A DNA stretch of 64,000 nt from Streptomyces sp. NBC_01353 (GTDB lineage Bacteria; Actinomycetota; Actinomycetes; Streptomycetales; Streptomycetaceae). The position numbers and the translations under genes are program-made. The first letter of the stretch is position 1. Each line of letters begins with the position of its first letter. The notes under the pieces are model-generated. The model saw nothing but the letters and a program-made list of their open reading frames with translations. It did no database searches and had not been told where the DNA came from. The DNA lies in assembly GCF_036237275.1 (NCBI RefSeq), contig NZ_CP108352.1, positions 6,820,001-6,884,000 on the forward strand, in the 5' to 3' direction. This document shows, piece by piece, positions 1-64,000 of this stretch.

Positions 1-556
1 CGCCGGGGCGGGCGGCGAGCAGACCCAGCTCGGTGCGGAGCAGGAGTCCGCCGCGCTCGGGGACGATCAGCAGCTCGCCGTCGGCGTCGCTGAAGACCCG
101 GTCCATGGAGGCGTTCGCGTGGTACAGGTGCACGGCCATGCCGGCGCGCTGGGTGGCGTCGCCGTTGCCACCGAGGGTCCACAGGCCGGCGAGCCAGTCC
201 GTGCCCGGCGCCGGGTCGGGCAGCGGGTTCCAGCGCAGCCGGTTGGGGTCGGGGACGGTCTCGGTGAAGGGTGCCGAACGCAACGCGCCGTTGTCGACCC
301 GGGCGAACGGCGGGTGCGCGGCCGAGGGCCGGATGCGGTAGAGCCACGAGCGGCGGTTGTGCGCGCGGGGCTCGGTGAAGGCGCTGCCGCTGAGCTGCTC
401 GGCGTAGAGCCCGAGGGGGGCGCGCTGCGGCGAGTTGCGGCCGTGCGGCAGCGCGCCGGGCACCGCCTCCGAGCTGTGCTCGTTGCCGAAGCCGGTGCTG
501 TAGTCCAGCGCCTCGGCCACTTTCCTGGCCTGCTCCGTCGGCTGTTCCGTGGTCAT
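1..556 (-). CDS. hmgA: Homogentisate 1,2-dioxygenase, N-terminal part (cut by window edge)
   Basis: Only the first ~185 codons lie in the window; the gene runs off the left edge, so the metal-binding C-terminal half is not visible. The translated N-terminus ([19 protein letters not shown], then a [10 protein letters not shown] segment and a [17 protein letters not shown] segment) is the highly conserved start of homogentisate dioxygenases. These open the aromatic ring of homogentisate to maleylacetoacetate in tyrosine and phenylalanine breakdown. The start is the ATG whose complement is at 554-556. It is divergent from the beta-helix gene at 699, and a long inverted repeat at 584-611 lies just upstream, suggesting repressor or activator control. 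Family identity is very likely; completeness cannot be judged. Confidence 0.93.
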
Positions 557-583
557 CGCCCGCTCCTGTCCTGAGCCCGCAAA

Positions 584-611
584 GGAATCCTATGCATGAC
601 CGTAGGATTCC
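584..611. promoter_or_regulatory. Inverted repeat upstream of hmgA (candidate operator)
   Basis: Perfect 9-bp arms GGAATCCTA (584-592) and TAGGATTCC (603-611) are separated by 10 bases. The centre lies about 42 bp upstream of the hmgA start and ~100 bp before the divergent beta-helix gene. This is a typical size for a dimeric regulator site; the regulator is not identifiable here. Confidence 0.55.
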
Positions 612-698
612 GCGACCGCTCGCGTCAACGGGTCACGGTTCGACGTGATGCGTGCAGAAGGGGTTCCAAAAGATGAACATTGCTCTACTCTCACGCGC

Positions 699-2768
699 AT
701 GTCGTGGACCCGTAGGCTCCTTGTCGCGCTCTCGGTCGTTCTCGCGGCGCTCGCCGCCGCCCTCGTCACCGCTCCCGGGGCCCAGGCCCACGAGGAGCGG
801 CCCGTCACCTTCCCCGACGGCTCCGGCAGTGTGCCGACGCTGCGCACCGGGGAACCCGATCTGCTGGTCTGCAAGACCGACCGGGCCGACTTCACCCGCC
901 GCGTCTCCGGCTTCCCGGCCGAGGTGAAGGCCCGGAACCTGACCCTGTTCGAGCGCTGTACGCGGGCCGGCTATCGCCATCTCCAACAGGCCGTCGACGC
1001 CGTCGACCGACCCGGCATGACCATCGCCGTCCTGCCCGGCCTGTACGAGGAGGAGCCCTCACAGCCCGCTCCGACCGGCGCCTGCGCCTCGCTCAAGGCG
1101 CCGAACTCCGCGCTCGGCTACCAGATCCTGTCGTACGAGCAGCAGAAGCAGTGCCCCCACAACCAGAACCTGGTCGCGATCCTCGGCAAGAGGAACCTCC
1201 AGATCGAGGGCACCGGCGCCTCGCGTCTCGACGTCGTCTTCGACGCCAAGTACACCAAGCTCAACGCGATACGGGCCGACGAGTCCGACGGGATCTACTT
1301 CCGTAACTTCACCGCCCAGCGCACCACCTTCAACTCGCTGTACGTGCTCGCCGGCGACGGCTTCGTCATCGACGACGTGCTGACCCGGTGGAACGACGAG
1401 TACGGCTTCCTGACCTTCGCCTCCGACCACGGCCTGTACAAGAACTGCGAGTCGTACGGAAACGGGGACTCCGGCATCTACCCCGGTTCGGCCTCCGACA
1501 TCAACGACGGCCGCGGCTACGACGTCCCGCGCTACTCCATCGAGATCACCGGCTGCCGCAGCCACCACAACATGGTCGGCTACTCGGGCACGGCAGGGGA
1601 CTCGGTCTACGTCCACGACAACGAGTTCGACCACAACATGGGCGGCGCGTCGATGGACTCCGCCTTCCCCGGCCACCCCGGACTCCCGCAGAACCACGCC
1701 CGCTTCGAGCGGAACCTGATCCACGACAACAACCAGAACTACTACCGGTACGTCGCCGACGGGACCTGCGCCGAGCCGCCCGTCGAGCGCGGCTACGAAC
1801 AGGGCGTCGTCTGTCCGCAGATCTCCATGCCGCCCGGCACCGGCATCATCACGGCGGGCGGCAACTGGAACCTGTACGAGAACAACTGGGTGTACGGGCA
1901 CCAGCGCGCCGCCTTCTTCCTGAGCGCCGTCCCCGCCTTCATCCGCGGCGAGTCCGACTGGGGCAAGCAGACCGACACCTCCCACCACAATCGCTACGCC
2001 GGCAACCACCTGGGCGTCGACCGCTCAGGCGTCTCCCGCCCCAACCGCGCGGACGTGTGGTGGGACGGCCAGGGCGCCGGCAACTGCTGGCAGGCCGACG
2101 CCGGGGCGTCCAGCCCGGGCGCCCTGCCCGAGTGCGGGGCGCGGCGGGGCGAGGTCTCGGGGAACACCGACCGGCTCGCCGGGGAACCGGCCAAGCTGGC
2201 CCACCTCCTCGTCTGCGCCGACTACAACGTCCAGGCGCGACGGCTGCCGGCCGGCTGCGACTGGTACGGGGCGCGGGGCATCGAGCGCGTCGAGACCCAG
2301 CTGGCCCTCGCGGTCGCGGTCGTCCTCGCCCTGGTCGGCGGCGTCCTGTGGTGGCGCAGGCTCCGCGGCAGCCGGCTCGCGGGCGCGGCGACCCTCGTGG
2401 GCGTCGCGGGCCTGGCGCTGGACGTGGCCGGCTCGACCCTCGGCCTGTCCTCGGGTCCCGTCCCCGCGCTGGCGCTGCTCCTGATCGGCGCCTGGTGGAC
2501 GGCGCTCGGCCTGGCCCTGCGGCCGACCCGCCCCGCCTTCGCCTGGACCACCCTCGCCCTGGGCGGCCTCACCCTCCTCGACGCCTTCGACAAGGCCGTC
2601 CTGATGATCCCCTGGATCCCCTTGAGTCCGGCGTGGCTGCGCGGACTTCTCGCCGTGCTCTGGGTGCTCTGGGCCGTGGTGGCGGCCGGTCGCCGCACCC
2701 CACCGGCCGCCGTCGCCCCGCCCGCACCGCAGGACGAGGCCGCCGAGACGGCTGGAGGCCGGGCATGA
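699..2768 (+). CDS. Exported right-handed beta-helix protein with C-terminal membrane segments
   Basis: 689 residues from the ATG at 699, chosen because it is followed directly by a good signal peptide (MSWTRRLLVALSVVLAALAA, cleavage near AQA). An upstream in-frame ATG at 645 would bury the signal. Residues ~130-400 read as a NosD/pectate-lyase type right-handed beta-helix (repeated N-x-hydrophobic and YENNW-like turns, many Asn/Asp/Gly). The C-terminal ~170 residues hold about four hydrophobic helices, starting with LALAVAVVLALVGGVLWW. The protein is therefore probably a membrane-anchored extracellular beta-helix. Its stop overlaps the next gene's start (ATGA at 2765-2768), implying translational coupling. 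Exact substrate or partner unknown. Confidence 0.8.
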   Translation: MSWTRRLLVALSVVLAALAAALVTAPGAQAHEERPVTFPDGSGSVPTLRTGEPDLLVCKTDRADFTRRVSGFPAEVKARNLTLFERCTRAGYRHLQQAVDAVDRPGMTIAVLPGLYEEEPSQPAPTGACASLKAPNSALGYQILSYEQQKQCPHNQNLVAILGKRNLQIEGTGASRLDVVFDAKYTKLNAIRADESDGIYFRNFTAQRTTFNSLYVLAGDGFVIDDVLTRWNDEYGFLTFASDHGLYKNCESYGNGDSGIYPGSASDINDGRGYDVPRYSIEITGCRSHHNMVGYSGTAGDSVYVHDNEFDHNMGGASMDSAFPGHPGLPQNHARFERNLIHDNNQNYYRYVADGTCAEPPVERGYEQGVVCPQISMPPGTGIITAGGNWNLYENNWVYGHQRAAFFLSAVPAFIRGESDWGKQTDTSHHNRYAGNHLGVDRSGVSRPNRADVWWDGQGAGNCWQADAGASSPGALPECGARRGEVSGNTDRLAGEPAKLAHLLVCADYNVQARRLPAGCDWYGARGIERVETQLALAVAVVLALVGGVLWWRRLRGSRLAGAATLVGVAGLALDVAGSTLGLSSGPVPALALLLIGAWWTALGLALRPTRPAFAWTTLALGGLTLLDAFDKAVLMIPWIPLSPAWLRGLLAVLWVLWAVVAAGRRTPPAAVAPPAPQDEAAETAGGRA

Positions 2769-3781
2769 GCACCGAGCCGACGCCCGGCGCTCCCGCGACG
2801 ACCCAGGCGGTCGCACCGCGCGGGACCGGGGGAGGGGCCGCCGCGCGGGGAGTCGGCCGGGGAGGGGCCGCGGCGCGAGGCACCAGTGGGGGCACAGGCG
2901 CCCGCGCCGGGGCCGGCCGGGGAGAGACCGTCCTGCGCGTGGCCGGCCCGGGAGAGGCCGCCCTGCGCGGGACGGGCCGGCGCGGGGTTGCCCGGCGCCG
3001 GGCGGCCGCATTCGGCGGGATCGTTCTCGCCGTCGCCCTCGTCGCCGGGTGCGGCGGCAGGGCCACCACGCACCACAAGCCGGGCACCAGCCACCAAGAG
3101 GCGACCGGGGGCAGCGGAACGCTGCTCCCTGCGAAGGACGAGGCCGGGCACCGGCTGCGGGAGGTGCCCGCCGCGGGCGCCCCCGCCGTCCGTGCCGATG
3201 CGAGGCCCGACACCGAGGGCGGCTGGAACATCCACCTGACCGTGGAGAGGTTCCGCTTCACCCCCGAGAGCGTCGGCGGCGCCGCGATCCCGGGCCGCGG
3301 ACACGCCCGGCTCCTCGCCGACGGCAAGGAGACCGGCCGCGCCTACGGACCCTGGCACCACATCCCGCCCGGTGCCCGCACCGTGACCGTCCGCCTCCAC
3401 GCGGACGACCACACCGTCTGGGCCGTCGCGGGCAAGCCGATCGAGGCCACCGTGCCCCTGACCGGTGCCGCGCCCACCGCGGGCGCGCCTGCGGTCGGGA
3501 CACCGACCGCCACCGCCACCGGCCGGACCGTCGAGATCACCGTCACCGGCACCTCCGTACAACCACCCCCTTCCCGCGTCGAGTTGAAGAAGGGCGAGCG
3601 CGTCACCCTTCGCGTCACCAGCGACCGCGCCGACACCCTCCACGTCCACGGCTACGACCACGAACTGCCCCTAGCCCCCGGCCAACCCGCCTCTCTCACC
3701 CTGACCGCCGACCGCACCGGACTCTTCGAGGTCGAGACCCATGAGTCCGGACTCCTGCTGACCCAACTCGCCGTCCGATGA
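2765..3781 (+). CDS. Cupredoxin-like lipoprotein
   Basis: Second gene of a coupled trio (ATGA overlaps at both ends). A hydrophobic stretch ending LAVALVAGC looks like a lipobox, so the mature protein would be lipid-anchored outside the membrane. The last ~75 residues (VELKKGERVTLRV ... LHVHGYDHEL ... GLFEVETHESG) match the EfeO/cupredoxin_1 fold. The usual C-terminal Cys-His-Met copper ligands are not present: the equivalent segment is ETHESGLLLTQL. The ~58 residues before the signal are Gly/Ala/Arg low complexity and unlike a leader. A GTG at 2939 preceded by GGGGAGAGA may be the true start, giving a normal lipoprotein signal. Fold call is good; copper binding doubtful. Confidence 0.7.
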   Translation: MSTEPTPGAPATTQAVAPRGTGGGAAARGVGRGGAAARGTSGGTGARAGAGRGETVLRVAGPGEAALRGTGRRGVARRRAAAFGGIVLAVALVAGCGGRATTHHKPGTSHQEATGGSGTLLPAKDEAGHRLREVPAAGAPAVRADARPDTEGGWNIHLTVERFRFTPESVGGAAIPGRGHARLLADGKETGRAYGPWHHIPPGARTVTVRLHADDHTVWAVAGKPIEATVPLTGAAPTAGAPAVGTPTATATGRTVEITVTGTSVQPPPSRVELKKGERVTLRVTSDRADTLHVHGYDHELPLAPGQPASLTLTADRTGLFEVETHESGLLLTQLAVR

Positions 3782-5055
3782 CCGCTCCCGCGCACCTCCT
3801 CGCCCACGGAGTCGGCTCCCAGCACGACCTCCCCCTCTCGCCCTTCTACGCCTACGCCGGCGCGTTCGCCGCGCTCTTCGTCTCCTTCCTCGCTCTCGGC
3901 CTGCTCTGGTCCTCCTCCCGCTTCCGCGGCGACCGGGCGGGCCGCCCCCTGCCCGCCGCACTCCAGCGCCTCGCCGACGCCCCGGCCACCCGCACCGCCC
4001 TCCGTCTCATCGGCGCGGCCGCCGGCCTCGCCGTCCTGCTCCATCTCCTCCTCGGGCCAGACGACCCCGACCGCAACCCCGCCCCCGGCGCCATCTACGT
4101 CCTGCTGTGGGTCGGGCTCGTCCCCGCCTCCCTCCTCCTCGGCCCCATCTGGCGCCTCCTCAACCCCCTGCGCACACTCCACGCCCTGCTCCCCGCACCC
4201 CGGGCCCCTCGCCCCGTGCCCGCCGGTCTCGGCATCCGCCCCGCCGCCGCGGGACTCCTCCTCTTCGCCTGGCTCGAACTCGCCGCCCCCGACCCCGCGT
4301 CCACCACCACCCTCCTGGCCTTCCTCGCCGTCCTCACAGCCACCGGCCTCCTCGGCGCCGCCCGTCACGGCCCCGACTGGTTCGCCCACGCCGACCCCTT
4401 CGAGGCCTACTCCTCCCTCCTCGCCCGGCTCTCCCCGCTCGGCCGCCGCGCCGACGGCCGACTCGTCCTGCGCTCGCCCTTCGACAGCCTCGACTCCACC
4501 CCACAGACCCCCGGCCTCGTCGCCACCGTCTGCGTCCTCCTCGGCTCCACCGCCTACGACGGCATCTCCGACAACCCCCGCTGGGTCACCACCCTCCAGA
4601 CCTCCGCGCTCGGCCCGACCCTCACCGCCACCCTCGGCCTGCTCGCCGCCGTCGCCCTCGTCGCCGTCCTCTACGCCCTGTGCGCCGGCACTCTGCGTCT
4701 CATGACCCGCACGCTCACCCACCCCCTCACGTCCTTCGCCCACTCCCTCCTGCCGATCGCCCTCGGCTACCTCGCCGCGCACTACTTCACACTCTTCGTC
4801 ACCGAAGGGCCACGTACAGTCATGATGGCAGCGGGCACTGACAACGCCCCCGCACCCGCCCCACCCCTGAGTCCAGGCGGCCTCGCCACCCTCCAGGTCG
4901 CCGCGATCGTCACCGGTCACGTCCTCGGCGTCGTCGCCGCCCACGACCGCTCCGTGCGCCTCTTCCCGCCCGCCCGGGCGGTGGCCGGCCAACTCCCGCT
5001 GTTCGCGCTGATGATCGCGTACACCCTCGGCGGCATCGGCCTGCTCATCGCCTGA
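3778..5055 (+). CDS. Polytopic membrane protein related to actinobacterial 'FedA/fenitrothion hydrolase'-labelled proteins
   Basis: 425 residues with about ten hydrophobic segments. The N-terminus HGVGSQHDLPLSPFYAYAG, followed by a VSFLALGLLW helix, resembles actinobacterial membrane proteins often annotated as fenitrothion hydrolase. That label comes from one plasmid study and is a poor guide to function. The gene overlaps the preceding lipoprotein gene by four bases and is followed 41 bp later by a TetR gene. Together with the beta-helix and cupredoxin-like proteins it forms a three-gene envelope operon. I infer a membrane platform for an extracytoplasmic, perhaps metal-related, process; no catalytic motif is evident. 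Confidence 0.6.
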   Translation: MTAPAHLLAHGVGSQHDLPLSPFYAYAGAFAALFVSFLALGLLWSSSRFRGDRAGRPLPAALQRLADAPATRTALRLIGAAAGLAVLLHLLLGPDDPDRNPAPGAIYVLLWVGLVPASLLLGPIWRLLNPLRTLHALLPAPRAPRPVPAGLGIRPAAAGLLLFAWLELAAPDPASTTTLLAFLAVLTATGLLGAARHGPDWFAHADPFEAYSSLLARLSPLGRRADGRLVLRSPFDSLDSTPQTPGLVATVCVLLGSTAYDGISDNPRWVTTLQTSALGPTLTATLGLLAAVALVAVLYALCAGTLRLMTRTLTHPLTSFAHSLLPIALGYLAAHYFTLFVTEGPRTVMMAAGTDNAPAPAPPLSPGGLATLQVAAIVTGHVLGVVAAHDRSVRLFPPARAVAGQLPLFALMIAYTLGGIGLLIA

Positions 5056-5096
5056 CCCGCGCATCTCCTGACCCGAACCCGGATCGGAGCGGCATC

Positions 5097-5720
5097 ATGG
5101 ACCCCGTGCCCCCGCCCTCACTCCGCCGCACCCCCGTCCAGCAGCGTAGCGCCGAGCGCCTCGCCCGGATCCTCGACGCCTGCGCCGAACTCCTCGACGA
5201 GACCGGCTACGAGCAGCTGAGCACCCGCGCCGTCGCCGTCCGCGCGGGTGTCCCCATCGGCTCCGTCTACCGCTTCTTCGGCAACAAGCGCGCCATGGCC
5301 GCCGCCCTCGCCCAACGCAACCTCGACCGTTACGCCGAGCGGATCGCCGCCCGGCTCGCCGCGGCCGGACGCGTCGACGCGTACAGCGCGATCGACGGCG
5401 TCCTGGACGAGTACATCGCCATGAAGCGCACGGTCCCCGGTTTCGCGCTCGTCGACTTCGGCGTCCCGGCTCCGCCCGCCGACGACGAGGGATCGGGCGA
5501 GGACGCCAACCACCTCGTCGCCGACCGCCTCTGCGGGCTGCTCGCCGACCACCTCGGCCGCACCACCGACGACGTCCTGCGCCGAAAGGTGCTGGTCGGC
5601 GTCGAGGCCGCCGACGCGCTGCTCCAGCTCGCCTTCCGCACGGACCCGTCCGGGGACCCAGGGCTCGTCGCCGAGATCCGCGAGTTTCTCCACGCCTATC
5701 TCGCGCCCTCGCTGACATGA
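5097..5720 (+). CDS. TetR-family transcriptional regulator
   Basis: 207 residues. The N-terminal helix-turn-helix (ILDACAELLDETGYEQLSTR, then VRAGVPIGSVYRFFGNKRAM) is a standard TetR DNA-binding domain. The rest is a diverged ligand domain of the size typical for the family. It lies 41 bp after the membrane-protein gene and 76 bp before the molybdopterin oxidoreductase gene, all on the plus strand. A palindrome at 5737-5750 in the latter gap is a plausible target, although that palindrome also resembles sites near a different TetR at 34 kb. Confidence 0.9.
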   Translation: MDPVPPPSLRRTPVQQRSAERLARILDACAELLDETGYEQLSTRAVAVRAGVPIGSVYRFFGNKRAMAAALAQRNLDRYAERIAARLAAAGRVDAYSAIDGVLDEYIAMKRTVPGFALVDFGVPAPPADDEGSGEDANHLVADRLCGLLADHLGRTTDDVLRRKVLVGVEAADALLQLAFRTDPSGDPGLVAEIREFLHAYLAPSLT

Positions 5721-5736
5721 CCCTCCCCACCGTGCG

Positions 5737-5750
5737 TACCGGTCGGTATG
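5737..5750. promoter_or_regulatory. Palindrome upstream of molybdopterin oxidoreductase (candidate TetR operator)
   Basis: TACCGGTCGGTATG contains arms TACCG and CGGTA around GT. On the minus strand it reads CATACCGACCGGTA, matching the CATACCGAC(C/T)GGT core found at 31555 and 36990. It sits ~47 bp before the ATG at 5797. Confidence 0.5.
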
Positions 5751-5796
5751 CTCGCTGGTGCCCGCGCGTCACAGCCGCCGCCCCAGGGAGCCCGCC

Positions 5797-7992
5797 ATGT
5801 CCACCGCCCTGCGTATCTGTCCGCTCTGCGAAGCCACCTGCGGGCTGACCCTCACCCTCGACGGCTCCCGTGTCACCGGCGCTCGCGGGGACCGCGACGA
5901 TGTCTTCAGCCAGGGCTTCATCTGCCCCAAGGGCGCCTCCTTCGGCGAGGTCGACGCCGACCCCGACCGGCTCACCGGGCCCCTCGTCCGCAAGGACGGC
6001 ATCCTCCAGGAGGCCACCTGGACCGAGGCGTTCGACACCATCGCCGCCCGCGTCCGGCCCCTGATCGAGGAGCACGGCCCGAACACGGTGGGCGTCGTCC
6101 TCGGCAACCCGAACGTCCACACCATGGCCGGCGCGCTCTACCCGCCCCTGCTGCTCGGCGCCCTGCGCACGCGGAACCTCTTCACCGCCTCCACGCTCGA
6201 CCAGATGCCCAAGCACGTCTCCAGCGGACTGCTCTTCGGCGACCCCTTCGCCATCCCCGTACCGGACCTGGACCGCACCGACCATCTGCTGATGCTCGGC
6301 GCCAACCCCCTGGACTCCAACGGAAGTCTCTGCACCGCGCCCGACTTCCCCGGCAAGCTCAAGGCGCTGCGCAGGCGCGGCGGCACCCTCACCGTCGTCG
6401 ACCCGCGCCGTACGCGCACGGCCCGGCTCGCCGATCGCCATGTCGCCATCCGCCCCGGCGCCGACGCCTTCTTCCTCGCCGCGCTCGTCCACACCCTCTT
6501 CGCCGAGGACCTCACGGACCTCGGTGCGCTCACCGAGCACGTCGAGGGAGTGGAGGAGGTACGGGAAGCGGTACGGGACTTCACGCCCGAGGCCGTCACC
6601 ACCGCCTGCGACCTGGATGCCGGCACCATCCGCACCATCGCCCGTGAACTGGCCGCCGCACCCACGGCCGCCGTCTACGGCCGCATGGGCAGCTCCACCG
6701 TCGCGTACGGCACGCTCGCCAACTGGCTCGTCGACGTCCTCAACGTCCTCACCGGCAACCTCGACCGCCCCGGCGGTGCGCTCTTCCCGCTCGCCGCCAC
6801 CGCTCCCGCGCCCCGCCCGGCGGGACCAGGCAAGGGGTTCGCCCTGGGCCGCTGGAGGAGCCGTGTCTCCGGTCACCCGGAGACCAAGGGTGAGATCCCG
6901 ATGGCCGCCCTCGCCGAGGAGATCGAGACGGAGGGGGAGGGGCGTATCCGCGTCGTGATCGCCGTCGCCGCCAACCCCGTCCTGTCCGCACCCGACGGGA
7001 CACGTCTCGACGCGGCCCTGGACACCTTGGACTTCATGGTCGCCGTCGACCCGTACCTCAACGAGACCACGCGCCACGCCGATGTCGTGCTGCCCCCGCC
7101 GCCGCCCTCGCAGAGCGCGCACTTCGACTTCGCCTTCAACAACTTCGCCGTCCGCAACCAGGCCCGCTTCACACCCGCCGTCGTCCCTCTGGAAGAGGGA
7201 CGCATGAACGAGTGCGAGATCCACGCCCGGCTGATCCTCGCCGTCTCCGGGATGCACGGCGCGCCGCCCTCGGCCGTTGACGACCTCGCCGTCGACACCA
7301 CCCTCGCCAAGGCCGTCGCACAGGAGCACTCGCCCGTCCACGGCGCCGACCCCAAGGCCGTCGCGGCCCAGCTGAGCGGCGCGACCGGGCCCGAGCGACG
7401 CCTCGACATGATGCTGCGCCTCGGCCCGTACGACCTGGACCTCGAACGCCTCCGCCGGGCGCCCCACGGCATCGACCTCGGCCCGCTGAAGCCCCGCCTC
7501 CCCGGACTCCTCAAGACCCGCAGCGGACGCGTCGAGCTGCTGCCCGCGCCGATCGCCGCCGATCTGCCCCGGCTGCGCGCCGCCCTCGACACCGAACCGG
7601 GCGGCCTCGTCCTCGTCGGCCGGCGGCATCTGCGCTCCAACAACAGCTGGCTGCACAACGCGCCGTCCCTCAACAGCGGCTCGAACCGGTGCACCCTCCA
7701 GATCCACCCGGACGACGCCGACCGGCTCGGCCTCGCCGACGGCAAGCCCGCCCGGATCGCGGCCGAGGGCGGCCAGCTGGAGGTCGAGGTGGAGATCACC
7801 GACACCGTACGGAACGGGGTGGTGAGCCTGCCGCACGGATGGGGCCACGACCGTCCGGGCACCCGCCTCGCGGTTGCCGCCGCGCGCCCCGGGGTCAATG
7901 TGAACCAGCTCCTCGACGGCACCCGGCTGGACCCGCTGTCCGGCACCGCCGTGCTCAACGGCTTCCCCGTGGAGCTGTCACCCCTGCCGTGA
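5797..7992 (+). CDS. Molybdopterin-dependent oxidoreductase (DMSO reductase / formate dehydrogenase-like superfamily)
   Basis: 731 residues from the ATG at 5797. The N-terminus carries the [4Fe-4S] motif C-x2-C-x3-C-x27-C (Cys8, Cys11, Cys15, Cys43). It is followed by a long Mo-bisMGD domain (GANPLDSNGS, VDPRRTRTA, LTGNLDRPGGALFPL) and a C-terminal molydopterin-dinucleotide-binding domain (LHNAPSLNSGSNRCTLQIHP; LPHGWGHD). No twin-arginine leader is visible, so it is probably cytoplasmic. No electron-transfer or membrane subunits are adjacent, so its substrate and electron partner are unknown. These stand-alone enzymes are usually annotated simply as molybdopterin oxidoreductases. Preceded by a TetR gene and a palindrome. 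Confidence 0.88.
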   Translation: MSTALRICPLCEATCGLTLTLDGSRVTGARGDRDDVFSQGFICPKGASFGEVDADPDRLTGPLVRKDGILQEATWTEAFDTIAARVRPLIEEHGPNTVGVVLGNPNVHTMAGALYPPLLLGALRTRNLFTASTLDQMPKHVSSGLLFGDPFAIPVPDLDRTDHLLMLGANPLDSNGSLCTAPDFPGKLKALRRRGGTLTVVDPRRTRTARLADRHVAIRPGADAFFLAALVHTLFAEDLTDLGALTEHVEGVEEVREAVRDFTPEAVTTACDLDAGTIRTIARELAAAPTAAVYGRMGSSTVAYGTLANWLVDVLNVLTGNLDRPGGALFPLAATAPAPRPAGPGKGFALGRWRSRVSGHPETKGEIPMAALAEEIETEGEGRIRVVIAVAANPVLSAPDGTRLDAALDTLDFMVAVDPYLNETTRHADVVLPPPPPSQSAHFDFAFNNFAVRNQARFTPAVVPLEEGRMNECEIHARLILAVSGMHGAPPSAVDDLAVDTTLAKAVAQEHSPVHGADPKAVAAQLSGATGPERRLDMMLRLGPYDLDLERLRRAPHGIDLGPLKPRLPGLLKTRSGRVELLPAPIAADLPRLRAALDTEPGGLVLVGRRHLRSNNSWLHNAPSLNSGSNRCTLQIHPDDADRLGLADGKPARIAAEGGQLEVEVEITDTVRNGVVSLPHGWGHDRPGTRLAVAAARPGVNVNQLLDGTRLDPLSGTAVLNGFPVELSPLP

Positions 7993-8126
7993 CCTGGGGT
8001 TTTGCTCGTATTGCTCACGCGTCAACATCTTGTTAACCGCGGAAGAGGGCACCTAACGTCATCCGAACGCCGCACCGGTGGGAGCCGCCCCGGTGGGAGT
8101 TCAAGGGTGAACGTGAGGTGTCCTCC

Positions 8127-9560
8127 ATGCTGACCGTCCTCGGCTTCGCCATGATCGCGACCTTCCTGGTCCTGATCATGATGAAGAAGATGTCGCCGAT
8201 CGCGGCGCTCGTGCTGATTCCCGCGTTGTTCTGCGTCTTCGTCGGACAAGGAGCCCAGCTCGGCGACTACGTCCTCGAAGGCGTGGGCAAGCTGGCGCCC
8301 ACCGCGGCGATGCTGATGTTCGCCATCGTCTACTTCGGCGTGATGATCGACGTCGGTCTCTTCGACCCGATCGTCCGGGGCATCCTGCGCTTCTGCAAGG
8401 CCGACCCGGTGCGCGTGGTGGTCGGTACGGCGGCGCTCGCCGCGATCGTCTCGCTCGACGGCGACGGCTCCACCACGTTCATGATCACGGTCTCGGCGAT
8501 GTATCCGCTCTACAAGCGGCTCGGGATGAGCCTGGTCGTCATGACCGGTGTCGCCGCCACCGCCAACGGCGTCATGAACACCCTGCCCTGGGGCGGCCCC
8601 ACCGCCCGCGCCGCGACCGCGCTCAAGCTGGACGCGGCAGACATCTTCGTCCCGATGATCCCGGCGCTCGGCATGGGCCTGCTCTTTGTCTTCCTCCTCG
8701 CGTACGTCCTCGGCCGCCGCGAGCGCACGCGCATCGGGTACCTCACCCTGGACGAGGCCCTCGAGCCGACGCAGACCGAGACCGTCCTGGTGAAGGCCGG
8801 GGCCGGTACGGACACCACGAAGGCGTCCGGCGGCGCCGGCGGCTCCGGTGGTGCCGGTGATGCCCTCGGGCAGCCCGGTGCCGCCGCCAGTCAGCCCGAG
8901 GGGGCTCCCGAGGAGGGCTTCCCGGGCCTCGACCCGAACCGCCCGACCCTGCGACCCAAGCTGTACTGGTTCAACGCCGGCCTCACCGTCGCGCTGCTCA
9001 CCGCGATGATCCTCGAACTGCTGCCGATCCCGGTCCTCTTCCTGCTCGGCGCCGCACTCGCGCTCACCGTCAACTACCCGGACATGGCCGATCAGAAGGC
9101 CCGGATCGCCGCCCACGCCGACAACGTCCTCAATGTCGCCGGCATGGTCTTCGCGGCCGCCGTGTTCACCGGAGTCCTCACCGGCACCGGCATGGTCAAG
9201 CACATGGCCGACTGGCTCGTGGGCGCGATCCCCGACGGCATGGGCCCGCACATGGCCCTGGTCACGGGTGTGCTCAGCCTGCCGCTGACGTACTTCATGT
9301 CGAACGACGGCTTCTACTTCGGTGTCCTGCCGGTCCTCGCCGAGGCGGGCGCGGCCCACGGCGTGTCCCCGCTGGAGATCGCCCGCGCCTCGATCGCCGG
9401 CCAGGCCCTGCACATGTCGAGCCCGCTGGTACCGGCCGTCTATGTCCTCGTCGGCATGGCGAAGGTGGAGTTCGGCGACCACACGAGGTTCACCGTGAAA
9501 TGGGCGGCGCTCACCTCACTGGTGGTCCTCGCGGCCGGGATCCTCTTCGGCGTCATCTAG
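8127..9560 (+). CDS. CitMHS-family citrate-metal:proton symporter
   Basis: 477 residues and about eleven hydrophobic segments. The pattern LTVLGFAMIATFLVLIMMKKMSP, LDGDGSTTFMIT, NTLPWGGPTARAA and SNDGFYFGVLPVLAEA is characteristic of the CitMHS (citrate-Mg/Ca:H+) transporters, which import citrate complexed to divalent cations. A Gly/Ala-rich cytoplasmic insertion (around residues 225-265) splits the two halves. ATG 8127 is preferred over GTG 8118 because AGGTG at 8116-8120 is correctly spaced. A strong terminator follows at 9610-9645. No two-component citrate sensor is next to it. Confidence 0.88.
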   Translation: MLTVLGFAMIATFLVLIMMKKMSPIAALVLIPALFCVFVGQGAQLGDYVLEGVGKLAPTAAMLMFAIVYFGVMIDVGLFDPIVRGILRFCKADPVRVVVGTAALAAIVSLDGDGSTTFMITVSAMYPLYKRLGMSLVVMTGVAATANGVMNTLPWGGPTARAATALKLDAADIFVPMIPALGMGLLFVFLLAYVLGRRERTRIGYLTLDEALEPTQTETVLVKAGAGTDTTKASGGAGGSGGAGDALGQPGAAASQPEGAPEEGFPGLDPNRPTLRPKLYWFNAGLTVALLTAMILELLPIPVLFLLGAALALTVNYPDMADQKARIAAHADNVLNVAGMVFAAAVFTGVLTGTGMVKHMADWLVGAIPDGMGPHMALVTGVLSLPLTYFMSNDGFYFGVLPVLAEAGAAHGVSPLEIARASIAGQALHMSSPLVPAVYVLVGMAKVEFGDHTRFTVKWAALTSLVVLAAGILFGVI

Positions 9561-9609
9561 AGCGCGGTTCGCGGAGGGCGAGTGGTTCCTCCGCCGGGGG
9601 AGTGAAAGT

Positions 9610-9645
9610 CGGAGGGTGGGCGGCGTTGCTGCCACCCTCCGTTTT
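9610..9645 (+). terminator. Rho-independent terminator after citMHS gene
   Basis: 10-bp perfect stem (CGGAGGGTGG 9610-9619 with CCACCCTCCG 9632-9641), 12-base loop, followed by TTTT. Confidence 0.8.
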
Positions 9646-9713
9646 CCTGTCATGACAGAAAGTCAGATTATCGGTTGATCACCTGATGTCTTCATGACTG
9701 GAGGAACCCTCGC

Positions 9714-10457
9714 ATGACCGCTCTGGCTGTCCGCCCCCTTCTGTCCGCCGCGCTGGCCACCCTGGCTTTCGGCGGCGTCACCCTGGCCGGTGCGCCCGCT
9801 GCCGTCGCTGCCCCCGGCGACAACGGCGACGTCAAGGTCCACCATGCCGGACGCCCGGGCGAGGAGCCCCGCACGGGCGAGAACAACCCGGTCAACAATC
9901 CCTCGGTCTGCACGTTCTACTTCGCTGCCTTCAACTTCGACGGGCTCCAGAGCATCAACTGGGCCATTACGCCACAGCCGCCGGTGGACAGTGTGACGAC
10001 GAGCGGCTCGATCACCGTCGACGCCGCGGGGCACGGGATCAGCCCGGATCTGACGCTCGCCGACGGCAGGTACAAGGTCGAGTGGACCTGGGAGGGCCAG
10101 CAGGGCGCAGAGAAGAGCAAGGTCTTCAGAGTCGACTGCGACGACAGCACCAGCCCGCCCCCGACGAACGGCAACGGCGGCAACGGCAATGGCGGCAACG
10201 GGAACGGCGGGAACGGGAACGGCGGGAACGGCGACAACGGTGGCAACGGCCCCACCAAGCCTCCGCAGCCCAAGCCTCCCCACGGCGCGCACGGCCCGCA
10301 CGGCCCGGTCGGCGCGGGTGGTGGCGGCAGTGCCGACACCACCGGGACGGACAGCTCCGCCTTCGGGGTCGGATCGGCCATCGCCGCCGCCCTCGCGGGT
10401 ACGGTCGGCCTGATCCTCGTCCGTCGGTCGCGCCGCCGCACCGATGGCGCCGCGTAG
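9714..10457 (+). CDS. Secreted Asn/Gly-repeat surface protein, probable partner of adjacent sortase
   Basis: 247 residues. A signal peptide (MTALAVRPLLSAALATLAFG, cleavage near AVAA) leads into a ~110-residue compact domain with two Cys. Next comes a (N-G-G-N-G)n spacer around residues 157-182, a Pro/Lys/His segment, and a C-terminal hydrophobic helix (IAAALAGTVGLILV) ending RRSRRRTDGAA. That tail has the helix-plus-positive-charge layout of a cell-wall sorting signal, but no LPxTG or LAxTG is present. The gene overlaps the class F sortase gene by 14 bp. Inferred role: cell-wall or membrane-tethered protein; function of the folded domain unknown. Confidence 0.75.
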   Translation: MTALAVRPLLSAALATLAFGGVTLAGAPAAVAAPGDNGDVKVHHAGRPGEEPRTGENNPVNNPSVCTFYFAAFNFDGLQSINWAITPQPPVDSVTTSGSITVDAAGHGISPDLTLADGRYKVEWTWEGQQGAEKSKVFRVDCDDSTSPPPTNGNGGNGNGGNGNGGNGNGGNGDNGGNGPTKPPQPKPPHGAHGPHGPVGAGGGGSADTTGTDSSAFGVGSAIAAALAGTVGLILVRRSRRRTDGAA

Positions 10458-11232
10458 GTCCCGCTTCACGCGCAGGCAGCGGCGCCTCCTCCGGCTCACC
10501 CGGACGGTGGTGGTGACCCTGTCGCTGGTCGGTGGCGGCATCTGGTGGGCCCAGGACGAGGAACCGTCCGGCCCGCCGATCGCCGCCCCGGCCGCGCACG
10601 GGGCGGGCGCGGAAGCCCCCGCTGCCCCGGCCGGCCCCGACGAGAAGTCCCAGGCGCAGCCCCGGCCCACGGCCTCGGCCACACGCAAGGCGCAGCCGCG
10701 GCCCGGGGCTCCGGCGACGCCCAAGACTCGGCCCACGCCCCCGGTCGATCCGCTGCCCGCGCCCCTGGCCCGCTCGCGCCCCACCGGCCTCGCCGTCCCG
10801 GCGATCACCATCGAGGCCCCGGTGCTCGGCCTGGGACTCGACTCCTCCGGACGGCTCGGCACCCCGCCGGCCGACGACCCCCGGATCGTCGGCTGGTACA
10901 AGGACGGCCCGGCCCCGGGTGAACGCGGCACGGCGATCGTCGTCGGCCACCGTGACACCCGTACCGGGCCGGCCATCTTCCTCAACCTCGACTCGCTCAC
11001 CCCCGGGAACACCGTCCGTGTCGCCCGCGCCGACGGCCGGGTCGCCGTCTTCACGGTCGACAAGGTCCGCACCTACACGAAGGAGCAATTCCCCGACCGA
11101 GAGGTGTACGGATCCACGGGCCGCCCCGAACTGAGGCTGCTCACCTGCGGCGGCTCGTTCCACCCCAAGACGGGGTACGAGTCGAACATCGTCGTCTACG
11201 CCCATCTCACCGACATCGCCCGGGGGGTCTGA
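10444..11232 (+). CDS. Class F sortase
   Basis: 262 residues: an N-terminal membrane anchor (TVVVTLSLVGGGIWWA), a ~70-residue Pro/Ala linker, then a sortase domain (residues ~112-258). The catalytic His169 (VVGHRDT) and Cys235 (LLTCGG) are clear. At the position near the end where classical sortases carry Arg, the sequence is GYESNIVVYA. I cannot say whether another Arg substitutes. Sortases join secreted proteins to peptidoglycan or to each other outside the membrane. The 14-bp overlap with the upstream secreted protein suggests a dedicated substrate/enzyme pair. Confidence 0.88.
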   Translation: MAPRRSRFTRRQRRLLRLTRTVVVTLSLVGGGIWWAQDEEPSGPPIAAPAAHGAGAEAPAAPAGPDEKSQAQPRPTASATRKAQPRPGAPATPKTRPTPPVDPLPAPLARSRPTGLAVPAITIEAPVLGLGLDSSGRLGTPPADDPRIVGWYKDGPAPGERGTAIVVGHRDTRTGPAIFLNLDSLTPGNTVRVARADGRVAVFTVDKVRTYTKEQFPDREVYGSTGRPELRLLTCGGSFHPKTGYESNIVVYAHLTDIARGV

Positions 11233-11364
11233 CCGGGCGCCGCCCTCCGTTCGGGGGGCAGTGACGCGACGGTTCGGCCGGGATGGTGGAACCGGCCCGT
11301 TCCTGGGGAGTTACTGAGCCTCAGGAACCCTGGGCCCCTGGCCCCGAGCCACAAGGACGCGCCC

Positions 11365-11838
11365 ATGCCCCTCCGCCTGCTGACCACCCGTACCCGTGTC
11401 GCCGTCGCCACCGCCGGGCTGCTGATCACGGTCGGCGCCCCCGCCGCGTACGCCGGCCTCGGCGAGGACACGACCTCCCCTGCCGTCGTCACGGCGCAGA
11501 CACGCGGCAAGGCGTATGTCGAGACGCGGCTGTTCTTCGGGACGGAGTGCCCCGACGGCGGCCCGGACGTCACCGATCAGCAGTTCGTGGCCTTCGTCGA
11601 CAAGGAGGTCACGCCCGGGTTTCCGGCCGGCCTGACGGTCCAGGACGGGCGTGGACAGTGGCGTGACGCGAACGGCACCATCGAGCGGGAGCGAGCGTAC
11701 GAGCTGATCCTGTTCTACCCGGCGGCCGAGGCGCGGCTTCACGACCCGCGGATCGAGCACGTCAGGGAGGCGTACAAGAAGGCCTTCGGTCAGGAGTCCG
11801 TGGCCCGGCTGGACGAGCCGACCCGCGCCGACTTCTGA
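11365..11838 (+). CDS. Secreted DUF3574 protein
   Basis: 157 residues with a signal peptide (LLTTRTRVAVATAGLLITVG, cleavage near AYA). The mature part matches DUF3574: ETRLFFGTECPDG, FPAGLTVQDGRGQWRD, and an IERERAYELILFYP segment. Function of the family is unknown; members are small exported proteins. It stands alone after the sortase gene. The DNA directly after the stop codon degenerates into short 12-bp repeats. Confidence 0.8.
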   Translation: MPLRLLTTRTRVAVATAGLLITVGAPAAYAGLGEDTTSPAVVTAQTRGKAYVETRLFFGTECPDGGPDVTDQQFVAFVDKEVTPGFPAGLTVQDGRGQWRDANGTIERERAYELILFYPAAEARLHDPRIEHVREAYKKAFGQESVARLDEPTRADF

Positions 11839-11910
11839 GCCGGCCCCTGAGTCGACTTCCGAGCCGACTTCCGAGCCGACATCCGCGCTGACTTCTGAGC
11901 CGACTTCTGG
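11824..11910. repeat. Degenerate 12-bp tandem repeat at the end of the DUF3574 gene
   Basis: About six copies of a unit close to GAGCCGACTTCC run across the last codons of the gene and the intergenic region. Copies differ at one to three positions. Confidence 0.7.
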
Positions 11911-11955
11911 GCGGCGGGAGGGAAGGGACCGCAGGAAGAGGGCTCTGGCGCCAGA

Positions 11956-11974
11956 AAACTATCAGCGCTAGTTT
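11956..11974. promoter_or_regulatory. Palindromic operator upstream of aldehyde dehydrogenase
   Basis: Six-base arms AAACTA (11956-11961) and TAGTTT (11969-11974) around seven bases. It matches 15 of 19 positions with the site at 19951-19969 in front of the TetR/acyl-CoA dehydrogenase pair, suggesting control by the TetR encoded at 19246-19923. Confidence 0.65.
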
Positions 11975-12030
11975 GGGCGGGGACGACGAACCGGCCGGTA
12001 GGTTGGGAACAGGTGCAGAGGAGACAGCGG

Positions 12031-13422
12031 ATGAAGAGCCACGACGCGATGTACATCGGCGGGGAGTGGCGCCCCGCCGCCTCCACCGACACCATTCCGG
12101 TCGTCAACCCGGCGGACGAGCAGGTCATCGGCCGTGTCCCCGCCGGTACCGCCGAGGACGTCGACGCCGCCGTCCACGCCGCGCGCGCCGCCTTCCCCGG
12201 CTGGGCCGCCACCCCGCCGGCGGAGCGCGCCAAGCTGATCGGCGCGCTCCGCGACGCCCTCGCGGCCCGCGCCGAGGAGATCGCCGCCACGGTCACCGCC
12301 GAGCTCGGCGCCCCGCCCCAACTGGCGGCCACGGTCCACGCCGGACTGCCGATCGCCGTCGCCGGTTCGTACGCCGAGCTCGCCGCCACCCACTCCTTCG
12401 AGGAGAAGGTCGGCAACTCCACGGTCTACTCCGAGCCCGTCGGCGTCGTCGGCGCGATCACCCCGTGGAACTACCCGCTCCACCAGATCGTCGCCAAGGT
12501 CGCCCCCGCGCTCGCCGCCGGCTGCACCGTCGTCCTCAAGCCCGCCGAGGACACCCCGCTGACCGCCCAGATCTTCGCCGAGGCGGTCCACGCGTCGGGC
12601 ATCCCGGCCGGCGTCTTCAACCTCGTCACGGGCCTCGGTCCGGTCGCCGGCCAGGCCCTCGCCGAGCACGAGGGCGTCGACCTCGTCTCCTTCACCGGCT
12701 CGACCGCCGTCGGCAAGCGGATCGGCGCCCTCGCGGGCGGCGCCGTCAAGCGGGTCGCCCTGGAACTCGGCGGCAAGTCCGCCAACGTCATCCTGCCGAG
12801 CGCCGACCTCGGCAAGGCCGTCGCCGTCGGCATCGCCAACGTCATGGCCAACTCCGGTCAGACGTGCAGCGCGTGGACCCGGATGCTCGTCCCCGCCGGC
12901 CGGTACGACGAGGCGGTGGCGCTGGCCGCCGAGGCCGTCAAGAAGTACGTCCCCGGCGAGCGCGTCGGCCCCCTCGTCAACGCCAAGCAGCAGCAGCGGG
13001 TGCGCGGCTACATCGAGAAGGGCGTCGAGGAGGGCGCCCGGATCGTCGCGGGCGGCCCCGAGGCGCCGCGCGAGACCGGCTACTACGTCTCCCCGACCGT
13101 CTTCGCCGACGTCACCCCGGACATGACCATCGCCCAGGAGGAGATCTTCGGCCCGGTCGTCTCGATCCTGCGGTACGAGGACGAGGAGGACGCCCTCGCC
13201 ATCGCCAACGGGACCGTGTACGGGCTGGCCGGCGCGGTCTGGGGCGAGCCGGAGGCGGCCGTCGCCTTCGCCCGCAGGATGGACACGGGCCAGGTCGACA
13301 TCAACGGCGGCCGCTTCAACCCGCTGGCTCCCTTCGGCGGCTACAAGCAGTCGGGCGTGGGCCGTGAACTCGGCGCCCACGGCCTCGCCGAGTACCTCCA
13401 GACCAAGTCCCTCCAGTTCTGA
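12031..13422 (+). CDS. NAD(P)-dependent aldehyde dehydrogenase
   Basis: 463 residues from ATG 12031, preceded by GAGGAGA. All family landmarks are present: PWNYP (145-149), FTGSTAVG, general base Glu245 in LELGGKSAN, catalytic Cys279 in GQTCSA, and EEIFGPV. It oxidises an aldehyde to the acid in the cytoplasm. The substrate cannot be read from sequence. It is followed 129 bp later by a zinc alcohol dehydrogenase on the same strand, so an alcohol-to-aldehyde-to-acid pathway is likely. A palindromic operator lies at 11956-11974. Confidence 0.92.
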
Positions 13423-13535
13423 GCCCTTCCGAGCCGGTGCCGAGCCGGTTCCATCCCTTCTGAGCCCGTTCCGAGCCCGTTCCGAGCCCGTTCCGAGCCT
13501 GTTCCGAGTCCTTTCGAGCCTGTTCCGAGTCCCTG
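13421..13535. repeat. 11-bp tandem repeat between aldehyde and alcohol dehydrogenase genes
   Basis: Roughly nine imperfect copies of GAGCCCGTTCC fill almost the whole 129-bp gap, with the most regular copies at ~13460-13515. No hairpin or coding signal is evident inside. Confidence 0.75.
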
Positions 13536-13551
13536 AGGAGCAAGACGCGTC

Positions 13552-14637
13552 ATGAGCGTGGTCCGCGCCGCCTTCCTGCCCGCCGTCGGCTCTCCGCTGG
13601 AGATAGCCGGCATCCGACTGCCCGAGCCCGGCCCCGGCCAGGTCAGGGTCCGCCTCGCCGCCGCCGGGGTCTGCCACTCCGACCTGTCCCTCTCCAACGG
13701 GACCATGCGGGTGCCCGTCCCCGCCGTCCTCGGCCACGAGGGCGCCGGCACGGTCGTCTCCGTCGGCGAGGGCGTCACCCACGTCGCCCCCGGCGACGGT
13801 GTCGTCCTCAACTGGGCGCCGTCCTGCGGAACCTGCCACCCCTGCTCGCTCGGTGAGGTCTGGCTCTGCGCCGACGCGCTCATCGGCGCCGGGAGTGTGT
13901 ACGCCGCAACCGAGGACGGCATCGACCTCCACCCCGGTCTCAACGTGGCCGCCTTCGCCGAGGAGACCGTGGTCGCGGCGAACTGCGTCCTGCCCGTCCC
14001 GGAGGGTGTCCCGCTCACGGACGCGGCCCTCCTCGGCTGCGCCGTCCTCACCGGCTGGGGCGCGATCCACCACTCGGCGCGGGTGCGGGAGGGGGAGTCC
14101 GTCGTCGTCTTCGGCGTCGGGGGCGTGGGCCTCGCCACCCTCCAGGCCGCCCGCATCGCGGGCGCCTCGCCGATCATCGCGGTCGACGTGTCGCCAGAGA
14201 AGGAGGCCCTGGCGCGGGCCGCCGGGGCGACGGAGTACGTCGTCGCCTCCGAGACCACCGCCAAGGAGATCCGGAAGCTGACGGGTGGTCAGGGTGCCGA
14301 CGTGGCCGTCGAGTGCGTCGGCCGCGCCACCACCATCCGTACCGCCTGGGACTCCACCCGGCGTGGCGGCCGCACCACCGTCGTCGGCATCGGCGGCAAG
14401 GACCAGCAGGTCACCTTCAACGCGCTGGAGCTCTTCCACTGGGGCCGGACCCTGTCCGGCTGCGTGTACGGGAACTCCGACCCGGCCGTGGACCTGCCCG
14501 TCCTCGCCGAACACATCCGGGCCGGCCGCCTCGACCTGAGCGCCCTGGTCACCGAGCGGATCACCCTGGACGGCATCCCGGGCGCCTTCGACAACATGCT
14601 CGCGGGCAAGGGCGGCCGGGCGCTCGTCGTCTTCTAG
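13552..14637 (+). CDS. Zinc-dependent alcohol dehydrogenase (MDR family)
   Basis: 361 residues, typical MDR length. Catalytic zinc ligands Cys41 and His62-Glu63 (AAGVCHSDL, LGHEGAG) and the four structural-zinc cysteines (Cys92, 95, 98, 106) are intact. The Rossmann motif is GVGGVGLATL. It interconverts an alcohol and aldehyde with NAD(P). It follows the aldehyde dehydrogenase and is probably co-transcribed through the repeat-filled gap. The next gene is convergent, ending 11 bp away. Confidence 0.9.
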   Translation: MSVVRAAFLPAVGSPLEIAGIRLPEPGPGQVRVRLAAAGVCHSDLSLSNGTMRVPVPAVLGHEGAGTVVSVGEGVTHVAPGDGVVLNWAPSCGTCHPCSLGEVWLCADALIGAGSVYAATEDGIDLHPGLNVAAFAEETVVAANCVLPVPEGVPLTDAALLGCAVLTGWGAIHHSARVREGESVVVFGVGGVGLATLQAARIAGASPIIAVDVSPEKEALARAAGATEYVVASETTAKEIRKLTGGQGADVAVECVGRATTIRTAWDSTRRGGRTTVVGIGGKDQQVTFNALELFHWGRTLSGCVYGNSDPAVDLPVLAEHIRAGRLDLSALVTERITLDGIPGAFDNMLAGKGGRALVVF

Positions 14638-14647
14638 ACGGCCCCGG

Positions 14648-15583
14648 TCAGACCGCTTCCGTGGCCTCGACGCTGTCGGCCGGAGTCCTGGACGGGGGCT
14701 TCGGCCGGGAGCGCGAGACCGCCACGCCCGCCAGGCACAGCGCCCCGCCCGCGAGCGTGAGCAGCCCGGGGAGTTCGCCGAGGAACACCCACGCCATGAC
14801 GACGACCAGTGCGGGCACGGCGTACGTCGTCGCGCCCATTCGGCCCGCGGTCGTACGGGCCAGGGCGTAGGCCCAGGTGGTGAAGGCGAGGGCGGTCGGG
14901 AACACTCCGAGGTACACCATGTTCAGCGTCGCGGAGAGCGGCGCCCGGCTCGCCTCGTCGACGAGCTGCCCGGCGAACGGCAGACACGCCACGGTGCCGA
15001 CGAGGCACCCGAAGGTCGTGATCTGCAGCGCGCTGCCGTGGGCCAGGGCGGGCTTCTGCGCGACGACACCGCCCGCGTACGCGACGGCCGCGAGCAGGCA
15101 CAGCACGACGCCGAGGACGGAGGCGTGCCCCTCGCCGGACATCGAGAACCCGACGGCGATCGCGCCGGCGAAGGAGACCGCCATGCCCGCGATCAGCCGG
15201 GGCGGCAGCTTCTCGCCGAGGAAGCGGGAGCCGAGCAGCGCGATCAGGATCGGCCCGATGTTCACGACCATCGCCGCCGTGCCGGCGTCGACCTCCTGCT
15301 CGCCCCAGTTGAGCACCACCATGTAGGCGCCGAACCACAGGAGTCCGGACACCGCGATCCCCGGCCAGGCCGCCCGTGACGGCAGCCCCTCCCGCCGTAT
15401 CAGCAGGACCGCTCCGAGGACGAGGGCCCCGGCGAGGAGCCGGCCGAGGGCGAGCGCGCCGGGGGAGTAGGCGGCCCCCGCGCTGCGGATCGAGACGAAG
15501 GCGGAGGCCCACAGGACGACGGTGACACCGGCGGCGGCGAGTGCCAGGCGGGTGGTGGCGGGGGAGTCGGGTGAGTCGGTCAT
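14648..15583 (-). CDS. EamA (DMT) family transporter
   Basis: 311 residues with ten hydrophobic helices in two EamA repeats (e.g. GVTVVLWASAFVSIRSAG; LVVVMAWVFLGELPG). This is the drug/metabolite transporter superfamily, an inner-membrane exporter or importer of small metabolites. The start at 15583 overlaps the stop of the upstream ArsR-type regulator by four bases (ATGA), so the two are translationally coupled and the regulator probably controls the transporter. An in-frame upstream extension exists but lacks a family-like sequence. Confidence 0.88.
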   Translation of the reverse strand: MTDSPDSPATTRLALAAAGVTVVLWASAFVSIRSAGAAYSPGALALGRLLAGALVLGAVLLIRREGLPSRAAWPGIAVSGLLWFGAYMVVLNWGEQEVDAGTAAMVVNIGPILIALLGSRFLGEKLPPRLIAGMAVSFAGAIAVGFSMSGEGHASVLGVVLCLLAAVAYAGGVVAQKPALAHGSALQITTFGCLVGTVACLPFAGQLVDEASRAPLSATLNMVYLGVFPTALAFTTWAYALARTTAGRMGATTYAVPALVVVMAWVFLGELPGLLTLAGGALCLAGVAVSRSRPKPPSRTPADSVEATEAV

Positions 15584-16311
15584 GGGGCGACCGTAGGCCC
15601 TGGACCCTTCGGCGCCCACCGAATTGTCTCCGGCTCGATGCCCAGGGCCAGCCGCAGCGCCCGCTCGCCCTGCGGGGTCACCTTCACGGCCCGCTCGGAC
15701 CCGATCCGTACGCACCAGCCGGCGTCGAGCGCGTGCCGGCAGAGCGCCGCGCCCGCGATCCCCGCCAGGTGAGGCTTCCGCTCGGTCCAGTCGAGGCAGC
15801 CGCGGGCGACGGGCCGCCGCCCCTTGGCCGCGAGGGCGATCCCCAGCTCCCCGAACCACTCCACGCCCGCGTCCGTGAGCGCGAACCCGGTGTCCTGGCG
15901 CAGCAGTCCGCGCACGGTCATCGCCTCGGTGATCGCGATCCCCAGCCGCCCGGCGAGATGGTCGTAGCAGGTACGCCCCCGCGCCATCGCCTGCTCCGCG
16001 CTCGCGGCCCGCAGCGAGCGCGGCGGCGCCTTCCGCGCGGGCTCGGAACGGGCGGCCAGGTCCTCGACGAGGTGGGCGATCCCGGCGTCGGCGAGGCGCA
16101 CGTACCGGTGCCGCCCCTGCCGCTCCTCGGCGAGCACCCCGCCCGCGACGAGCTTCCCGAGGTGCTCACTGGTCGTGGACGGCGCCACGCGCGCGTGCCG
16201 CGCCAACTCCCCGGCGGTCCAGGCCCGCCCGTCGAGCAGGGCGAGGAGAAAGGCGGCGCGAGTCTCATCGGCGAGGAGCGCCGCGAGGGCGGCGAGGTCT
16301 TTGGCAGCCAT
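15580..16311 (-). CDS. ArsR-family winged-helix regulator
   Basis: 243 residues. The N-terminal ~90 residues form an ArsR-type winged helix (LLADETRAAFLLALLDGRAW, ELARHARVAPSTTSEHLGKL, RHRYVRLA). The extra C-terminal domain of ~130 residues with a DWTERKPHLAG motif is common to a subgroup of long ArsR proteins. Start taken at ATG 16311. It is coupled to the EamA transporter gene (4-bp overlap) and lies 18 bp after the ankyrin/HEAT gene on the same strand. Confidence 0.86.
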   Translation of the reverse strand: MAAKDLAALAALLADETRAAFLLALLDGRAWTAGELARHARVAPSTTSEHLGKLVAGGVLAEERQGRHRYVRLADAGIAHLVEDLAARSEPARKAPPRSLRAASAEQAMARGRTCYDHLAGRLGIAITEAMTVRGLLRQDTGFALTDAGVEWFGELGIALAAKGRRPVARGCLDWTERKPHLAGIAGAALCRHALDAGWCVRIGSERAVKVTPQGERALRLALGIEPETIRWAPKGPGPTVAP

Positions 16312-16329
16312 GGCACCAGGGTGCCGCAC

Positions 16330-17736
16330 TCACTGTTCGGCGTCGGCCGAACCGTCCCGGCGGCGCGACCGGTAGGCGTGGAGAGCGAGCAGGCGGTGGT
16401 CCTCGGTGGGCCGGTGCCCGTGCCACGGGAGCCGTCCTACCCGCTCGTACGCCTCCTCGGTGCGAGGATCGTCGCGCAGGGCGAGCCCGTACGCGGCCTC
16501 CAGGCGCACCAGTTGCTCATCCTCGTCGAGCAGCCGCCACAGCATGTCGGCGACGGCGGGGGAGCGGTCCGGGCCCATGGCGAGTGTCACCGCGGTGGCG
16601 GCCCGGACGCCGGGATCGGGATCCCGGGCCAGGGCGAGCAGCGTTCCCGCGAACTCGGCGGCCTCGGCCGGCTCCCCGGCCTCGGTGCACCGCTGCTGCC
16701 AGTGGCTCAGTGTCTCGGCGGTGGACGCGCGCACGTTCGGATGCGGATCCCGGGCGAGCGCGAACAGCGTGCGGCGGGCCTCCGCGCCCAGGGGCTCACC
16801 CTCGTCACCGCCGAGGGTGAGGTGGACCGACGCGCGGATGTCGGGGTCGGCATGGCCGGCGAGCCGGAGGCCGATCGACTCCTCCTCGGGGTGGCCGAGG
16901 CCGATGTAGGCGTCGAGGATCTCCCACAGGACTTCCGGGTCGCTCTCGTCGGCCGTCCAGGAGGCGAGGAGGGGGGCCGGCTCCCCGCGCCCGAATCGGC
17001 GTTCGCGCAGGAGACCGAGCACGTCGGCGTACCGCAGTACCTGGAGCGCGAACAGCCTGCGGTCGCGCTCCGACGGGTGGCGGGCGGAGAGGACCGCCGA
17101 CCAGGACTCCCGGTCGAGCCGCAGGCCCAGCGGGTAGAGGACGGCCGACCGGTCCGCGTGCTCCGGGTCCGGGTCCGCGAGCGCCCGCGCCATCAACACC
17201 TCCGCCGGTGTCAGGACGCCGAAGTACCGCTCGAGCGAGGTCAGGATCGCACCGTGCCCGGCGCGGACGGTCAGCCCGCCGAGCGACACCTGGTCGACGG
17301 TGTCGGACTCACCGTCCCGGATCCGGACCGTCTCCGCCGGCCCCGAGGCGCCGGTCCTGCGCCGCAGTTCGGCCTCCGCGCCGGTCTCGTACCAGGAGCG
17401 GGCGATTCCGAGCAGCCGCTCCTGCTGAGCCTTCGGCAGCCGTGTCCCGGGGTCGCGCTCCAGGACGGCGTCGAAGACGGCGGGGGAGCCGCCCTCGACC
17501 GCCCGCGACAGCGGGGTCGTGCCGTCCGGCAGCACCCGGTCGGGATCCGCCCGGCCCTCCACCAGGATCTCGGCGACCCCCGCGTCGTACGCGGCAACCG
17601 CCAGACACAGCACCGGCAGCCCGTCCTCCGCCACCGTGTCCGGGTCGGTGCCCGCGCCGAGAAGGCGCTCGACCTCCTCCGCGTCCCCCGCCCGCACCGC
17701 CGCTACGAGCCGCTCGTCGTCTCCTGCTCGGCCCAT
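16330..17736 (-). CDS. Ankyrin/HEAT-repeat protein, copy 1 of a tandem pair
   Basis: 468 residues from the ATG at 17736. Residues 1-95 are ankyrin-like repeats (DERLVAAVRAGDAEEVERLL, AVAAYDAGVAEILVEGRADP, DGTTPLSRAVEGG). A ~150-residue middle domain with GLTVRAGHGAILTSLERYFG is followed by HEAT-type repeats (HADPDIRASVHLTLGG, DPHPNVRASTAETL, DPDPGVRAATAVTLA). Clearly paralogous to the gene at 17795-19279. A 93-bp block including the start codon is identical between the two. No enzymatic motif; a scaffold or protein-interaction role is inferred. It lies between copy 2 and the arsR-type gene in a minus-strand run. Confidence 0.8.
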   Translation of the reverse strand: MGRAGDDERLVAAVRAGDAEEVERLLGAGTDPDTVAEDGLPVLCLAVAAYDAGVAEILVEGRADPDRVLPDGTTPLSRAVEGGSPAVFDAVLERDPGTRLPKAQQERLLGIARSWYETGAEAELRRRTGASGPAETVRIRDGESDTVDQVSLGGLTVRAGHGAILTSLERYFGVLTPAEVLMARALADPDPEHADRSAVLYPLGLRLDRESWSAVLSARHPSERDRRLFALQVLRYADVLGLLRERRFGRGEPAPLLASWTADESDPEVLWEILDAYIGLGHPEEESIGLRLAGHADPDIRASVHLTLGGDEGEPLGAEARRTLFALARDPHPNVRASTAETLSHWQQRCTEAGEPAEAAEFAGTLLALARDPDPGVRAATAVTLAMGPDRSPAVADMLWRLLDEDEQLVRLEAAYGLALRDDPRTEEAYERVGRLPWHGHRPTEDHRLLALHAYRSRRRDGSADAEQ

Positions 17737-17763
17737 GGCCCCCGTACCCCCGTCTCGTACTGC
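17671..17763. repeat. 93-bp direct repeat, copy A (5' end of paralogue 1 plus tetR tail relic)
   Basis: Identical base for base to 19214-19306. It covers the first ~22 codons of the ankyrin/HEAT gene and the 27 bp upstream, which in copy B are the last codons of tetR. Similarity continues weakly beyond it: the relic translates as DGLTTQYETG versus DGLAMQYETG. Confidence 0.85.
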
Positions 17764-17794
17764 GTCGTCAACCCGTCCGCGAAGAGCGCCGCAC

Positions 17795-19279
17795 TCATGT
17801 CTCGGCGGTCGCCGAACGGCCCTCCAGACGCCACCGGTGGTGGAGCAGCTCCGTGGGCCGGTGATCGTGCTCGGATTCCGGGCCGGCCAGCGGCCCGACC
17901 AGCGGTCCCACCCGCCGGTACGCCTCCTCCGTCCGCGGATCGTCGCGCCGGGCCAACCCGAAGGCGCCCTCGAGCCGCAGTGACTGATCGTCCTCGTCGA
18001 GCAGCGCCCACAGCGCCGCCACGACCGCGGGCGACCGGTCCCGGCTGGTGGCGAGCGCTGCCGCGGCTTTCCGGCGCACGTCGGCGTCCGGGTCCGCGAC
18101 GAGGGCGAGCAGGGCACCGGTGACCTCGTCGGAGAGGTCGTGCCTGTCGGCCAGCATCTCGCCCGCCGCGGCGCGTACCAGGGCGTCGGGGTCGCCTGCG
18201 AGGCCGAGCAGCGCAGCCCGGGCCGCCGGCGTGAGAGGCACATCCTCGTCCGCCAGGGCGCACGCCGCCTCCACACGGACGAGCGGGTGCGCGTGGCCGG
18301 CGAACCGTAGGCCGAGCTCCTCGTGGCCGGGGTGCTCCAGGTAGTTGAAGGTGCGGAGGATCTGCGTCAGGACGCCGTCGTCCGGCTCCTCCAGGGCCCA
18401 GTCGGCGAGGAGTTCGGCGGTGTCCCTCTCGTAGGAGTCGCCGTGGTTCCAACGAAAGACGGAGACGCTCCACAGGGCCTCGACCGCGAAGCGGCGGTGG
18501 GCAGGGTCCGGGTGATGACGGTAGGCCGCCAGCGCCGACCAGGTCTCGCGGCTGCGCCGCTCGCTCAGAACGCACCGCGCCGCCGACCAGGCGGGGTGCT
18601 CCCAGCCCGCGTCGGGGTGCGTCACCGCCCGTGCCACCAGCGCGTCCACGGGCGTCAGGACACGGAACGCCCACTCCAGCGAGGTCAGGATCGCGCCGTG
18701 CCCCTCCCGTACGGTCCGCCCGCCGAGCGTCACCTGTCGCACGGGCGAGTCCTCGGAGTCCTCGACCAGGACGGTCCGCGCGGGGCCCGACGCGCCCGGC
18801 GCGCGCCGGAGTTCGGCCTCCACCCCCGACTCGTACCAGCGGCGGGCGAGCGCGAGGAGCCGTTCCCGCGCGGTCTCCGGGAGCCGCAGCCGGGGCTCGG
18901 GTCCCAGGACGGCGTCGACGACGGCCGGAGAGCCGCCGTCGATCGCCCGGTACAGCGGTGTCGTCCCGTCCGGCAGCTCCCGGTCCGGGTCGGCGCCGCC
19001 CGCCACGAGCGCGCGGGCGGTCTCGGCGTCGTAGGCCGCGACCGCCGCGCAGAGGACGGGCAGTCCGTCCTCGGTCCGCGCGTCGGGATCCGCACCCGCC
19101 TCCACCAGCGCGCCGGCCACGTCGGCGTCGAACGCCGCCACCGCCGCGCACAGCACCGGGAGCCCGTCCTCCCCGAGCGTGTCCGGGTCGGCGCCGACCG
19201 CCGGCAACCGCCGGACCTCCTCCGCGTCCCCCGCCCGCACCGCCGCTACGAGCCGCTCGTCGTCTCCTGCTCGGCCCAT
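17795..19279 (-). CDS. Ankyrin/HEAT-repeat protein, copy 2 of a tandem pair
   Basis: 494 residues from the ATG at 19279. Same architecture as copy 1 but with one extra ankyrin unit: the GEDGLPVLCAAVAAFDA unit is repeated as TEDGLPVLCAAVAAYDA. The middle domain (GRTVREGHGAILTSLEWAF) and C-terminal HEAT repeats (HAHPLVRVEAACALAD, DPDALVRAAAGEML, DPDADVRRKAAAALA) are both present. Its first 34 bp overlap the end of the tetR gene in another frame, so it is tightly coupled to that regulator. Probably a cytoplasmic scaffold; no known partner. Confidence 0.8.
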   Translation of the reverse strand: MGRAGDDERLVAAVRAGDAEEVRRLPAVGADPDTLGEDGLPVLCAAVAAFDADVAGALVEAGADPDARTEDGLPVLCAAVAAYDAETARALVAGGADPDRELPDGTTPLYRAIDGGSPAVVDAVLGPEPRLRLPETARERLLALARRWYESGVEAELRRAPGASGPARTVLVEDSEDSPVRQVTLGGRTVREGHGAILTSLEWAFRVLTPVDALVARAVTHPDAGWEHPAWSAARCVLSERRSRETWSALAAYRHHPDPAHRRFAVEALWSVSVFRWNHGDSYERDTAELLADWALEEPDDGVLTQILRTFNYLEHPGHEELGLRFAGHAHPLVRVEAACALADEDVPLTPAARAALLGLAGDPDALVRAAAGEMLADRHDLSDEVTGALLALVADPDADVRRKAAAALATSRDRSPAVVAALWALLDEDDQSLRLEGAFGLARRDDPRTEEAYRRVGPLVGPLAGPESEHDHRPTELLHHRWRLEGRSATAET

Positions 19280-19306
19280 GGCCCCCGTACCCCCGTCTCG
19301 TACTGC
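19214..19306. repeat. 93-bp direct repeat, copy B (tetR end / start of paralogue 2)
   Basis: Second copy of the perfect repeat described at 17671-17763. Here the sequence is functional for both the tetR C-terminus and the N-terminus of the ankyrin/HEAT gene. Confidence 0.85.
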
Positions 19307-19923
19307 ATCGCCAACCCGTCGAGCAGCGCCCGCAGCCCCGTCTCGAAAGCGCCCTCGTCGACCTTCTGGCGGTGTTCCGCCAGGAGGTGCGCCTGGCCCA
19401 GGTGAGGGTAGTCCGCCGGGTCGTAGGCCGTCTCGTCGTCGACGAAGCCGCGGGCGAAGGAGCCCAGCGCCGAGCCGGTGACGAAGTACCGCATCAGCGC
19501 GCCGATGTACGTCGCCTGGGCGGGCGGCCAGCCCGCGCGGACCATCGCGCCGAAGACCGCGTCGGCGACCTTCAGGCCCGCCGGCCGGCGGCCGGGGCCC
19601 TGCGCCAGGACCGGGACGATGTTCGGGTGGTCGGCGAGGGCCGCGCGGTAGGAGGCCGCCCAGTCGTGCAGGGCCGTACGCCAGTCGCGGGCGTCGTCCT
19701 CCTCGAACATCGACAGATCGACCTTCGCGCTGACGGCGTCGGCGACCGCGTCGAGGATCTCGTCCTTCGTGCGGAAGTGGTTGTAGAGCGACGGCCCGCT
19801 GACCCCCAGCTCGGCGGCGAGCCGCCGGGTGGAGACGGCGGCGAGGCCCTCCGCGTCCACGAGCGCGCTCGCCGTCTCGACGATCCGGTCTCGGCTGAGG
19901 AGGGGCTTGCGCGGTCGGGCCAT
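19246..19923 (-). CDS. TetR-family regulator (TetR_C type)
   Basis: 225 residues from ATG 19923 (an ATG at 19932 is also in frame). The HTH is DRIVETASALVDAEGLAAVS then AELGVSGPSLYNHFRTKDEI. The C-terminal part resembles the TetR_C ligand domain. It is divergent from an acyl-CoA dehydrogenase gene with a 19-bp palindrome (19951-19969) in the 54-bp gap. The same palindrome occurs before the aldehyde dehydrogenase at 12 kb. The last 34 bp overlap the downstream ankyrin/HEAT gene. Confidence 0.92.
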   Translation of the reverse strand: MARPRKPLLSRDRIVETASALVDAEGLAAVSTRRLAAELGVSGPSLYNHFRTKDEILDAVADAVSAKVDLSMFEEDDARDWRTALHDWAASYRAALADHPNIVPVLAQGPGRRPAGLKVADAVFGAMVRAGWPPAQATYIGALMRYFVTGSALGSFARGFVDDETAYDPADYPHLGQAHLLAEHRQKVDEGAFETGLRALLDGLAMQYETGVRGPWAEQETTSGS

Positions 19924-19950
19924 GGCGCACATAGTAGGCCTGCCCGAAGG

Positions 19951-19969
19951 AAACTAGCAGTGCTAATTA
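19951..19969. promoter_or_regulatory. TetR operator between tetR and acyl-CoA dehydrogenase
   Basis: AAACTAGCAGTGCTAATTA contains TAGCA-G-TGCTA, a perfect 5-bp-arm palindrome, within a longer imperfect one. 15 of 19 bases match the site at 11956-11974. It covers the divergent promoter region. Confidence 0.7.
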
Positions 19970-19977
19970 AAGTCTTC

Positions 19978-21147
19978 ATGAAGGTCGGTGGCGCAGTGAA
20001 CCTGGAGCTCAGCGAGGAACAGGAAGCCGTACGGCAGCTGGCCCACGACTTCGTCGGCCGCGAGGTCGCCCCGCACGTCGTCGAGTGGGACCGCGCCGAG
20101 AGCGTCGACCGGTCGATCGTCAAGAAGCTCGGCGCCGTCGGCTTCCTCGGCCTCACGATCCCGGAGGAGTACGGCGGCTCGGGCGGCGACCACCTCGCCT
20201 ACTGCCTCGTCACCGAGGAGCTCGGGCGCGGAGACTCCTCCGTGCGCGGCATCGTCTCCGTCTCGCTCGGTCTCGTCGCCAAGACCATCGCGGTGTGGGG
20301 CGATGAGGAGCAGAAGCGGGCCTGGCTGCCGAGGCTCAGCGCGGGCGAGGCCCTCGGCTGCTTCGGTCTTACCGAGCCCGGCACCGGTTCGGACGCCGGC
20401 AGCCTCGCCACCAAGGCCGTCCGCGACGGGGACACGTATGTCGTCAACGGCTCGAAGATGTTCATCACCAACGGAACCTGGGCCGACGTCGTCCTGCTCT
20501 TCGCCCGTACCAACGACACGCCGGGCCACAAGGGAGTCTCCGCCTTCCTCGTGCCCACGGACACCCCGGGCCTCTCCCGTCGCACCATCCACGGCAAGCT
20601 CGGCCTGCGCGGCCAGGCGACCGCCGAACTGGTCCTGGAGGACGTCCGCGTTCCCGCCTCCGCGATGCTGGGTCCCGAGGGCAAGGGCTTCTCCATCGCC
20701 ATGTCCGCCCTGGCCAAGGGGCGGATGTCGGTCGCCGCCGGATGCGTCGGCATCGCGCAGGCGGCGCTCGACGCGGCCGTCCGCTACGCGGGCGAGCGCG
20801 AGCAGTTCGGCAAGCCCATCGCCTCGTACCAGCTGGTGCAGGAGCTGATCAGCGACATCGCCGTCGACGTGGACGCGTCCCGGCTGCTGACCTGGCGCGT
20901 CGCCGATCTGATCGACCGCGGCCAGGAGTTCGCCACCGCCGCGTCGAAGGCCAAGCTGTACGCCTCGGAGGCCGCCGTCCGCGCCGCGAACAACGCCCTC
21001 CAGGTCTTCGGCGGCTACGGCTACATCGACGAGTACCCGGTCGGCAAGCTGCTGCGGGACGCCCGGGTGATGACGCTGTACGAGGGCACCAGCCAGATCC
21101 AGAAGCTGATCATCGGGCGGGCGCTCACGGGCGTCTCGGCGTTCTGA
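19978..21147 (+). CDS. Acyl-CoA dehydrogenase
   Basis: 389 residues from ATG 19978; a GTG at 19996 gives 383 residues (M-NLELSEEQEAVRQLA), nearer the family's usual start, and is equally plausible. Family signatures include CFGLTEPGTGSDAGS, GSKMFITNG, the REQFGKPIASYQLVQ segment, and NALQVFGGYGYIDEYPV with the catalytic Glu region YEGTSQIQK. It is an FAD enzyme that makes the alpha,beta-double bond in an acyl-CoA. Divergent from tetR with an operator between. The gene ends just before a 13-bp perfect hairpin. Confidence 0.92.
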   Translation: MKVGGAVNLELSEEQEAVRQLAHDFVGREVAPHVVEWDRAESVDRSIVKKLGAVGFLGLTIPEEYGGSGGDHLAYCLVTEELGRGDSSVRGIVSVSLGLVAKTIAVWGDEEQKRAWLPRLSAGEALGCFGLTEPGTGSDAGSLATKAVRDGDTYVVNGSKMFITNGTWADVVLLFARTNDTPGHKGVSAFLVPTDTPGLSRRTIHGKLGLRGQATAELVLEDVRVPASAMLGPEGKGFSIAMSALAKGRMSVAAGCVGIAQAALDAAVRYAGEREQFGKPIASYQLVQELISDIAVDVDASRLLTWRVADLIDRGQEFATAASKAKLYASEAAVRAANNALQVFGGYGYIDEYPVGKLLRDARVMTLYEGTSQIQKLIIGRALTGVSAF

Positions 21148-21175
21148 GTACCTCGCGGTACGCCGCTGAGTACCA

Positions 21176-21205
21176 GGGCGGATGTGGCGGGCGCCACATC
21201 CGCCC
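21176..21205. terminator. Perfect hairpin downstream of acyl-CoA dehydrogenase
   Basis: 13-bp perfect stem (GGGCGGATGTGGC, 21176-21188, and its complement 21193-21205) with loop GGGC. There is no T-run, as is common for Streptomyces terminators. It lies 28 bp after the stop and 12 bp before the next gene. Confidence 0.6.
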
Positions 21206-21217
21206 GATGCTTCCTCC

Positions 21218-21505
21218 ATGAGTGACACACCCGTCAAGCAGCAGAACACCGCCGCCTACCACCTGCAGGCCGTCCTCTCCTTCGGACTCGCACTCGCCGC
21301 CGTGGTGATCGGCATCTACCAGCTGGACGCCGACGCCTGGGTGCGCGCCTTCCTCGCCATCGCCGTCCTCTACCTCACCACCTCGGCCTTCACTCTCGCC
21401 AAGGTCGTCCGCGACCGCCAGGAGGCGGGCCAGATCGTCAGCCGGGTCGACCAGGCCCGCCTCGAGAAGCTCCTCGCCGAGCACGACCCCTTCCAGAAGC
21501 TCTAA
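21218..21505 (+). CDS. YiaA/YiaB-family inner membrane protein
   Basis: 95 residues with two hydrophobic helices (AVLSFGLALAAVVIGIYQL and AFLAIAVLYLTTSAFTLAKVV) and a charged C-terminal tail (RDRQEAGQIVSRVDQARLEK). This fits the small YiaA/YiaB domain family of unknown function. The ATG at 21218 follows a hairpin. Its stop codon overlaps the candidate operator of the next tetR gene. Confidence 0.8.
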   Translation: MSDTPVKQQNTAAYHLQAVLSFGLALAAVVIGIYQLDADAWVRAFLAIAVLYLTTSAFTLAKVVRDRQEAGQIVSRVDQARLEKLLAEHDPFQKL

Positions 21506-21517
21506 GCGCTTGCTCAG
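21502..21517. promoter_or_regulatory. Operator-like palindrome before tetR 21565
   Basis: CTAAGCGCTTGCTCAG: arms CTAAGC and GCTCAG (one mismatch). 13 of 16 bases match the perfect palindrome at 22696-22711 before the MaoC gene, suggesting autoregulation by the TetR encoded next. Confidence 0.6.
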
Positions 21518-21564
21518 CTTCGTTGTATGGTGTTCGTCCTGACAGCTGGAGTGAGGGGCGAGCG

Positions 21565-22191
21565 ATGAGCGTGGCTGAGGAGACGCCCGGCGGCGAGGAC
21601 ATGCCGTGGGGCGAGGTCACGCCAGAGGCGGCCAGGCGGCTGCTCGTCGCGGCCGTCGAGGCGTTCGCCGAGCGCGGTTACCACGCCACGACGACCCGGG
21701 ACATCGCGGGCCGGGCCGGCATGAGCCCGGCCGCGCTCTACATCCACTACAAGACCAAGGAAGAGCTGCTCCACCGGATCAGCCGCATCGGTCACGACAA
21801 GGCCCTGGAGATCCTCCGGGACGCCGCCGACGGTGAGGGTACGGCGGGGGAGCGGCTCGCCGACGCCGTACGGTCCTTCGTGCGCTGGCACGCCGAGCGG
21901 CACACCACCGCGCGGGTCGTGCAGTACGAGCTCGACGCGCTCGGCCCCGAGCACCGCGCCGAGATCGTCGAGCTGCGCCGCGAGTCCGACGCGGCCGTGC
22001 GCCGGATCATCAACGAGGGCGTGACGGCCGGGGAGTTCGACGTGCCGGACGTGTCCGGCACCACCGTCGCGGTGCTCTCGCTCTGCATCGACGTGTCGCG
22101 CTGGTTCAACGTCCGGGGCCGCCGGACTCCGGACGAGGTCGGCGCGCTCTATGCCGACCTCGTCCTACGGATGGTCGGCGCTCAGAAGTAG
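21565..22191 (+). CDS. TetR-family regulator
   Basis: 208 residues from ATG 21565 (preceded by GAGGGGCGA). The HTH is AAVEAFAERGYHATTTRDIA then RAGMSPAALYIHYKTKEEL. The C-terminal domain (WHAERHTTARVVQYELDAL, AVRRIINEGVTAGEFDV) resembles TetR proteins that control fatty-acid or acyl-CoA genes. Convergent with and overlapping the MaoC gene by 10 bp. Matching palindromes lie at its own promoter and at the maoC promoter. Confidence 0.92.
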   Translation: MSVAEETPGGEDMPWGEVTPEAARRLLVAAVEAFAERGYHATTTRDIAGRAGMSPAALYIHYKTKEELLHRISRIGHDKALEILRDAADGEGTAGERLADAVRSFVRWHAERHTTARVVQYELDALGPEHRAEIVELRRESDAAVRRIINEGVTAGEFDVPDVSGTTVAVLSLCIDVSRWFNVRGRRTPDEVGALYADLVLRMVGAQK

Positions 22192-22643
22192 TAGCGCGAG
22201 ACCGACTCGGCGACGCAGACCGGCTTGTCGCCGCCCTCGCGCTCCACGGTCACGGTCGCGGTGACCTGCACACCGCCGCCCGCCTCGACGACGCTCGTCA
22301 GCGCGGCGGTCGCGCGCAGCCGCGAGCCGACGGGTACGGGGGAGGGGAAGCGCACCTTCTCCGTGCCGTAGTTGATGCCCATCTTCATGCCCTCGACGCG
22401 CATGATCTGCGGGACCAGGGTCGGCAGCAGCGACAGCGTCAGATAGCCGTGCGCGATCGTCTTCCCGAACGGCCCGGCGGCCGCACGCTCCGCGTCCACG
22501 TGGATCCACTGGTGGTCACCGGTCGCGTCGGCGAACAGGTCGATCCGCTTCTGCTCGATCTCCAGCCAGTCGCTGTACCCCAGCTGCTCGCCGACTCCGG
22601 CGCGCAGCTCCTCGGCGGAGGTGAAGATCCTCGGCTCGGCCAT
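22182..22643 (-). CDS. MaoC-family dehydratase / (R)-specific enoyl-CoA hydratase-like
   Basis: 153 residues with a single hot-dog fold. The hydratase-2 motif is clear: FADATGDHQWIHVD (catalytic Asp and His) and GPFGKTIAHGYLTLSLLP. Members hydrate enoyl-CoA esters reversibly. It overlaps the end of the convergent tetR gene. Its promoter region holds a perfect palindrome at 22696-22711 that matches one in front of that tetR, so the regulator probably represses this gene. Confidence 0.9.
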   Translation of the reverse strand: MAEPRIFTSAEELRAGVGEQLGYSDWLEIEQKRIDLFADATGDHQWIHVDAERAAAGPFGKTIAHGYLTLSLLPTLVPQIMRVEGMKMGINYGTEKVRFPSPVPVGSRLRATAALTSVVEAGGGVQVTATVTVEREGGDKPVCVAESVSRYYF

Positions 22644-22695
22644 GTCCCTGCTCCCTGTCTCTCACCCGGCTTGACGCTTGTCGCTCGATGCTCAT

Positions 22696-22711
22696 CTAAG
22701 CGACTGCTTAG
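22696..22711. promoter_or_regulatory. Perfect palindrome between maoC-like gene and soxR
   Basis: CTAAGCGACTGCTTAG has 6-bp arms CTAAGC/GCTTAG around GACT. It lies 53 bp upstream of the MaoC start. See the related site at 21502-21517. Confidence 0.65.
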
Positions 22712-22773
22712 TCTGGCTGGGGGTGGAGGGCTCTGTCAACGGGTCGGAAGGGTCGAGCAGTAGGGTTCGGGGA

Positions 22774-23238
22774 GTGCCGCAGATTCCAGAGAAGATCCAC
22801 GAACTCACCGTCGGCCAGCTGTCCGCGCGCAGCGGCGCCGCCGTGTCCGCCCTGCACTTCTACGAGTCCAAGGGCCTGATCAGCAGCCGCCGCACCAGCG
22901 GCAACCAGCGGCGCTACGGCCGCGACATCCTGCGCCGGGTCGCCTTCATCCGGGCCGCGCAGCGCGTCGGCATCCCGCTCGCGACCATCCGTGACGCGCT
23001 CGCCGAACTCCCCGAGGAGCGCACCCCCACCAACGAGGACTGGGCGCGGCTCTCGGCGGCGTGGCGCACGGAACTGGACGAGCGGATCAAGCAGCTCGGA
23101 CGGCTGCGCGACCACCTGACGGACTGCATCGGGTGTGGATGCCTGTCGCTGCAGAACTGCGTGCTGTCCAACCCCGACGACGTCGTCGGCGAACGGATGA
23201 CCGGCTCGCGGCTGCTGCCGGAGCGCCGGGAGGGTTAG
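22774..23238 (+). CDS. soxR: Redox-sensitive MerR-type activator SoxR
   Basis: 154 residues from GTG 22774, preceded by a GGGGA. The MerR winged helix ([40 protein letters not shown]) is followed by the dimerisation helix and the SoxR [2Fe-2S] motif C-x2-C-x-C-x5-C (Cys118, 121, 123, 129). In streptomycetes SoxR responds to redox-active metabolites and switches on a few oxidoreductase and monooxygenase genes. No target is obvious next to it. A bidirectional terminator follows. Confidence 0.93.
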
Positions 23239-23319
23239 GGGTCCGCCCGGAACGGCGTCGGGTCGTTCTCGAAGGCCACCTCGGTCCCACGGGTCGGTCG
23301 GCCGTCCGCGCGAAACGGA

Positions 23320-23352
23320 GAGGGGCCCGCCACCCCCGTGGACGGGCCCCTC
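23320..23352. terminator. Bidirectional terminator between soxR and RNA ligase gene
   Basis: 10-bp perfect stem GAGGGGCCCG (23320-23329) / CGGGCCCCTC (23343-23352), 13-base loop, between convergent genes. Confidence 0.7.
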
Positions 23353-23368
23353 GGTTCCGGCGGGCGGA

Positions 23369-24439
23369 TCACTCGTACTCGGTGCCGCCCCTACGGGTCA
23401 GATAGGCCGGGCTGACCGCCTTGGCGATGGCGCGGCCACCGACCACCGGGCTGTACCGCTCCGTCAGCGGGCGGATCACGACGCCCTCCCGCAGATGCAG
23501 CTCCCGCCCGGAGACGGTCTCCCGGCCGCTCGCCACCTCCAGCACCCGATCCAGGTCGTACGGCCCGGTGTACAGCCGTGGTACGAGCGGCAGTTCGCCG
23601 GGCTCCAGGACCTCGGACGGGTCCAGCCAGCGAACGTGGCCGTCGATCTCGGCCGACACGTCGAAGACCGCGTAACCGACGCCCTCGCTGCGGGCGTTCG
23701 CGCCGTAGCCGAGGTCCTGCACCCCGGCCCCGTACACCTCACCGAACAGCCCGACCCGGCTCGCGCCGAGGCGTGCGGCGAGCCGTGCCGCGACCGCCTG
23801 CACGCCATGGCCGTGGACCGCGCGCCAGTACAGATTGCGCGGGTCCTCCTGGAGTGCCAGGCCCTTGGCGCCGAAGCCCTTCGAGGAGACCCGCAGCCGG
23901 TCGTCCTCGACGACGTACGTCGCCAGGCAGGCCGTACCGTGCAGCTTCTCCGTCAGGACCACCGGCTCGCCGGTTTCGAAGATGTCCGGATACCGCTGCA
24001 GGTTCTCGATGTCGACCCACGGCAGCAGATCCGGCGCGGCCTCCACGTCCCCGCTCATCGTCGGCGGGATCGGCGGCACCCACTTGGTGATCCCGAGGAG
24101 CTCGGCGAAGTCGGTTCCCTCGACGGCCGCCGAGGCCAGGTCGACATCCGCCAGCGCCTTGGGCCGGCACACGATCCCCTGCGACAACTCGCCCCGCAGC
24201 CGCACCGCCTTGACCCGGTCCGACGCCTTTCCGGCCAGTCGCCCGGTCAGCCCCAGCTCGTCGACGAGCGCGATCGGCAGTACGGCCTGTTCCGGGATGT
24301 AGACGGCGACCTCGCCCGTGCGGTACGCGCCCTTGGCGACGACGGCTCGGTAGAGGCCGACCTGGGCCAACTCCAGCGCGTCGGCGTTGGGATGGTCATG
24401 GACGGTCAGGGTTTCGGCGGTGACGCGCAGTGTCGACAT
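23369..24439 (-). CDS. ATP-dependent RNA ligase, DraRnl (DRB0094) type
   Basis: 356 residues. An N-terminal OB-like domain (residues ~1-125, start MSTLRVTAETLTVHDHPNAD) precedes the nucleotidyltransferase domain. The adenylation motif is TEKLHGTA with Lys165 as the expected AMP-accepting residue. Downstream motifs include LFGEVYGAGVQDLGYG and EGVVIRP. The length and this lysine position fit the Deinococcus radiodurans Rnl family (TIGR02306), which seals RNA nicks with a 3'-OH RNA strand. It appears monocistronic. Role in the cell (RNA repair) is inferred from family only. Confidence 0.88.
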   Translation of the reverse strand: MSTLRVTAETLTVHDHPNADALELAQVGLYRAVVAKGAYRTGEVAVYIPEQAVLPIALVDELGLTGRLAGKASDRVKAVRLRGELSQGIVCRPKALADVDLASAAVEGTDFAELLGITKWVPPIPPTMSGDVEAAPDLLPWVDIENLQRYPDIFETGEPVVLTEKLHGTACLATYVVEDDRLRVSSKGFGAKGLALQEDPRNLYWRAVHGHGVQAVAARLAARLGASRVGLFGEVYGAGVQDLGYGANARSEGVGYAVFDVSAEIDGHVRWLDPSEVLEPGELPLVPRLYTGPYDLDRVLEVASGRETVSGRELHLREGVVIRPLTERYSPVVGGRAIAKAVSPAYLTRRGGTEYE

Positions 24440-24562
24440 GTCGGTTCTCCGGCGGCTCAGGGATAGTCACGTGGCGTTCTCATCGCCGGACACTCTGCCC
24501 GTGCGAAAACCCCCTGGGCCAGCGGTTTTTGCGCTGGTAGCCTCGCGCTCCCGCAGAAGGCG

Positions 24563-25258
24563 CTACTCCTCCGCGAGCGCGGCCGAGACCAGCCGAGCGT
24601 TGTCCCGCGCCGGGCTTCCGTCCGGCAGGAACAGCGTGTCCTCCAGACCGATACGCGCCGCCAGACCGAGACGACGGGCCAGGCGCAGGACCGGCCACGC
24701 GCCGGCGTCGGTGCCGTGGAGGAGGATCGGCCGGCCGCGGCTCTCACCCACCTCGGCGAGCAGGGTACGGGCGGTCGTGATCGGGTCGGGGTCGGTGACC
24801 TCCGCCAGGATGCGCAGCACTCGGGGAGCCAGGGGTGAGCCGAGAAAGCGCGCAGGACCCTGCGTACCCGACCGCAGTCCGGCTTCCACGCCGACGCCCC
24901 GCTCCATCAGCGCGACCGCCAACTCCTCCGCGCCCGGCTCGTGCCAGTGCACCGAGGCATGGTCGGGGAGGACCGTCCAGGCGCGGACGCGCTCCACTCG
25001 CCGTACCGGATCGGGCTCCTCCGCCACGCCGGTCGTCACCCCCACCGGCGCGTCCACGGCCGCGCGGATCGCCGTCAGGGTCTCCGCCAGCACCCGGGGC
25101 GAGAGCGTCTCCCCGCCGCACGGAGTCCTGGGGTGCACATGAATGTCCGTCGCCCCGGCCGCGACCGCCCGCGCCGCCGCCTCCGCCATCGCGGCCGGCG
25201 ACATCGGCACGGCCGCCGAATCCCCCGGACCGCGGCCCCCGTTCAGACAGACCTGCAT
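24563..25258 (-). CDS. BKACE (DUF849) family beta-keto acid cleavage enzyme
   Basis: 231 residues from ATG 25258 (GTG 25261 also possible). MQVCLNGGRGPGDSAAVPMS and ATDIHVHPRTPCGGETL give the metal-binding His pair of the family. PVGVTTGVAEEPDPVRRV and a C-terminal RIGLEDTLFLPDGSPA segment complete the match to 3-keto-5-aminohexanoate-cleavage-like proteins. These transfer a beta-keto acid fragment to acetyl-CoA using zinc. It is shorter than the usual ~270-310 residues. Translation is coupled (TGATG) to the upstream zinc-ribbon gene. Confidence 0.86.
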   Translation of the reverse strand: MQVCLNGGRGPGDSAAVPMSPAAMAEAAARAVAAGATDIHVHPRTPCGGETLSPRVLAETLTAIRAAVDAPVGVTTGVAEEPDPVRRVERVRAWTVLPDHASVHWHEPGAEELAVALMERGVGVEAGLRSGTQGPARFLGSPLAPRVLRILAEVTDPDPITTARTLLAEVGESRGRPILLHGTDAGAWPVLRLARRLGLAARIGLEDTLFLPDGSPARDNARLVSAALAEE

Positions 25259-25866
25259 CACGCCACGGACGCCAGCCGTGGAACCGTCTCCCGCGCCCGT
25301 GCCAGCGCCCCCGCCGTCAGCACGGCCCGCGGCACCACGACCCCGCAGTCACCGCACACCGGACCGAACCACGGCTCGTCGTCCAGGTCCGGCCGCCACT
25401 CGATCCGGGGCCCCGCGCACACCGGGCAGAACTCCCCTGGAGCGGACTGCAGCGCGGTGATCAGCCGCCGCAGCACCTCGGCCAGCGGCTCCGACGGATG
25501 CACCGCCGGATCGTCGCACCGCGCCACCCCGTTGCCGCCCCAGGTCCGCCGGTGCCAGTCGTCCAGCGCGCCGGGCCGCCGCAGCCCGCCATGCTTCTCG
25601 CGCCGCCGCCGCGCCGCGAACTCCTCCTCGTACGCGAGCCACACCGCCCGTGCCTCCTCCAGCTCCTCCAGAGCGGCCACCAGCCGCCCAGGATCGAGCT
25701 CCCGATCCTCGGGCCCGAACCTGTGCCTCCGACACAGATGGTCCCAGGTCGCGCGGTGCCCGTACGGGGCGAACCGCTCCAGGCACTTGCGCAGCGAGTA
25801 CCTCCGCAGCGCCGTGTCACTCCCGGGATCGCGCACCTGTCTCGCAAGACTCCGGAAACCCGCCAT
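25258..25866 (-). CDS. Conserved hypothetical protein with C-terminal zinc-ribbon-like cysteines
   Basis: 202 residues from ATG 25866. A helical Arg/Leu-rich N-terminal half (GFRSLARQVRDPGSDTALRR; LAYEEEFAARRRREKHGGL) is followed by CPVCAGPRIEWRPDLDDEPW and CGDCG, a CxxC-x(n)-CxxC arrangement typical of a zinc ribbon. No known domain recognised. Its stop overlaps the start of the BKACE gene, so they are co-translated. Divergent from the LRV-repeat gene across a palindrome-rich promoter region. A DNA- or RNA-binding role is possible but unproven. Confidence 0.65.
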   Translation of the reverse strand: MAGFRSLARQVRDPGSDTALRRYSLRKCLERFAPYGHRATWDHLCRRHRFGPEDRELDPGRLVAALEELEEARAVWLAYEEEFAARRRREKHGGLRRPGALDDWHRRTWGGNGVARCDDPAVHPSEPLAEVLRRLITALQSAPGEFCPVCAGPRIEWRPDLDDEPWFGPVCGDCGVVVPRAVLTAGALARARETVPRLASVA

Positions 25867-25918
25867 CGCTTCGCACCTCCGTCGGTGGTACTTCGGCGTC
25901 AAGGACGTTATGGAATGG

Positions 25919-25959
25919 ACGAACGACCGCCCGTTCGTGTTCCATCGAAAATTCGATGG
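25919..25959. promoter_or_regulatory. Two adjacent palindromes in the divergent promoter before the LRV gene
   Basis: First: ACGAACG (25919-25925) / CGTTCGT (25932-25938). Second: CCATCGAA (25942-25949) AA TTCGATGG (25952-25959), an 18-bp near-perfect palindrome. Their presence argues that the upstream ATG at 25915 is not the LRV gene's start. Confidence 0.6.
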
Positions 25960-25989
25960 GCTCCATCACAGGCGCGCGGGGGAGATCTG

Positions 25990-27402
25990 TTGCAGGACGT
26001 ACTAGGCGGGCTCGCGGAGAATCCGGCGCTGCCGGAGCGGCTGTTCGAACGGCTGGTGGAGGCCGGCGAAGAGGACGTCCGCCTTCTCCTGGCGCGTCGC
26101 GACGACCTCACCGAGACGCAGGCACGCACCCTCCGCGCCCACGACGACGTGGACGTCTGGACCCTCGTCGCCCATCGCAAGATCACCTGGGCCGAGGTGC
26201 CCCGTGACGATCCTCACCTCCTGGTGGCCGCGGCCCAGGCCGGGATCGCACCGGAGGCGGCGGTACGAGAGCTCGCCGCACACCCCGACCGGGAGGTCCG
26301 TGCCGGACTGGCCTTCTACGTCACGGGCCTGCCGCCCGACCTCCTCGCCGCGCTCGCGCGCGACGCGGACCCGCACGTGGCCGCGTCCGCCGCACAGTCC
26401 CCGGAGCTGTCCTCCGGCCTCGCCGAGGAACTCGCCCGCCATCCCCACGTGGTCGTACGGGCGGAGTTCGCGAGGAACGAGCACGCGCCGCCCGCCCTGC
26501 TCGCCTCCCTCCTCGCCGACGGCGGCCACCCGGCACCCACGCGCTGCGCCGCCTGCCACAGCCGCGACGAGCGCTGCGCCGACCACTGGCCCGGCGTGCG
26601 CCGGATACGCCTGGCCGCCGCGACCAACCCCGCCGTGCCGCCGGCCGGCCTCGAGGAGTTCCTGGACGCCGACGAAGCCTGGGTCGTGGACGCGTTCGCG
26701 GAACGGACCGATCTGCCGCCCCACGTCCACCCGCGCCTGGCCGCCCATCCCGTCGCCTCTCTACGGGCGACGGTCGCGCGCAATGCCACCATCGGCGAAT
26801 CCCTGCTCCTGCAGCTCGCCGACGACCCGGATCCCGACGTGAGCCTCGCCGTCGCCGAGAACCCGGCCGTACCTCTCGCCCGACTCGCCGCGCTCGCGGG
26901 CCGCGCGAGGCTCCCGCGCGAGCCGCTGCCCCGGATCCTCGCCGCCACCGACGCGGAGCTGCACGAGCTGGCCGGGAGTCGTGTGGCCCAGGTACGCGCC
27001 CTCGTCGCCGCCCGGCCCGACCTCCCCGCAGGCCTGCTGAACCTGCTCGTCGCCGACCCCGACATCGGGGTGGCCCGGCGGATCGCGCCCCACCCGGCGC
27101 TCGGCGAGCACCGGCTCGCCGACCTGGTTGAGCGTCACGGGCCACCGGTGTACGGCGCCGCCGCCCGGAACCCGGGCTGCCCTCCGGCGCTGCTCCGCCG
27201 GATGGCGCGGGACGCGGAATCCGTCCGCAAGGCCCTGCGCACGATCGCCGCGCACCCCGCCACGCCGCCGGACGTCGTCGAGGGCCTGCTCGCGGATCCG
27301 GACCCGAGGGTCGCCCACGCGGCCGCCGCCCACCCCTCACTTCCGGTGGAGACGATGGAACGGCTCGTCGAGCAGGCCGCTGAGGGACGTCCGCGGACCT
27401 GA
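25990..27402 (+). CDS. Leucine-rich repeat variant (LRV)/HEAT-like repeat protein with Cys cluster
   Basis: 470 residues from TTG 25990, chosen because GGGGGAG (25978-25984) is perfectly placed. An ATG at 25915 is in frame but overlaps palindromes and lacks a ribosome site. The protein is built of ~24-residue LRV-like repeats throughout (ALARDADPHVAASAAQSPEL, HPHVVVRAEFARNEHAPPAL, DDPDPDVSLAVAENPAVPLA). Around residues ~185-200 an insertion CAACHSRDERCADHW adds a C-x2-C-x6-C cluster. The LRV founder from Azotobacter carries an Fe-S cluster, so metal binding here is possible. No enzymatic motif; likely an interaction scaffold. Confidence 0.75.
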   Translation: MQDVLGGLAENPALPERLFERLVEAGEEDVRLLLARRDDLTETQARTLRAHDDVDVWTLVAHRKITWAEVPRDDPHLLVAAAQAGIAPEAAVRELAAHPDREVRAGLAFYVTGLPPDLLAALARDADPHVAASAAQSPELSSGLAEELARHPHVVVRAEFARNEHAPPALLASLLADGGHPAPTRCAACHSRDERCADHWPGVRRIRLAAATNPAVPPAGLEEFLDADEAWVVDAFAERTDLPPHVHPRLAAHPVASLRATVARNATIGESLLLQLADDPDPDVSLAVAENPAVPLARLAALAGRARLPREPLPRILAATDAELHELAGSRVAQVRALVAARPDLPAGLLNLLVADPDIGVARRIAPHPALGEHRLADLVERHGPPVYGAAARNPGCPPALLRRMARDAESVRKALRTIAAHPATPPDVVEGLLADPDPRVAHAAAAHPSLPVETMERLVEQAAEGRPRT

Positions 27403-28614
27403 CTACCGCCCCCCGATCCGGCCCGCCGACGCCACCAGCCGGGCGAGCTCCGCGTGGCAGATGTCGCTGTGTTCGCCGACCACGTCCGCCGCGTCGACGC
27501 TCACGCAGCCTGTCGCCGGGATTCCGTCACGCAGGGCCTTCGCCAGGGGCAGCGAGGGCGTGCCCGGGACCGCCTGGACGCCGTCGTGGCCGATCGCCCA
27601 CCAGCGCTTGTCGCTGCCGAGCAGCGAGTCGGCGTCGCGGGCCAGACGGGAGGCCAGGGGGTAGATCACGCGCAGCGCGGTGTCGTGGCGGGAGTAGCAG
27701 GCGACCACGGGGCCGTCGACGCGGCGCTGGAGATCGCGCAGCGCACCGCCCCGGCCCGGTTCGTGCGGGAGGCGGGCCGCGAACGCGTAGTGGGAGAAGG
27801 CCCCTTGGAGGAGCGTCACCGAAGCCACGTTACGGACATCGGCGGGCAGGCCGCGCAGGGCGAACGAGACGAGGCGGGCGCCCATGCTGTGGCCGACGAG
27901 ATGGATCCGCAGTCCGGGTGAGGAGCGGGCGAGTTCGCCCAGCAGGGGACCGAGTCCCCGCTCGCCCACCGTGCCGGAGCGGCGCTTCATCGTGTAGTAC
28001 GTGGCCTGCCGCAGGGCCTCCCGCGCACCCTTCCAGTACCGCGTCAGCCTGCCCCCGAACGCCTCGCGCGGGGTCGGCAGGCTCCCCGGCCCTGCCGCCT
28101 CCTCCAGCGCGTCGGCGAACATCGCGCAGACGACCACCGGGTCCGCGAGCAGGAAGTCCGGCACCTCCGGGTCGTCCCTCGTGAAGCCCTGCGAGCCGTT
28201 CGTGTCGGTCAACTGCCGGAGCAGCTCACCGAATTCGGTCAGCGCGGCCTCGTCGTCCGGTTGCTCCCGCAGCAGCGTGGCCAGCCGTTCCACGACCGAC
28301 TCCTTGCCCGGGTGCACCGCCGCCACGGACTCGAAGTCGGGGATCGGCTCGTCCGAGAACATCATCGACGGCCACACCACCCCCACGTACCCGGCCCGCA
28401 CATCCGGCCTCAGGGTCTCCGGAAACGGGGCGAAGAACGCCGAGTACAACCGGGTGGCCACGGAGCGGGTGTTGTTCCACCCGTGGGCGAACATCACCAG
28501 ATCCTTGACCCCTTGGGCGGCCAGCGCCGCGAGCGCCTCGTGCTGTCGGGCCGCCCCGTCGCCGTCCTTGTCGAAGGTGATCTCCCGGTACGGCTCCACA
28601 CTCATTCCGGCCAT
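27403..28614 (-). CDS. Alpha/beta-hydrolase family protein
   Basis: 403 residues from ATG 28614, which is preceded by GGAGGGAC. The N-terminal oxyanion segment MFAHGWNNT and the nucleophile elbow GHSMGAR mark a serine alpha/beta-hydrolase. A ~120-residue, mostly helical insertion lies between them, and ACYSRHDTALRVIYP probably supplies the acid. No signal peptide, so cytoplasmic. It ends 1 bp after the convergent LRV gene. Substrate unknown; esterase, lipase or peptidase are all possible. Confidence 0.75.
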   Translation of the reverse strand: MAGMSVEPYREITFDKDGDGAARQHEALAALAAQGVKDLVMFAHGWNNTRSVATRLYSAFFAPFPETLRPDVRAGYVGVVWPSMMFSDEPIPDFESVAAVHPGKESVVERLATLLREQPDDEAALTEFGELLRQLTDTNGSQGFTRDDPEVPDFLLADPVVVCAMFADALEEAAGPGSLPTPREAFGGRLTRYWKGAREALRQATYYTMKRRSGTVGERGLGPLLGELARSSPGLRIHLVGHSMGARLVSFALRGLPADVRNVASVTLLQGAFSHYAFAARLPHEPGRGGALRDLQRRVDGPVVACYSRHDTALRVIYPLASRLARDADSLLGSDKRWWAIGHDGVQAVPGTPSLPLAKALRDGIPATGCVSVDAADVVGEHSDICHAELARLVASAGRIGGR

Positions 28615-28633
28615 GCTCTGCCCGTCCCTCCGC

Positions 28634-28681
28634 GTCGAGGAAGTGCTGAGGAAGTTCCTGAGGAAACTGCTGAGGATGTTC
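28634..28681. repeat. Four-copy 12-bp tandem repeat upstream of the hydrolase gene
   Basis: Copies of CTGAGGAAGTTC-like sequence start at ~28634, 28646, 28658 and 28670 with an exact 12-bp period and a few substitutions each. Confidence 0.7.
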
Positions 28682-28725
28682 TTCCCGCGACAGCATCCTG
28701 CGCGCACGGAGGGACGGCCAGGTTT

Positions 28726-30048
28726 TCAGCGCAGACGCGCCGCGGAGACCTCGGGGAAGTGGACGAGCAGGTCGTACGCCGTGGCCAGCCGGACCGGTGC
28801 GTGGTTGCCCTCCCACGGGTACGCCGTGCCGATCAGCCACGCCGGGCGGTGCACGCCCAGCCAGTCGCGGGCGGCGGGCGTCGCGGCGCGCAGGTCCAGG
28901 TAGAAGGGGCGCGGCGACACCCGGTCCAGGGTCTCGGCACTGCTGTCCGGGGCCGGCCGGCCGACCGTGAAACTACGGATCGGCTCGCCCGGCGCCTCGG
29001 TGTCATGGGCGTTGAACGAGCCCCGCCCGAAGGAGGCGCCCATGCTCACGTAGTCCCGGCCGAGCGCGTCCCGCAGGAAAGCCCCCTGGAGACGCGGGTA
29101 CTGGTCCGGCTTGGTCGTCTCGTAGCCGACGTGGCCGTTGTGCGCGGACAGCACGATCCGGTCGCCGGTCGCCCGCTGCCACCACACGGTGTTCTCCGCC
29201 ATGATCCGATCGCGGTAGAGCATCGCGTCGGCGACGCCCGCGGGATCCGTCACGTCGTGCGCCATCTCCGTGCCGACCTGCGCGATCGCCCGCGCGTGCT
29301 GGACCGTCCAGAGGTACTCCTCGCGGTCCCGGCCGGGCTTCTGGCGCTCCAGGAGCGCGAGGGCCCGGTTCACGTCCGCGGCCATCCGCCGGCGTTCCTC
29401 GATCGGCCTGGCGAGATAGGCGTTCATCCAGGTGTCCACGTCACCCGTGGGCCGTGAGGCCCGGTACAGCTCCTGGAAGCGCGGCAGGAGCCGCGGGTGG
29501 GTGCGGGCCACGTAGTCCGTGACCTTGTCGAAGAGCTTCGGTCCCGCGTAGCCCAGGTCGTTGCCCATGAACCGCACCTGGTGGCCGGGATGGCGCAGAT
29601 TGTGCTGCCGCATCCAGGTGATCAGGTCGAGGTACTCCTCGGTGTTCCAGAACCGGTAGGCGTTCTGGAACTCGTCGTCCAGGATCTGCCGCGGGTCGCC
29701 CTTGCCGAAGCGTACGTAGTCGTCGATCAGCAGCCCCGTCGACCAGTTGGCCTCCAGGGCGAAGGTCGTGAAGCCCTTCCTCTCCACCAGGTGCTCGAAG
29801 ATCCGGTGCTTGGTCTCGAAGAACTCGGACGAGCTGTGGGTCGCCTCCCCGATCCCGAGAACCTTGGCCGAGCCGATCATCCGGTCCAGCGGCCGCAGGT
29901 CGTCCAAGGGGATTGCGGTACGGGCGAGTTCACGGGCGGGGTCCGGTGTGGCCGTGGCGTCCGCGCTGGCTGCGGGGGCGAGGGCGGCGAGGCAGAGCGC
30001 CACGACCGCCCCCACCAGCGGTAACCGATGTCGTGTCAGCGTGTTCAT
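28726..30048 (-). CDS. Exported erythromycin esterase-family protein
   Basis: 440 residues with a signal peptide (LPLVGAVVALCLAALAPAAS, cleavage near ASA). Family motifs: KVLGIGEATHSSSEFFETKH (catalytic His/Glu region), FALEANWSTG, VRFMGNDLGYAG, VLSAHNGHVGYE. The superfamily includes EreA/B macrolide esterases but most members have other, unknown hydrolase roles; secretion makes a housekeeping or extracellular role more likely than intracellular resistance. It is followed on the same strand by the LRV-neighbour hydrolase after 111 bp. Confidence 0.87.
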   Translation of the reverse strand: MNTLTRHRLPLVGAVVALCLAALAPAASADATATPDPARELARTAIPLDDLRPLDRMIGSAKVLGIGEATHSSSEFFETKHRIFEHLVERKGFTTFALEANWSTGLLIDDYVRFGKGDPRQILDDEFQNAYRFWNTEEYLDLITWMRQHNLRHPGHQVRFMGNDLGYAGPKLFDKVTDYVARTHPRLLPRFQELYRASRPTGDVDTWMNAYLARPIEERRRMAADVNRALALLERQKPGRDREEYLWTVQHARAIAQVGTEMAHDVTDPAGVADAMLYRDRIMAENTVWWQRATGDRIVLSAHNGHVGYETTKPDQYPRLQGAFLRDALGRDYVSMGASFGRGSFNAHDTEAPGEPIRSFTVGRPAPDSSAETLDRVSPRPFYLDLRAATPAARDWLGVHRPAWLIGTAYPWEGNHAPVRLATAYDLLVHFPEVSAARLR

Positions 30049-30167
30049 GGATCAAGCTTGTCGACGGCCGATGCCCGGTGGCCAACCTGCCCGCACCCCT
30101 GATCATCCGGGGGTTTGCCCCACCAGCCGTCGGTCACCCGCCACCGGTCACCAGCCACCGACACCCG

Positions 30168-31454
30168 TCATCGGTAGAGCAGATACTCCTTCCGCACGGC
30201 GCGGAACGCGGCCAGGTCCGTGGCCCACGCGCCCACCACCTCGTCCGTGTCCGCCCCCTCGTCGATCAGGGTCCGGACGCGTGTCGAGCCCGTCAGCTTG
30301 TCGATCCAGTTGTCCGGCCGCCAGGCGAAGCCGCTCCAGGAACGCTTCGCGCTGATCAGCAGCCCGATCCCGGTCCGTACGGGGTCGAAGGCCTCCCGGT
30401 CGTGCACCTGCACCTGGACCCCACCGACCGTCTTCCCCTGGAACTTGGAGAAGGTAGGGGCGAAGTACGCCTCGCGGAAGCGCACTCCGGGCAGTCCCAG
30501 GGCATTCGCCGCCTCCGCCCACCGCCGGTCGACGCCCTCCGCGCCGAGCAGCTCGAAGGGGCGGGTGGTGCCGCGCCCCTCGGAGAGGTTGGTGCCCTCG
30601 AAGAGACAGGTGCCGGAGTAGACGAGCGCGGTGTCGGGCGTGGGCATGTTGGGGCTCGGCGGCACCCACGGCAGCCCGGTGGTGTCGAAGAAGTCGCGCC
30701 GCTTCCAGCCCGACATCTGTACGGTCTCCAGCTCCACCGGCTTCGCCAGGAACTCCCCGTTGAACAGCCGGGCCAGCTCCGACACCGTCATCCCGTGCGC
30801 CTGCGCGATCGGTTCGCGCCCCACGAAGGTGGCGAAGGCGCGGTCGAGGACGGGGCCGAGGGCCGCCCGCCCGGTGACCGGATTCGGCCGGTCCAGGACG
30901 ACGAACCGTTTCCCCGCCAGCGCGGCCGCCACCATGCAGTCGTAGAGCGTCCAGATGTACGTGTAGAAGCGCGCACCCGCGTCCTGGATGTCGAAGACGA
31001 CGGTGTCCACGCCCGATGCGGTGAAGACGTCCGCCAGCGGCTGCCCGCTCTTGAGGTACGTGTCGTAGACGGGAAGCCCGGTCGCGGGGTCGTCGTAGCG
31101 GCCCTCCGAGCCGCCCGCCTGTGCCGTGCCCCGGAAGCCGTGCTCGGGGCCGAAGACGGCCACCAGGTCGACCCGGTCGTCCGCGTGCATGACGTCGACG
31201 ATGTGGCGCACGTCCGCGGTGATCCCGGTCGGGTTGGTGACGACACCGACCTTCTGCCCGGCCAGCGGGGCGTATCCGTCGGCGACCAGCCGGTCGAAAC
31301 CGGTGCGGACCCGGTGGCCGCCGCCGTGAGCGACGGCCACGGGGGCGGTCGCGGCCCCCAGCCCGACCGCGCCGCCGACGGCGAGCAGGCCGCGTCTCGA
31401 CAGGCCCGACGGGTTCGACCGGCTCGACGGGTTCGACGGGCTCGACAGGCTCAT
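30168..31454 (-). CDS. Exo-beta-N-acetylmuramidase NamZ-like (DUF1343), Tat-exported
   Basis: 428 residues from ATG 31454, which has a near-perfect ribosome site (AAGGAGGT). A twin-arginine leader (SRRGLLAVGGAVGLGAATAP) follows a Ser/Asn/Pro repeat. The catalytic-domain signatures VGVVTNPTGIT, VAVFGPEHGFRG, VFDIQDAGARFYTYIWTL and VLDRPNPVTG match DUF1343/NamZ. NamZ removes terminal MurNAc from muropeptide chains during cell-wall recycling. N-terminal codons derive from a small GTTCGACGGGCTCGAC-type repeat. Intergenic 31455-31606 holds a TetR-like operator for the divergent operon. Confidence 0.88.
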   Translation of the reverse strand: MSLSSPSNPSSRSNPSGLSRRGLLAVGGAVGLGAATAPVAVAHGGGHRVRTGFDRLVADGYAPLAGQKVGVVTNPTGITADVRHIVDVMHADDRVDLVAVFGPEHGFRGTAQAGGSEGRYDDPATGLPVYDTYLKSGQPLADVFTASGVDTVVFDIQDAGARFYTYIWTLYDCMVAAALAGKRFVVLDRPNPVTGRAALGPVLDRAFATFVGREPIAQAHGMTVSELARLFNGEFLAKPVELETVQMSGWKRRDFFDTTGLPWVPPSPNMPTPDTALVYSGTCLFEGTNLSEGRGTTRPFELLGAEGVDRRWAEAANALGLPGVRFREAYFAPTFSKFQGKTVGGVQVQVHDREAFDPVRTGIGLLISAKRSWSGFAWRPDNWIDKLTGSTRVRTLIDEGADTDEVVGAWATDLAAFRAVRKEYLLYR

Positions 31455-31554
31455 ACGGAAACCTCCTTGATCGCCTTCCCTGACATGGGCCCGCACGCTA
31501 GCGCTCCTGACGGCCCCAGGGAACGAGGCGTGCGCCAGAGGTCTTCCCCTGCTA

Positions 31555-31572
31555 CATACCGACTGGTTAGTC
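31555..31572. promoter_or_regulatory. Operator before the SDR/acyl-CoA synthetase/tetR operon
   Basis: CATACCGACTGGTTAGTC, 35 bp before the SDR start, with symmetric core ACC-GACT-GGT. The first 13 bases (CATACCGACTGGT) are identical to the reverse complement of the site at 36990-37007 upstream of the kinase/dehydrogenase operon. Confidence 0.7.
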
Positions 31573-31606
31573 TGCCGTCACTGTCACAACGGAGAGGCGG
31601 GTCTCG

Positions 31607-32371
31607 ATGAGTACGGTGCAGGGCGCTGGAGTGGTCGTCACGGGCGCGGGCGGCGGGATCGGAGCCGCACTGGCCCGCCGGTTCGCCGCCGAGGGGGCTC
31701 GGGTCGTCGTCAACGACCTCGACCCCGACCGCACCAAGGCCGTCGCCGAGGAGATCGGCGCCACCGCCGTCCCGGGCGACGCCTCGGCGATCGTCGAGGA
31801 GGCCCGCGAGGCCCTCGGCGGCACCGTCGACGTGTGGTGCGCCAACGCCGGACTCGCCTCGCCCGGTGACGCCTTCGCCGACGAGGCCGTCTGGGCCGCC
31901 GCCTGGGACGTCAACGTCATGGCTCATGTCCGCGCCGCCCGTGCGCTGCTGCCCGACTGGCTGGAGCGCGGCAGCGGCCGCTTCGTCTCCACGGTCTCCG
32001 CCGCCGGCCTGCTCACCATGGTCGGCGCCGCCCCGTACAGCGTCTCCAAGCACGGCGCGTACGCCTTCGCCGAATGGCTCTCCCTCACGTACCGTCACCG
32101 CGGGGTCAGGGTCCACGCGATCTGCCCGCAGGGTGTGCGTACGGACATGCTCACCGCCGCCGGATCGGCCGGCGAGCTGGTCCTCGCCCCCACCGCCATC
32201 GAGCCCGAGGACGTCGCCGACTCCCTCTTCGACGCCATCGAGACAGACCGCTTCCTGGTCCTCCCGCACCCCGAGGTCGCCGAGTTCTACCAGGCCAGGG
32301 CGACCGACCCCGAGCGATGGCTCGGCAACATGAACCACATCCAGCGGAAGTGGGAAGGAGCCGGCGCATGA
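31607..32371 (+). CDS. Short-chain dehydrogenase/reductase (candidate LvaD-like role)
   Basis: 254 residues. NAD(P)-binding TGAGGGIGAAL, the NAG-like ANAGLAS segment, catalytic Ser (STVSAAG) and YSVSK tetrad motifs are intact. First gene of an operon, overlapping the acyl-CoA synthetase start by 4 bp (ATGA). Together with the synthetase, the APH-type kinase and the ACAD gene sharing its operator, it could interconvert a 4-keto- and 4-hydroxyacyl-CoA as LvaD does in Pseudomonas putida. That assignment is inference from context; the family alone says only oxidoreductase. Confidence 0.88.
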   Translation: MSTVQGAGVVVTGAGGGIGAALARRFAAEGARVVVNDLDPDRTKAVAEEIGATAVPGDASAIVEEAREALGGTVDVWCANAGLASPGDAFADEAVWAAAWDVNVMAHVRAARALLPDWLERGSGRFVSTVSAAGLLTMVGAAPYSVSKHGAYAFAEWLSLTYRHRGVRVHAICPQGVRTDMLTAAGSAGELVLAPTAIEPEDVADSLFDAIETDRFLVLPHPEVAEFYQARATDPERWLGNMNHIQRKWEGAGA

Positions 32372-34026
32372 CCTCGACCGAGTCGCTCTACGCGGCCAAG
32401 CCCTGGCTCGATCTGCTCACCGAGGCCCAGCGGGCGCCCATCACCCCGCCGCCCACCGTGCTCCACGCCTTCCGGGCCTCCGCCGCCCGGGCACCCGAGA
32501 GCCCGGCCCTCGCCTACTTCGACGGCCGCCTGACCTACCGCGAGACCGACACGCTCTCCGACTCGGTCGCCGGACACCTCGCCGCACACGGCCTGGAGCG
32601 CGGCGACCGGGTCGCGATCATGCTCCAGAACAGCCCGCACTTCGTCCTCGCCCTGCTCGGCGCCTGGAAGGCGGGCGCGACCGTCGTCCCGCTCAACCCG
32701 ATGTACAAGTCGGCCGAGGTCGGGCACGCCCTGCGGGACTCCGGCGCCACCGCCCTGATCTGCTCCGACCGGGCCTGGGAGGCGTATCTGCGGGACACCG
32801 CAGCCGACTCTTCCGTACGGATCGCGCTCACCGCCTGCGAGCGCGAGTTGCAGACCCGCGACGACCCCCGTGTGCTCGCCTTCGAGCCCGTGCCCACCGA
32901 GGTCGACGACCTGCTGACCGTCGCCCGCGCCGGCCACCCCGCCCCCGCCGACCGCGAGCTCGCCGCTGACGACGTGGCCCTGATCAGCTACACCTCCGGC
33001 ACCAGCGGCACCCCCAAGGGCGCGCTCAACCTCCACCGGGGCATCAGCTACAACGCCGAGCGCCAGCGCACCGGGCACCCGATCCCGGAGGGAGCCGGCT
33101 ACTTCGCGCTCGCCCCGCTCTTCCACATCACCGGCCTGGTCTGCGAGCTCGCCGCCTGTTTCGGCAACGCCGGCACCCTCCTCCTCGCCTACCGCTTCGA
33201 CGCCGGAGTCGTCCTCGACGCCTTCCTGGAGCACCGCCCCGCGTACACGGTCGGCCCCTCCACGGCCTTCATGGCACTCGGCGCCCACCCGGGGGCGACC
33301 CGCGACCACTTCTCCTCGTTCCTGATCATCTCCTCGGGCGGCGCCCCGGTGCCGCCCGCGCTGGTGGAGAAGTTCCGCGCCGGCTTCGGGCCGTACATCC
33401 GCAACGGCTACGGCCTCACCGAATGCACCGCCCCCTGCGCCGCCGTACCGCCCGAGCTGGAGGCCCCGGTGGACCCGGCCTCCGGCACGCTCTCGGTCGG
33501 CGTCCCCGGACCCGACACGGTCGTCCGCATCCTCGACGAGACCGGCGCCGAGGTGCCCTTCGGCGAACCGGGCGAGATAGCGGTACGCGGCCCGCAGGTC
33601 GTACCGGGCTACTGGCGGCTCCCGGAAGCCACCGAGCAGACCTTTCCCGACGGGGAGCTGCGCACCGGCGACATCGGCTTCATGGACGCGGACGGCTGGC
33701 TCTACGTCGTCGACCGCAAGAAGGACATGATCAACGCCTCGGGCTTCAAGGTCTGGCCGAGGGAGGTCGAGGACGTCCTCCACACCCACCCGGCCGTCCG
33801 TGAGGCCGCCGTCGTCGGCGTCCCCGACGCCTACCGGGGCGAGACGGTGAAGGCGTACGTGAGCCTGCGCCCGGGCGCCGCCGCCGAGCCCGCCGAGCTC
33901 TCCGCGTACTGCGAGCAGCGGCTGGCCGCGTACAAGTATCCGCGCGAGGTCGAGATCCTGGCGGAGCTGCCGAAAACGACAAGTGGGAAGATCCTGAGGC
34001 GGGAACTCCGTTCCCCCACTACATGA
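32368..34026 (+). CDS. Acyl-CoA synthetase (AMP-binding, candidate LvaE-like role)
   Basis: 552 residues. Adenylate-forming landmarks: the P-loop SYTSGTSGTPKGAL, the YGLTECTAP motif, LRTGDIGFMDADGWLYVVDR and the C-terminal PKTTSGKILRREL with its catalytic Lys. It activates a carboxylic acid to its CoA ester with ATP. Translationally coupled at both ends (ATGA with SDR upstream, ATGA with tetR downstream). The acid is unknown; the co-regulated kinase and dehydrogenase suggest a medium- or short-chain 4-oxo/4-hydroxy acid. Confidence 0.9.
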   Translation: MTSTESLYAAKPWLDLLTEAQRAPITPPPTVLHAFRASAARAPESPALAYFDGRLTYRETDTLSDSVAGHLAAHGLERGDRVAIMLQNSPHFVLALLGAWKAGATVVPLNPMYKSAEVGHALRDSGATALICSDRAWEAYLRDTAADSSVRIALTACERELQTRDDPRVLAFEPVPTEVDDLLTVARAGHPAPADRELAADDVALISYTSGTSGTPKGALNLHRGISYNAERQRTGHPIPEGAGYFALAPLFHITGLVCELAACFGNAGTLLLAYRFDAGVVLDAFLEHRPAYTVGPSTAFMALGAHPGATRDHFSSFLIISSGGAPVPPALVEKFRAGFGPYIRNGYGLTECTAPCAAVPPELEAPVDPASGTLSVGVPGPDTVVRILDETGAEVPFGEPGEIAVRGPQVVPGYWRLPEATEQTFPDGELRTGDIGFMDADGWLYVVDRKKDMINASGFKVWPREVEDVLHTHPAVREAAVVGVPDAYRGETVKAYVSLRPGAAAEPAELSAYCEQRLAAYKYPREVEILAELPKTTSGKILRRELRSPTT

Positions 34027-34646
34027 CGATCACAAGGGAAAGGCGGCGGCGCATGGCCAGGACGACGGACGGGAGCGGTACCCCCGTCCCCCAGAGGCTG
34101 CTGGCCGCCGCCACCCGGCTCTTCGCGGAGCGTGGTTACGACCGCACCTCCGTCCAGGAGATCGTGGAGGCGGCGGGCGTCACCAAGGGCGCGCTCTACC
34201 ACTACTTCGGCTCCAAGGAGGACCTCCTCCAGGAGGTCTACTCCCGGGTGTTGCGGCTCCAGCAGGAGCGGCTCGACGCCTTCGCGAACGCGGACGCCCC
34301 GGTCGAGCAGCGGCTGCGGGACGCCGCCGCCGACGTCGTGGTGACCACGATCGAGAACCTCGACGACGCCTCGATCTTCTTCCGTTCGATGCACCACCTC
34401 AGCCCGGAGAAGAACAAGCAGGTGCGCGCCGAGCGGCGGCATTACCACGAGCGGTTCCGGGCCCTGATCGAGGAGGGCCAGCAGGCCGGGGTGTTCTCCG
34501 TGGCGACCCCCGCCGACCTGGTCGTGGACTACCACTTCGGTTCGGTCCACCACCTGTCCACCTGGTACCGCCCGGACGGCCCGCTCACCCCGCAGCAGGT
34601 CGCCGACCAGCTCGCCGACCTGCTGCTGCGGGCGCTGCGACCGTAG
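34023..34646 (+). CDS. TetR-family regulator (KstR2-like)
   Basis: 207 residues from ATG 34023, which overlaps the synthetase stop; ATG 34053 preceded by AAGGGAAAGG is an alternative. The HTH is AATRLFAERGYDRTSVQEIV then AAGVTKGALYHYFGSKEDL. The C-terminal MHHLSPEKNKQVRAERRHYH and HFGSVHHLSTWYRPDGPLTP segments resemble the KstR2 subgroup, whose members sense CoA esters. As the third gene of the operon it most likely represses it through the palindrome at 31555 and, in trans, 36990. Confidence 0.9.
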   Translation: MTITRERRRRMARTTDGSGTPVPQRLLAAATRLFAERGYDRTSVQEIVEAAGVTKGALYHYFGSKEDLLQEVYSRVLRLQQERLDAFANADAPVEQRLRDAAADVVVTTIENLDDASIFFRSMHHLSPEKNKQVRAERRHYHERFRALIEEGQQAGVFSVATPADLVVDYHFGSVHHLSTWYRPDGPLTPQQVADQLADLLLRALRP

Positions 34647-34660
34647 CGCTCCGGCACGGC

Positions 34661-34696
34661 GAGGGCGCCCGGGGCGATTCCGCCCCGGGCGCCCTC
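34661..34696. terminator. Strong bidirectional terminator between convergent operons
   Basis: 15-bp perfect GC-rich stem (34661-34675 with 34682-34696) and a 6-base loop GATTCC, exactly between the tetR stop and the convergent ACAD stop. Confidence 0.85.
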
Positions 34697-34702
34697 TTCG
34701 GC

Positions 34703-35917
34703 TCACAGGTACTTCTTCAGCTCCCGCCGGGCCAGCGACCGCTGGTGCACCTCGTCCGGGCCGTCCGCCAGCTTCAGCGTCCGCGCCGCGGCCCAGAGTT
34801 GGGCCAGCGGGAAGTCCTGCGACACCCCGCCCGCACCGTGCACCTGCACGGCCTTGTCGATGATGTCGACGACCGCGCGCGGGGTCGCGATCTTGATGGC
34901 CTGGATCTCGGCGTGCGCACCGCGGTTGCCGACGGTGTCCATCAGCCAGGCGGTCTTGAGGACGAGCAGGCGCAGCTGCTCGACCGTCACCCGGGCGTCG
35001 GCGATCCAGTTCTGCACGACGCCCTGCTGCGCGATCGCCTTGCCGAAGGCGGTACGGGACACCGCCCGCCGGCACATCAGCTCGATCGCCCGCTCTGCCA
35101 TGCCGATCAGTCGCATGCAGTGGTGGATCCGGCCGGGGCCGAGCCGGGCCTGGGCGATGGCGAAGCCGCCGCCCTCCTCGCCGATCAGGTTCGAGACCGG
35201 GACGCGGGCGTCGTGGAACAGCACCTCGGCGTGGCCGCCGTGGGAGTGGTCCTCGTAGCCGTACACCTGCATCGCCCGCCGCACCTCGACACCGGGGGTG
35301 TCGCGCGGGACGAGGATCATCGACTGCTGGCGGCGCACATCGGCGCCCTCCGGGTCGGTCTTGCCCATCACGATGAAGATCTTGCAGTCGGGGTTCATCG
35401 CCCCGGAGATGTACCACTTGCGGCCGTTGAGGACGTATTGGTCGCCCTCCCGCGTGATCCGGGTCTCGATGTTCGTCGCGTCGGAGGAGGCGACCTCGGG
35501 CTCGGTCATCGCGAACGCCGAGCGGATCTCGCCGGCCAGCAGCGGCTCCAGCCACTGCTTCTTCTGCGCCTCGTCGCCGAACTGGGCGAGCACCTCCATG
35601 TTCCCGGTGTCGGGGGCCGCGCAGTTGAGGGCCGTGGGGGCCAGCTCGGGGCTGCGGCCGGTGATCTCCGCCAGCGGCGCGTACTGGAGGTTGGTCAGTC
35701 CCGCCCCGTGCTCGGCGTCGGGCAGGAAGAGGTTCCACAGACCCTGGCGGCGGGCCTCGGCCTTCAGCTCCTCGACGATCTGCGGGGTGTCCCACGGCGA
35801 GGCGAGCAGCGCCCGCTGCTCGTGGGCGGTCTGCTCGGCGGGGTAGACGTGCTCGTCCATGAAGGCGAGCAGCTTCGCCCGCAGCTCCTCGGTCCGTGCG
35901 TCGAATGCGAAGTCCAT
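34703..35917 (-). CDS. Acyl-CoA dehydrogenase, ACAD10/11-like (candidate LvaC role)
   Basis: 404 residues. It starts MDFAFDARTEELRAKLLAFM and carries AFAMTEPEVASSDATN, NGRKWYISGAMNPDC, LGPGRIHHCMRLIGMAERA, AFGKAIAQQGVVQ and VHGAGGVSQDFPLA, the pattern of the ACAD10/ACAD11 subgroup rather than standard beta-oxidation enzymes. It lies 6 bp after the APH-type kinase gene, in the same order as in bacterial 4-hydroxyacid modules. In the Lva/ACAD10-11 route this enzyme processes 4-phosphoryl-acyl-CoA. Chemistry here is inferred, family assignment strong. Confidence 0.9.
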   Translation of the reverse strand: MDFAFDARTEELRAKLLAFMDEHVYPAEQTAHEQRALLASPWDTPQIVEELKAEARRQGLWNLFLPDAEHGAGLTNLQYAPLAEITGRSPELAPTALNCAAPDTGNMEVLAQFGDEAQKKQWLEPLLAGEIRSAFAMTEPEVASSDATNIETRITREGDQYVLNGRKWYISGAMNPDCKIFIVMGKTDPEGADVRRQQSMILVPRDTPGVEVRRAMQVYGYEDHSHGGHAEVLFHDARVPVSNLIGEEGGGFAIAQARLGPGRIHHCMRLIGMAERAIELMCRRAVSRTAFGKAIAQQGVVQNWIADARVTVEQLRLLVLKTAWLMDTVGNRGAHAEIQAIKIATPRAVVDIIDKAVQVHGAGGVSQDFPLAQLWAAARTLKLADGPDEVHQRSLARRELKKYL

Positions 35918-35923
35918 GGCGGA

Positions 35924-36946
35924 TCAGCCTTCCTGAAGGGTGGTGAGGCCGTGCTCGATGAAGACGGGGACGAGTTCGCCGATGCGGTCGAAGCCGGCGC
36001 CGACGGTCTGGCCGAGGGTGTACCGGTAGTGGATGCCCTCCAGGATCACGGCGAGCTTGAACCAGGCGAAGGCCGTGTACCAGGAGATGGCCGAGGTGTC
36101 GCGGCCCGAGCGGGCGGCGTAGCGCTCGATCAGCTCGGCGGGCGTGGGGTGGCCGGCGGCCGTGGCGGTCGTGCTGACGGGGGAGTGCGGGACGTCGAGC
36201 GGCGCGCTGTACATCGCGAGCAGGCCGAGGTCGGTCAGCGGGTCGCCGAGCGTGGACATCTCCCAGTCGAGGACCGCCTTGATGCGGTCGTCCTCGCCGA
36301 TCAGGACGTTGTCCAGGCGGTAGTCGCCGTGGACGACGGTCGGGGCGGGGGAGGCCGGGAGCGCGCGGCCGAGGGCGGCGTGCAGCTCGTCGATGCCCGC
36401 CAGCTCGCGGTTGCGCGAGGCGTCGAGCTGCTTGCCCCAGCGGCGCAGCTGCCGGTCGAGGAAGCCGTCGGGCCGCCCGAAGTCGCCCAGGCCCACCTCC
36501 GCCGGGTCGACGGCGTGCAGGTCGACGAGGGTGTCGACCAGGCCGAGGACGGCCTCGCGGGTGCGCTCGGGGCCGAGCGGGGCGAGCTGTTCGGCCGAGC
36601 GGTACGGGGTGCCCGCGACGAACTCCATGACGTAGAACGGCGCCCCGAGCACGCTGTCGTCCTCGCAGAGCAGCACGGGCTCGGGGACAGGCACTGCCGT
36701 GCCGTGCAGGGCGCTGATCACGCGGTGCTCGCGCTTCATGTCGTGCGCGGTGGCCAGGACGTGGCCGAGCGGGGGCCTGCGGACGACCCACTGGCCGGTG
36801 CCGTCGGTGACGACGTAGGTGAGGTTGGACCGGCCGCCCTCGATCAGCCGGGCGGTCAGCGGGCCGCCGACGAGTCCGGGCCGCTCGCGGTCGAGGAATC
36901 CGCGCAACTGCTCGGGATCGAGACCTGGCGGCTGGACTGCGCTCAT
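35924..36946 (-). CDS. APH-fold phosphotransferase, ACAD10/11 kinase-domain like (candidate LvaA role)
   Basis: 340 residues of the aminoglycoside-phosphotransferase fold: LIEGGRSNLTYVVTDG (P-loop region), WVVRRPPLG (ATP lysine region replaced by the RR of the subgroup), catalytic HGDYRLDNVLI and metal-binding LDWEMSTLGDPLTDLG. This subgroup is fused to ACAD domains in mammalian ACAD10/11 and is a separate protein (LvaA) in bacteria. It phosphorylates 4-hydroxyacyl-CoA there. Not an antibiotic-resistance kinase by context. The small LvaB partner known in Pseudomonas is not found nearby. Promoter has a perfect palindrome at 36992-37005. Confidence 0.9.
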   Translation of the reverse strand: MSAVQPPGLDPEQLRGFLDRERPGLVGGPLTARLIEGGRSNLTYVVTDGTGQWVVRRPPLGHVLATAHDMKREHRVISALHGTAVPVPEPVLLCEDDSVLGAPFYVMEFVAGTPYRSAEQLAPLGPERTREAVLGLVDTLVDLHAVDPAEVGLGDFGRPDGFLDRQLRRWGKQLDASRNRELAGIDELHAALGRALPASPAPTVVHGDYRLDNVLIGEDDRIKAVLDWEMSTLGDPLTDLGLLAMYSAPLDVPHSPVSTTATAAGHPTPAELIERYAARSGRDTSAISWYTAFAWFKLAVILEGIHYRYTLGQTVGAGFDRIGELVPVFIEHGLTTLQEG

Positions 36947-36989
36947 CGTGTGTACCTCCGGGGACGCGGGGCGGGTCGGCGTTCATGAT

Positions 36990-37007
36990 GACCGACCAGT
37001 CGGTATG
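36990..37007. promoter_or_regulatory. Perfect palindromic operator before kinase/ACAD operon
   Basis: ACCGAC-CA-GTCGGT (36992-37005) lies 46 bp upstream of the kinase start. The complementary strand reads CATACCGACTGGTCGGTC, sharing 13 contiguous bases with the site at 31555. Confidence 0.75.
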
Positions 37008-37080
37008 TCGTCCAGGGTTCAGGCGGGAAAGCGGTGTGGACGGTCTGGTCATCGATCGAACCCATGAATAGAGTTCACAT

Positions 37081-38322
37081 ATGAATCCAGAGCTGTTCGT
37101 CGAGGAAGTCCGGCTGACCCCGATCCTGATCTCCGACCCACCTCTGCTCAACACCCAGGGCGTGCATCAGCCCTACACGCCCCGGCTCGTGGTCGAGGTC
37201 GTCACGCGCGGCGGTGTCGTCGGCCTCGGCGAGACCTACGGCGATACGAAGTACCTGGACCTCGCCCGACCGCTGGCCGAGGCGCTGCCCGGCCGCTCGG
37301 TCACGGACGTGAACGGCTTGTTCTCGCTCGCCGCGCAGGTGTGCGGCGACTCACGGGCCGTCGACGAGCGGGTCGACGCGGGCGGGCTGCGCGGAGTGCA
37401 GACCGCCGACAAGCTCCGGCTCTCCGTCGTCTCGGCCTTCGAGGTCGCCTGTCTGGACGCCCTCGGCAAGAGCCTCGGCCTGCCCGTCCACGCCCTGCTC
37501 GGCGGCAAGGTCCGTGACTCCGTCGAGTACAGCGCGTACCTCTTCTACAAGTTCGAAGGAACGGACGACTGGGGAGCGGCCCTCGACCCGGCGGGGATCG
37601 TCGAACAGGCCCGCCGCTTCGACCGGACGTATGGCTTCCGCTCCTTCAAGCTCAAGGGCGGCGTCTTCCCGCCCGAACAGGAGATCGCCGCGATCCGCGC
37701 CCTGGCCGAGGAGTTCCCCGGCCGGCCGCTCCGCCTCGACCCGAACGGCGCCTGGTCGGTGGAGACCGCGCTGGAGGTGGCGCGGGAGCTGAAGGACGTC
37801 CTGGAGTATCTGGAGGACCCGGCGACCGGCACGGACGCCATGGCCGAGGTCGCCGCCCGCACGGACGTGCCGCTGGCCACGAACATGTGCGTCACGACTT
37901 TCGAGGAGGTCCCGGAGGCCTTCGCCCGGGACGCGGTACGGATCGTGCTCTGCGACCACCACTACTGGGGCGGCCTGCACCGCACCCGCGAACTGGCCGC
38001 GCTCTGCCGCACGTACGGCGTCGGGCTCTCCATGCACTCCAACACCCACCTCGGCATCAGCCTCGCCGCGATGACCCAGGTCGCCGCGACCCTGCCCCAC
38101 CTGGACCACGCCTGCGACACCCACTACCCCTGGCAGACCGAGGACGTCGTCACCACCCGCGCCACCTTCCACGACGGCCGCCTGACGGTCTCCGACGCCC
38201 CGGGCCTCGGCGTGGAACTGGACCGCGATGCCCTCGCCGCCCTCCACCATCGCTGGCGCGAGGACGACGGCACCATGCGCAACCGGGACGACGCGGCGGC
38301 GATGCGGCGGCTCCGCTCCTAG
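37081..38322 (+). CDS. Glucarate dehydratase-like enolase-superfamily enzyme
   Basis: 413 residues, usual glucarate dehydratase length is ~430-450. Catalytic KxK (FKLKGG), metal ligands in LDPNGAW, EDPATG and ATNMCVTTF, and the HSNTHLGISLA segment (His-Asp dyad region) follow the family order. These enzymes dehydrate D-glucarate or idarate to 5-keto-4-deoxyglucarate, with Mg2+. No other glucarate genes are adjacent, so substrate is provisional. Divergent from the kinase/ACAD operon. Confidence 0.87.
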   Translation: MNPELFVEEVRLTPILISDPPLLNTQGVHQPYTPRLVVEVVTRGGVVGLGETYGDTKYLDLARPLAEALPGRSVTDVNGLFSLAAQVCGDSRAVDERVDAGGLRGVQTADKLRLSVVSAFEVACLDALGKSLGLPVHALLGGKVRDSVEYSAYLFYKFEGTDDWGAALDPAGIVEQARRFDRTYGFRSFKLKGGVFPPEQEIAAIRALAEEFPGRPLRLDPNGAWSVETALEVARELKDVLEYLEDPATGTDAMAEVAARTDVPLATNMCVTTFEEVPEAFARDAVRIVLCDHHYWGGLHRTRELAALCRTYGVGLSMHSNTHLGISLAAMTQVAATLPHLDHACDTHYPWQTEDVVTTRATFHDGRLTVSDAPGLGVELDRDALAALHHRWREDDGTMRNRDDAAAMRRLRS

Positions 38323-38361
38323 CACCCCGCCCGCCCGCGCCCCGCCCGCCCGCGCCCCGCG

Positions 38362-39291
38362 CTACGCGTGGCACGCCACCGGCACACCCCCGTTCATCGC
38401 CGCCATGTCGCCGAAGACCACCGCCGCGTCCAGCGGAGAGCCCTCCGGGAGCCCGTCCAGCTCCGCGTACGCCCGATGCAGGTTCGCCACCAGTCGCTCG
38501 CTCTCCCGCCAGGCCGCGAACTCCCCGAGGTCGGCCCGGCGGGCCGTCTCCAAGGGCGTCGCCCCCTTGCCGTGGCCCTCGCGCGCCAGCTCGGCGACCC
38601 AGCGCAGATAGCGCTCCGTCGCGTCGTACGCCGACGGGTCGGTGACCCGGCCGTGCCCGGGCACCACCGTCGGCGCGTCCAGCGCGCGCAGCACGTCCAG
38701 TGCCCGCAGCGAACCGGACAGCGAACCCATCGGCAGGAACGGCGTGCCGCCATGGAAGACCAGGTCCCCGGTGAAGACGACGCCCTGCTCCGGGAGATGG
38801 ACGATCGAGTCGCCGGTCGTATGAGCCGTCCCCGGGTGCAGCACGCGCACCTCCAGCTCACCCACGTACAGCGTCAGCCGCTCGCTGTACGTGAGCGAGG
38901 GCGGCGTCACCTCGATCGCGCCGAAGTCGGTCTCCGGCCACAGCAGATGGAGCTGACGCCCGGCCGCGAGCTGCTCCACCCGGCAGTTGTCGTGCCCGAC
39001 GATCCGCGCCTGCGGCAGGAACACCCCGTTGCCGTAGGTGTGGTCGCCGTGGTGGTGCGTGGAGACGATCGTGCGGGGGAGCGGCAGACCCTCGGCGAGG
39101 ACCGCCTCGCGCAGCAGCCGCGCCCGCCGCTCGGTCGCGGCCGTGTCCACGAGCAGCGTCTCGTGGGCGTCGCCCACGAATCCGGCGTTGTTCAGACACC
39201 AGCCGCCGTCCGGCTGGACGAAGGCGTGCACGTGCGGCGCGAGGCGGACGACATACGGATCGGTGACGTACAAGGAATCCCCCCGGAACAT
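38362..39291 (-). CDS. MBL-fold metallo-hydrolase
   Basis: 309 residues from ATG 39291. A TTG at 39273 preceded by GGGGGGA is an equally credible start. The metal-binding signature THHHGDHTYGN, plus His in HPGTAHTTGDS and Asp in VFTGDLVFHGG, and HGRV give a complete lactamase-fold site. Likely a cytoplasmic thioester or other ester hydrolase. Directly downstream (minus strand) of the His-rich protein gene, 67 bp apart, hinting at a shared metal theme. Confidence 0.85.
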   Translation of the reverse strand: MFRGDSLYVTDPYVVRLAPHVHAFVQPDGGWCLNNAGFVGDAHETLLVDTAATERRARLLREAVLAEGLPLPRTIVSTHHHGDHTYGNGVFLPQARIVGHDNCRVEQLAAGRQLHLLWPETDFGAIEVTPPSLTYSERLTLYVGELEVRVLHPGTAHTTGDSIVHLPEQGVVFTGDLVFHGGTPFLPMGSLSGSLRALDVLRALDAPTVVPGHGRVTDPSAYDATERYLRWVAELAREGHGKGATPLETARRADLGEFAAWRESERLVANLHRAYAELDGLPEGSPLDAAVVFGDMAAMNGGVPVACHA

Positions 39292-39358
39292 GAAGCACGG
39301 GCCCGACTGGCAAGGGCAAGACAAGTGTGCCTGCCAGTTGGGCCGGTTCCGCGAAAGT

Positions 39359-39655
39359 TCAGTGGTCGTCCCAGTGGTTGCCGTGCTCCGCGTGCCGATG
39401 TCCGTCGTGGACGTAGTCGACATGGTCCCCGTGCGCGACGGCGGTGTGTCCGCACTCCGGCCCGTGCGTGTGGTCCGGGTGGGTGTGCGCGACGTGCGAC
39501 GTGGGCTCGCACTCGTCCCAGTGCCCGGCGTGTTCGCGGTGCAGATGCCCGTCATGGGCGTAGTCGACATGGTCCCGGTGCGTGACGGCGGTGTGCCCGC
39601 ACGACGGGCCGTGGGTGTGCGCGTGGGTGGGGTGTTCGTGGTGCAGTAGGGTCAT
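39359..39655 (-). CDS. Small His-rich protein made of two 49-residue repeats
   Basis: 98 residues, 28 of them His. Two near-identical units with a 49-residue period (147 bp at DNA level) each read HGPxCGHTAVxHxDHVDYxH, then a DGHxHxEHxxHWD segment, so each contributes one Cys and about a dozen His. No signal peptide or membrane helix; cytoplasmic. I do not recognise a named domain, but this kind of sequence binds Zn2+, Ni2+ or Cu2+ and could act as metal store or chaperone. Upstream of an MBL-fold metalloenzyme gene and divergent from a quinone oxidoreductase. Confidence 0.75.
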   Translation of the reverse strand: MTLLHHEHPTHAHTHGPSCGHTAVTHRDHVDYAHDGHLHREHAGHWDECEPTSHVAHTHPDHTHGPECGHTAVAHGDHVDYVHDGHRHAEHGNHWDDH

Positions 39656-39782
39656 GACCTCAGGCTAGTCCGAAATATCCCCTTCGTCCTGTGTCGGTCC
39701 TGCGCTTCGGCGAGCGCGTCGCCGCACTCCGCCGGGCCAACCCGGCTTGCGAGGCGAGAGGGGCGACGTGATCGTTCGGGGT

Positions 39783-40721
39783 ATGAAGGCGATCAGCTAC
39801 AGCCGGTACGGCGGACCCGAGGTGCTCGAGTACGGCGAGCGGCCCGACCCGAAGGTCGGGCCCGACGACGTCCTCGTCAAGGTGCGGGCGGCCGCTGTGA
39901 ACCCCGTCGACTGGAAGGCCCAGGCCGGCTACCTCGACGGGATGATCGACGCGGTCTTCCCCGTCATCCCCGGCTGGGACGTCTCCGGTGTCGTCGTCCA
40001 GCCCGGCGTCTCGGTCACCGAGTTCACCGTCGGCGACGAGGTGATGGGCTATGTCCGGGAGGACTTCCTCGCCCGCGGCACCTTCGCCGAGTACGTAGCC
40101 GCCCCTGTCCGTACCCTCGCCCGCAAGCCGCGCACCATGAGCTTCGAGGAGTCCGCCGCCCTTCCGCTGGTCGGACTGACCGCCTACCAGGTGCTCCATC
40201 AGGCCCTCGCCGTCCGCTCCGGCGAGACCGTCCTGGTGCACGCGGCGGCCGGCGGCGTCGGCTCCATGGCCGTCCAGATCGCCCGTCACCTCGGCTGCCG
40301 GGTGATCGGTGCGGCGCGCGAGGAGGGCCAGGAGCGGATCAGGGAGCTGGGCGCCGAGCCGGTCCTGTACGACGAGGGCACCTTCGTCGCGCAGGTCCGC
40401 GAGCTGGCGCCGGACGGCGTGGACGCGGTCTTCGACACCATCGGCGGCCCGTTCCTCAAGCTCACCCCCCGGGTGCTGGCCCCCGAAGGGCGCCTCGCCT
40501 CGATCGCCGACGGCGAGGTCATCGGCCTCGGAGGCCGCTACTTCTGGGTGCGCCCCGACCCCCGGGACCTCGCCGCACTGGCGGAGCTGGTCGACGAGGG
40601 GGTGCTGTCCGTACGGGTAGCCCGGAGCTTCCCGCTGGAACAGGCGGCCGATGCCCAGCGCGCGAACGCGGAGGGCGGCCTGAACGGCAAGGTCGTGGTC
40701 ACGGTGGAGTGGCCCGACTGA
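39783..40721 (+). CDS. NADP-dependent quinone oxidoreductase-like MDR protein
   Basis: 312 residues from ATG 39783 (MKAISYSRYGGPEVLEY), the canonical start of this zinc-free MDR subgroup. AAVNPVDWKAQAG, IPGWDVSGVV and the nucleotide-binding HAAAGGVGSMAVQIA are present; zinc ligands are absent. Catalyses NADPH-dependent reduction of quinones or enones. Monocistronic, convergent with the DUF202 pair. Confidence 0.9.
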   Translation: MKAISYSRYGGPEVLEYGERPDPKVGPDDVLVKVRAAAVNPVDWKAQAGYLDGMIDAVFPVIPGWDVSGVVVQPGVSVTEFTVGDEVMGYVREDFLARGTFAEYVAAPVRTLARKPRTMSFEESAALPLVGLTAYQVLHQALAVRSGETVLVHAAAGGVGSMAVQIARHLGCRVIGAAREEGQERIRELGAEPVLYDEGTFVAQVRELAPDGVDAVFDTIGGPFLKLTPRVLAPEGRLASIADGEVIGLGGRYFWVRPDPRDLAALAELVDEGVLSVRVARSFPLEQAADAQRANAEGGLNGKVVVTVEWPD

Positions 40722-40848
40722 CAGGAACCCAGGAGCACGTCCCAAAAGCAGGTCCCACGAGCAAGGCCCCGGTCAGGCCCCCGGGTCGCCCCTCCCGGAT
40801 CGGCCCCCCGGGTCGCGCCCCCAACGCGCGTCAGAGTCCCCAGCGCCG

Positions 40849-41169
40849 TCAGAGCACCACCGCGACCGCGAACGCCGCCAGCGCGACCGTGCAGACCGTC
40901 GCCAGCAGCGCGCCCCGGTGCGAGAGCGGACCCGGCCGCGCCGCGTCAAGAGCCTGGATCCGGCGGTGGGCGACGGCCAGGAAGCCCAACCAGGCCAGCA
41001 CCGCCAGCGCCGCGCCGGCAACTCCCGCCGCCGTGATCTCGTCACGGATCACCGACTTCGCGGCGAGCACGGCCGCGATCGTGTACGTCAGCGTCGTACG
41101 CCGCCACGCGAGCCGCGTCCGCTCCGGCTGCAGCCCCGGGTCCCGGGCCGGCGTCGCCGGCTCCGTCAC
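40849..41169 (-). CDS. DUF202 membrane protein (short)
   Basis: 106 residues, three helices. The DUF202 hallmark LQPERTRLAWRRTTLTYT is present. Its start overlaps the stop of the upstream YidH-like gene by 4 bp, so the two DUF202 proteins are made together and may form a hetero-oligomer. Function of the family unknown. Confidence 0.82.
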   Translation of the reverse strand: MTEPATPARDPGLQPERTRLAWRRTTLTYTIAAVLAAKSVIRDEITAAGVAGAALAVLAWLGFLAVAHRRIQALDAARPGPLSHRGALLATVCTVALAAFAVAVVL

Positions 41170-41561
41170 CGTCCGGCCCAGCCGAAGACGATGACCACCA
41201 CCATCGCCAGCGCCACCACGGCCACCGCGAGACTCAGCACCGTCGGGAACCGCGACACCGGCAGGTCCTCACCGCGCCGCATCGCCCGCTCGCACCGGAC
41301 CCAGTGGTTCACCGCCCGCAGCGCGCACAGCACGCCCGCGCCGATCAGCGCCAGCGAGAGCCCGACCCGCACCCCCCAGCGCAGATCCGGCAGGAACTGA
41401 TCGACGGCGAAACCGCCGCCGACGAGCGCCAGCGCGGTCCGGATCCAGGCGAGGAAGGTGCGCTCGTTGGCGAGCGAGAACCGGTAGTCCGGAGTCTCGC
41501 CCTCGTCCCGGATCCGCTGCGGCGCGAACCACAGCCGCAGACTCTGCACGAAGTCACTCAC
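41166..41561 (-). CDS. YidH-family (DUF202) membrane protein
   Basis: 131 residues, three hydrophobic segments. The signature SLANERTFLAWIRTALALVGGG is that of YidH-type DUF202 proteins. Inner membrane, role unknown. First of a coupled pair with the shorter DUF202 gene; it lies 9 bp after the NUDIX gene on the same strand, so a three-gene operon is possible. Confidence 0.86.
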   Translation of the reverse strand: MSDFVQSLRLWFAPQRIRDEGETPDYRFSLANERTFLAWIRTALALVGGGFAVDQFLPDLRWGVRVGLSLALIGAGVLCALRAVNHWVRCERAMRRGEDLPVSRFPTVLSLAVAVVALAMVVVIVFGWAGR

Positions 41562-41570
41562 CCGGGAACC

Positions 41571-42086
41571 TTAACCGCGGTGCGCGCGCAGCCGTTCATA
41601 GGCCGCCCGGCCGTCCGGGACCCACTCCCACGTACCGAGCCGGGAGGTCACTTCCTCCTCGGGCAGGAAGGCGTGCCAGGCGACCTCTTCCACCTGGGGG
41701 TGCACCGGCAGCGTGCAGCGCACCTCGTAGACGGCCGACCACCACTTCCCGGCGACGCCCCCGGAGTCGTACAGGAAGCGGAACAGCGGTTCCGGCCGGG
41801 GCAGGCCGGTCACGCCCAGCTCCTCCTCGGCCTCGCGCAGCGCGGCCTCGTCGTACGACTCGCCCGCGCCGACGACCCCGCCGACGAACATGTCGTACAG
41901 CGACGGATAGACGAGCTTCGACGCCGTGCGGCGGTGCACGAAGATCCGGTCCTCGGCGTCCCGGACGTGGATGAAGGCGCAGCGATGGATCAGGCCCCGC
42001 GCGTACACCTCGGCGCGCGGGGCCTGGCCGACCACCTCGTCGTTCTCGTCGACGACGTCCAGGATCTCTTCGGCGGGGTTCGTCAT
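41571..42086 (-). CDS. NUDIX hydrolase (IDI-like)
   Basis: 171 residues. The complete Nudix box GVVGAGESYDEAALREAEEE-LG supplies the Mg2+-binding glutamates. The framing DVVDENDEVVGQAPRAEVYA and LIHRCAFIHVRDAED resembles isopentenyl-diphosphate isomerase-like Nudix proteins. Hydrolyses a nucleoside diphosphate linked to another moiety; substrate unknown. Confidence 0.9.
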   Translation of the reverse strand: MTNPAEEILDVVDENDEVVGQAPRAEVYARGLIHRCAFIHVRDAEDRIFVHRRTASKLVYPSLYDMFVGGVVGAGESYDEAALREAEEELGVTGLPRPEPLFRFLYDSGGVAGKWWSAVYEVRCTLPVHPQVEEVAWHAFLPEEEVTSRLGTWEWVPDGRAAYERLRAHRG

Positions 42087-42121
42087 CCCGCCATGAAATC
42101 ACCGGCCGGCGACACCCGTCC

Positions 42122-43554
<1,433 letters not shown>

Positions 43555-43563
43555 GCGTCCATA

Positions 43564-43580
43564 TTAATGCTCGACATTAG
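43564..43580. promoter_or_regulatory. Inverted repeat between tetR and FAD-dehydrogenase genes
   Basis: TTAATG-CTCGA-CATTAG: 5-bp perfect arms TAATG/CATTA (43565-43579), 10 bp from the tetR start. AT-rich in a GC-rich context, typical of a TetR operator at a divergent promoter. Confidence 0.6.
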
Positions 43581-43647
43581 AAAACGGGAGGGGTGCGCAC
43601 GGTCCGAACTGTTGACTCGATACATCGGTGTATCCAAGATTCGGTCC

Positions 43648-45303
43648 ATGTCGTACGACGCTGATGTGATCGTGATCGGAGCCGGCCTCGCCGGGCTCGT
43701 CGCCACCGCCGAACTCGTGGAGGCGGGCCGGAGCGTGATCCTGCTCGACCAGGAGCCGGAGCAGTCCCTCGGCGGGCAGGCCCACTGGTCCTTCGGCGGT
43801 CTCTTCCTCGTGGACTCGCCCGAGCAGCGCCGGATGCGGATCAAGGACAGCCACGAGCTCGCACTCCAGGACTGGCTCGGCACCGCCGGGTTCGACCGCA
43901 AGGAGGACCACTGGCCGCTGCGCTGGGCGGAGGCGTACGTCGACTTCGCCGCGGGCGAGAAGCGCAGCTGGCTGCACTCCCGCGGAGTGCGGTTCTTCCC
44001 GGTCGTCGGCTGGGCCGAGCGCGGCGGGTACGACGCGAACGGGCACGGCAACTCGGTGCCCCGCTTCCACATCACCTGGGGCACCGGCCCCGGCCTCGTC
44101 GCCCCCTTCGAGCAGCGGGTCCGCGAGGGCGTCGCCCGGGGTCTCGTCACCTTCCGCTTCCGCCACCGGGTCACCGGCCTCGGCCGCACGGCGGGCGCCG
44201 TGGACACCGTCAGCGGTGAGATCCTGGCTCCCTCGACCGCCGAGCGCGGCACCGCGAGCAGCCGGGAGGCCACCGGCACCTTCGAACTCCGCGCCCAAGC
44301 GGTGATCGTCACCTCGGGCGGCATCGGTGGCAACCACGATCTCGTCCGCGCGCAGTGGCCGGACCGGCTCGGCACCCCGCCCGCGAAGCTGCTGTCCGGC
44401 GTCCCCGCCCATGTGGACGGGCTGATGCTCGGCATCACCGAGGCGGCCGGTGCCCACCACATCAACCGCGACCGGATGTGGCACTACACCGAGGGCATCG
44501 AGAACTGGAACCCGATCTGGGCCAAGCACGGCATCCGCATCCTGCCGGGACCGTCCTCGCTCTGGCTGGACGCCCGCGGCCGCCGGCTGCCCGTCCCCCT
44601 CTTCCCCGGCTTCGACACCCTCGGCACGCTCGAGCACATCATGAAGACCGGGTACGACCACACCTGGTTCGTGCTCGACCAGCGCATCATCGGCAAGGAG
44701 TTCGCCCTCTCGGGCTCCGAGCAGAACCCCGACCTCACCGGCAAGTCGATCCGGGACGTCATCGGCCGGGCCCGCGCGGACGTGCCGGGACCGGTGAAGG
44801 CGTTCATGGAGCACGGTGTCGACTTCATCGTGGAGAAGGACCTGTCCGCCCTGGTCCGGGGCATGAACGCCCTGACCGACGAGCCGCTGATCGACGAGGC
44901 GGAGCTGCGCCGCGAGATCACCGCCCGGGACCGGGAGATCGCCAACCCCTTCACCAAGGACCTTCAGGTCACGGCGATCCGGGGTGCCCGCAAGTACCTG
45001 GGCGACAAGCTGATCCGTACGGCGTCCCCGCACCGCATCCTGGACCCCAAGGCCGGCCCGCTGATCGCCGTACGCCTGAACATCCTCACCCGGAAGTCGC
45101 TCGGCGGTCTGGAGACGGATCTGTCGTCGCGGGTGCTCAAGGAGGACGGAGAGGTACTGGAAGGGGTGTACGCGGCGGGCGAAGCGGCCGGGTTCGGCGG
45201 CGGAGGCGTCCACGGCTACCGCTCCCTGGAGGGCACCTTCCTCGGCGGCTGCATCTTCTCGGGCCGCGCGGCGGGCAGGGCGGCGGCGAAGGCGGTCGGT
45301 TAG
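43648..45303 (+). CDS. FAD-binding dehydrogenase (KstD/fumarate reductase flavoprotein family)
   Basis: 551 residues. The N-terminal FAD motif DVIVIGAGLAGLVATAELVE and the C-terminal GVYAAGEAAGFGGGGVHGYR, then LEGTFLGGCIFSGRAAGR, are those of the large FAD_binding_2 enzymes. Mycobacterial relatives are annotated simply as FAD-binding dehydrogenase. It likely desaturates or reduces an alicyclic ketone or dicarboxylate; the substrate is unknown. Divergent from the SDR/tetR pair with an inverted repeat in the promoter gap. Confidence 0.88.
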   Translation: MSYDADVIVIGAGLAGLVATAELVEAGRSVILLDQEPEQSLGGQAHWSFGGLFLVDSPEQRRMRIKDSHELALQDWLGTAGFDRKEDHWPLRWAEAYVDFAAGEKRSWLHSRGVRFFPVVGWAERGGYDANGHGNSVPRFHITWGTGPGLVAPFEQRVREGVARGLVTFRFRHRVTGLGRTAGAVDTVSGEILAPSTAERGTASSREATGTFELRAQAVIVTSGGIGGNHDLVRAQWPDRLGTPPAKLLSGVPAHVDGLMLGITEAAGAHHINRDRMWHYTEGIENWNPIWAKHGIRILPGPSSLWLDARGRRLPVPLFPGFDTLGTLEHIMKTGYDHTWFVLDQRIIGKEFALSGSEQNPDLTGKSIRDVIGRARADVPGPVKAFMEHGVDFIVEKDLSALVRGMNALTDEPLIDEAELRREITARDREIANPFTKDLQVTAIRGARKYLGDKLIRTASPHRILDPKAGPLIAVRLNILTRKSLGGLETDLSSRVLKEDGEVLEGVYAAGEAAGFGGGGVHGYRSLEGTFLGGCIFSGRAAGRAAAKAVG

Positions 45304-45392
45304 GGCGGCCTGCCAAGGGCTGTCCCGCAACTCGTGCATCTCCCTGCCGGCTTGCGCCAGTTCCTTGGAGCCGGGGAAGGCCGTGTATCGCG

Positions 45393-45416
45393 GGCGTATC
45401 GAAAATCGCATACGCC
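45393..45416. promoter_or_regulatory. Inverted repeat upstream of vanZ-like gene
   Basis: GGCGTAT (45393-45399) / ATACGCC (45410-45416) around ten bases, about 31 bp before the GTG start. A weaker related element (CATA...TATG, 46182-46198) precedes the response-regulator gene. Confidence 0.5.
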
Positions 45417-45447
45417 ACCGCAACGGCCCCCCGTCTCCAATGGGTGC

Positions 45448-46152
45448 GTGAACCACAACGCATCCCTGTCGGCACCACCCCGCCGCACGCGCAGGATCGT
45501 GCTCCTCGGCCTGACGGTCCTCGGCACCGCGAGCGCCCTGTTCGTCGTGCGGGGGCCGCTCATGATGGCCGCTCCGAGGTGCATGGCCGGGCGGTGGCAC
45601 GGCTGCTTCGACACGTTCAACGGTGTGGTGCTCATGACGTTGGTCGCGCTGCCCTTGGCCGCACTGGTGGTCTGGGCTCTGGCGCGCCGCCGGCGTGCCG
45701 CCGGCGCCCCATCGGCGTGGCGGATGTCGCTGGCCGAGGTGGGCATGGTCCACGGGACGGTGCCGTTCCTGTGGATGACCATGATGCCGGGCGGCGGGGC
45801 CGGCATCGTCCCGGCCCGGGTGAGCCTGGTACCGCTGCGGGACCTGGTCACGATGGGGCCGCTCGGGATCGTCGGCAACCTGCTGATCTTCGCGGCTCTG
45901 GGGTTCTTCGCCCCGATGCGGTTCGCCGCGGCGGCATCCGTGCCGCGGCTCCTGGCGCTCGGGGCGGGCTGCTCGGTCCTGGTCGAAACCGCACAGTACG
46001 TCCTCAGCCTCGACCGGGTGTCCTCCGTGGACGACGTACTGGTCAACGCCACCGGCGCCGTGCTGGCCGCGCTGGCGTCGCGCCGCTGGTGGCGCACGAC
46101 GGCTGAAGCCCCGTCGGACCGGGCTCGGCCCGCGATGGCACCGGCAGGGTGA
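45448..46152 (+). CDS. VanZ-family membrane protein
   Basis: 234 residues from GTG 45448. There are about five hydrophobic segments, with the VanZ core LVPLRDLVTMGPLGIVGNLL, the LVETAQYVLSL segment and SVDDVLVNATGAVLAAL. VanZ in enterococci gives low-level teicoplanin resistance; most homologues have no known role. The two-component pair directly downstream (68 bp) and a shared promoter motif suggest the gene is a target of that system. Envelope function inferred. Confidence 0.85.
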   Translation: MNHNASLSAPPRRTRRIVLLGLTVLGTASALFVVRGPLMMAAPRCMAGRWHGCFDTFNGVVLMTLVALPLAALVVWALARRRRAAGAPSAWRMSLAEVGMVHGTVPFLWMTMMPGGGAGIVPARVSLVPLRDLVTMGPLGIVGNLLIFAALGFFAPMRFAAAASVPRLLALGAGCSVLVETAQYVLSLDRVSSVDDVLVNATGAVLAALASRRWWRTTAEAPSDRARPAMAPAG

Positions 46153-46220
46153 GCCGCGTGTCCGGTGCGTGCAGGTCTCCGCATACGTCGGCGATATGTC
46201 GTGCTGCTTAGGCTTCGGAC

Positions 46221-46916
46221 ATGCGCGTACTGATCGTGGAGGACGAGCCCTACCTGGCGGAAGCCGTCCGTGACGGTCTCCGGCTGGAGGCGATCGCCGC
46301 CGACATCGCCGGCGACGGCGACTCCGCCCTGGAACTGCTCGGCGTCAACTCCTACGACCTCGCGGTCCTCGACCGCGACATCCCCGGCCCCTCCGGCGAC
46401 GAGGTCGCCCGGCGCATCGTCGCCTCCGGCAGCGGCATCCCGATCCTCATGCTCACCGCTGCCGACCGGATCGACGACAAGGCTTCCGGGTTCGGGCTCG
46501 GCGCAGACGACTACCTCACCAAACCGTTCGACCTGCGGGAGCTCGTCCTGCGGCTGAGGGCGCTCGACCGCAGACGTGCCCACGCCCGGCCCCCGGTCCG
46601 CGAGATCGCGGGCCTGCGGCTCGACCCCTTCCGCCGGGAGGTCTTCCGCGACGGACGCTACGTCGCGCTCACCCGCAAGCAGTTCGCCGTCCTCGAAGTC
46701 CTCGTCGCCGCCGAGGGGGGTGTCGTCAGCGCCGAAGAGCTGCTGGAACGGGCATGGGACGAGAACGCCGACCCCCTCACCAACGCCGTGCGCATCACCG
46801 TCTCCGCACTGCGCAAACGGCTCGGCGAACCATGGATCATCGCCACGGTGCCCGGCGTCGGCTACCGCATCGGGACCGGCTCCGACACCACCCGCCCCGG
46901 CGGTACGCATGCATAG
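46221..46916 (+). CDS. OmpR/PhoB-family response regulator
   Basis: 231 residues. Receiver domain MRVLIVEDEPYLAEAVRDGL with phospho-acceptor Asp51 (VLDRDIPG), conserved Lys101 (TKPFD), and a C-terminal winged helix (ALTRKQFAVLEVLVAAEGGV, then the ITVSALRKRLG recognition region). The next gene, a histidine kinase, starts 8 bp before its stop, so the pair is co-translated. Probable target: the vanZ-like gene upstream. Confidence 0.93.
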   Translation: MRVLIVEDEPYLAEAVRDGLRLEAIAADIAGDGDSALELLGVNSYDLAVLDRDIPGPSGDEVARRIVASGSGIPILMLTAADRIDDKASGFGLGADDYLTKPFDLRELVLRLRALDRRRAHARPPVREIAGLRLDPFRREVFRDGRYVALTRKQFAVLEVLVAAEGGVVSAEELLERAWDENADPLTNAVRITVSALRKRLGEPWIIATVPGVGYRIGTGSDTTRPGGTHA

Positions 46917-47988
46917 ACGCCCAGGGCTCAGCGCCCGACTGAAACTCACCCTCAGCTACGCCGGGTTCCTCGCCGTCGCCGGCGCTCTCCTGCTGGCCGT
47001 GGTGTGGGTGTTCCTGCTGCGCTACGTACCTGACAACCCCCAGGGCCTTCTCGGGATCTCGCCCAACCGCTACCTCCTTGTGCGCACCTTCGCCCCCGCC
47101 GCAGCCGTGGCGATGGTCTTCCTGCTCGTGTTCGGCCTCGTCGGGGGATGGATCCTCGCCGGCCGGATGCTCGCACCGCTCACACAGATCACGGATGCGG
47201 CACGGATGGCCGGGAACGGGTCGCTGTCCCACCGGATCCGCATGAAGGGCCGCCAGGACGAATTCCGTGAACTCTCCGACGCGTTCGACTCGATGCTCCG
47301 ACAGCTCGAGTCCCACGTCGCCGAGCAGCAGAGGTTCGCCGCGAACGCCTCCCACGAACTGCGCACCCCGCTGGCCATCTCGCGGACGCTCCTCGACGTG
47401 GCCCGCAAGGACCCCACGCGGGACAGGGGCGAACTCATCGAGCGCCTGCACGCGGTCAACACGCGGGCGATCGACCTCACCGAGGCCCTCCTGGTGCTCA
47501 GCCGCGGCGACCGCGGAAACTTCGCCCGCGACAGCGTCGACCTCTCCCTCCTCGCCGAAGAAACCGCCGAAACGCTGCTTCCCCTCGCCGAACAGCGCCG
47601 GATCACGCTCGACGTCACCGGCGGGGCGGCCGGGACCAGCGGCTCCGCGGAACTTCTGCTGCGGATGGTGACGAACCTCGTCCAGAACGCCGTCGTCCAC
47701 AACCTCCCCGCCGGCGGCACCGTGACGGTCCACACCGAAGCGCAGCACGACACGAGCGTGCTGCGGGTCGAGAACACGGGCCATCCGCTCCCACCGGAAC
47801 TGGTACCGACCCTCACCGAACCCTTTCAGCGCGGAACGGAACGCGTACGCACCGACGAGCACGCCGGTGTCGGCCTCGGCCTGGCCATCGTGCACAGCAT
47901 CGTCCGCGCCCACGACGGGACCCTCGACCTTGTCCCCCGCCCCGCCGGCGGTCTCCTCGTCACGGTCAGGCTTCCCGGCCCGCCGTAG
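46909..47988 (+). CDS. Sensor histidine kinase
   Basis: 359 residues from ATG 46909. Two transmembrane helices (LSYAGFLAVAGALLLAVVWV and AAAVAMVFLLVFGLVGGWIL) flank only ~30 extracellular residues, so the sensor loop is very small. A HAMP segment, the H-box FAANASHELRTPLA (phospho-His), N-box LVQNAVVHN and G-box GVGLGLAIVHSIV follow. Cognate to the response regulator it overlaps. The short loop suggests sensing within the membrane, as in kinases that respond to cell-envelope stress. Confidence 0.93.
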   Translation: MHRRPGLSARLKLTLSYAGFLAVAGALLLAVVWVFLLRYVPDNPQGLLGISPNRYLLVRTFAPAAAVAMVFLLVFGLVGGWILAGRMLAPLTQITDAARMAGNGSLSHRIRMKGRQDEFRELSDAFDSMLRQLESHVAEQQRFAANASHELRTPLAISRTLLDVARKDPTRDRGELIERLHAVNTRAIDLTEALLVLSRGDRGNFARDSVDLSLLAEETAETLLPLAEQRRITLDVTGGAAGTSGSAELLLRMVTNLVQNAVVHNLPAGGTVTVHTEAQHDTSVLRVENTGHPLPPELVPTLTEPFQRGTERVRTDEHAGVGLGLAIVHSIVRAHDGTLDLVPRPAGGLLVTVRLPGPP

Positions 47989-48060
47989 GCATCGTCCCCG
48001 CGCGTGGCCCACCGGGTCGTTCGACTTCAGAACCTCGCCCTCACGGGACGACCCCGTGCT

Positions 48061-48531
48061 TCAGCCCAGCCGCCGTACGACCTTGAACCGCTCCGCGACC
48101 GCCATCGTCGCGTCGGTCACCGTGAACTCCGGGTCACCGAGGAACTCCCGCATCTCGGCGCCGTGCCAGAACCTGTCATGGGAGGCCCGCCATTCGGCGA
48201 CCGTCGTGTACCCCTCGCCCTCGTCGATCGCGAACCGGAGGTCGATCTCCCCGACAGGCAGCACCCGTACCTCCGTGGTCTCCACCACGGCCACCGGCCG
48301 CTCCTCCGAGTCGAGCAGGGCCCAGCGCTCGCCCACGCGCGGCAGCTCCTCGCCCTCCGCCTCGAACTCCACCATGAGACCCGTCGTCGAGGTCTTCTCA
48401 CCCGACAGGACCGCGGCCACCAACTGGTCGCGCAGCGGCCCGGGGAAGGCCAGCGCGAAGGGCTTGAGGGAGTCGGGATTCTCCACCGGCTCGGGGTTCT
48501 CCACCTGTTCGGCGCTCTCGGTCTGCTCCAT
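48061..48531 (-). CDS. ASCH-domain protein
   Basis: 156 residues. The ASCH/PUA-like core (ALAFPGPLRDQLVAAVLSGE, KTSTTGLM, VGERWALLDSEERPVAVV, and a DEGEGYTTVAEWRASHDRFW segment) is complete. ASCH domains bind RNA or act as small amidohydrolases (YqfB type). No other domain. Stands alone between the two-component system and the gluconate operon terminator. Confidence 0.87.
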   Translation of the reverse strand: MEQTESAEQVENPEPVENPDSLKPFALAFPGPLRDQLVAAVLSGEKTSTTGLMVEFEAEGEELPRVGERWALLDSEERPVAVVETTEVRVLPVGEIDLRFAIDEGEGYTTVAEWRASHDRFWHGAEMREFLGDPEFTVTDATMAVAERFKVVRRLG

Positions 48532-48564
48532 GTCCCGAAGTGTGGCACGCGGCGGTAGGCACGA

Positions 48565-48603
48565 GACCGGGCCCGGACGCCTGGACGGCGTCCGGACCCG
48601 GTC
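48565..48603 (-). terminator. Terminator downstream of gluconate permease gene
   Basis: 17-nt arms (48565-48581 and 48587-48603) pair with one mismatch around loop TGGAC. Located just past the gntP stop on the minus strand. Confidence 0.75.
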
Positions 48604-48630
48604 CGTGTGCGGGGGAGTCGGGGGCCGCGG

Positions 48631-50028
48631 CTACAACACCAGCGACAGCAGCAGGACGAAGACGATGCCGACGACCGAGATGATCGTCTCCATCACCGAC
48701 CAGGTCTTGATCGTCTGGCCGACGGTCATCCCGAAGTACTCCTTGACCAGCCAGAACCCGGCGTCGTTCACATGGCTGAAGAAGAGCGAACCGGCACCGA
48801 TCGCGAGGACCAGCAGCGCCGTCTCACTGGTGCCCATGCCCTCCGCGAGCGGGGCCACGAGCCCGGCCGCCGAGATCGTCGCCACCGTCGCCGAGCCGGT
48901 CGCGAGGCGGATCGCCACGGCGATCAGCCAGGCGAGGAGCAGCGCCGGAATCGACCAGTTCTTGGAGAAGTCCAGGATCATCTGCCCCACGCCGACGTCG
49001 ATCAGCGTCTGCTTGAAGCCGCCGCCCGCGCCGACGATCAGCAGCACGCCCGCGATCGGGGCGAGAGACTTCTCGACGGTCGAGGAGAGCCGCTGCTTGG
49101 TGAAGCCGGCCGCGCGGCCCAGCGTGAACATGCCGACGATGACGGCCGCGAGCAGGGCGATCAGCGGCGAGCCGATGACATCGGTGACCTTCTGCAGCGC
49201 GTTGTCGGGGTTGTCCACGACGATGTCGACCAGCGCCTTGACCAGCATCAGGACGACGGGCAGCAGAACGGTCGCGACGGTGGCGCCGAAGCCGGGGCGC
49301 TTCTCCAGGTCCTCCGAAGGGCGCGCCGGAATCATGTTCTCGGGGGCCGGGATGTCCACCCAGCGGGCGGCGTACCTGGAGAACAGCGGACCGGCGATGA
49401 TCACGGTCGGGATGGCGACCAGGACACCCAGGGCGAGCGTGACACCGAGGTTGGCGCCCAGCGCGTCGATGGCGACCAGCGGGCCGGGGTGCGGCGGGAT
49501 CAGTCCGTGCATGACCGACAGACCGGCCAGGGCCGGGATGCCGATCCGCATCAGCGAGTAGTTGCCGCGCTTGGCGACGAGCAGGACCACCGGGATCAGC
49601 AGCACGATGCCGACCTCGAAGAAGAGCGGCAGACCGATGACGGAGGCGATGAGCACCATCGCCCAGGGCATGGATCGGCCGCTCGCCTTGGCGAGGATCG
49701 TGTCGACGATCTGGTCCGCACCGCCGGAGTCGGCGAGCAGCTTGCCCAGGATCGCGCCGAGGGCGATCAGCACACCCACGCCGGCGACGGTCTTGCCGAG
49801 GCCGACGGTGAAGGAGTCGATGGTCGCCGCGAGCGGGGCTCCGGCGAACGCGCCGAGGGCCAGCGACCCGATGGTCAGCGCCAGGAAGGCGTGCAGCTTG
49901 AACTTGGTGATGAGCAGGACGATGACGGCTATGCCGGCGAGCACGGCGATGCCGAGCTGGGCGTTGCCGGCCGAGGTGATGGGCTCGACGGCGTCCGCTG
50001 CCAGCATCTCGACGCTGAGACTGGTCAC
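48631..50028 (-). CDS. gntP: Gluconate:H+ symporter (GntP family)
   Basis: 465 residues, about twelve hydrophobic helices. Characteristic GntP stretches: GVGVLIALGAILGKLLADSG, GLPLFFEVGIVLLIPVVLLV, HGLIPPHPGPLVAIDALGAN and FFSHVNDAGFWLVKEYFGM. Imports gluconate or a related sugar acid. Lies 88 bp downstream of gluconate kinase on the same strand and is probably controlled by the divergent GntR/FCD regulator. Confidence 0.93.
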   Translation of the reverse strand: MTSLSVEMLAADAVEPITSAGNAQLGIAVLAGIAVIVLLITKFKLHAFLALTIGSLALGAFAGAPLAATIDSFTVGLGKTVAGVGVLIALGAILGKLLADSGGADQIVDTILAKASGRSMPWAMVLIASVIGLPLFFEVGIVLLIPVVLLVAKRGNYSLMRIGIPALAGLSVMHGLIPPHPGPLVAIDALGANLGVTLALGVLVAIPTVIIAGPLFSRYAARWVDIPAPENMIPARPSEDLEKRPGFGATVATVLLPVVLMLVKALVDIVVDNPDNALQKVTDVIGSPLIALLAAVIVGMFTLGRAAGFTKQRLSSTVEKSLAPIAGVLLIVGAGGGFKQTLIDVGVGQMILDFSKNWSIPALLLAWLIAVAIRLATGSATVATISAAGLVAPLAEGMGTSETALLVLAIGAGSLFFSHVNDAGFWLVKEYFGMTVGQTIKTWSVMETIISVVGIVFVLLLSLVL

Positions 50029-50116
50029 GGTGATTCCTTAGAGGACGGGTGGGGGCAGGAGGGGGACGGGGGTACGGCGGCGGTCGTACAACCGGGGTGC
50101 GGCCGGCGTACGGAGA

Positions 50117-50641
50117 TCAGCGGGCGAGCCGGCGCAGCGCGGCGACCGCGCGGGCGGCGATCTCCCCGGGGGAGCCGGAGACGTCGACGGCGACACCCGC
50201 CTCGTCGCCCTGCAGCGGCTGCAGGGCGGCGAACTGGGAATCGAGCAGCGCGGTCGGCATGAAGTGCCCCTTGCGCTCGTTCATCCGCCTCTCGATCAGC
50301 TCGCGGTCGCCGGTCAGATGGAGGAAGACCACGCCCGGGGCGGCCGCCCGCAGCCGGTCCCGGTAGATCCGCTTCAGGGCGGAGCTGCTCACCACCCCGC
50401 CGTTCCCTTCACGGCCGTGCGCCCACTCGCCGATCGCGTCGAGCCAAGGGCCGCGGTCCGCGTCGTCCAGCGGGATGCCGGCCGACATCTTGGCGACGTT
50501 CGCCGCCGGGTGGAAGTCGTCGCCCTCGGCGTAGGGGACTCCAAGGGCGTCCGCGACCAGCGGACCGATGGTCGTCTTGCCGGTGCCGGCGACGCCCATC
50601 ACGACGACGACCTGGGGGACCGTCGGGGAGGTGGTGCTCAT
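50117..50641 (-). CDS. gntK: Gluconokinase
   Basis: 174 residues from ATG 50641. Walker A VMGVAGTGKTTIG, then GDDFHPAANVAKMSAGIPLDD-x-DRGPWL and the lid region HLTGDRELIERRMNERKGHFM, are diagnostic. Phosphorylates gluconate to 6-phosphogluconate, feeding the pentose phosphate pathway. First gene of the kinase/permease operon; divergent from the FCD regulator. Confidence 0.95.
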   Translation of the reverse strand: MSTTSPTVPQVVVVMGVAGTGKTTIGPLVADALGVPYAEGDDFHPAANVAKMSAGIPLDDADRGPWLDAIGEWAHGREGNGGVVSSSALKRIYRDRLRAAAPGVVFLHLTGDRELIERRMNERKGHFMPTALLDSQFAALQPLQGDEAGVAVDVSGSPGEIAARAVAALRRLAR

Positions 50642-50723
50642 GGGGTGGTGCCTCGCTGTCTTCTGCGACATCGATTCCGTCGCGCTCATGAAACCCATTG
50701 GGTACGACGTATTCAAGAGCCTG

Positions 50724-50737
50724 TGACATTAAAGTCA
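50724..50737. promoter_or_regulatory. Palindrome in gntK/gntR divergent promoter
   Basis: TGACATTAAAGTCA, symmetric as TGAC-w-TTAA-w-GTCA; AT-rich centre. Likely operator of the adjacent FCD-type GntR regulator. Confidence 0.6.
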
Positions 50738-50780
50738 TACTTTTAGTTCTCGATCTTGGTGCCCGCGTAGGCTGACCCCC

Positions 50781-51482
50781 ATGACGACACCGGCCCAGGG
50801 GCTCCATCCACACGTCCTCGCCACCCTGGGCCTGGCGATCACCGCGGGGGAGTACCCGCCCGGCAGCGTGCTGCGCACCGACGAGCTCGCCCAGCGCTTC
50901 GACGTCTCCCGCACGGTCGTGCGCGAGGTCGTCCGCGTCCTGGAATCCATGCACCTGGTCGAGTCCCGCCGCCGCGTCGGCGTGATCGTCCTGCCGACGG
51001 CGCAGTGGAACGTGTACGACCCCCAGGTCATCCGCTGGCGCCTGGCCGGCGCCGACCGGCCCCGCCAGCTGCGCTCGCTCACCGTGCTGCGCTCCGCCGT
51101 CGAACCGGTCGCCGCCGGGCTCGCCGCCGTCCACGCCACCCCCGAGCAGTGCCGCGAGCTGACCGAGCAGGCGCTCGGCATGGTCGCCACCTCGCGCGGC
51201 CGGCAGCTGGAGGCGTACCTCGTCCACGACATCGCCTTCCATCGGGTCGTCCTCAACGCCTCCGGCAACGAGATGTTCGCCCGCCTCGGCGACGTGGTCG
51301 CCGAGGTGCTCACCGGCCGTACGCACCACCAGGTGATGTTCGAGGACCCCGACCCGGCCGCCGTCACCCTCCACGTCCAGGTCGCCGAGGCGGTGCGGGA
51401 GAGGGACGCGGCCCGAGCCGAGGAACTCACCCGCCAGATCGCGGTCGGCGCACTTAAGGAACTGGACGTTCTCGCGCCGTAA
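50781..51482 (+). CDS. gntR: GntR/FadR-family regulator (FCD domain), probable gluconate repressor
   Basis: 233 residues. The N-terminal winged helix (LGLAITAGEYPPGSVLRTDE, LAQRFDVSRTVVREVVRVLE) is followed by an all-helical FCD ligand domain (VLRSAVEPVAAGLAAVHATP, HDIAFHRVVLNASGNEMFAR, then HHQVMFEDP) with the metal-binding His/Asp pattern. Position divergent from gntK-gntP and a palindrome between them make a gluconate/6-phosphogluconate response likely. Confidence 0.9.
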   Translation: MTTPAQGLHPHVLATLGLAITAGEYPPGSVLRTDELAQRFDVSRTVVREVVRVLESMHLVESRRRVGVIVLPTAQWNVYDPQVIRWRLAGADRPRQLRSLTVLRSAVEPVAAGLAAVHATPEQCRELTEQALGMVATSRGRQLEAYLVHDIAFHRVVLNASGNEMFARLGDVVAEVLTGRTHHQVMFEDPDPAAVTLHVQVAEAVRERDAARAEELTRQIAVGALKELDVLAP

Positions 51483-51675
51483 ACCCTGCCGATCCCAGGC
51501 ATTCGGCCTGTAGGAACCTCAGAAGTAGCTCAAATAAGGGCGTTCAGTGACATTGGCCACTGCTGAAATCCCGCCTTGCCGTGACGATGTGCGCTGGCCG
51601 TGAGAGCCGTGGACGACCTCCACGCGCGCGGCCGGGTACCGCACAGACCCTCCCCTCACGAAGGCGAACAACTCC

Positions 51676-53145
51676 ATGAGTGACCGCACCCTCCCTGCGG
51701 CCGACACGCTGTCCGCCACGCCACCGGCGACGGCATCCGGGGCGTCCCCCCACGTAGACGCCGGCGACGCCGGGTACCGCAAGGACCTCAAGTCCCGGCA
51801 CATCAACATGATCGCCGTCGGCGGCGCGATCGGCACCGGCCTCTTCCTCGGCGCCGGTGGCCGCATGGCCAACGCCGGACCCTCTCTCTTCATCGCGTAC
51901 GCGGTCTGCGGCGTCTTCGCCTTCTTCGTGGTGCGGGCCCTCGGCGAGCTGGTCCTCTACCGCCCCTCCTCCGGAGCCTTCGTCTCCTACGCCCGTGAGT
52001 TCATGGGCGAGAAGGGCGCCTACACGGCCGGCTGGCTCTACTTCCTCAACTGGTCGACCACCGCCATCGCGGACATCACCGCGGCCGCGACCTACGCCCA
52101 CTTCTGGGCCATGTTCAGCGACGTCCCGCAGTGGATCCTCGCCCTGATCGCCCTCGCGGTCGTCCTCGCCGCCAACCTCATCTCGGTGAAGTACTTCGGC
52201 GAGATGGAGTTCTGGTTCGCGATCATCAAGGTCGGCGCCCTCGTCGCCTTCATGCTGATCGGCATCTTCCTGATCGTGACCTCGCACGAGGTCGGCGGCC
52301 ACACCCCGGGCCTGTCCACCATCACGGACAACGGCGGCATCTTCCCCAGCGGTGTCATGCCGATGTTGCTGCTGATCCAGGGTGTCGTCTTCGCGTACGC
52401 CTCCGTCGAGCTGTGCGGCGTCGCCGCCGGTGAGACCGAGAACCCCGAGAAGATCATGCCGAAGGCGATCAACTCGATCATGTGGCGCGTGGGCCTCTTC
52501 TACGTCGGCTCCGTCGTCCTCCTCGCGCTGCTCCTGCCGTACACCGCGTACTCCGGCGACCAGAGCCCCTTCGTCACGGTCTTCGACAAGCTGGGCATCC
52601 CCGGCGCCGCCGGCGTGATGAACCTGGTCGTCCTCACCGCCGCGCTCTCCAGCCTGAACTCGGGTCTCTACTCCACCGGCCGGATCCTGCGCTCCATGTC
52701 GCTGGCGGGCTCCGCTCCCAAGTTCACCGGCGTCATGAACAAGGGCGGCGTGCCCTACGGCGGCATCCTGCTGACCGCCGCCTTCGGTGTCCTCGGTGTC
52801 GGCCTGAACTACCTCATGCCCGGCGAGGCCTTCGAGCTCGTCCTGAACTTCGCCTCCATCGGCATCATCGGCACCTGGGCCATGATCATGGTCTGCTCGC
52901 TGCTCTTCGTGAACCGCTCCAAGGAAGGCCGGGTCACCCGTCCCGGCTACCAGCTGCCCTGGGCCCCGTACACCCAGATCGTCACGCTGGTCTTCCTCGG
53001 CTCGGTCCTCGTCCTGATGTGGATGGACGGTGGCATCAGCCGCACCACCGTGAACTGCCTCCCGCTGATCGGGCTCCTGCTCGTCGGCGGCTGGTTCCTG
53101 GTGCGCAAGCGGGTCCGCGCGACCGCCGCCACGTTCAAGGACTGA
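51676..53145 (+). CDS. Amino-acid permease (APC superfamily, asparagine/GABA permease-like)
   Basis: 489 residues, twelve hydrophobic helices after a ~35-residue hydrophilic N-terminus. DLKSRHINMIAVGGAIGTGL, FLGAGGRMANAGPSLFIAYA, the GELVLYRPSSGAFVSYAREF segment and EKIMPKAINSIMWRVG match the AAT family (AnsP, GabP, CycA). Imports an amino acid by proton symport; the exact substrate is not deducible. Monocistronic, ends in a strong terminator. Confidence 0.9.
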   Translation: MSDRTLPAADTLSATPPATASGASPHVDAGDAGYRKDLKSRHINMIAVGGAIGTGLFLGAGGRMANAGPSLFIAYAVCGVFAFFVVRALGELVLYRPSSGAFVSYAREFMGEKGAYTAGWLYFLNWSTTAIADITAAATYAHFWAMFSDVPQWILALIALAVVLAANLISVKYFGEMEFWFAIIKVGALVAFMLIGIFLIVTSHEVGGHTPGLSTITDNGGIFPSGVMPMLLLIQGVVFAYASVELCGVAAGETENPEKIMPKAINSIMWRVGLFYVGSVVLLALLLPYTAYSGDQSPFVTVFDKLGIPGAAGVMNLVVLTAALSSLNSGLYSTGRILRSMSLAGSAPKFTGVMNKGGVPYGGILLTAAFGVLGVGLNYLMPGEAFELVLNFASIGIIGTWAMIMVCSLLFVNRSKEGRVTRPGYQLPWAPYTQIVTLVFLGSVLVLMWMDGGISRTTVNCLPLIGLLLVGGWFLVRKRVRATAATFKD

Positions 53146-53190
53146 CGGCTCCCACCGCGTACGCCCCCACCTACACCCCCCACGGGTGAA

Positions 53191-53223
53191 GAGACCCCCG
53201 CAGGCAGAACCTGCGGGGGTCTC
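53191..53223 (+). terminator. Terminator after amino-acid permease gene
   Basis: 14-bp perfect stem (GAGACCCCCGCAGG, 53191-53204; complement 53210-53223), 5-base loop, then GCCCTTT. Confidence 0.85.
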
Positions 53224-53280
53224 GCCCTTTGTCAGGAGATAGTGGTACCCAAGAGCCTTACCGAGGAAGGGAAGTACCCG

Positions 53281-54369
53281 ATGGCGCAGCAGGTCCAGGG
53301 GGTCGTCGCCCCCGGCAGGAACGAACCCGTGCGGGTGGAGACGATCGTGATTCCCGACCCCGGCCCCGGCGAGGCCGTGGTGAAGATCCAGGCGTGCGGG
53401 GTCTGCCATACCGACCTCCACTACAAACAGGGTGCCATCAACGACGAGTTCCCCTTCCTCCTCGGCCACGAGGCGGCGGGCATCGTCGAGTCGGTCGGCG
53501 CGGGCGTCACCGACGTGGCCCCCGGGGACTTCGTCATCCTCAACTGGCGTGCCGTGTGCGGCGCCTGCCGGGCCTGTCTGCGCGGCCGCCCCCAGTACTG
53601 CTTCGACACCCACAACGCCCGGCAGAAGATGACGCTGGCCTCCACCGGCCAGGAACTCTCCCCGGCCCTGGGGATCGGCGCGTTCGCCGAGAAGACCCTG
53701 GTCGCCGCCGGCCAGTGCACCAAGGTCGACCCGTCCGTCGCCCCCGAAGTCGCCGGACTCCTCGGCTGCGGCGTCATGGCCGGCATCGGCGCTGCCATCA
53801 ACACCGGCAACGTCGGCCGAGGCGACACCGTCGCCGTCATCGGCTGCGGCGGCGTCGGCGACGCGGCCGTCGTCGGCTCCCGCCTCGCCGGCGCGGCGAG
53901 GATCATCGCCGTCGACATCGACGACCGCAAGCTGGAGACCGCGCGGGCGATGGGCGCCACCCACACCGTCAACTCCCGCTCCACCGACCCGGTCGAGGCC
54001 GTCCGCGAGCTCACCGGAGGTTTCGGCGCCGACGTGGTCATCGAGGCCGTCGGCCGCCCGGAGACGTACAAGCAGGCGTTCTACGCCCGCGACCTCGCCG
54101 GAACCGTCGTCCTCGTCGGCGTCCCCACCCCCGAGATGCGGCTCGAACTCCCGCTCCTGGACGTCTTCGGCCGTGGCGGCGCGCTCAAGTCCTCCTGGTA
54201 CGGCGACTGTCTGCCCTCCCGCGACTTCCCGATGCTCATCGACCTGCACCAGCAGGGCCGCATCGACCTCGCCGCCTTCGTCACCGAGACCATCGGCCTC
54301 GGCGACATCGAGAAGGCCTTCGCCCGGATGCACGAGGGCGACGTCCTGCGTTCGGTGGTGGTCCTCTGA
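53281..54369 (+). CDS. S-(hydroxymethyl)mycothiol dehydrogenase
   Basis: 362 residues from ATG 53281 (preceded by GGAAGGGAA). [20 protein letters not shown], zinc ligands in [13 protein letters not shown] and LGHEAAG, the [20 protein letters not shown] structural-zinc loop and [14 protein letters not shown] identify the mycothiol-dependent formaldehyde dehydrogenase (MscR/AdhE2 type). It oxidises the formaldehyde-mycothiol adduct to S-formylmycothiol. The stop overlaps the start of a hydrolase gene (TGATG), a pair seen in mycothiol-producing bacteria. Confidence 0.94.
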
Positions 54370-54998
54370 TGGCGGCACGTATCGACCACCTGGTCACCTC
54401 CGGCACCTTCAGCCTCGACGGCGGCACCTGGGACGTCGACAACAACGTCTGGATCGTGGGTGACGACACGGAGGCGATCGTCATCGACGCCGCCCACGAC
54501 GCCGCCGCCATCCTCGCCGCGCTCGACGGCCGCACCCTGCGCGCGATCATCTGCACCCACGCCCACAACGACCACATCGACGCGGCCCCGGCCCTGGCCG
54601 CCGCCACCGGCGCCCGGATCCTGCTCCACCCCGACGACCAGCCGCTCTGGAAGCAGACCCACCCCGACCACACCCCCGACGGCGAACTCGCCGACGGTCA
54701 GATCCTCACCATCGCCGGTACGGACCTCAAGGTCCTGCACACGCCCGGTCACGCGCCCGGAGCAGTCTGCCTCCACGCCCCCGACCTGGGCACCGTCTTC
54801 ACCGGCGACACTCTGTTCCAGGGCGGCCCCGGTGCGACGGGCCGGTCCTTCTCCCACTTCCCCACGATCGTCGACTCGATCCGCGACCGGCTGCTGACCC
54901 TCCCACCGGAGACGGTCGTCCGCACCGGCCACGGCGACACCACCACGATCGGCGCCGAGGCCCCGCACCTGGAGGAGTGGATCAGCCGAGGCCACTGA
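54369..54998 (+). CDS. MBL-fold hydrolase of the mycothiol formaldehyde pathway
   Basis: 209 residues. The metal site THAHNDHIDAAP, His in HTPGHAPGAVCLH, Asp in FTGDTLFQGG and the final RTGHGDTTTIG are complete, glyoxalase II-like. Coupled to the mycothiol dehydrogenase gene, so it probably hydrolyses S-formylmycothiol to formate and mycothiol. It overlaps the convergent pseudouridine synthase gene by 17 bp. Confidence 0.9.
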   Translation: MAARIDHLVTSGTFSLDGGTWDVDNNVWIVGDDTEAIVIDAAHDAAAILAALDGRTLRAIICTHAHNDHIDAAPALAAATGARILLHPDDQPLWKQTHPDHTPDGELADGQILTIAGTDLKVLHTPGHAPGAVCLHAPDLGTVFTGDTLFQGGPGATGRSFSHFPTIVDSIRDRLLTLPPETVVRTGHGDTTTIGAEAPHLEEWISRGH

Positions 54999-55908
54999 GC
55001 CGCAGCCGGCTCTCGAACCTCAACGGCGTGCCCGAGAACGGGTCGGTGAACTCCAGCGTCCGCGCGAGCAGTTGCAGCGGACGCCCGAAGTCCTCCGGCC
55101 CGTCCTCGCGCACCACTGGATAGACCGGATCGTGCAGGATCGGCAGTCCCAGCGCGTTCATGTGCACCCGCAGCTGATGGGTGCGCCCGGTCGCCGGCAG
55201 CAGCCGGTAGCGCCCGAGCCCCTCCCGGTGCTCGACCAGCTCTATCCGGCTCTCGGCGTTCGGCTCGCCCGGCTCCTCCCGGGCGGCCATCACCCCGCGC
55301 TCCTTCACGATCCGGCTCCGCACCGTCACGGGCAGCACGACCGCCGGGTCGTACGGCGCCACCGCCTCGTACTCCTTGCCGACCGACCGGTCCCGGAACA
55401 GCGTCTGGTACGCCCCCCGGTCCCCGGGCCGCACGACGAACAGCACTAGGCCGGCCGTCAGCCGGTCGAGCCGGTGCGCGGGCTGCAACGTGGGCAGCCC
55501 CAGCTCCCGCCGCAGCCGAGCGAGCGCCGTCTCGGTCACATGCCGCCCGCGGGGCATCGTCGCCAGGAAGTGCGGCTTGTCGACGACCAGGATCCGCTCG
55601 TCCCGATGCACGACCCCGATCTCGAAGGGCACCCGCTCCTCCGCCGGAAAGTCCCGGTGGAACCAGAGATACAGCCCGGCGGTGTACGGCTCCTCCCCGT
55701 CCAAGGGCCCGTCCGTGCCCACGAACCGCCCGCCCGCGAGCATCTCCTCGACCCGCGCGATCCCGACGGCACCCCCGAAGCGGTCCCGCAGATGATCCCC
55801 GACGGTCGTCCAGGCGCCATCGGGATCCTCCGGCAGCCGTACACGTGCCGGATCGATGCCGTCGCGCTGGGGGAGCGGCGCCACCGGAGCCTTCGTTCTG
55901 CGTCTCAC
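54982..55908 (-). CDS. RluA-family RNA pseudouridine synthase
   Basis: 308 residues. The catalytic motif is HRLDRLTAGL (Asp nucleophile), with DERILVVDKPHFLATMPRG, LFRDRSVGKEYEAV and GRTHQLRVHMNALGLPI in order. It lacks a clear N-terminal S4 domain. Modifies uridines in rRNA or tRNA; the target site cannot be predicted. Single gene, convergent and overlapping with the MBL hydrolase. Confidence 0.92.
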   Translation of the reverse strand: MRRRTKAPVAPLPQRDGIDPARVRLPEDPDGAWTTVGDHLRDRFGGAVGIARVEEMLAGGRFVGTDGPLDGEEPYTAGLYLWFHRDFPAEERVPFEIGVVHRDERILVVDKPHFLATMPRGRHVTETALARLRRELGLPTLQPAHRLDRLTAGLVLFVVRPGDRGAYQTLFRDRSVGKEYEAVAPYDPAVVLPVTVRSRIVKERGVMAAREEPGEPNAESRIELVEHREGLGRYRLLPATGRTHQLRVHMNALGLPILHDPVYPVVREDGPEDFGRPLQLLARTLEFTDPFSGTPLRFESRLRLSGLG

Positions 55909-56059
55909 CGCACCACGGTAACCACCCCTCTACGCCTCCCTACGCCCACAGCCGCGCACCCACCTCGGCCCAACTGCGTAGAGCGAGCCCGCCTTCACTC
56001 CGCGTAGCGACCTCCGCGCGAGGGAAGGAGCACACTGCCGCTGACACCTAGGGGGCCGC

Positions 56060-56512
56060 ATGGAACCGCTCGCCGTGGGCGCAGTCGTCACACTGATCGC
56101 CCGCTACGCCGAACACCTCGCCGGCGCCGTGGTCGACTCCGCCGTCGCCGACCGGCTGCGCCGCCTCTGGGACAGCGTGACCGCCCGCTTCAGCGGCGAC
56201 CCGGTCGCCGAAGGCGCCCTGCGCCGCCTCCAGGGCCAGCCCGACAACGCCAACCGGCGCGGCGCGGTGGAGGACCACCTCCAGGAACTGGCCGAGAACG
56301 ACCCAGAGTTCGCCCGCTCCCTCGCCGCACTCCTGCGCGAGGCGGCCGACGCGGACGGCGACTCCGGCACCGTGCGGATCGACGACGCGGGCGCCGTCAC
56401 CCTGGACGGCTCCGTCGTCGAGATCCGCGGCGGCTCCATCGCGGCGGGCCGGGACGTGAAGGTCGACGGACCGCACATCCCGGCGGCCCGACCCTCCGTC
56501 GAGAACGGCTGA
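56060..56512 (+). CDS. Hypothetical protein with C-terminal beta-repeat tail
   Basis: 150 residues, no recognised domain. The first ~95 residues are predicted mostly helical (AVVTLIARYAEHLAGAVVDS, RLRRLWDSVTARF, LQELAENDPEFARSLAALLR). A short beta-rich tail follows (GAVTLDGSVVEIRGGSIAAG, RDVKVDG). Tails of the form G-x-I-x-AGRDV occur in actinobacterial proteins near signalling or conflict-type ATPases, but nothing of that kind is adjacent. ATG 56060 follows a GGGGG-rich leader. Stands alone upstream of the tRNA terminator. Confidence 0.6.
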   Translation: MEPLAVGAVVTLIARYAEHLAGAVVDSAVADRLRRLWDSVTARFSGDPVAEGALRRLQGQPDNANRRGAVEDHLQELAENDPEFARSLAALLREAADADGDSGTVRIDDAGAVTLDGSVVEIRGGSIAAGRDVKVDGPHIPAARPSVENG

Positions 56513-56577
56513 CCGATGTGGGGGTCCGGGCGCCGGCGTCACGGCCGCCGACCTCCGGGAGTACGCGGGGAACGCCG

Positions 56578-56610
56578 AAGTCCCCGTCGAGAAGATCTCG
56601 ACGGGGACTT
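56578..56610 (-). terminator. Terminator downstream of tRNA-Leu
   Basis: 14-bp perfect stem AAGTCCCCGTCGAG (56578-56591) / complement (56597-56610) with a 5-base loop, 5 bp from the tRNA 3' end on the minus strand. Confidence 0.8.
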
Positions 56611-56614
56611 CGTG

Positions 56615-56702
56615 TGGTGTCCGAGGGGGGACTTGAACCCCCACGCCCGATAAAGGGCACTAGCACCTCAAGCTAGCGCGTCTGCCATTCCGCCACCCGG
56701 AC
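56615..56702 (-). tRNA. tRNA-Leu (anticodon GAG)
   Basis: Class II tRNA of 88 nt including an encoded CCA. Acceptor GTCCGGG pairs with CTCGGAC (one G-T). The anticodon stem CTAGC/GCTAG encloses loop TTGAGGT, giving anticodon GAG. There is a long variable arm (GTGCCCTTTATCGGGCG region) as expected for leucine, and a T-loop GTTCAAGTC. Decodes CUC/CUU. Confidence 0.96.
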
Positions 56703-56909
56703 AAGGTGTCTGTCTTTCCGGCCGCTCGGCCGTTCCGACGTGGAAAACCATAGCAAACATTCGGAGTGGCCGATCACCACCCCGTTCCGGCCGGAACCAT
56801 GTGACAGCCGCATGTCGGCCGAGGGCCGCCCTTGGGTCCCGGGCCCCCGCGCGGGAGGATGGGGGCGACCACCAGCAAGCACGTGGGGCACGTAGTGGGA
56901 GGAAGCAGC

Positions 56910-58235
56910 GTGAGTGAGTCGAACACGGCCCGGAGCGTCACCGGTGAAGACGAGGTCGTCGACCTCTGTCGCGACCTCATCCGCATCGACACCAGCAACT
57001 ACGGCGACCACTCCGGCCCCGGCGAGCGGGCGGCGGCGGAGTACGTCGCAGAGAAGCTCGCGGAGGTCGGGCTCGAGCCGAAGATCATCGAGTCGCACAA
57101 GGGGCGGGCCTCCACCGTCGCCCGCATCGAGGGCGAGGACCCCTCCCGGCCGGCCCTGCTCATCCACGGCCACACCGACGTCGTACCGGCCAACGCCGAG
57201 GACTGGACCCACCACCCCTTCTCCGGCGAGGTCGCCGACGGCTGCGTCTGGGGCCGGGGCGCGGTCGACATGAAGGACATGGACGCGATGACCCTCGCGG
57301 TCGTCCGGGACCGGATGCGCAGCGGCCGCAAGCCTCCGCGCGACATCGTCCTCGCCTTCCTCGCCGACGAGGAGGCGGGCGGCACCTACGGCGCCCGGCA
57401 CCTGGTCGACCACCACCGGGACCTCTTCGACGGGGTGACGGAGGCGATCGGCGAGGTCGGTGGCTTCTCCTTCACCGTCAACGAGAACCTGCGGCTCTAC
57501 CTGGTCGAGACGGCCCAGAAGGGCATGCACTGGATGCGGCTGACCGTCGAGGGCACCGCCGGCCACGGCTCGATGACCAACAACGACAACGCGATCACCG
57601 AGCTCTGCGAGGCCGTCGGCCGGCTCGGGCGCCACCAGTGGCCGGTCAGGGTGACCAAGACCGTACGGTCCTTCCTCGACGAGCTCTCGGACGCCCTGGG
57701 CACCCCGCTCGACCCCGAGGACATGGAGGCCACGCTCGCCAAGCTCGGCGGCATCGCCAAGATGGTCGGCGCGACGCTGCGCAACTCCGCCGCCCCGACC
57801 ATGCTCGGCGCCGGGTACAAGGTCAACGTCATCCCGGGCCAGGCCACGGCGCACGTCGACGGACGGTTCCTGCCGGGTCACGAGGAGGAGTTCCTGGCCG
57901 ATCTCGACCGGATCCTCGGGCCACGGGTCAAGCGCGAGGACGTGCACGGGGACAAGGCCCTGGAGACCAGCTTCGACGGCGACCTCGTCGACGCGATGCA
58001 GCTGGCCCTCAAGGCGGAGGACCCGATCGCCCGTGCCGTGCCGTACATGCTCTCCGGCGGCACCGACGCCAAGTCCTTCGACGACCTCGGGATCCGCTGC
58101 TTCGGCTTCGCGCCGCTCAAGCTGCCGCCGGAGCTGGACTTCGCCGGGATGTTCCACGGCGTGGACGAGCGCGTTCCGGTCGACGGACTGAAGTTCGGTG
58201 TCCGTGTCCTCGACCGGTTCATCGACGCCTCCTGA
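56910..58235 (+). CDS. M20-family metallopeptidase/deacylase
   Basis: 441 residues from GTG 56910 (GGAGGA seven bases upstream). Zinc-site motifs are in order: IHGHTDVVPA, GRGAVDMKDMDAM, LADEEAGGTYG, EVGGFSF and TDAKSFDDLGI; the lid domain starts near GTAGHGSM. A di-zinc exopeptidase or amidohydrolase of the M20/M25/M40 group, cytoplasmic. Substrate undetermined; commonly annotated as dipeptidase or acetylornithine-deacetylase-like. Confidence 0.91.
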   Translation: MSESNTARSVTGEDEVVDLCRDLIRIDTSNYGDHSGPGERAAAEYVAEKLAEVGLEPKIIESHKGRASTVARIEGEDPSRPALLIHGHTDVVPANAEDWTHHPFSGEVADGCVWGRGAVDMKDMDAMTLAVVRDRMRSGRKPPRDIVLAFLADEEAGGTYGARHLVDHHRDLFDGVTEAIGEVGGFSFTVNENLRLYLVETAQKGMHWMRLTVEGTAGHGSMTNNDNAITELCEAVGRLGRHQWPVRVTKTVRSFLDELSDALGTPLDPEDMEATLAKLGGIAKMVGATLRNSAAPTMLGAGYKVNVIPGQATAHVDGRFLPGHEEEFLADLDRILGPRVKREDVHGDKALETSFDGDLVDAMQLALKAEDPIARAVPYMLSGGTDAKSFDDLGIRCFGFAPLKLPPELDFAGMFHGVDERVPVDGLKFGVRVLDRFIDAS

Positions 58236-58401
58236 GCCGCCCTCCCGTCACGCTTTCCGCGGTGCCTTCCGATATTCGGCCGCGCGTACGCATGTGACCG
58301 GAAAGAGTGAATGCGCTCATAGGCTCGTAGCCCCAATACCTCCTCCTCGTTACAGGTGGTGCGGTCCGCGGCTGGGATCGCATTGCCAACAAGGAGGAAT
58401 A

Positions 58402-58635
58402 ATGATCAAGAAGGTCGTCGCTGCTGCGGCTGCCACCGGCGGTCTCGTTCTCGCGGGTGCGGGCATGGCCGTTGCCGACTCGGGTGCCCAGGGTGCCGCC
58501 ATCGGTTCCCCTGGCGTGCTCTCGGGCAACGTCGTCCAGGTGCCGGTTCACGTCCCCGTGAACGTGTGCGGCAACACGGTCTCCGTGATCGGGCTGCTGA
58601 ACCCCACCTTCGGCAACACCTGCATCAACGCCTGA
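58402..58635 (+). CDS. Short chaplin (ChpH-like)
   Basis: 77 residues, preceded by a perfect AAGGAGG. Signal peptide to AVA, then a single chaplin domain: [20 protein letters not shown], then VCGNTVSVIGLLNPTFGNTC with the two conserved Cys. Short chaplins assemble into amyloid fibrils on aerial hyphae and spores and lower surface tension. Adjacent long chaplin at 58809 is the usual partner. Confidence 0.95.
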   Translation: MIKKVVAAAAATGGLVLAGAGMAVADSGAQGAAIGSPGVLSGNVVQVPVHVPVNVCGNTVSVIGLLNPTFGNTCINA

Positions 58636-58669
58636 CGTTGTGCCTCGACCCGTGAGGGTCTGAGCCAGT

Positions 58670-58706
58670 CCGGCCCCGGAGTGCGTGCCATGCACTCCGG
58701 GGCCGG
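58670..58706 (+). terminator. Hairpin terminator between chaplin genes
   Basis: 15-bp perfect stem (58670-58684 with 58692-58706) and a 7-base loop. Confidence 0.75.
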
Positions 58707-58808
58707 TGGGCATTTCCGCCCCGGGCGTCGTGCCCGGTGGCCCTCTTCTTCCACAGCTCGGCGGCTCCGAAGCTCGGAAGGCAGAAGCCGAGAAGGCAGG
58801 GAACAACT

Positions 58809-59546
58809 ATGCGACAGGTCACGCGCAAAGGCCTGATCACCATTGTGGCTGCGGGCGGCGTCATCGCCCTCGGCGGTGGTTATGCGAATGCTGATTCGGG
58901 TGCGAACGGCAAGGCCTCGAATTCCCCGGGCGTCGCGTCCGGAAACACCGTCCAGGTGCCGGTTCACGTTCCGGTGAACGCCTGCGGAAACACCATCAGT
59001 GTCATCGGGTTGATCAACCCGGCGTTTGGCAACACGTGCGCCAACGTCTCGAAGCCGGGCCGTGGCGACTCCTCGGCCGAGGGTGGCACCAGCAACTCGC
59101 CGGGTGTCGGTTCCGGCAACACCGTGCAGGTGCCGGTCGACGTCCCGGTCAATGCGTGCGGCAACAGCGTCACGGTCATCGGCGGCCTCAACCCGACGTT
59201 CGGCAACGGGTGCGGCAACGGCGTCGAGCCCACGCACCCGGGGAACCCTGGGAATCCCGGCAACCCCGGGAACCCTGGAAACCCTGGGAATCCGGGCAAC
59301 CCCGGTAACCCGGGTACGCCCGGCAACCCCGGGACTCCTGGCAACCCCGGTGACTCGGGCGAGCCCGGCGGCCCCGGTACGCCGAACGGGCCGAACACGC
59401 CCGGTACGCGCACCATCACGCAGCCTCAGGCCTCCGAGGAGCTGGCAGAGACCGGTTCGGGTCCGCTCGGGATGATCGTCCCGGCCGGTGCCGGTCTGCT
59501 GCTCGCCGGCTCGCTGCTCTACCGCCGCGCCCGCCGCTCCGCCTAG
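58809..59546 (+). CDS. Long chaplin with two chaplin domains, collagen-like stalk and LAETG sorting signal
   Basis: 245 residues from ATG 58809. Signal peptide, chaplin domain 1 (residues ~30-80), chaplin domain 2 (~90-140), each with the paired Cys and a [14 protein letters not shown] core. Then a stalk of about nine G-N-P plus several G-T-P triplets (residues ~145-200), a Gln/Glu-rich spacer, LAETG, a hydrophobic helix and RRARRSA. Long chaplins are fixed to peptidoglycan by class E sortases and anchor short chaplins. The class F sortase at 10 kb is not expected to serve it. Confidence 0.93.
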
Positions 59547-59565
59547 GACGGCCGCGCGACGCAAC

Positions 59566-59590
59566 AGGGGCCCCGCACGGCGGGGCCCCT
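59566..59590. terminator. Terminator between long chaplin and DUF5703 genes
   Basis: 10-bp stem AGGGGCCCCG (59566-59575) / CGGGGCCCCT (59581-59590), 5-base loop, followed by TTCT; between convergent genes. Confidence 0.75.
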
Positions 59591-59597
59591 TCTCATG

Positions 59598-59786
59598 TCA
59601 CCAGGTGGCGCGGACCTGACGGATGATGCGCCGGCGCAGCCGCACCCGACGGCTGCCGTCCCGGTGCAGGCTCAGTCGGTCCAACTCCCAGTGCCCGTAC
59701 TCGGCATGGTCGGTCAGAAGCCGCGTCGCCTCCTTGCGGGAGACGCCGCGCGGCACGTACACGTCGACAAATTCGTATTCCGGCAT
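59598..59786 (-). CDS. DUF5703 family small basic protein
   Basis: 62 residues: MPEYEFVDVYVPRGVSRKEA, AEYGHWELDRLSLHRDGSRR, then a basic tail VRLRRRIIRQVRATW. The whole length matches the small conserved actinobacterial DUF5703 proteins. No known function; the Arg-rich tail could bind nucleic acid or ribosome. Divergent from the gene at 59834 with only 47 bp between. Confidence 0.87.
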   Translation of the reverse strand: MPEYEFVDVYVPRGVSRKEATRLLTDHAEYGHWELDRLSLHRDGSRRVRLRRRIIRQVRATW

Positions 59787-59833
59787 CGCATCTATTGTGC
59801 GGGCACGGGCCCGGTACGGATAGCGTGCGTCTC

Positions 59834-60481
59834 ATGTCTGATGCTGCGCAGCCCACCGCTGCCGAGGTACGTGCCGCCGCCGAGGCGGTCAAAGCCGCAC
59901 TGGACCGTCACCTCGAGACGGTCGAGCGCCGCTCGGGAGACGACGACCCGGCCGTCTACGAAGCCTTCAACGCCCTCGCCGCGGCGGCCGAGGCGTACGA
60001 CGAGCGGCTCTACGACCGGTACGACGAGGTCACCCCCTTCGAGATCCCGGGCGCCGACGATTCGCTGCCGCCGTACGCGGGTCCCGAGGAGCCGCACGCC
60101 CTCAGCGTGCTGATCCGTCGCGACTACGCGGTGGTGGAGCCGAAGCGACTGCTCGCCCAGGCCCAGCGCATCGCCGATCTGGAGAGCGACGAGGAGGGCG
60201 CGGACGCCGCCCCCGTCGTCGGCGCCAGCACGCACGCTGCCCTCGGCGTGCTCTTCGGTGAGTACGAACCGGACGAAATCGCCTCACGGCACAAGGAGTT
60301 CGGCCTGGAGGAGGGCGACTCCACCCTCTGGGTCTCGGCCGCGGAGGAGCTGCCGGATCCGGGGGAGTGGCTGAACGCTCCCTTCGAGCACGCCGATCCC
60401 GAGCAGATCGTCTGCCGCTTCGACGTCAGCGCGGTCTTCGACGACGAACTGGACGACGGCATGGAGCAGCAGGACGCCTGA
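59834..60481 (+). CDS. Conserved hypothetical acidic protein
   Basis: 215 residues, strongly acidic, no signal or membrane segment. Helical N-terminal region (AEVRAAAEAVKAALDRHLET, AVYEAFNALAAAAEAYDERL), then a mixed domain with ALSVLIRRDYAVVEPKRLLA and HAALGVLFGEYEPDEIASRH. I do not recognise a named domain. ATG 59834 is used because the upstream extension reaches into the divergent promoter. Followed by a very long perfect terminator hairpin. Confidence 0.75.
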   Translation: MSDAAQPTAAEVRAAAEAVKAALDRHLETVERRSGDDDPAVYEAFNALAAAAEAYDERLYDRYDEVTPFEIPGADDSLPPYAGPEEPHALSVLIRRDYAVVEPKRLLAQAQRIADLESDEEGADAAPVVGASTHAALGVLFGEYEPDEIASRHKEFGLEEGDSTLWVSAAEELPDPGEWLNAPFEHADPEQIVCRFDVSAVFDDELDDGMEQQDA

Positions 60482-60500
60482 GGCGTACACCCGTGCGCAT

Positions 60501-60553
60501 GAGTACGGCGGAGGGCGGGACACCCACAGGGTGTCCCGCCCTCCGCCGTACTC
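60501..60553. terminator. 25-bp perfect hairpin terminator
   Basis: Arms 60501-60525 and 60529-60553 are perfectly complementary with a 3-base loop ACA. Lies between convergent genes and can act both ways. Confidence 0.85.
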
Positions 60554-60568
60554 CGTCCTGAAGCCGGG

Positions 60569-62893
60569 TCATTCCTCCCTGACGGCCAGAAGAGCCTCCA
60601 GGAGCGGCCGCAGCCGGGTCGTACGGTCCTGGGCCACCCCCTCGGCCACGGCGCGGGGCAGCGCCTGGTCCACGCCGTGGACGACCGACAGGTGGCGCTC
60701 GCCGCGGCCGAAGGCCGTGTAGACCCAGGGCCGGTTCAGGCTGTGGGCGGCGTCGCCAGGCAGCACCACGACGGCGGCCGGCCAGCGCATCCCGGCAGCC
60801 TGGTGCGCGGTGAGCGCCCAACCGTGCCGCAGCGCCGAATCCACCCGCTCCTTCGGTACGACGAGCTTCTCGCCCTCGCACTCCAGCCGCAGGCCCCCGG
60901 CGTCGGCCGAGACGACCGTCCCGGTCACCGTGCGCCCCGGGGCCGTGACGTACGCCACCCGGTCGCCCGGGTCGAAGCCGCCGAAGCGCCCCGGGCCGGG
61001 GTTGAGCCGCTGCTTCAACGCGGCGTTCAGCGCGCGGGTGCCGGCCGAGCCGCCGTGGCCGACCGTGATCACCTGCGTCTGCTCGGCCGGCACACCGATC
61101 GCCCGCGGAACGGAGTCGGCGACCAGCTGCACCGTCCGGTGGACGGCCTCGCCCGCGTCCCGGACCGGGACGATCACGACCTCCTTGCCCGGAGCCTCCA
61201 CCTGGTTCAGCTCGCCGATGCCGATGCCCGAGACGAGCTCGCCGATCGGGCCGGGATCCGGGACACGGGACGCGACCTGCGGGCAGACCCGGGCCGCCAG
61301 CACATCGCCGAACACCCGGCCGGCACCCGCCGAACCGAGGACACCGGGGTCACCGCTCAACACCAGACGGCAGCCGTCCGGCAGCGACTCCACGAGCATC
61401 GCCGCCGTCTCGACGTCCATCTGCGGCGCGTCGAGCACGATCAGCAGGTCCAGGGCGAGGGCGCCCTCCTGGTCCCTGCCGGGTCCGGCCGCGCCGGACA
61501 ACAGGGCGGCGACGGTCATCACCACGTCCGCGCCGGGGTGCCCCCCGGCCGATCCCGTCGAAGCCGCAGCCTCCGACGCCTCCGCCCGATCCACGGCGGC
61601 CGCCGGCGCCGCCCCCGGGTCGGCCGGAGCGAGAGACCTCAGGCGGCGGACCCCGTTCTCGCTGTGTGCCGCCACCGCGACGCGCAGACCGCGTGCCCGG
61701 GCGGCCTCGGCGAGCGCGACCGGCTCGCTGCGGGCCGCCTCGCCGCCGGTGTGCGCCACGAGTCCGTGCGCCCCGGCGGCGCGGACCAGCTCCGGCCCCT
61801 CCCAGTCGTCCGCGGTGACGGTCTTGGCCAGCCGGGCGAGACCGTCGGCGAGGCTCTCCTCGGCAAGGGCGTACCGGTCGAGCCCGAGCAGGACGGGGAT
61901 GTCCGCTTCCTCCGGCGCGGCTTCCTCGTCGTCCTCGGAGTGCTCCTCGGCGACCTGGCCTTCCTCCTCCTGGAACACCAGCACCGCGCCCTCGGAGATC
62001 GCCTGCTGGACGGCCTCCTCCGGGTCCGGCACCGACAGCTTGGCAAGACCGGCCCGCACGTCCGTGTCCTCCAGGGCCGTATGCCCCTTCAGCGCGGCCC
62101 GTTCGAGCAGCCAGGCCACCAGGGCGACGGCGCGGCGGGGGTCGCCGGGACCGCACTCCGCACCGAGCAGGGCCCGCGCGAAGCCGTCCGCGTGCTCGGG
62201 CTGGACCCCTGGCACCGAGAGCAGCTGCCAGGGGTCCTCGCGCAGCGCCTCGGCGGCTCCCTCGCCGAACACCGTGGCGACCTGGCCGGTCAGCGACTCC
62301 GGCGCCCCACCGCGCGCCAGGACGTCCCGCACGGCCGCCAGTGTCTCGGCGGAGGCCGCCGCCCTCTCGACCGGGGCCGGGCGCACCGTCGTGACCGGTG
62401 CCGCCGCGGGGGCCGGGCGCCGGGATTCGGGCTCGGGCGCGTCCAGGAGCGCGCCGACCGACTTCGTGCCGCTCTCCACGGCCCGTACCGCGGCGAGCAG
62501 ATCGGCCGCCTTGCCGCTGAGCTTGGTGCCCGCGGCCACGGGTCCTTCCTTCTCCGCCTTGCGCCGCTCGATCCGGGCCCGCAACTCCCGCTGCGCGGCG
62601 AGCTCGGCCTGAGCCTCCGAAAGCTCGGCGGCGGCCTTCGCCTCCCCGCCCTCGGCGGCGGCCTCACCATCGGCCTCGGTATCGGCATCGGCATCGGCCG
62701 GCTCGTCCTGCGTCGACGCCGCGCCCATGGCCGACGCGGCGTCGTCGGCGTCGGCCTCCGTCGGCGCGTCGGCGGCACCCGCACGGGCCTCGCCGCCGTC
62801 AGCACCCTCCACGGGGCGCTCGGTCGTGGCCTCGTCCTCGCCCGGCGCGGGCTCGGCTGCCTCGGGAGGGGTCTCCCGGGAAGGCTCGGTCAC
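60569..62893 (-). CDS. RecD2-like protein with helix-hairpin-helix region and lost ATPase motifs
   Basis: 774 residues. An acidic, Ala/Glu-rich N-terminal ~110 residues precedes a HhH-type segment (LREDPWQLLSVPGVQPEHAD, GFARALLGAECG) as in RecD2 helicases. The helicase core can be traced, but the Walker A GGPGTGKT position reads HTGGEAARSEP, Walker B DE reads LIVLDAPQMDVE, and GDPxQL reads GDPGVL. The C-terminal 2B/HKSQG-like part remains as LTAHQAAGMRWPAAVVVLPG and RPWVYTAFGRG. It is thus a degenerate, probably non-hydrolysing relative; the reading frame is intact. Coupled by 4 bp to the aldo/keto reductase gene upstream. Confidence 0.82.
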   Translation of the reverse strand: MTEPSRETPPEAAEPAPGEDEATTERPVEGADGGEARAGAADAPTEADADDAASAMGAASTQDEPADADADTEADGEAAAEGGEAKAAAELSEAQAELAAQRELRARIERRKAEKEGPVAAGTKLSGKAADLLAAVRAVESGTKSVGALLDAPEPESRRPAPAAAPVTTVRPAPVERAAASAETLAAVRDVLARGGAPESLTGQVATVFGEGAAEALREDPWQLLSVPGVQPEHADGFARALLGAECGPGDPRRAVALVAWLLERAALKGHTALEDTDVRAGLAKLSVPDPEEAVQQAISEGAVLVFQEEEGQVAEEHSEDDEEAAPEEADIPVLLGLDRYALAEESLADGLARLAKTVTADDWEGPELVRAAGAHGLVAHTGGEAARSEPVALAEAARARGLRVAVAAHSENGVRRLRSLAPADPGAAPAAAVDRAEASEAAASTGSAGGHPGADVVMTVAALLSGAAGPGRDQEGALALDLLIVLDAPQMDVETAAMLVESLPDGCRLVLSGDPGVLGSAGAGRVFGDVLAARVCPQVASRVPDPGPIGELVSGIGIGELNQVEAPGKEVVIVPVRDAGEAVHRTVQLVADSVPRAIGVPAEQTQVITVGHGGSAGTRALNAALKQRLNPGPGRFGGFDPGDRVAYVTAPGRTVTGTVVSADAGGLRLECEGEKLVVPKERVDSALRHGWALTAHQAAGMRWPAAVVVLPGDAAHSLNRPWVYTAFGRGERHLSVVHGVDQALPRAVAEGVAQDRTTRLRPLLEALLAVREE

Positions 62894-63876
62894 AGGGTGC
62901 TCCAGTCCTGGTCCGGATAGCGGTGCACGGGCGCAGACACGTCGTCGAGCGCCCGGCAGATCTCGTCAGGAAGACTAAGGCTCTCCACTGACAACGCGGC
63001 CGTGAGCTGCCGCGCGTTGCGCGCGCCGACGATCGGGGCGGTCACCCCGGGGCGGTCGCGCACCCAGGCGAGCGCCACCTGGAGCGGCGTCGTCGCCAGG
63101 CCGTCCGCCGCCGTCGCGACGGCGTCCACGATCCGGCTCGCCGCCTCGTCCAGGTACGGCTCCACGAACGGAGCCATGGTCTCCGAGCCGCCCCGGGAGT
63201 CCGTCGGGGTGCCCTGCCGGTACTTGCCCGTCAGCACCCCACGGCCCAGCGGCGAGGACGGCAGCAGGCCTATCCCCAGGTCGAGGGCGGCCGGCAGCAC
63301 CTCCCGCTCCACGCCCCGCTGCAGCAGTGAGTACTCCATCTGCGTCGCCGCCAGCCGCGTCCGCGCCGCGCCCGTGGCGCCGAGCTGCCAGGTCCCCGCC
63401 TTCGCCAGCTGCCACCCGCAGAAGTTGGACACCCCCACATACCGCGCCCGTCCACTGCTCACCGCGATGTCCAGCGCCTGGAGGGACTCCTCGAGCGGGG
63501 TGTGCGGATCGAAGGCGTGGAGCTGCCACAGATCCACGTGGTCGGTGCCGAGGCGGGCCAGGGAGGCGTCGAGCGCGGCCAGGAGATGCCCGCGCGAACC
63601 GTCCATCCGGCGGTCGGGATCCGGCACGCTGCCCGCCTTCGTGGAGATGACGAGATCGCGCCGGGGCACCAGCCGCTCCATGAGCTGCCCGAGCACGTAC
63701 TCCGCCTCGCCGCCGCCGTACACGTCCGCGGTGTCGACCAGCGTGCCGCCCGCGTCCCAGAACGCCTTCAACTGGTCGGCGGCGTCGTGCTCGTCGGTGT
63801 CCCGGCCCCACGTGAGGGTGCCGAGTCCGATCCGGGATACGCGCAGGCCGGTACGTCCGAGATGCCTCTGCTCCAT
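62890..63876 (-). CDS. Aldo/keto reductase
   Basis: 328 residues from ATG 63876 (MEQRHLGRTGLRVSRIGLGT), the family's standard start. The catalytic tetrad is DTADVYGGGEAEYVLG (Asp, Tyr), ISTKAGS (Lys) and LWQLHAFD (His). The NADPH-binding end (APIVGARNARQLTAAL) is intact. Reduces carbonyl compounds; close in type to the GroES-less YajO/Tas-like group. Precedes and overlaps the RecD2-like gene (ATGA at 62890-62893). Upstream 63877-64000 carries a palindrome but no gene. Confidence 0.92.
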   Translation of the reverse strand: MEQRHLGRTGLRVSRIGLGTLTWGRDTDEHDAADQLKAFWDAGGTLVDTADVYGGGEAEYVLGQLMERLVPRRDLVISTKAGSVPDPDRRMDGSRGHLLAALDASLARLGTDHVDLWQLHAFDPHTPLEESLQALDIAVSSGRARYVGVSNFCGWQLAKAGTWQLGATGAARTRLAATQMEYSLLQRGVEREVLPAALDLGIGLLPSSPLGRGVLTGKYRQGTPTDSRGGSETMAPFVEPYLDEAASRIVDAVATAADGLATTPLQVALAWVRDRPGVTAPIVGARNARQLTAALSVESLSLPDEICRALDDVSAPVHRYPDQDWSTL

Positions 63877-63978
63877 GGGCGCGAGATTACTGGCCAAGAC
63901 CCCACGCGGAGAGAGGCTGTGGACAACCTCCCCCTGACGGATCGCGTACCCGCGCGCTAGAGTCCGGGCCAAGGGACG

Positions 63979-63992
63979 TTACTGATCAGTAA
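63979..63992. promoter_or_regulatory. Perfect 14-bp palindrome near right edge
   Basis: TTACTGATCAGTAA, AT-rich in a GC-rich setting, ~100 bp upstream of the aldo/keto reductase start and probably in the promoter of a gene beyond the window. It looks like a TetR- or MarR-type operator. Confidence 0.55.
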
Positions 63993-64000
63993 AGAGGGTG

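Follow-up and report, generated by a model that had tools for sequence, protein, structure and literature searches.

Breakdown of 4-oxo and 4-hydroxy acids provides the closest points of comparison for the locus analysed here. The lva operon of Pseudomonas putida (lvaABCDE) shares with it the classes of kinase, acyl-CoA dehydrogenase (ACAD), SDR and CoA ligase, the comparison being one of class. It differs in that no LvaB-like gene was identified here, that LvaF and LvaG are absent from the operons, and that the regulator is a TetR and not the sigma54-type LvaR; at the locus, counterparts of LvaR, LvaF and LvaG were found neither in the operons nor beside them. Mammalian ACAD10 and ACAD11 (PMC12440821, PMC11342911), whose chemistry was assigned only in 2024-2025, have a dehydrogenase domain 55% identical to the one described here, with the whole active-site signature, and a kinase 33% identical, with the catalytic D and N. 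By contrast, they carry both activities on one chain, whereas two separate proteins under TetR control are found here.

On the regulatory side, PfmR (TTHB023) of Thermus thermophilus is a homolog of our TetR (35% identity over 192 amino acids, 95 bits), and its site resembles the operators predicted here. Its name refers to phenylacetate and fatty acid metabolism (PMC7022988), and its regulon has been attributed to these processes as well. The similarities extend to the PfmR operon, which contains a TetR, a ligase, several SDRs, a kinase next to an ACAD that has the full signature (RRHCMRD), and a Beta-lactamase-family fragment. It differs in being one long operon, in contrast with two convergent operons and distant genes in Streptomyces, and in its extra MaoC, thioesterase and second ACAD genes, followed by DUF6285 and histidine phosphatase genes. 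The Thermus kinase is moreover much diverged (24-27% identity to the kinase studied here) and is devoid of the two arginines discussed below. Among titles and abstract openings, our literature search returned no description of this Streptomyces regulon.

Layout of the locus

The locus (Table 1) was found in Streptomyces sp. NBC_01353, in a window which is the whole stretch of 64,000 nucleotides that was analysed. Open reading frames were present for the five genes put forward in a sequence-only reading of this DNA, and Pfam agreed with the class that it had given to each of them (SDR, ACS, TetR, ACAD and kinase). SDR and ACS overlap by 4 bases, as do ACS and TetR, and this SDR-ACS-TetR operon is convergent with the kinase-ACAD operon, the whole being flanked by a NamZ-type gene and by a glucarate-dehydratase-like gene. 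The latter was matched in 15/80 loci only, and is probably not a core member of the regulon. Tsukamurella, Deinococcus, R. opacus and second Streptomyces loci have SDR relatives with 41-54% identity in the vicinity of ACAD11-like genes; in the other plasmid loci the SDR was only 28-32% identical or had no match. An ACS match was absent from 12 of the 69 loci having both TetR and SDR; this enzyme is apparently dispensable in some relatives.

Table 1. Features of the locus (window positions) and candidate distant genes (genome and contig positions).
Feature	Position	Strand	Remarks
Operator 1, TAACCAGTCGGTATG (predicted)	31555..31569	-	~40 bp upstream of SDR start
SDR oxidoreductase	31607..32371	+	PF00106
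Acyl-CoA synthetase (ACS, AMP-binding; CoA activation)	32368..34026	+	PF00501 and PF13193
TetR-family putative repressor, PfmR-like	34023..34646	+	TetR_N and TetR_C_24, as in PfmR
ACAD10/11-like acyl-CoA dehydrogenase	34703..35917	-	ACAD11 (8v3u) score; signature residues; tree
APH-fold kinase	35924..36946	-	PF01636; PDB relatives; catalytic residues
Operator 2, CGACCAGTCGGTATG (predicted)	36993..37007	+	~45 bp upstream of kinase start, between kinase and divergent 37081 gene
Glucarate-dehydratase-like enolase-superfamily gene	37081..38322	+	divergent from kinase; operator 2 common to both
Esterase gene	G000:C1:7814901-7816100		operator in promoter
Alkenal/enone reductase gene	G000:C1:1857363-1858370		weaker candidate

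Dehydrogenase and kinase

Enzymes of the ACAD10/11 type are marked by a catalytic Asp (D753), R626 and the HCMR motif (PMC12440821). The dehydrogenase of the locus reached 468 bits with ACAD11 (8v3u), as against 148 bits with the best ordinary ACAD, and retained the full signature R, R, H, C, M, R, D (R626, R631, HCMR and D753 in mouse numbering), i.e., every diagnostic residue of the active site. None of the 16 further ACAD rows of the genome (14 distinct sequences) had the complete signature; individual residues of it did occur among them, namely the Asp in L024 and an Arg at 637 in L015-L017. In the tree, the 20 ACAD11-like rows compared, three of which have HAMR instead of HCMR, stood together on one side of a branch, apart from the ordinary ACADs, with a support of 100/100; this grouping was made with ACAD11 and bacterial relatives. 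As similarity to the solved ACAD11 decides the family assignment, the dehydrogenase is, by sequence, a member of the ACAD10/11 clade, in line with what had been proposed from the sequence alone. It is the one ACAD11-like gene of this genome, and an ortholog was found in 97/101 sampled Streptomyces genomes.

The kinase was assessed against the features of the LvaA and ACAD10-11 kinases, which are of the APH3 type, with catalytic D220 and N225 and two CoA-side arginines. Its best PDB matches were 9o56 (230 bits), 3dxp (184 bits) and the ACAD11 kinase domain (167-171 bits), the next best reaching 44 bits, and it retained the catalytic D and N as well as both arginines, namely the one next to the alphaC Glu and R176. 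These relatives and residues support its assignment to the ACAD11-kinase type, which had also been anticipated. The genome holds one intact kinase of this type, and kinase and ACAD were paired in 80/80 Streptomyces loci. The kinase tree, which has no resolved outgroup, serves as a picture only. The first of the two arginines is R86 in the numbering of the paper, and 84 by our count.

Regulator and operators

Among solved TetRs, the regulator was closest to 3dcf (93 bits) and 3vpr, which is PfmR (90 bits), followed by 2iai (71 bits), 5k7f (65 bits) and KstR2 (64 bits). It had previously been called KstR2-like, a label that does not survive this comparison, where KstR2 comes only fifth; the predicted operators, moreover, resemble the PfmR site. 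KstR2 of Mycobacterium does belong to the TetR family too; it controls acyl-CoA (steroid) catabolism, and its operator is of another type. A ScbR-like regulator, although the best NCBIfam match, was also rejected (75 bits, cut-off 150). The similarity of PfmR to the window TetR runs along the full protein and takes in the recognition helix, (T/S)K-ALYH-FGSKE being common to both. For PfmR, the site TACCGACCGNTNGGTN has been given (PMC7022988); relative to this older consensus, operator 1 has two mismatches and operator 2 one mismatch.

The 13-mer CATACCGACTGGT, noticed earlier in both promoters, was indeed present there, in exactly two window copies, at 31555-31567 (+) and 36995-37007 (-), and the whole 8.57-Mb genome holds 3 exact copies. 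With at most 2 mismatches, 3 window matches were obtained vs 0.85 expected, and 2/100 shuffles gave at least 3. Such counts are by themselves only suggestive, and conservation decides. Upstream of the kinase, the core was found within one mismatch in 80/80 Streptomyces loci (39 exact, 41 one mismatch), these being the best-scoring 80 of 582 relatives, all 80 of them from Streptomyces. Upstream of the SDR, it was found in 65/67 loci (40 exact, 25 one mismatch), two of the 69 loci with an SDR match being left out for short upstream sequence. The unwidened search pattern was used for both counts, and the best sites in shuffled upstream regions mostly had 4-5 mismatches. No operator was seen directly before ACS (57 loci) or TetR (71 loci), where the best sites had 2 and 3 mismatches, respectively, the same as in shuffles. 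Because it is conserved before kinase and SDR across Streptomyces loci, we regard the operator as genuine, and the earlier suggestion of two facing operons with a common operator holds well beyond this genome. An exact operator was present in all 97 Streptomyces genomes with the ACAD ortholog, and in 98/101 genomes overall. The TetR is probably autoregulated, since it is the last gene of the operator-preceded SDR operon.

Similar sites occur elsewhere. Nine one-mismatch matches to CATACCGACTGGT were found in the genome, two of which were inspected, one being that of the reductase described below and the other lying at window 5738, where it adjoins a different TetR gene. Four more one-mismatch sites of this genome (L141, L142, L144 and L145) lie within called ORFs or not directly upstream of one. 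In other Streptomyces, extra exact sites (20 stretches read, among the matches listed) preceded varied genes, some unrelated in class; one of these is a molybdopterin oxidoreductase gene (L223).

Beyond the window, the esterase gene appears to belong to the regulon. Its product scored 297-333 bits with the carboxylesterases 7y3z, 5gmx and 5gkv, which we take to be of family VIII. The operator was found with 39/41 orthologs (30/30 of the best and 9/11 of the next, a partial row, G018, at 60%, being left out), vs 0/20 exact sites and 1/20 at one mismatch for paralogs, i.e., 20 of the 54 rows under 56% identity. The alkenal reductase gene is a likely further member, although a weaker candidate, with a site within one mismatch in 15/17 orthologs vs 0/13 paralogs. 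The counts for esterase, reductase, luciferase-like gene and Nonomuraea used patterns that had been widened, from TATG to TANG after the esterase sites were seen, and from C to Y after the reductase site of this genome; with the unwidened TATG, 15/30 of the best esterase rows were exact. A luciferase-like gene was rejected as a member, its copy in this genome having no site better than 3 mismatches. Relatives of this gene, which was matched in 84/101 genomes, had a site within one mismatch in 20/30 of those examined.

Proposed pathway and alternatives

Taken together, the locus and the distant genes probably form a regulon through which 4-hydroxy, and probably also 4-oxo, acids are degraded, under a PfmR-type repressor which would be the window TetR, binding the predicted CATACCGACYRGTCGGTATG-like sites. 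From a mechanistic point of view, 4-phosphoryl-acyl-CoA chemistry is the best reading of kinase and dehydrogenase, because of the full ACAD10/11 signature, the ACAD11 grouping and the catalytic residues of the kinase. We infer the substrate, the order of the reactions, the binding of TetR to its sites and the ligand as follows. The esterase would free the acid from an ester or a lactone, the AMP-binding ligase would convert acid and CoA to acyl-CoA, and the SDR would interconvert 4-oxo and 4-hydroxy forms. The kinase would then phosphorylate the 4-hydroxyl of the acyl-CoA, and the ACAD11-like dehydrogenase would take the phosphate off the 4-phosphoryl-acyl-CoA, yielding a 2-enoyl-CoA for beta-oxidation. 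TetR may act on the promoters of SDR-ACS-TetR, kinase-ACAD and the distant esterase, from which an acyl-CoA of the pathway would probably release it.

Levulinate was part of the label first given to the locus, which would then be a true levulinate pathway with genes functionally equivalent to lvaEDAC. The enzyme classes do match LvaE, LvaD, LvaA and LvaC (four of four), and the two final steps agree with Lva in their chemistry. However, the regulator is of another class, LvaR, LvaF and LvaG counterparts are lacking from the operons, and nothing in the sequence indicates a C5 keto acid. The operator also precedes an esterase gene, which levulinate presumably would not need, and the substrates of the mammalian relatives are not limited to 4-hydroxyvalerate but include further 4-hydroxy acids, which makes this label improbable. 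No LvaB-like gene was identified, but the conclusion once drawn from this, that of a variant pathway, is weakened: the lack is unremarkable because, according to PMC6692424, the lva region of P. citronellolis is also without lvaB, and because recombinant ACAD10/11 were active in vitro in reports whose accessible text mentions no LvaB partner. This genome has no DUF6285 gene, the family to which LvaB might, at a guess, belong. It is also quite unlikely that the genes form a general fatty acid or phenylacetyl-type regulon, with ordinary alpha,beta-dehydrogenation by the ACAD and a kinase acting elsewhere. The name of PfmR would point that way, as would the string CCGACCGGTCGG, present in an article about B. 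cenocepacia PaaR that treats the inverted repeat of this regulator, but the Asp equivalent to D753, which occurs along with R626 and the HCMR helix, and the constant kinase-ACAD pairing argue against it. This pairing, like the presence of the ACAD11 kinase domain among the best solved relatives, also makes it extremely improbable that the APH-fold gene serves aminoglycoside resistance and has no connection with the ACAD; the kinase does belong to the APH Pfam family and weakly matches an APH(3') model (38 bits, cut-off 205), but scores far under resistance cut-offs.

The extent of the regulon may also be questioned, as the esterase and reductase sites could serve another TetR of near-identical specificity, leaving the two window operons only. 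Site specificities of PfmR and SbtR overlap in Thermus, and the TetR gene adjoining the site at window 5738 and the molybdopterin oxidoreductase site would fit such a view. We nevertheless consider it rather unlikely, since no TetR family match was found among 10 scanned neighbours of the esterase and reductase genes of this genome, and the esterase site is conserved about as well as those of the main locus.

Returning to a PfmR-type regulon for 4-hydroxy acids, its presence in so many sampled Streptomyces, with a repressor and a conserved operator, would offer a genetically easy bacterial model of ACAD10/11 chemistry, and the predicted extra members, esterase and alkenal reductase, hint at the natural substrate. 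With its signature ACAD beside a kinase, the Thermus operon suggests that the PfmR regulon, too, may be read in a new way. We put forward, as a tentative idea with somewhat less than even chances, that PfmR-type repressors and the TACCGAC-GTCGGTA operator mark an old 4-hydroxyacyl-CoA regulon (phosphorylation, then phosphate removal) common to Deinococcota and Actinomycetota. Thermus PfmR would then have been mislabelled as a phenylacetate and fatty acid regulator, and Streptomyces would have added an esterase and an enone reductase to start from esters, lactones or unsaturated 4-oxo compounds, gamma-lactone signals possibly among them.

Outside Streptomyces, TetR relatives at 45-59% were found near one-mismatch sites (L318, L319 and L320), and were not beside kinase or ACAD genes in the stretches read. 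In Nonomuraea gerenzanensis, an exact site lies 38 bases upstream of the match to the TetR ortholog (66%), and a one-mismatch site lies 14 bases upstream of the start of an ACAD ortholog (75%), ~2 kb from TetR; relatives of kinase, SDR and ACS were looked for in this stretch and not found.

Operon layout and conservation in Streptomyces

The sequence-only reading had proposed two facing operons with a common operator core, and both parts of this proposal were confirmed: an operon comprising a short-chain-type oxidoreductase (SDR), an acyl-CoA synthetase and a TetR regulator converges with one comprising an APH-fold kinase and an acyl-CoA dehydrogenase (ACAD), and exact copies of the core CATACCGACTGGT lie in both promoters. 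Neighbouring genes of the first operon overlap by 4 bases. The genome measures 8.57 Mb, and its nearest named relatives are Streptomyces. A simple sigma-70 consensus was found at neither promoter, a weak indicator in a high-GC genome. The gene upstream of the SDR (30168-31496, minus strand) codes for a NamZ-type exo-beta-N-acetylmuramidase; 65 of the 80 related loci have a match to it, and nothing pointed to common control.

Features of the locus (window positions)
Feature	Position	Strand	Basis
SDR	31607-32371	+	ORF calling and Pfam
Acyl-CoA synthetase	32368-34026	+	ORF calling and Pfam
TetR	34023-34646	+	ORF calling and Pfam
ACAD	34703-35917	-	ORF calling and Pfam
Kinase	35924-36946	-	ORF calling and Pfam
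Operator core	31555-31567; reversed at 36995-37007		exact at both

Of the 101 Streptomyces genomes sampled, 97 have an ACAD ortholog (E up to 1e-100) and 98 the exact pattern YRACCRGTCGGTATG; the genomes without the pattern (G034, G049, G091) are all among the four without the ortholog. Among the 582 relatives, the 80 that ranked best are all named Streptomyces loci; in every one of these 80 the kinase adjoins the ACAD on the same strand, while SDR, TetR and synthetase were matched in 69, 71 and 58 (no synthetase match in 12 of the 69 having both TetR and SDR), some absences being due to contig ends or to the ends of the sequence stretch examined. With up to one mismatch, the core precedes the kinase in 80/80 loci and the SDR in 65 of the 67 with enough upstream sequence; upstream of the synthetase (57 loci) and TetR (71 loci), its best matches were no better than shuffles. 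A second ACAD copy is present in some other Streptomyces: second ACAD11-like loci (L206, L207, L208, L210, L211; 60-71% identity) variously carry a kinase, SDR, ligase or thiolase. The exact operator occurs in L206, L207 and L208; L211 (genome G095) has its own TetR (55%), yet no site within one mismatch.

Identity of the dehydrogenase and kinase

Compared with solved structures, the ACAD scored 468 bits against ACAD11 (8v3u), 451 against 4hr3, a Mycobacterium protein, and 148 against the best ordinary ACAD. The full ACAD10/11 marker set (R, R, H, C, M, R, D) is present and identical to that of ACAD11 in the alignment, and was found in none of 16 rows from the genome's other ACAD loci (14 different sequences, two pairs being identical), in which Arg at 637 occurs in three and the Asp in L024 alone, the general R631 being common to them. 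The markers are R626, H634, R637, the HCMR motif and the catalytic D753, as given in PMC12440821; 8v3u and 8v3v were taken as the mouse protein of that paper because both are altered at the positions of its two catalytic Asp residues. The printed chain index is one lower than the residue numbers of the paper. HAMR replaces HCMR in 3 of 20 ACAD11-like rows (4hr3, Massilia, R. gordoniae), and in a tree of 36 rows all 20 lie on one side of a 100/100 branch. Marker set, bit scores and tree thus uphold the earlier assignment of an ACAD10/11-like dehydrogenase.

The kinase scored 230 bits against 9o56, 184 against 3dxp, 167-171 against the ACAD11 kinase domain and 44 against the next best, and its alignment retains the catalytic Asp and Asn and two substrate-side arginines. 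According to PMC11342911, relatives of both enzymes from a Burkholderia species substituted for the ACAD10 domains in vitro. Searches of this genome gave a single ACAD of the type and a single intact kinase. L010 (G000:C1:264663-267944) holds 95 residues of a similar kinase (45% identity), close to a TetR-like ORF and to an SDR-like fragment, and appears to be what is left of a second, decayed locus of this kind.

The ACAD was matched in 133 plasmid records; of the 11 examined, nine carry a kinase, by annotation or similarity, with an SDR nearby in each (Tsukamurella, Azoarcus, Bosea, Deinococcus, R. opacus, B. cenocepacia in an unannotated record, Ideonella, Massilia, Sphingopyxis). The R. 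gordoniae and Tistrella records are without such a kinase, Tistrella having an HPr-kinase-like gene in its place.

The regulator and Thermus PfmR

No NCBIfam model scored above cut-off for the TetR. It had been called KstR2-like, a description that we abandon, KstR2 scoring 64 bits against 93 for 3dcf and 90 for 3vpr, the structure of PfmR from Thermus thermophilus. On plasmid pTT27 (L321), the TetR TTH_RS10115, at the head of its operon, has the same letters as 3vpr over the stretch compared, and the gene order behind it fits TTHB023-TTHB014 of PMC7022988; on these two grounds it was taken as PfmR. It has Pfam TetR_N and TetR_C_24 in common with our TetR (35% identity over 192 residues). PMC7022988 reports nanomolar binding by PfmR, an earlier-published site TACCGACCGNTNGGTN, and an operon of ACADs, SDRs, MaoC, ligase and phosphotransferase; its authors refer to the degradation of fatty acids and, citing Agari et al., to phenylacetate. 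The opening 15 letters of that site recur without mismatch at two places upstream of Thermus PfmR, and a Beta-lactamase-family fragment lies within the operon. The ACAD adjoining the phosphotransferase (TTHB015 by order; 40% identical to ours) has the complete RRHCMRD signature, whereas the second ACAD does not; the Thermus kinase has retained D and N and lacks the two arginines, both of which are present in ours. We infer that PfmR is tied to ACAD10/11 chemistry, a link absent from the passages of the literature examined.

After the pTT27 kinase come a DUF6285 gene (L321:695-1045), which might, as a guess, encode an LvaB-like partner, and a histidine phosphatase gene (L321:45-698); in Azoarcus, Deinococcus and Ideonella, too, the kinase has histidine phosphatase genes as neighbours.

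The TetR was matched (E up to 1e-40) in 15 of 296 sampled Actinomycetota genomes, 12 of them Streptomyces; in the stretches examined, the other three have one-mismatch sites and no kinase or ACAD. The closest non-Streptomyces relative met is that of Nonomuraea gerenzanensis (66% over 185 aa). Its match is preceded, at a distance of 38 bases, by an exact site of a search pattern that was widened twice after inspection of sites (TATG to TANG, then C to Y). An ACAD ortholog (75%) lies 2.2 kb beyond it, with 14 bases between a one-mismatch site and the start of the gene, and no kinase, SDR or synthetase relative lies within the 18.5 kb examined.

Distant candidate genes and proposed pathway

At G000:C1:7816136, the third exact site of the genome is followed after 35 bases by a gene of the Beta-lactamase fold (7814901-7816100), the solved relatives of whose product are carboxylesterases. 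Matches at E up to 1e-80 occurred in 65 genomes, 41 of them with an ortholog at at least 71% identity; the widened site precedes 39 of these 41 (30/30 best, at 12-103 bases before the match, and 9/11 others), in its unwidened TATG form in 15 of the best 30. In 20 paralogs, sampled from 54 rows under 56% identity, none was exact and one had one mismatch. A one-mismatch site also precedes a medium-chain reductase gene (L143, G000:C1:1857363-1858370), whose best solved relative is 4b7c (475 bits), an oxidoreductase without named function; double-bond, 2-alkenal and prostaglandin reductases rank next. Sites that differ from the widened pattern by at most one base precede 15 of 17 orthologs (at least 64% identity; own copy exact, 14 with one mismatch) and none of 13 paralogs. 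Ten neighbours of the two genes, called by codon composition, were scanned: they include one PadR-type regulator and, near the esterase, one ACAD-like gene, with no TetR family match.

A repressor-controlled pathway explains the observations best; of its steps, the sequence shows the kinase and ACAD active sites and the common operators. The esterase would release an acid from an ester or lactone, and an enone reductase, the ligase, SDR, kinase and ACAD would act in that order before beta-oxidation. The substrate class is suggested by homology to enzymes of published function, levulinate being one possible acid of many.

Similar sites can be used by other TetRs. In the window, ACCGGTCGGTATG (5738-5752), between a different TetR-like gene (5097-5720) and a molybdopterin oxidoreductase-like gene (5758-7992), may belong to another TetR with a confusable operator; in L223, from another Streptomyces, a molybdopterin oxidoreductase has an exact main-pattern site in front of it. 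A luciferase-like monooxygenase gene (L212, L214, L216, L220, L221 and L256-L285) has an operator with at most one mismatch to the widened pattern in 20 of 30 relatives examined, usually at 33-34 bases upstream, whereas the copy in this genome has none.
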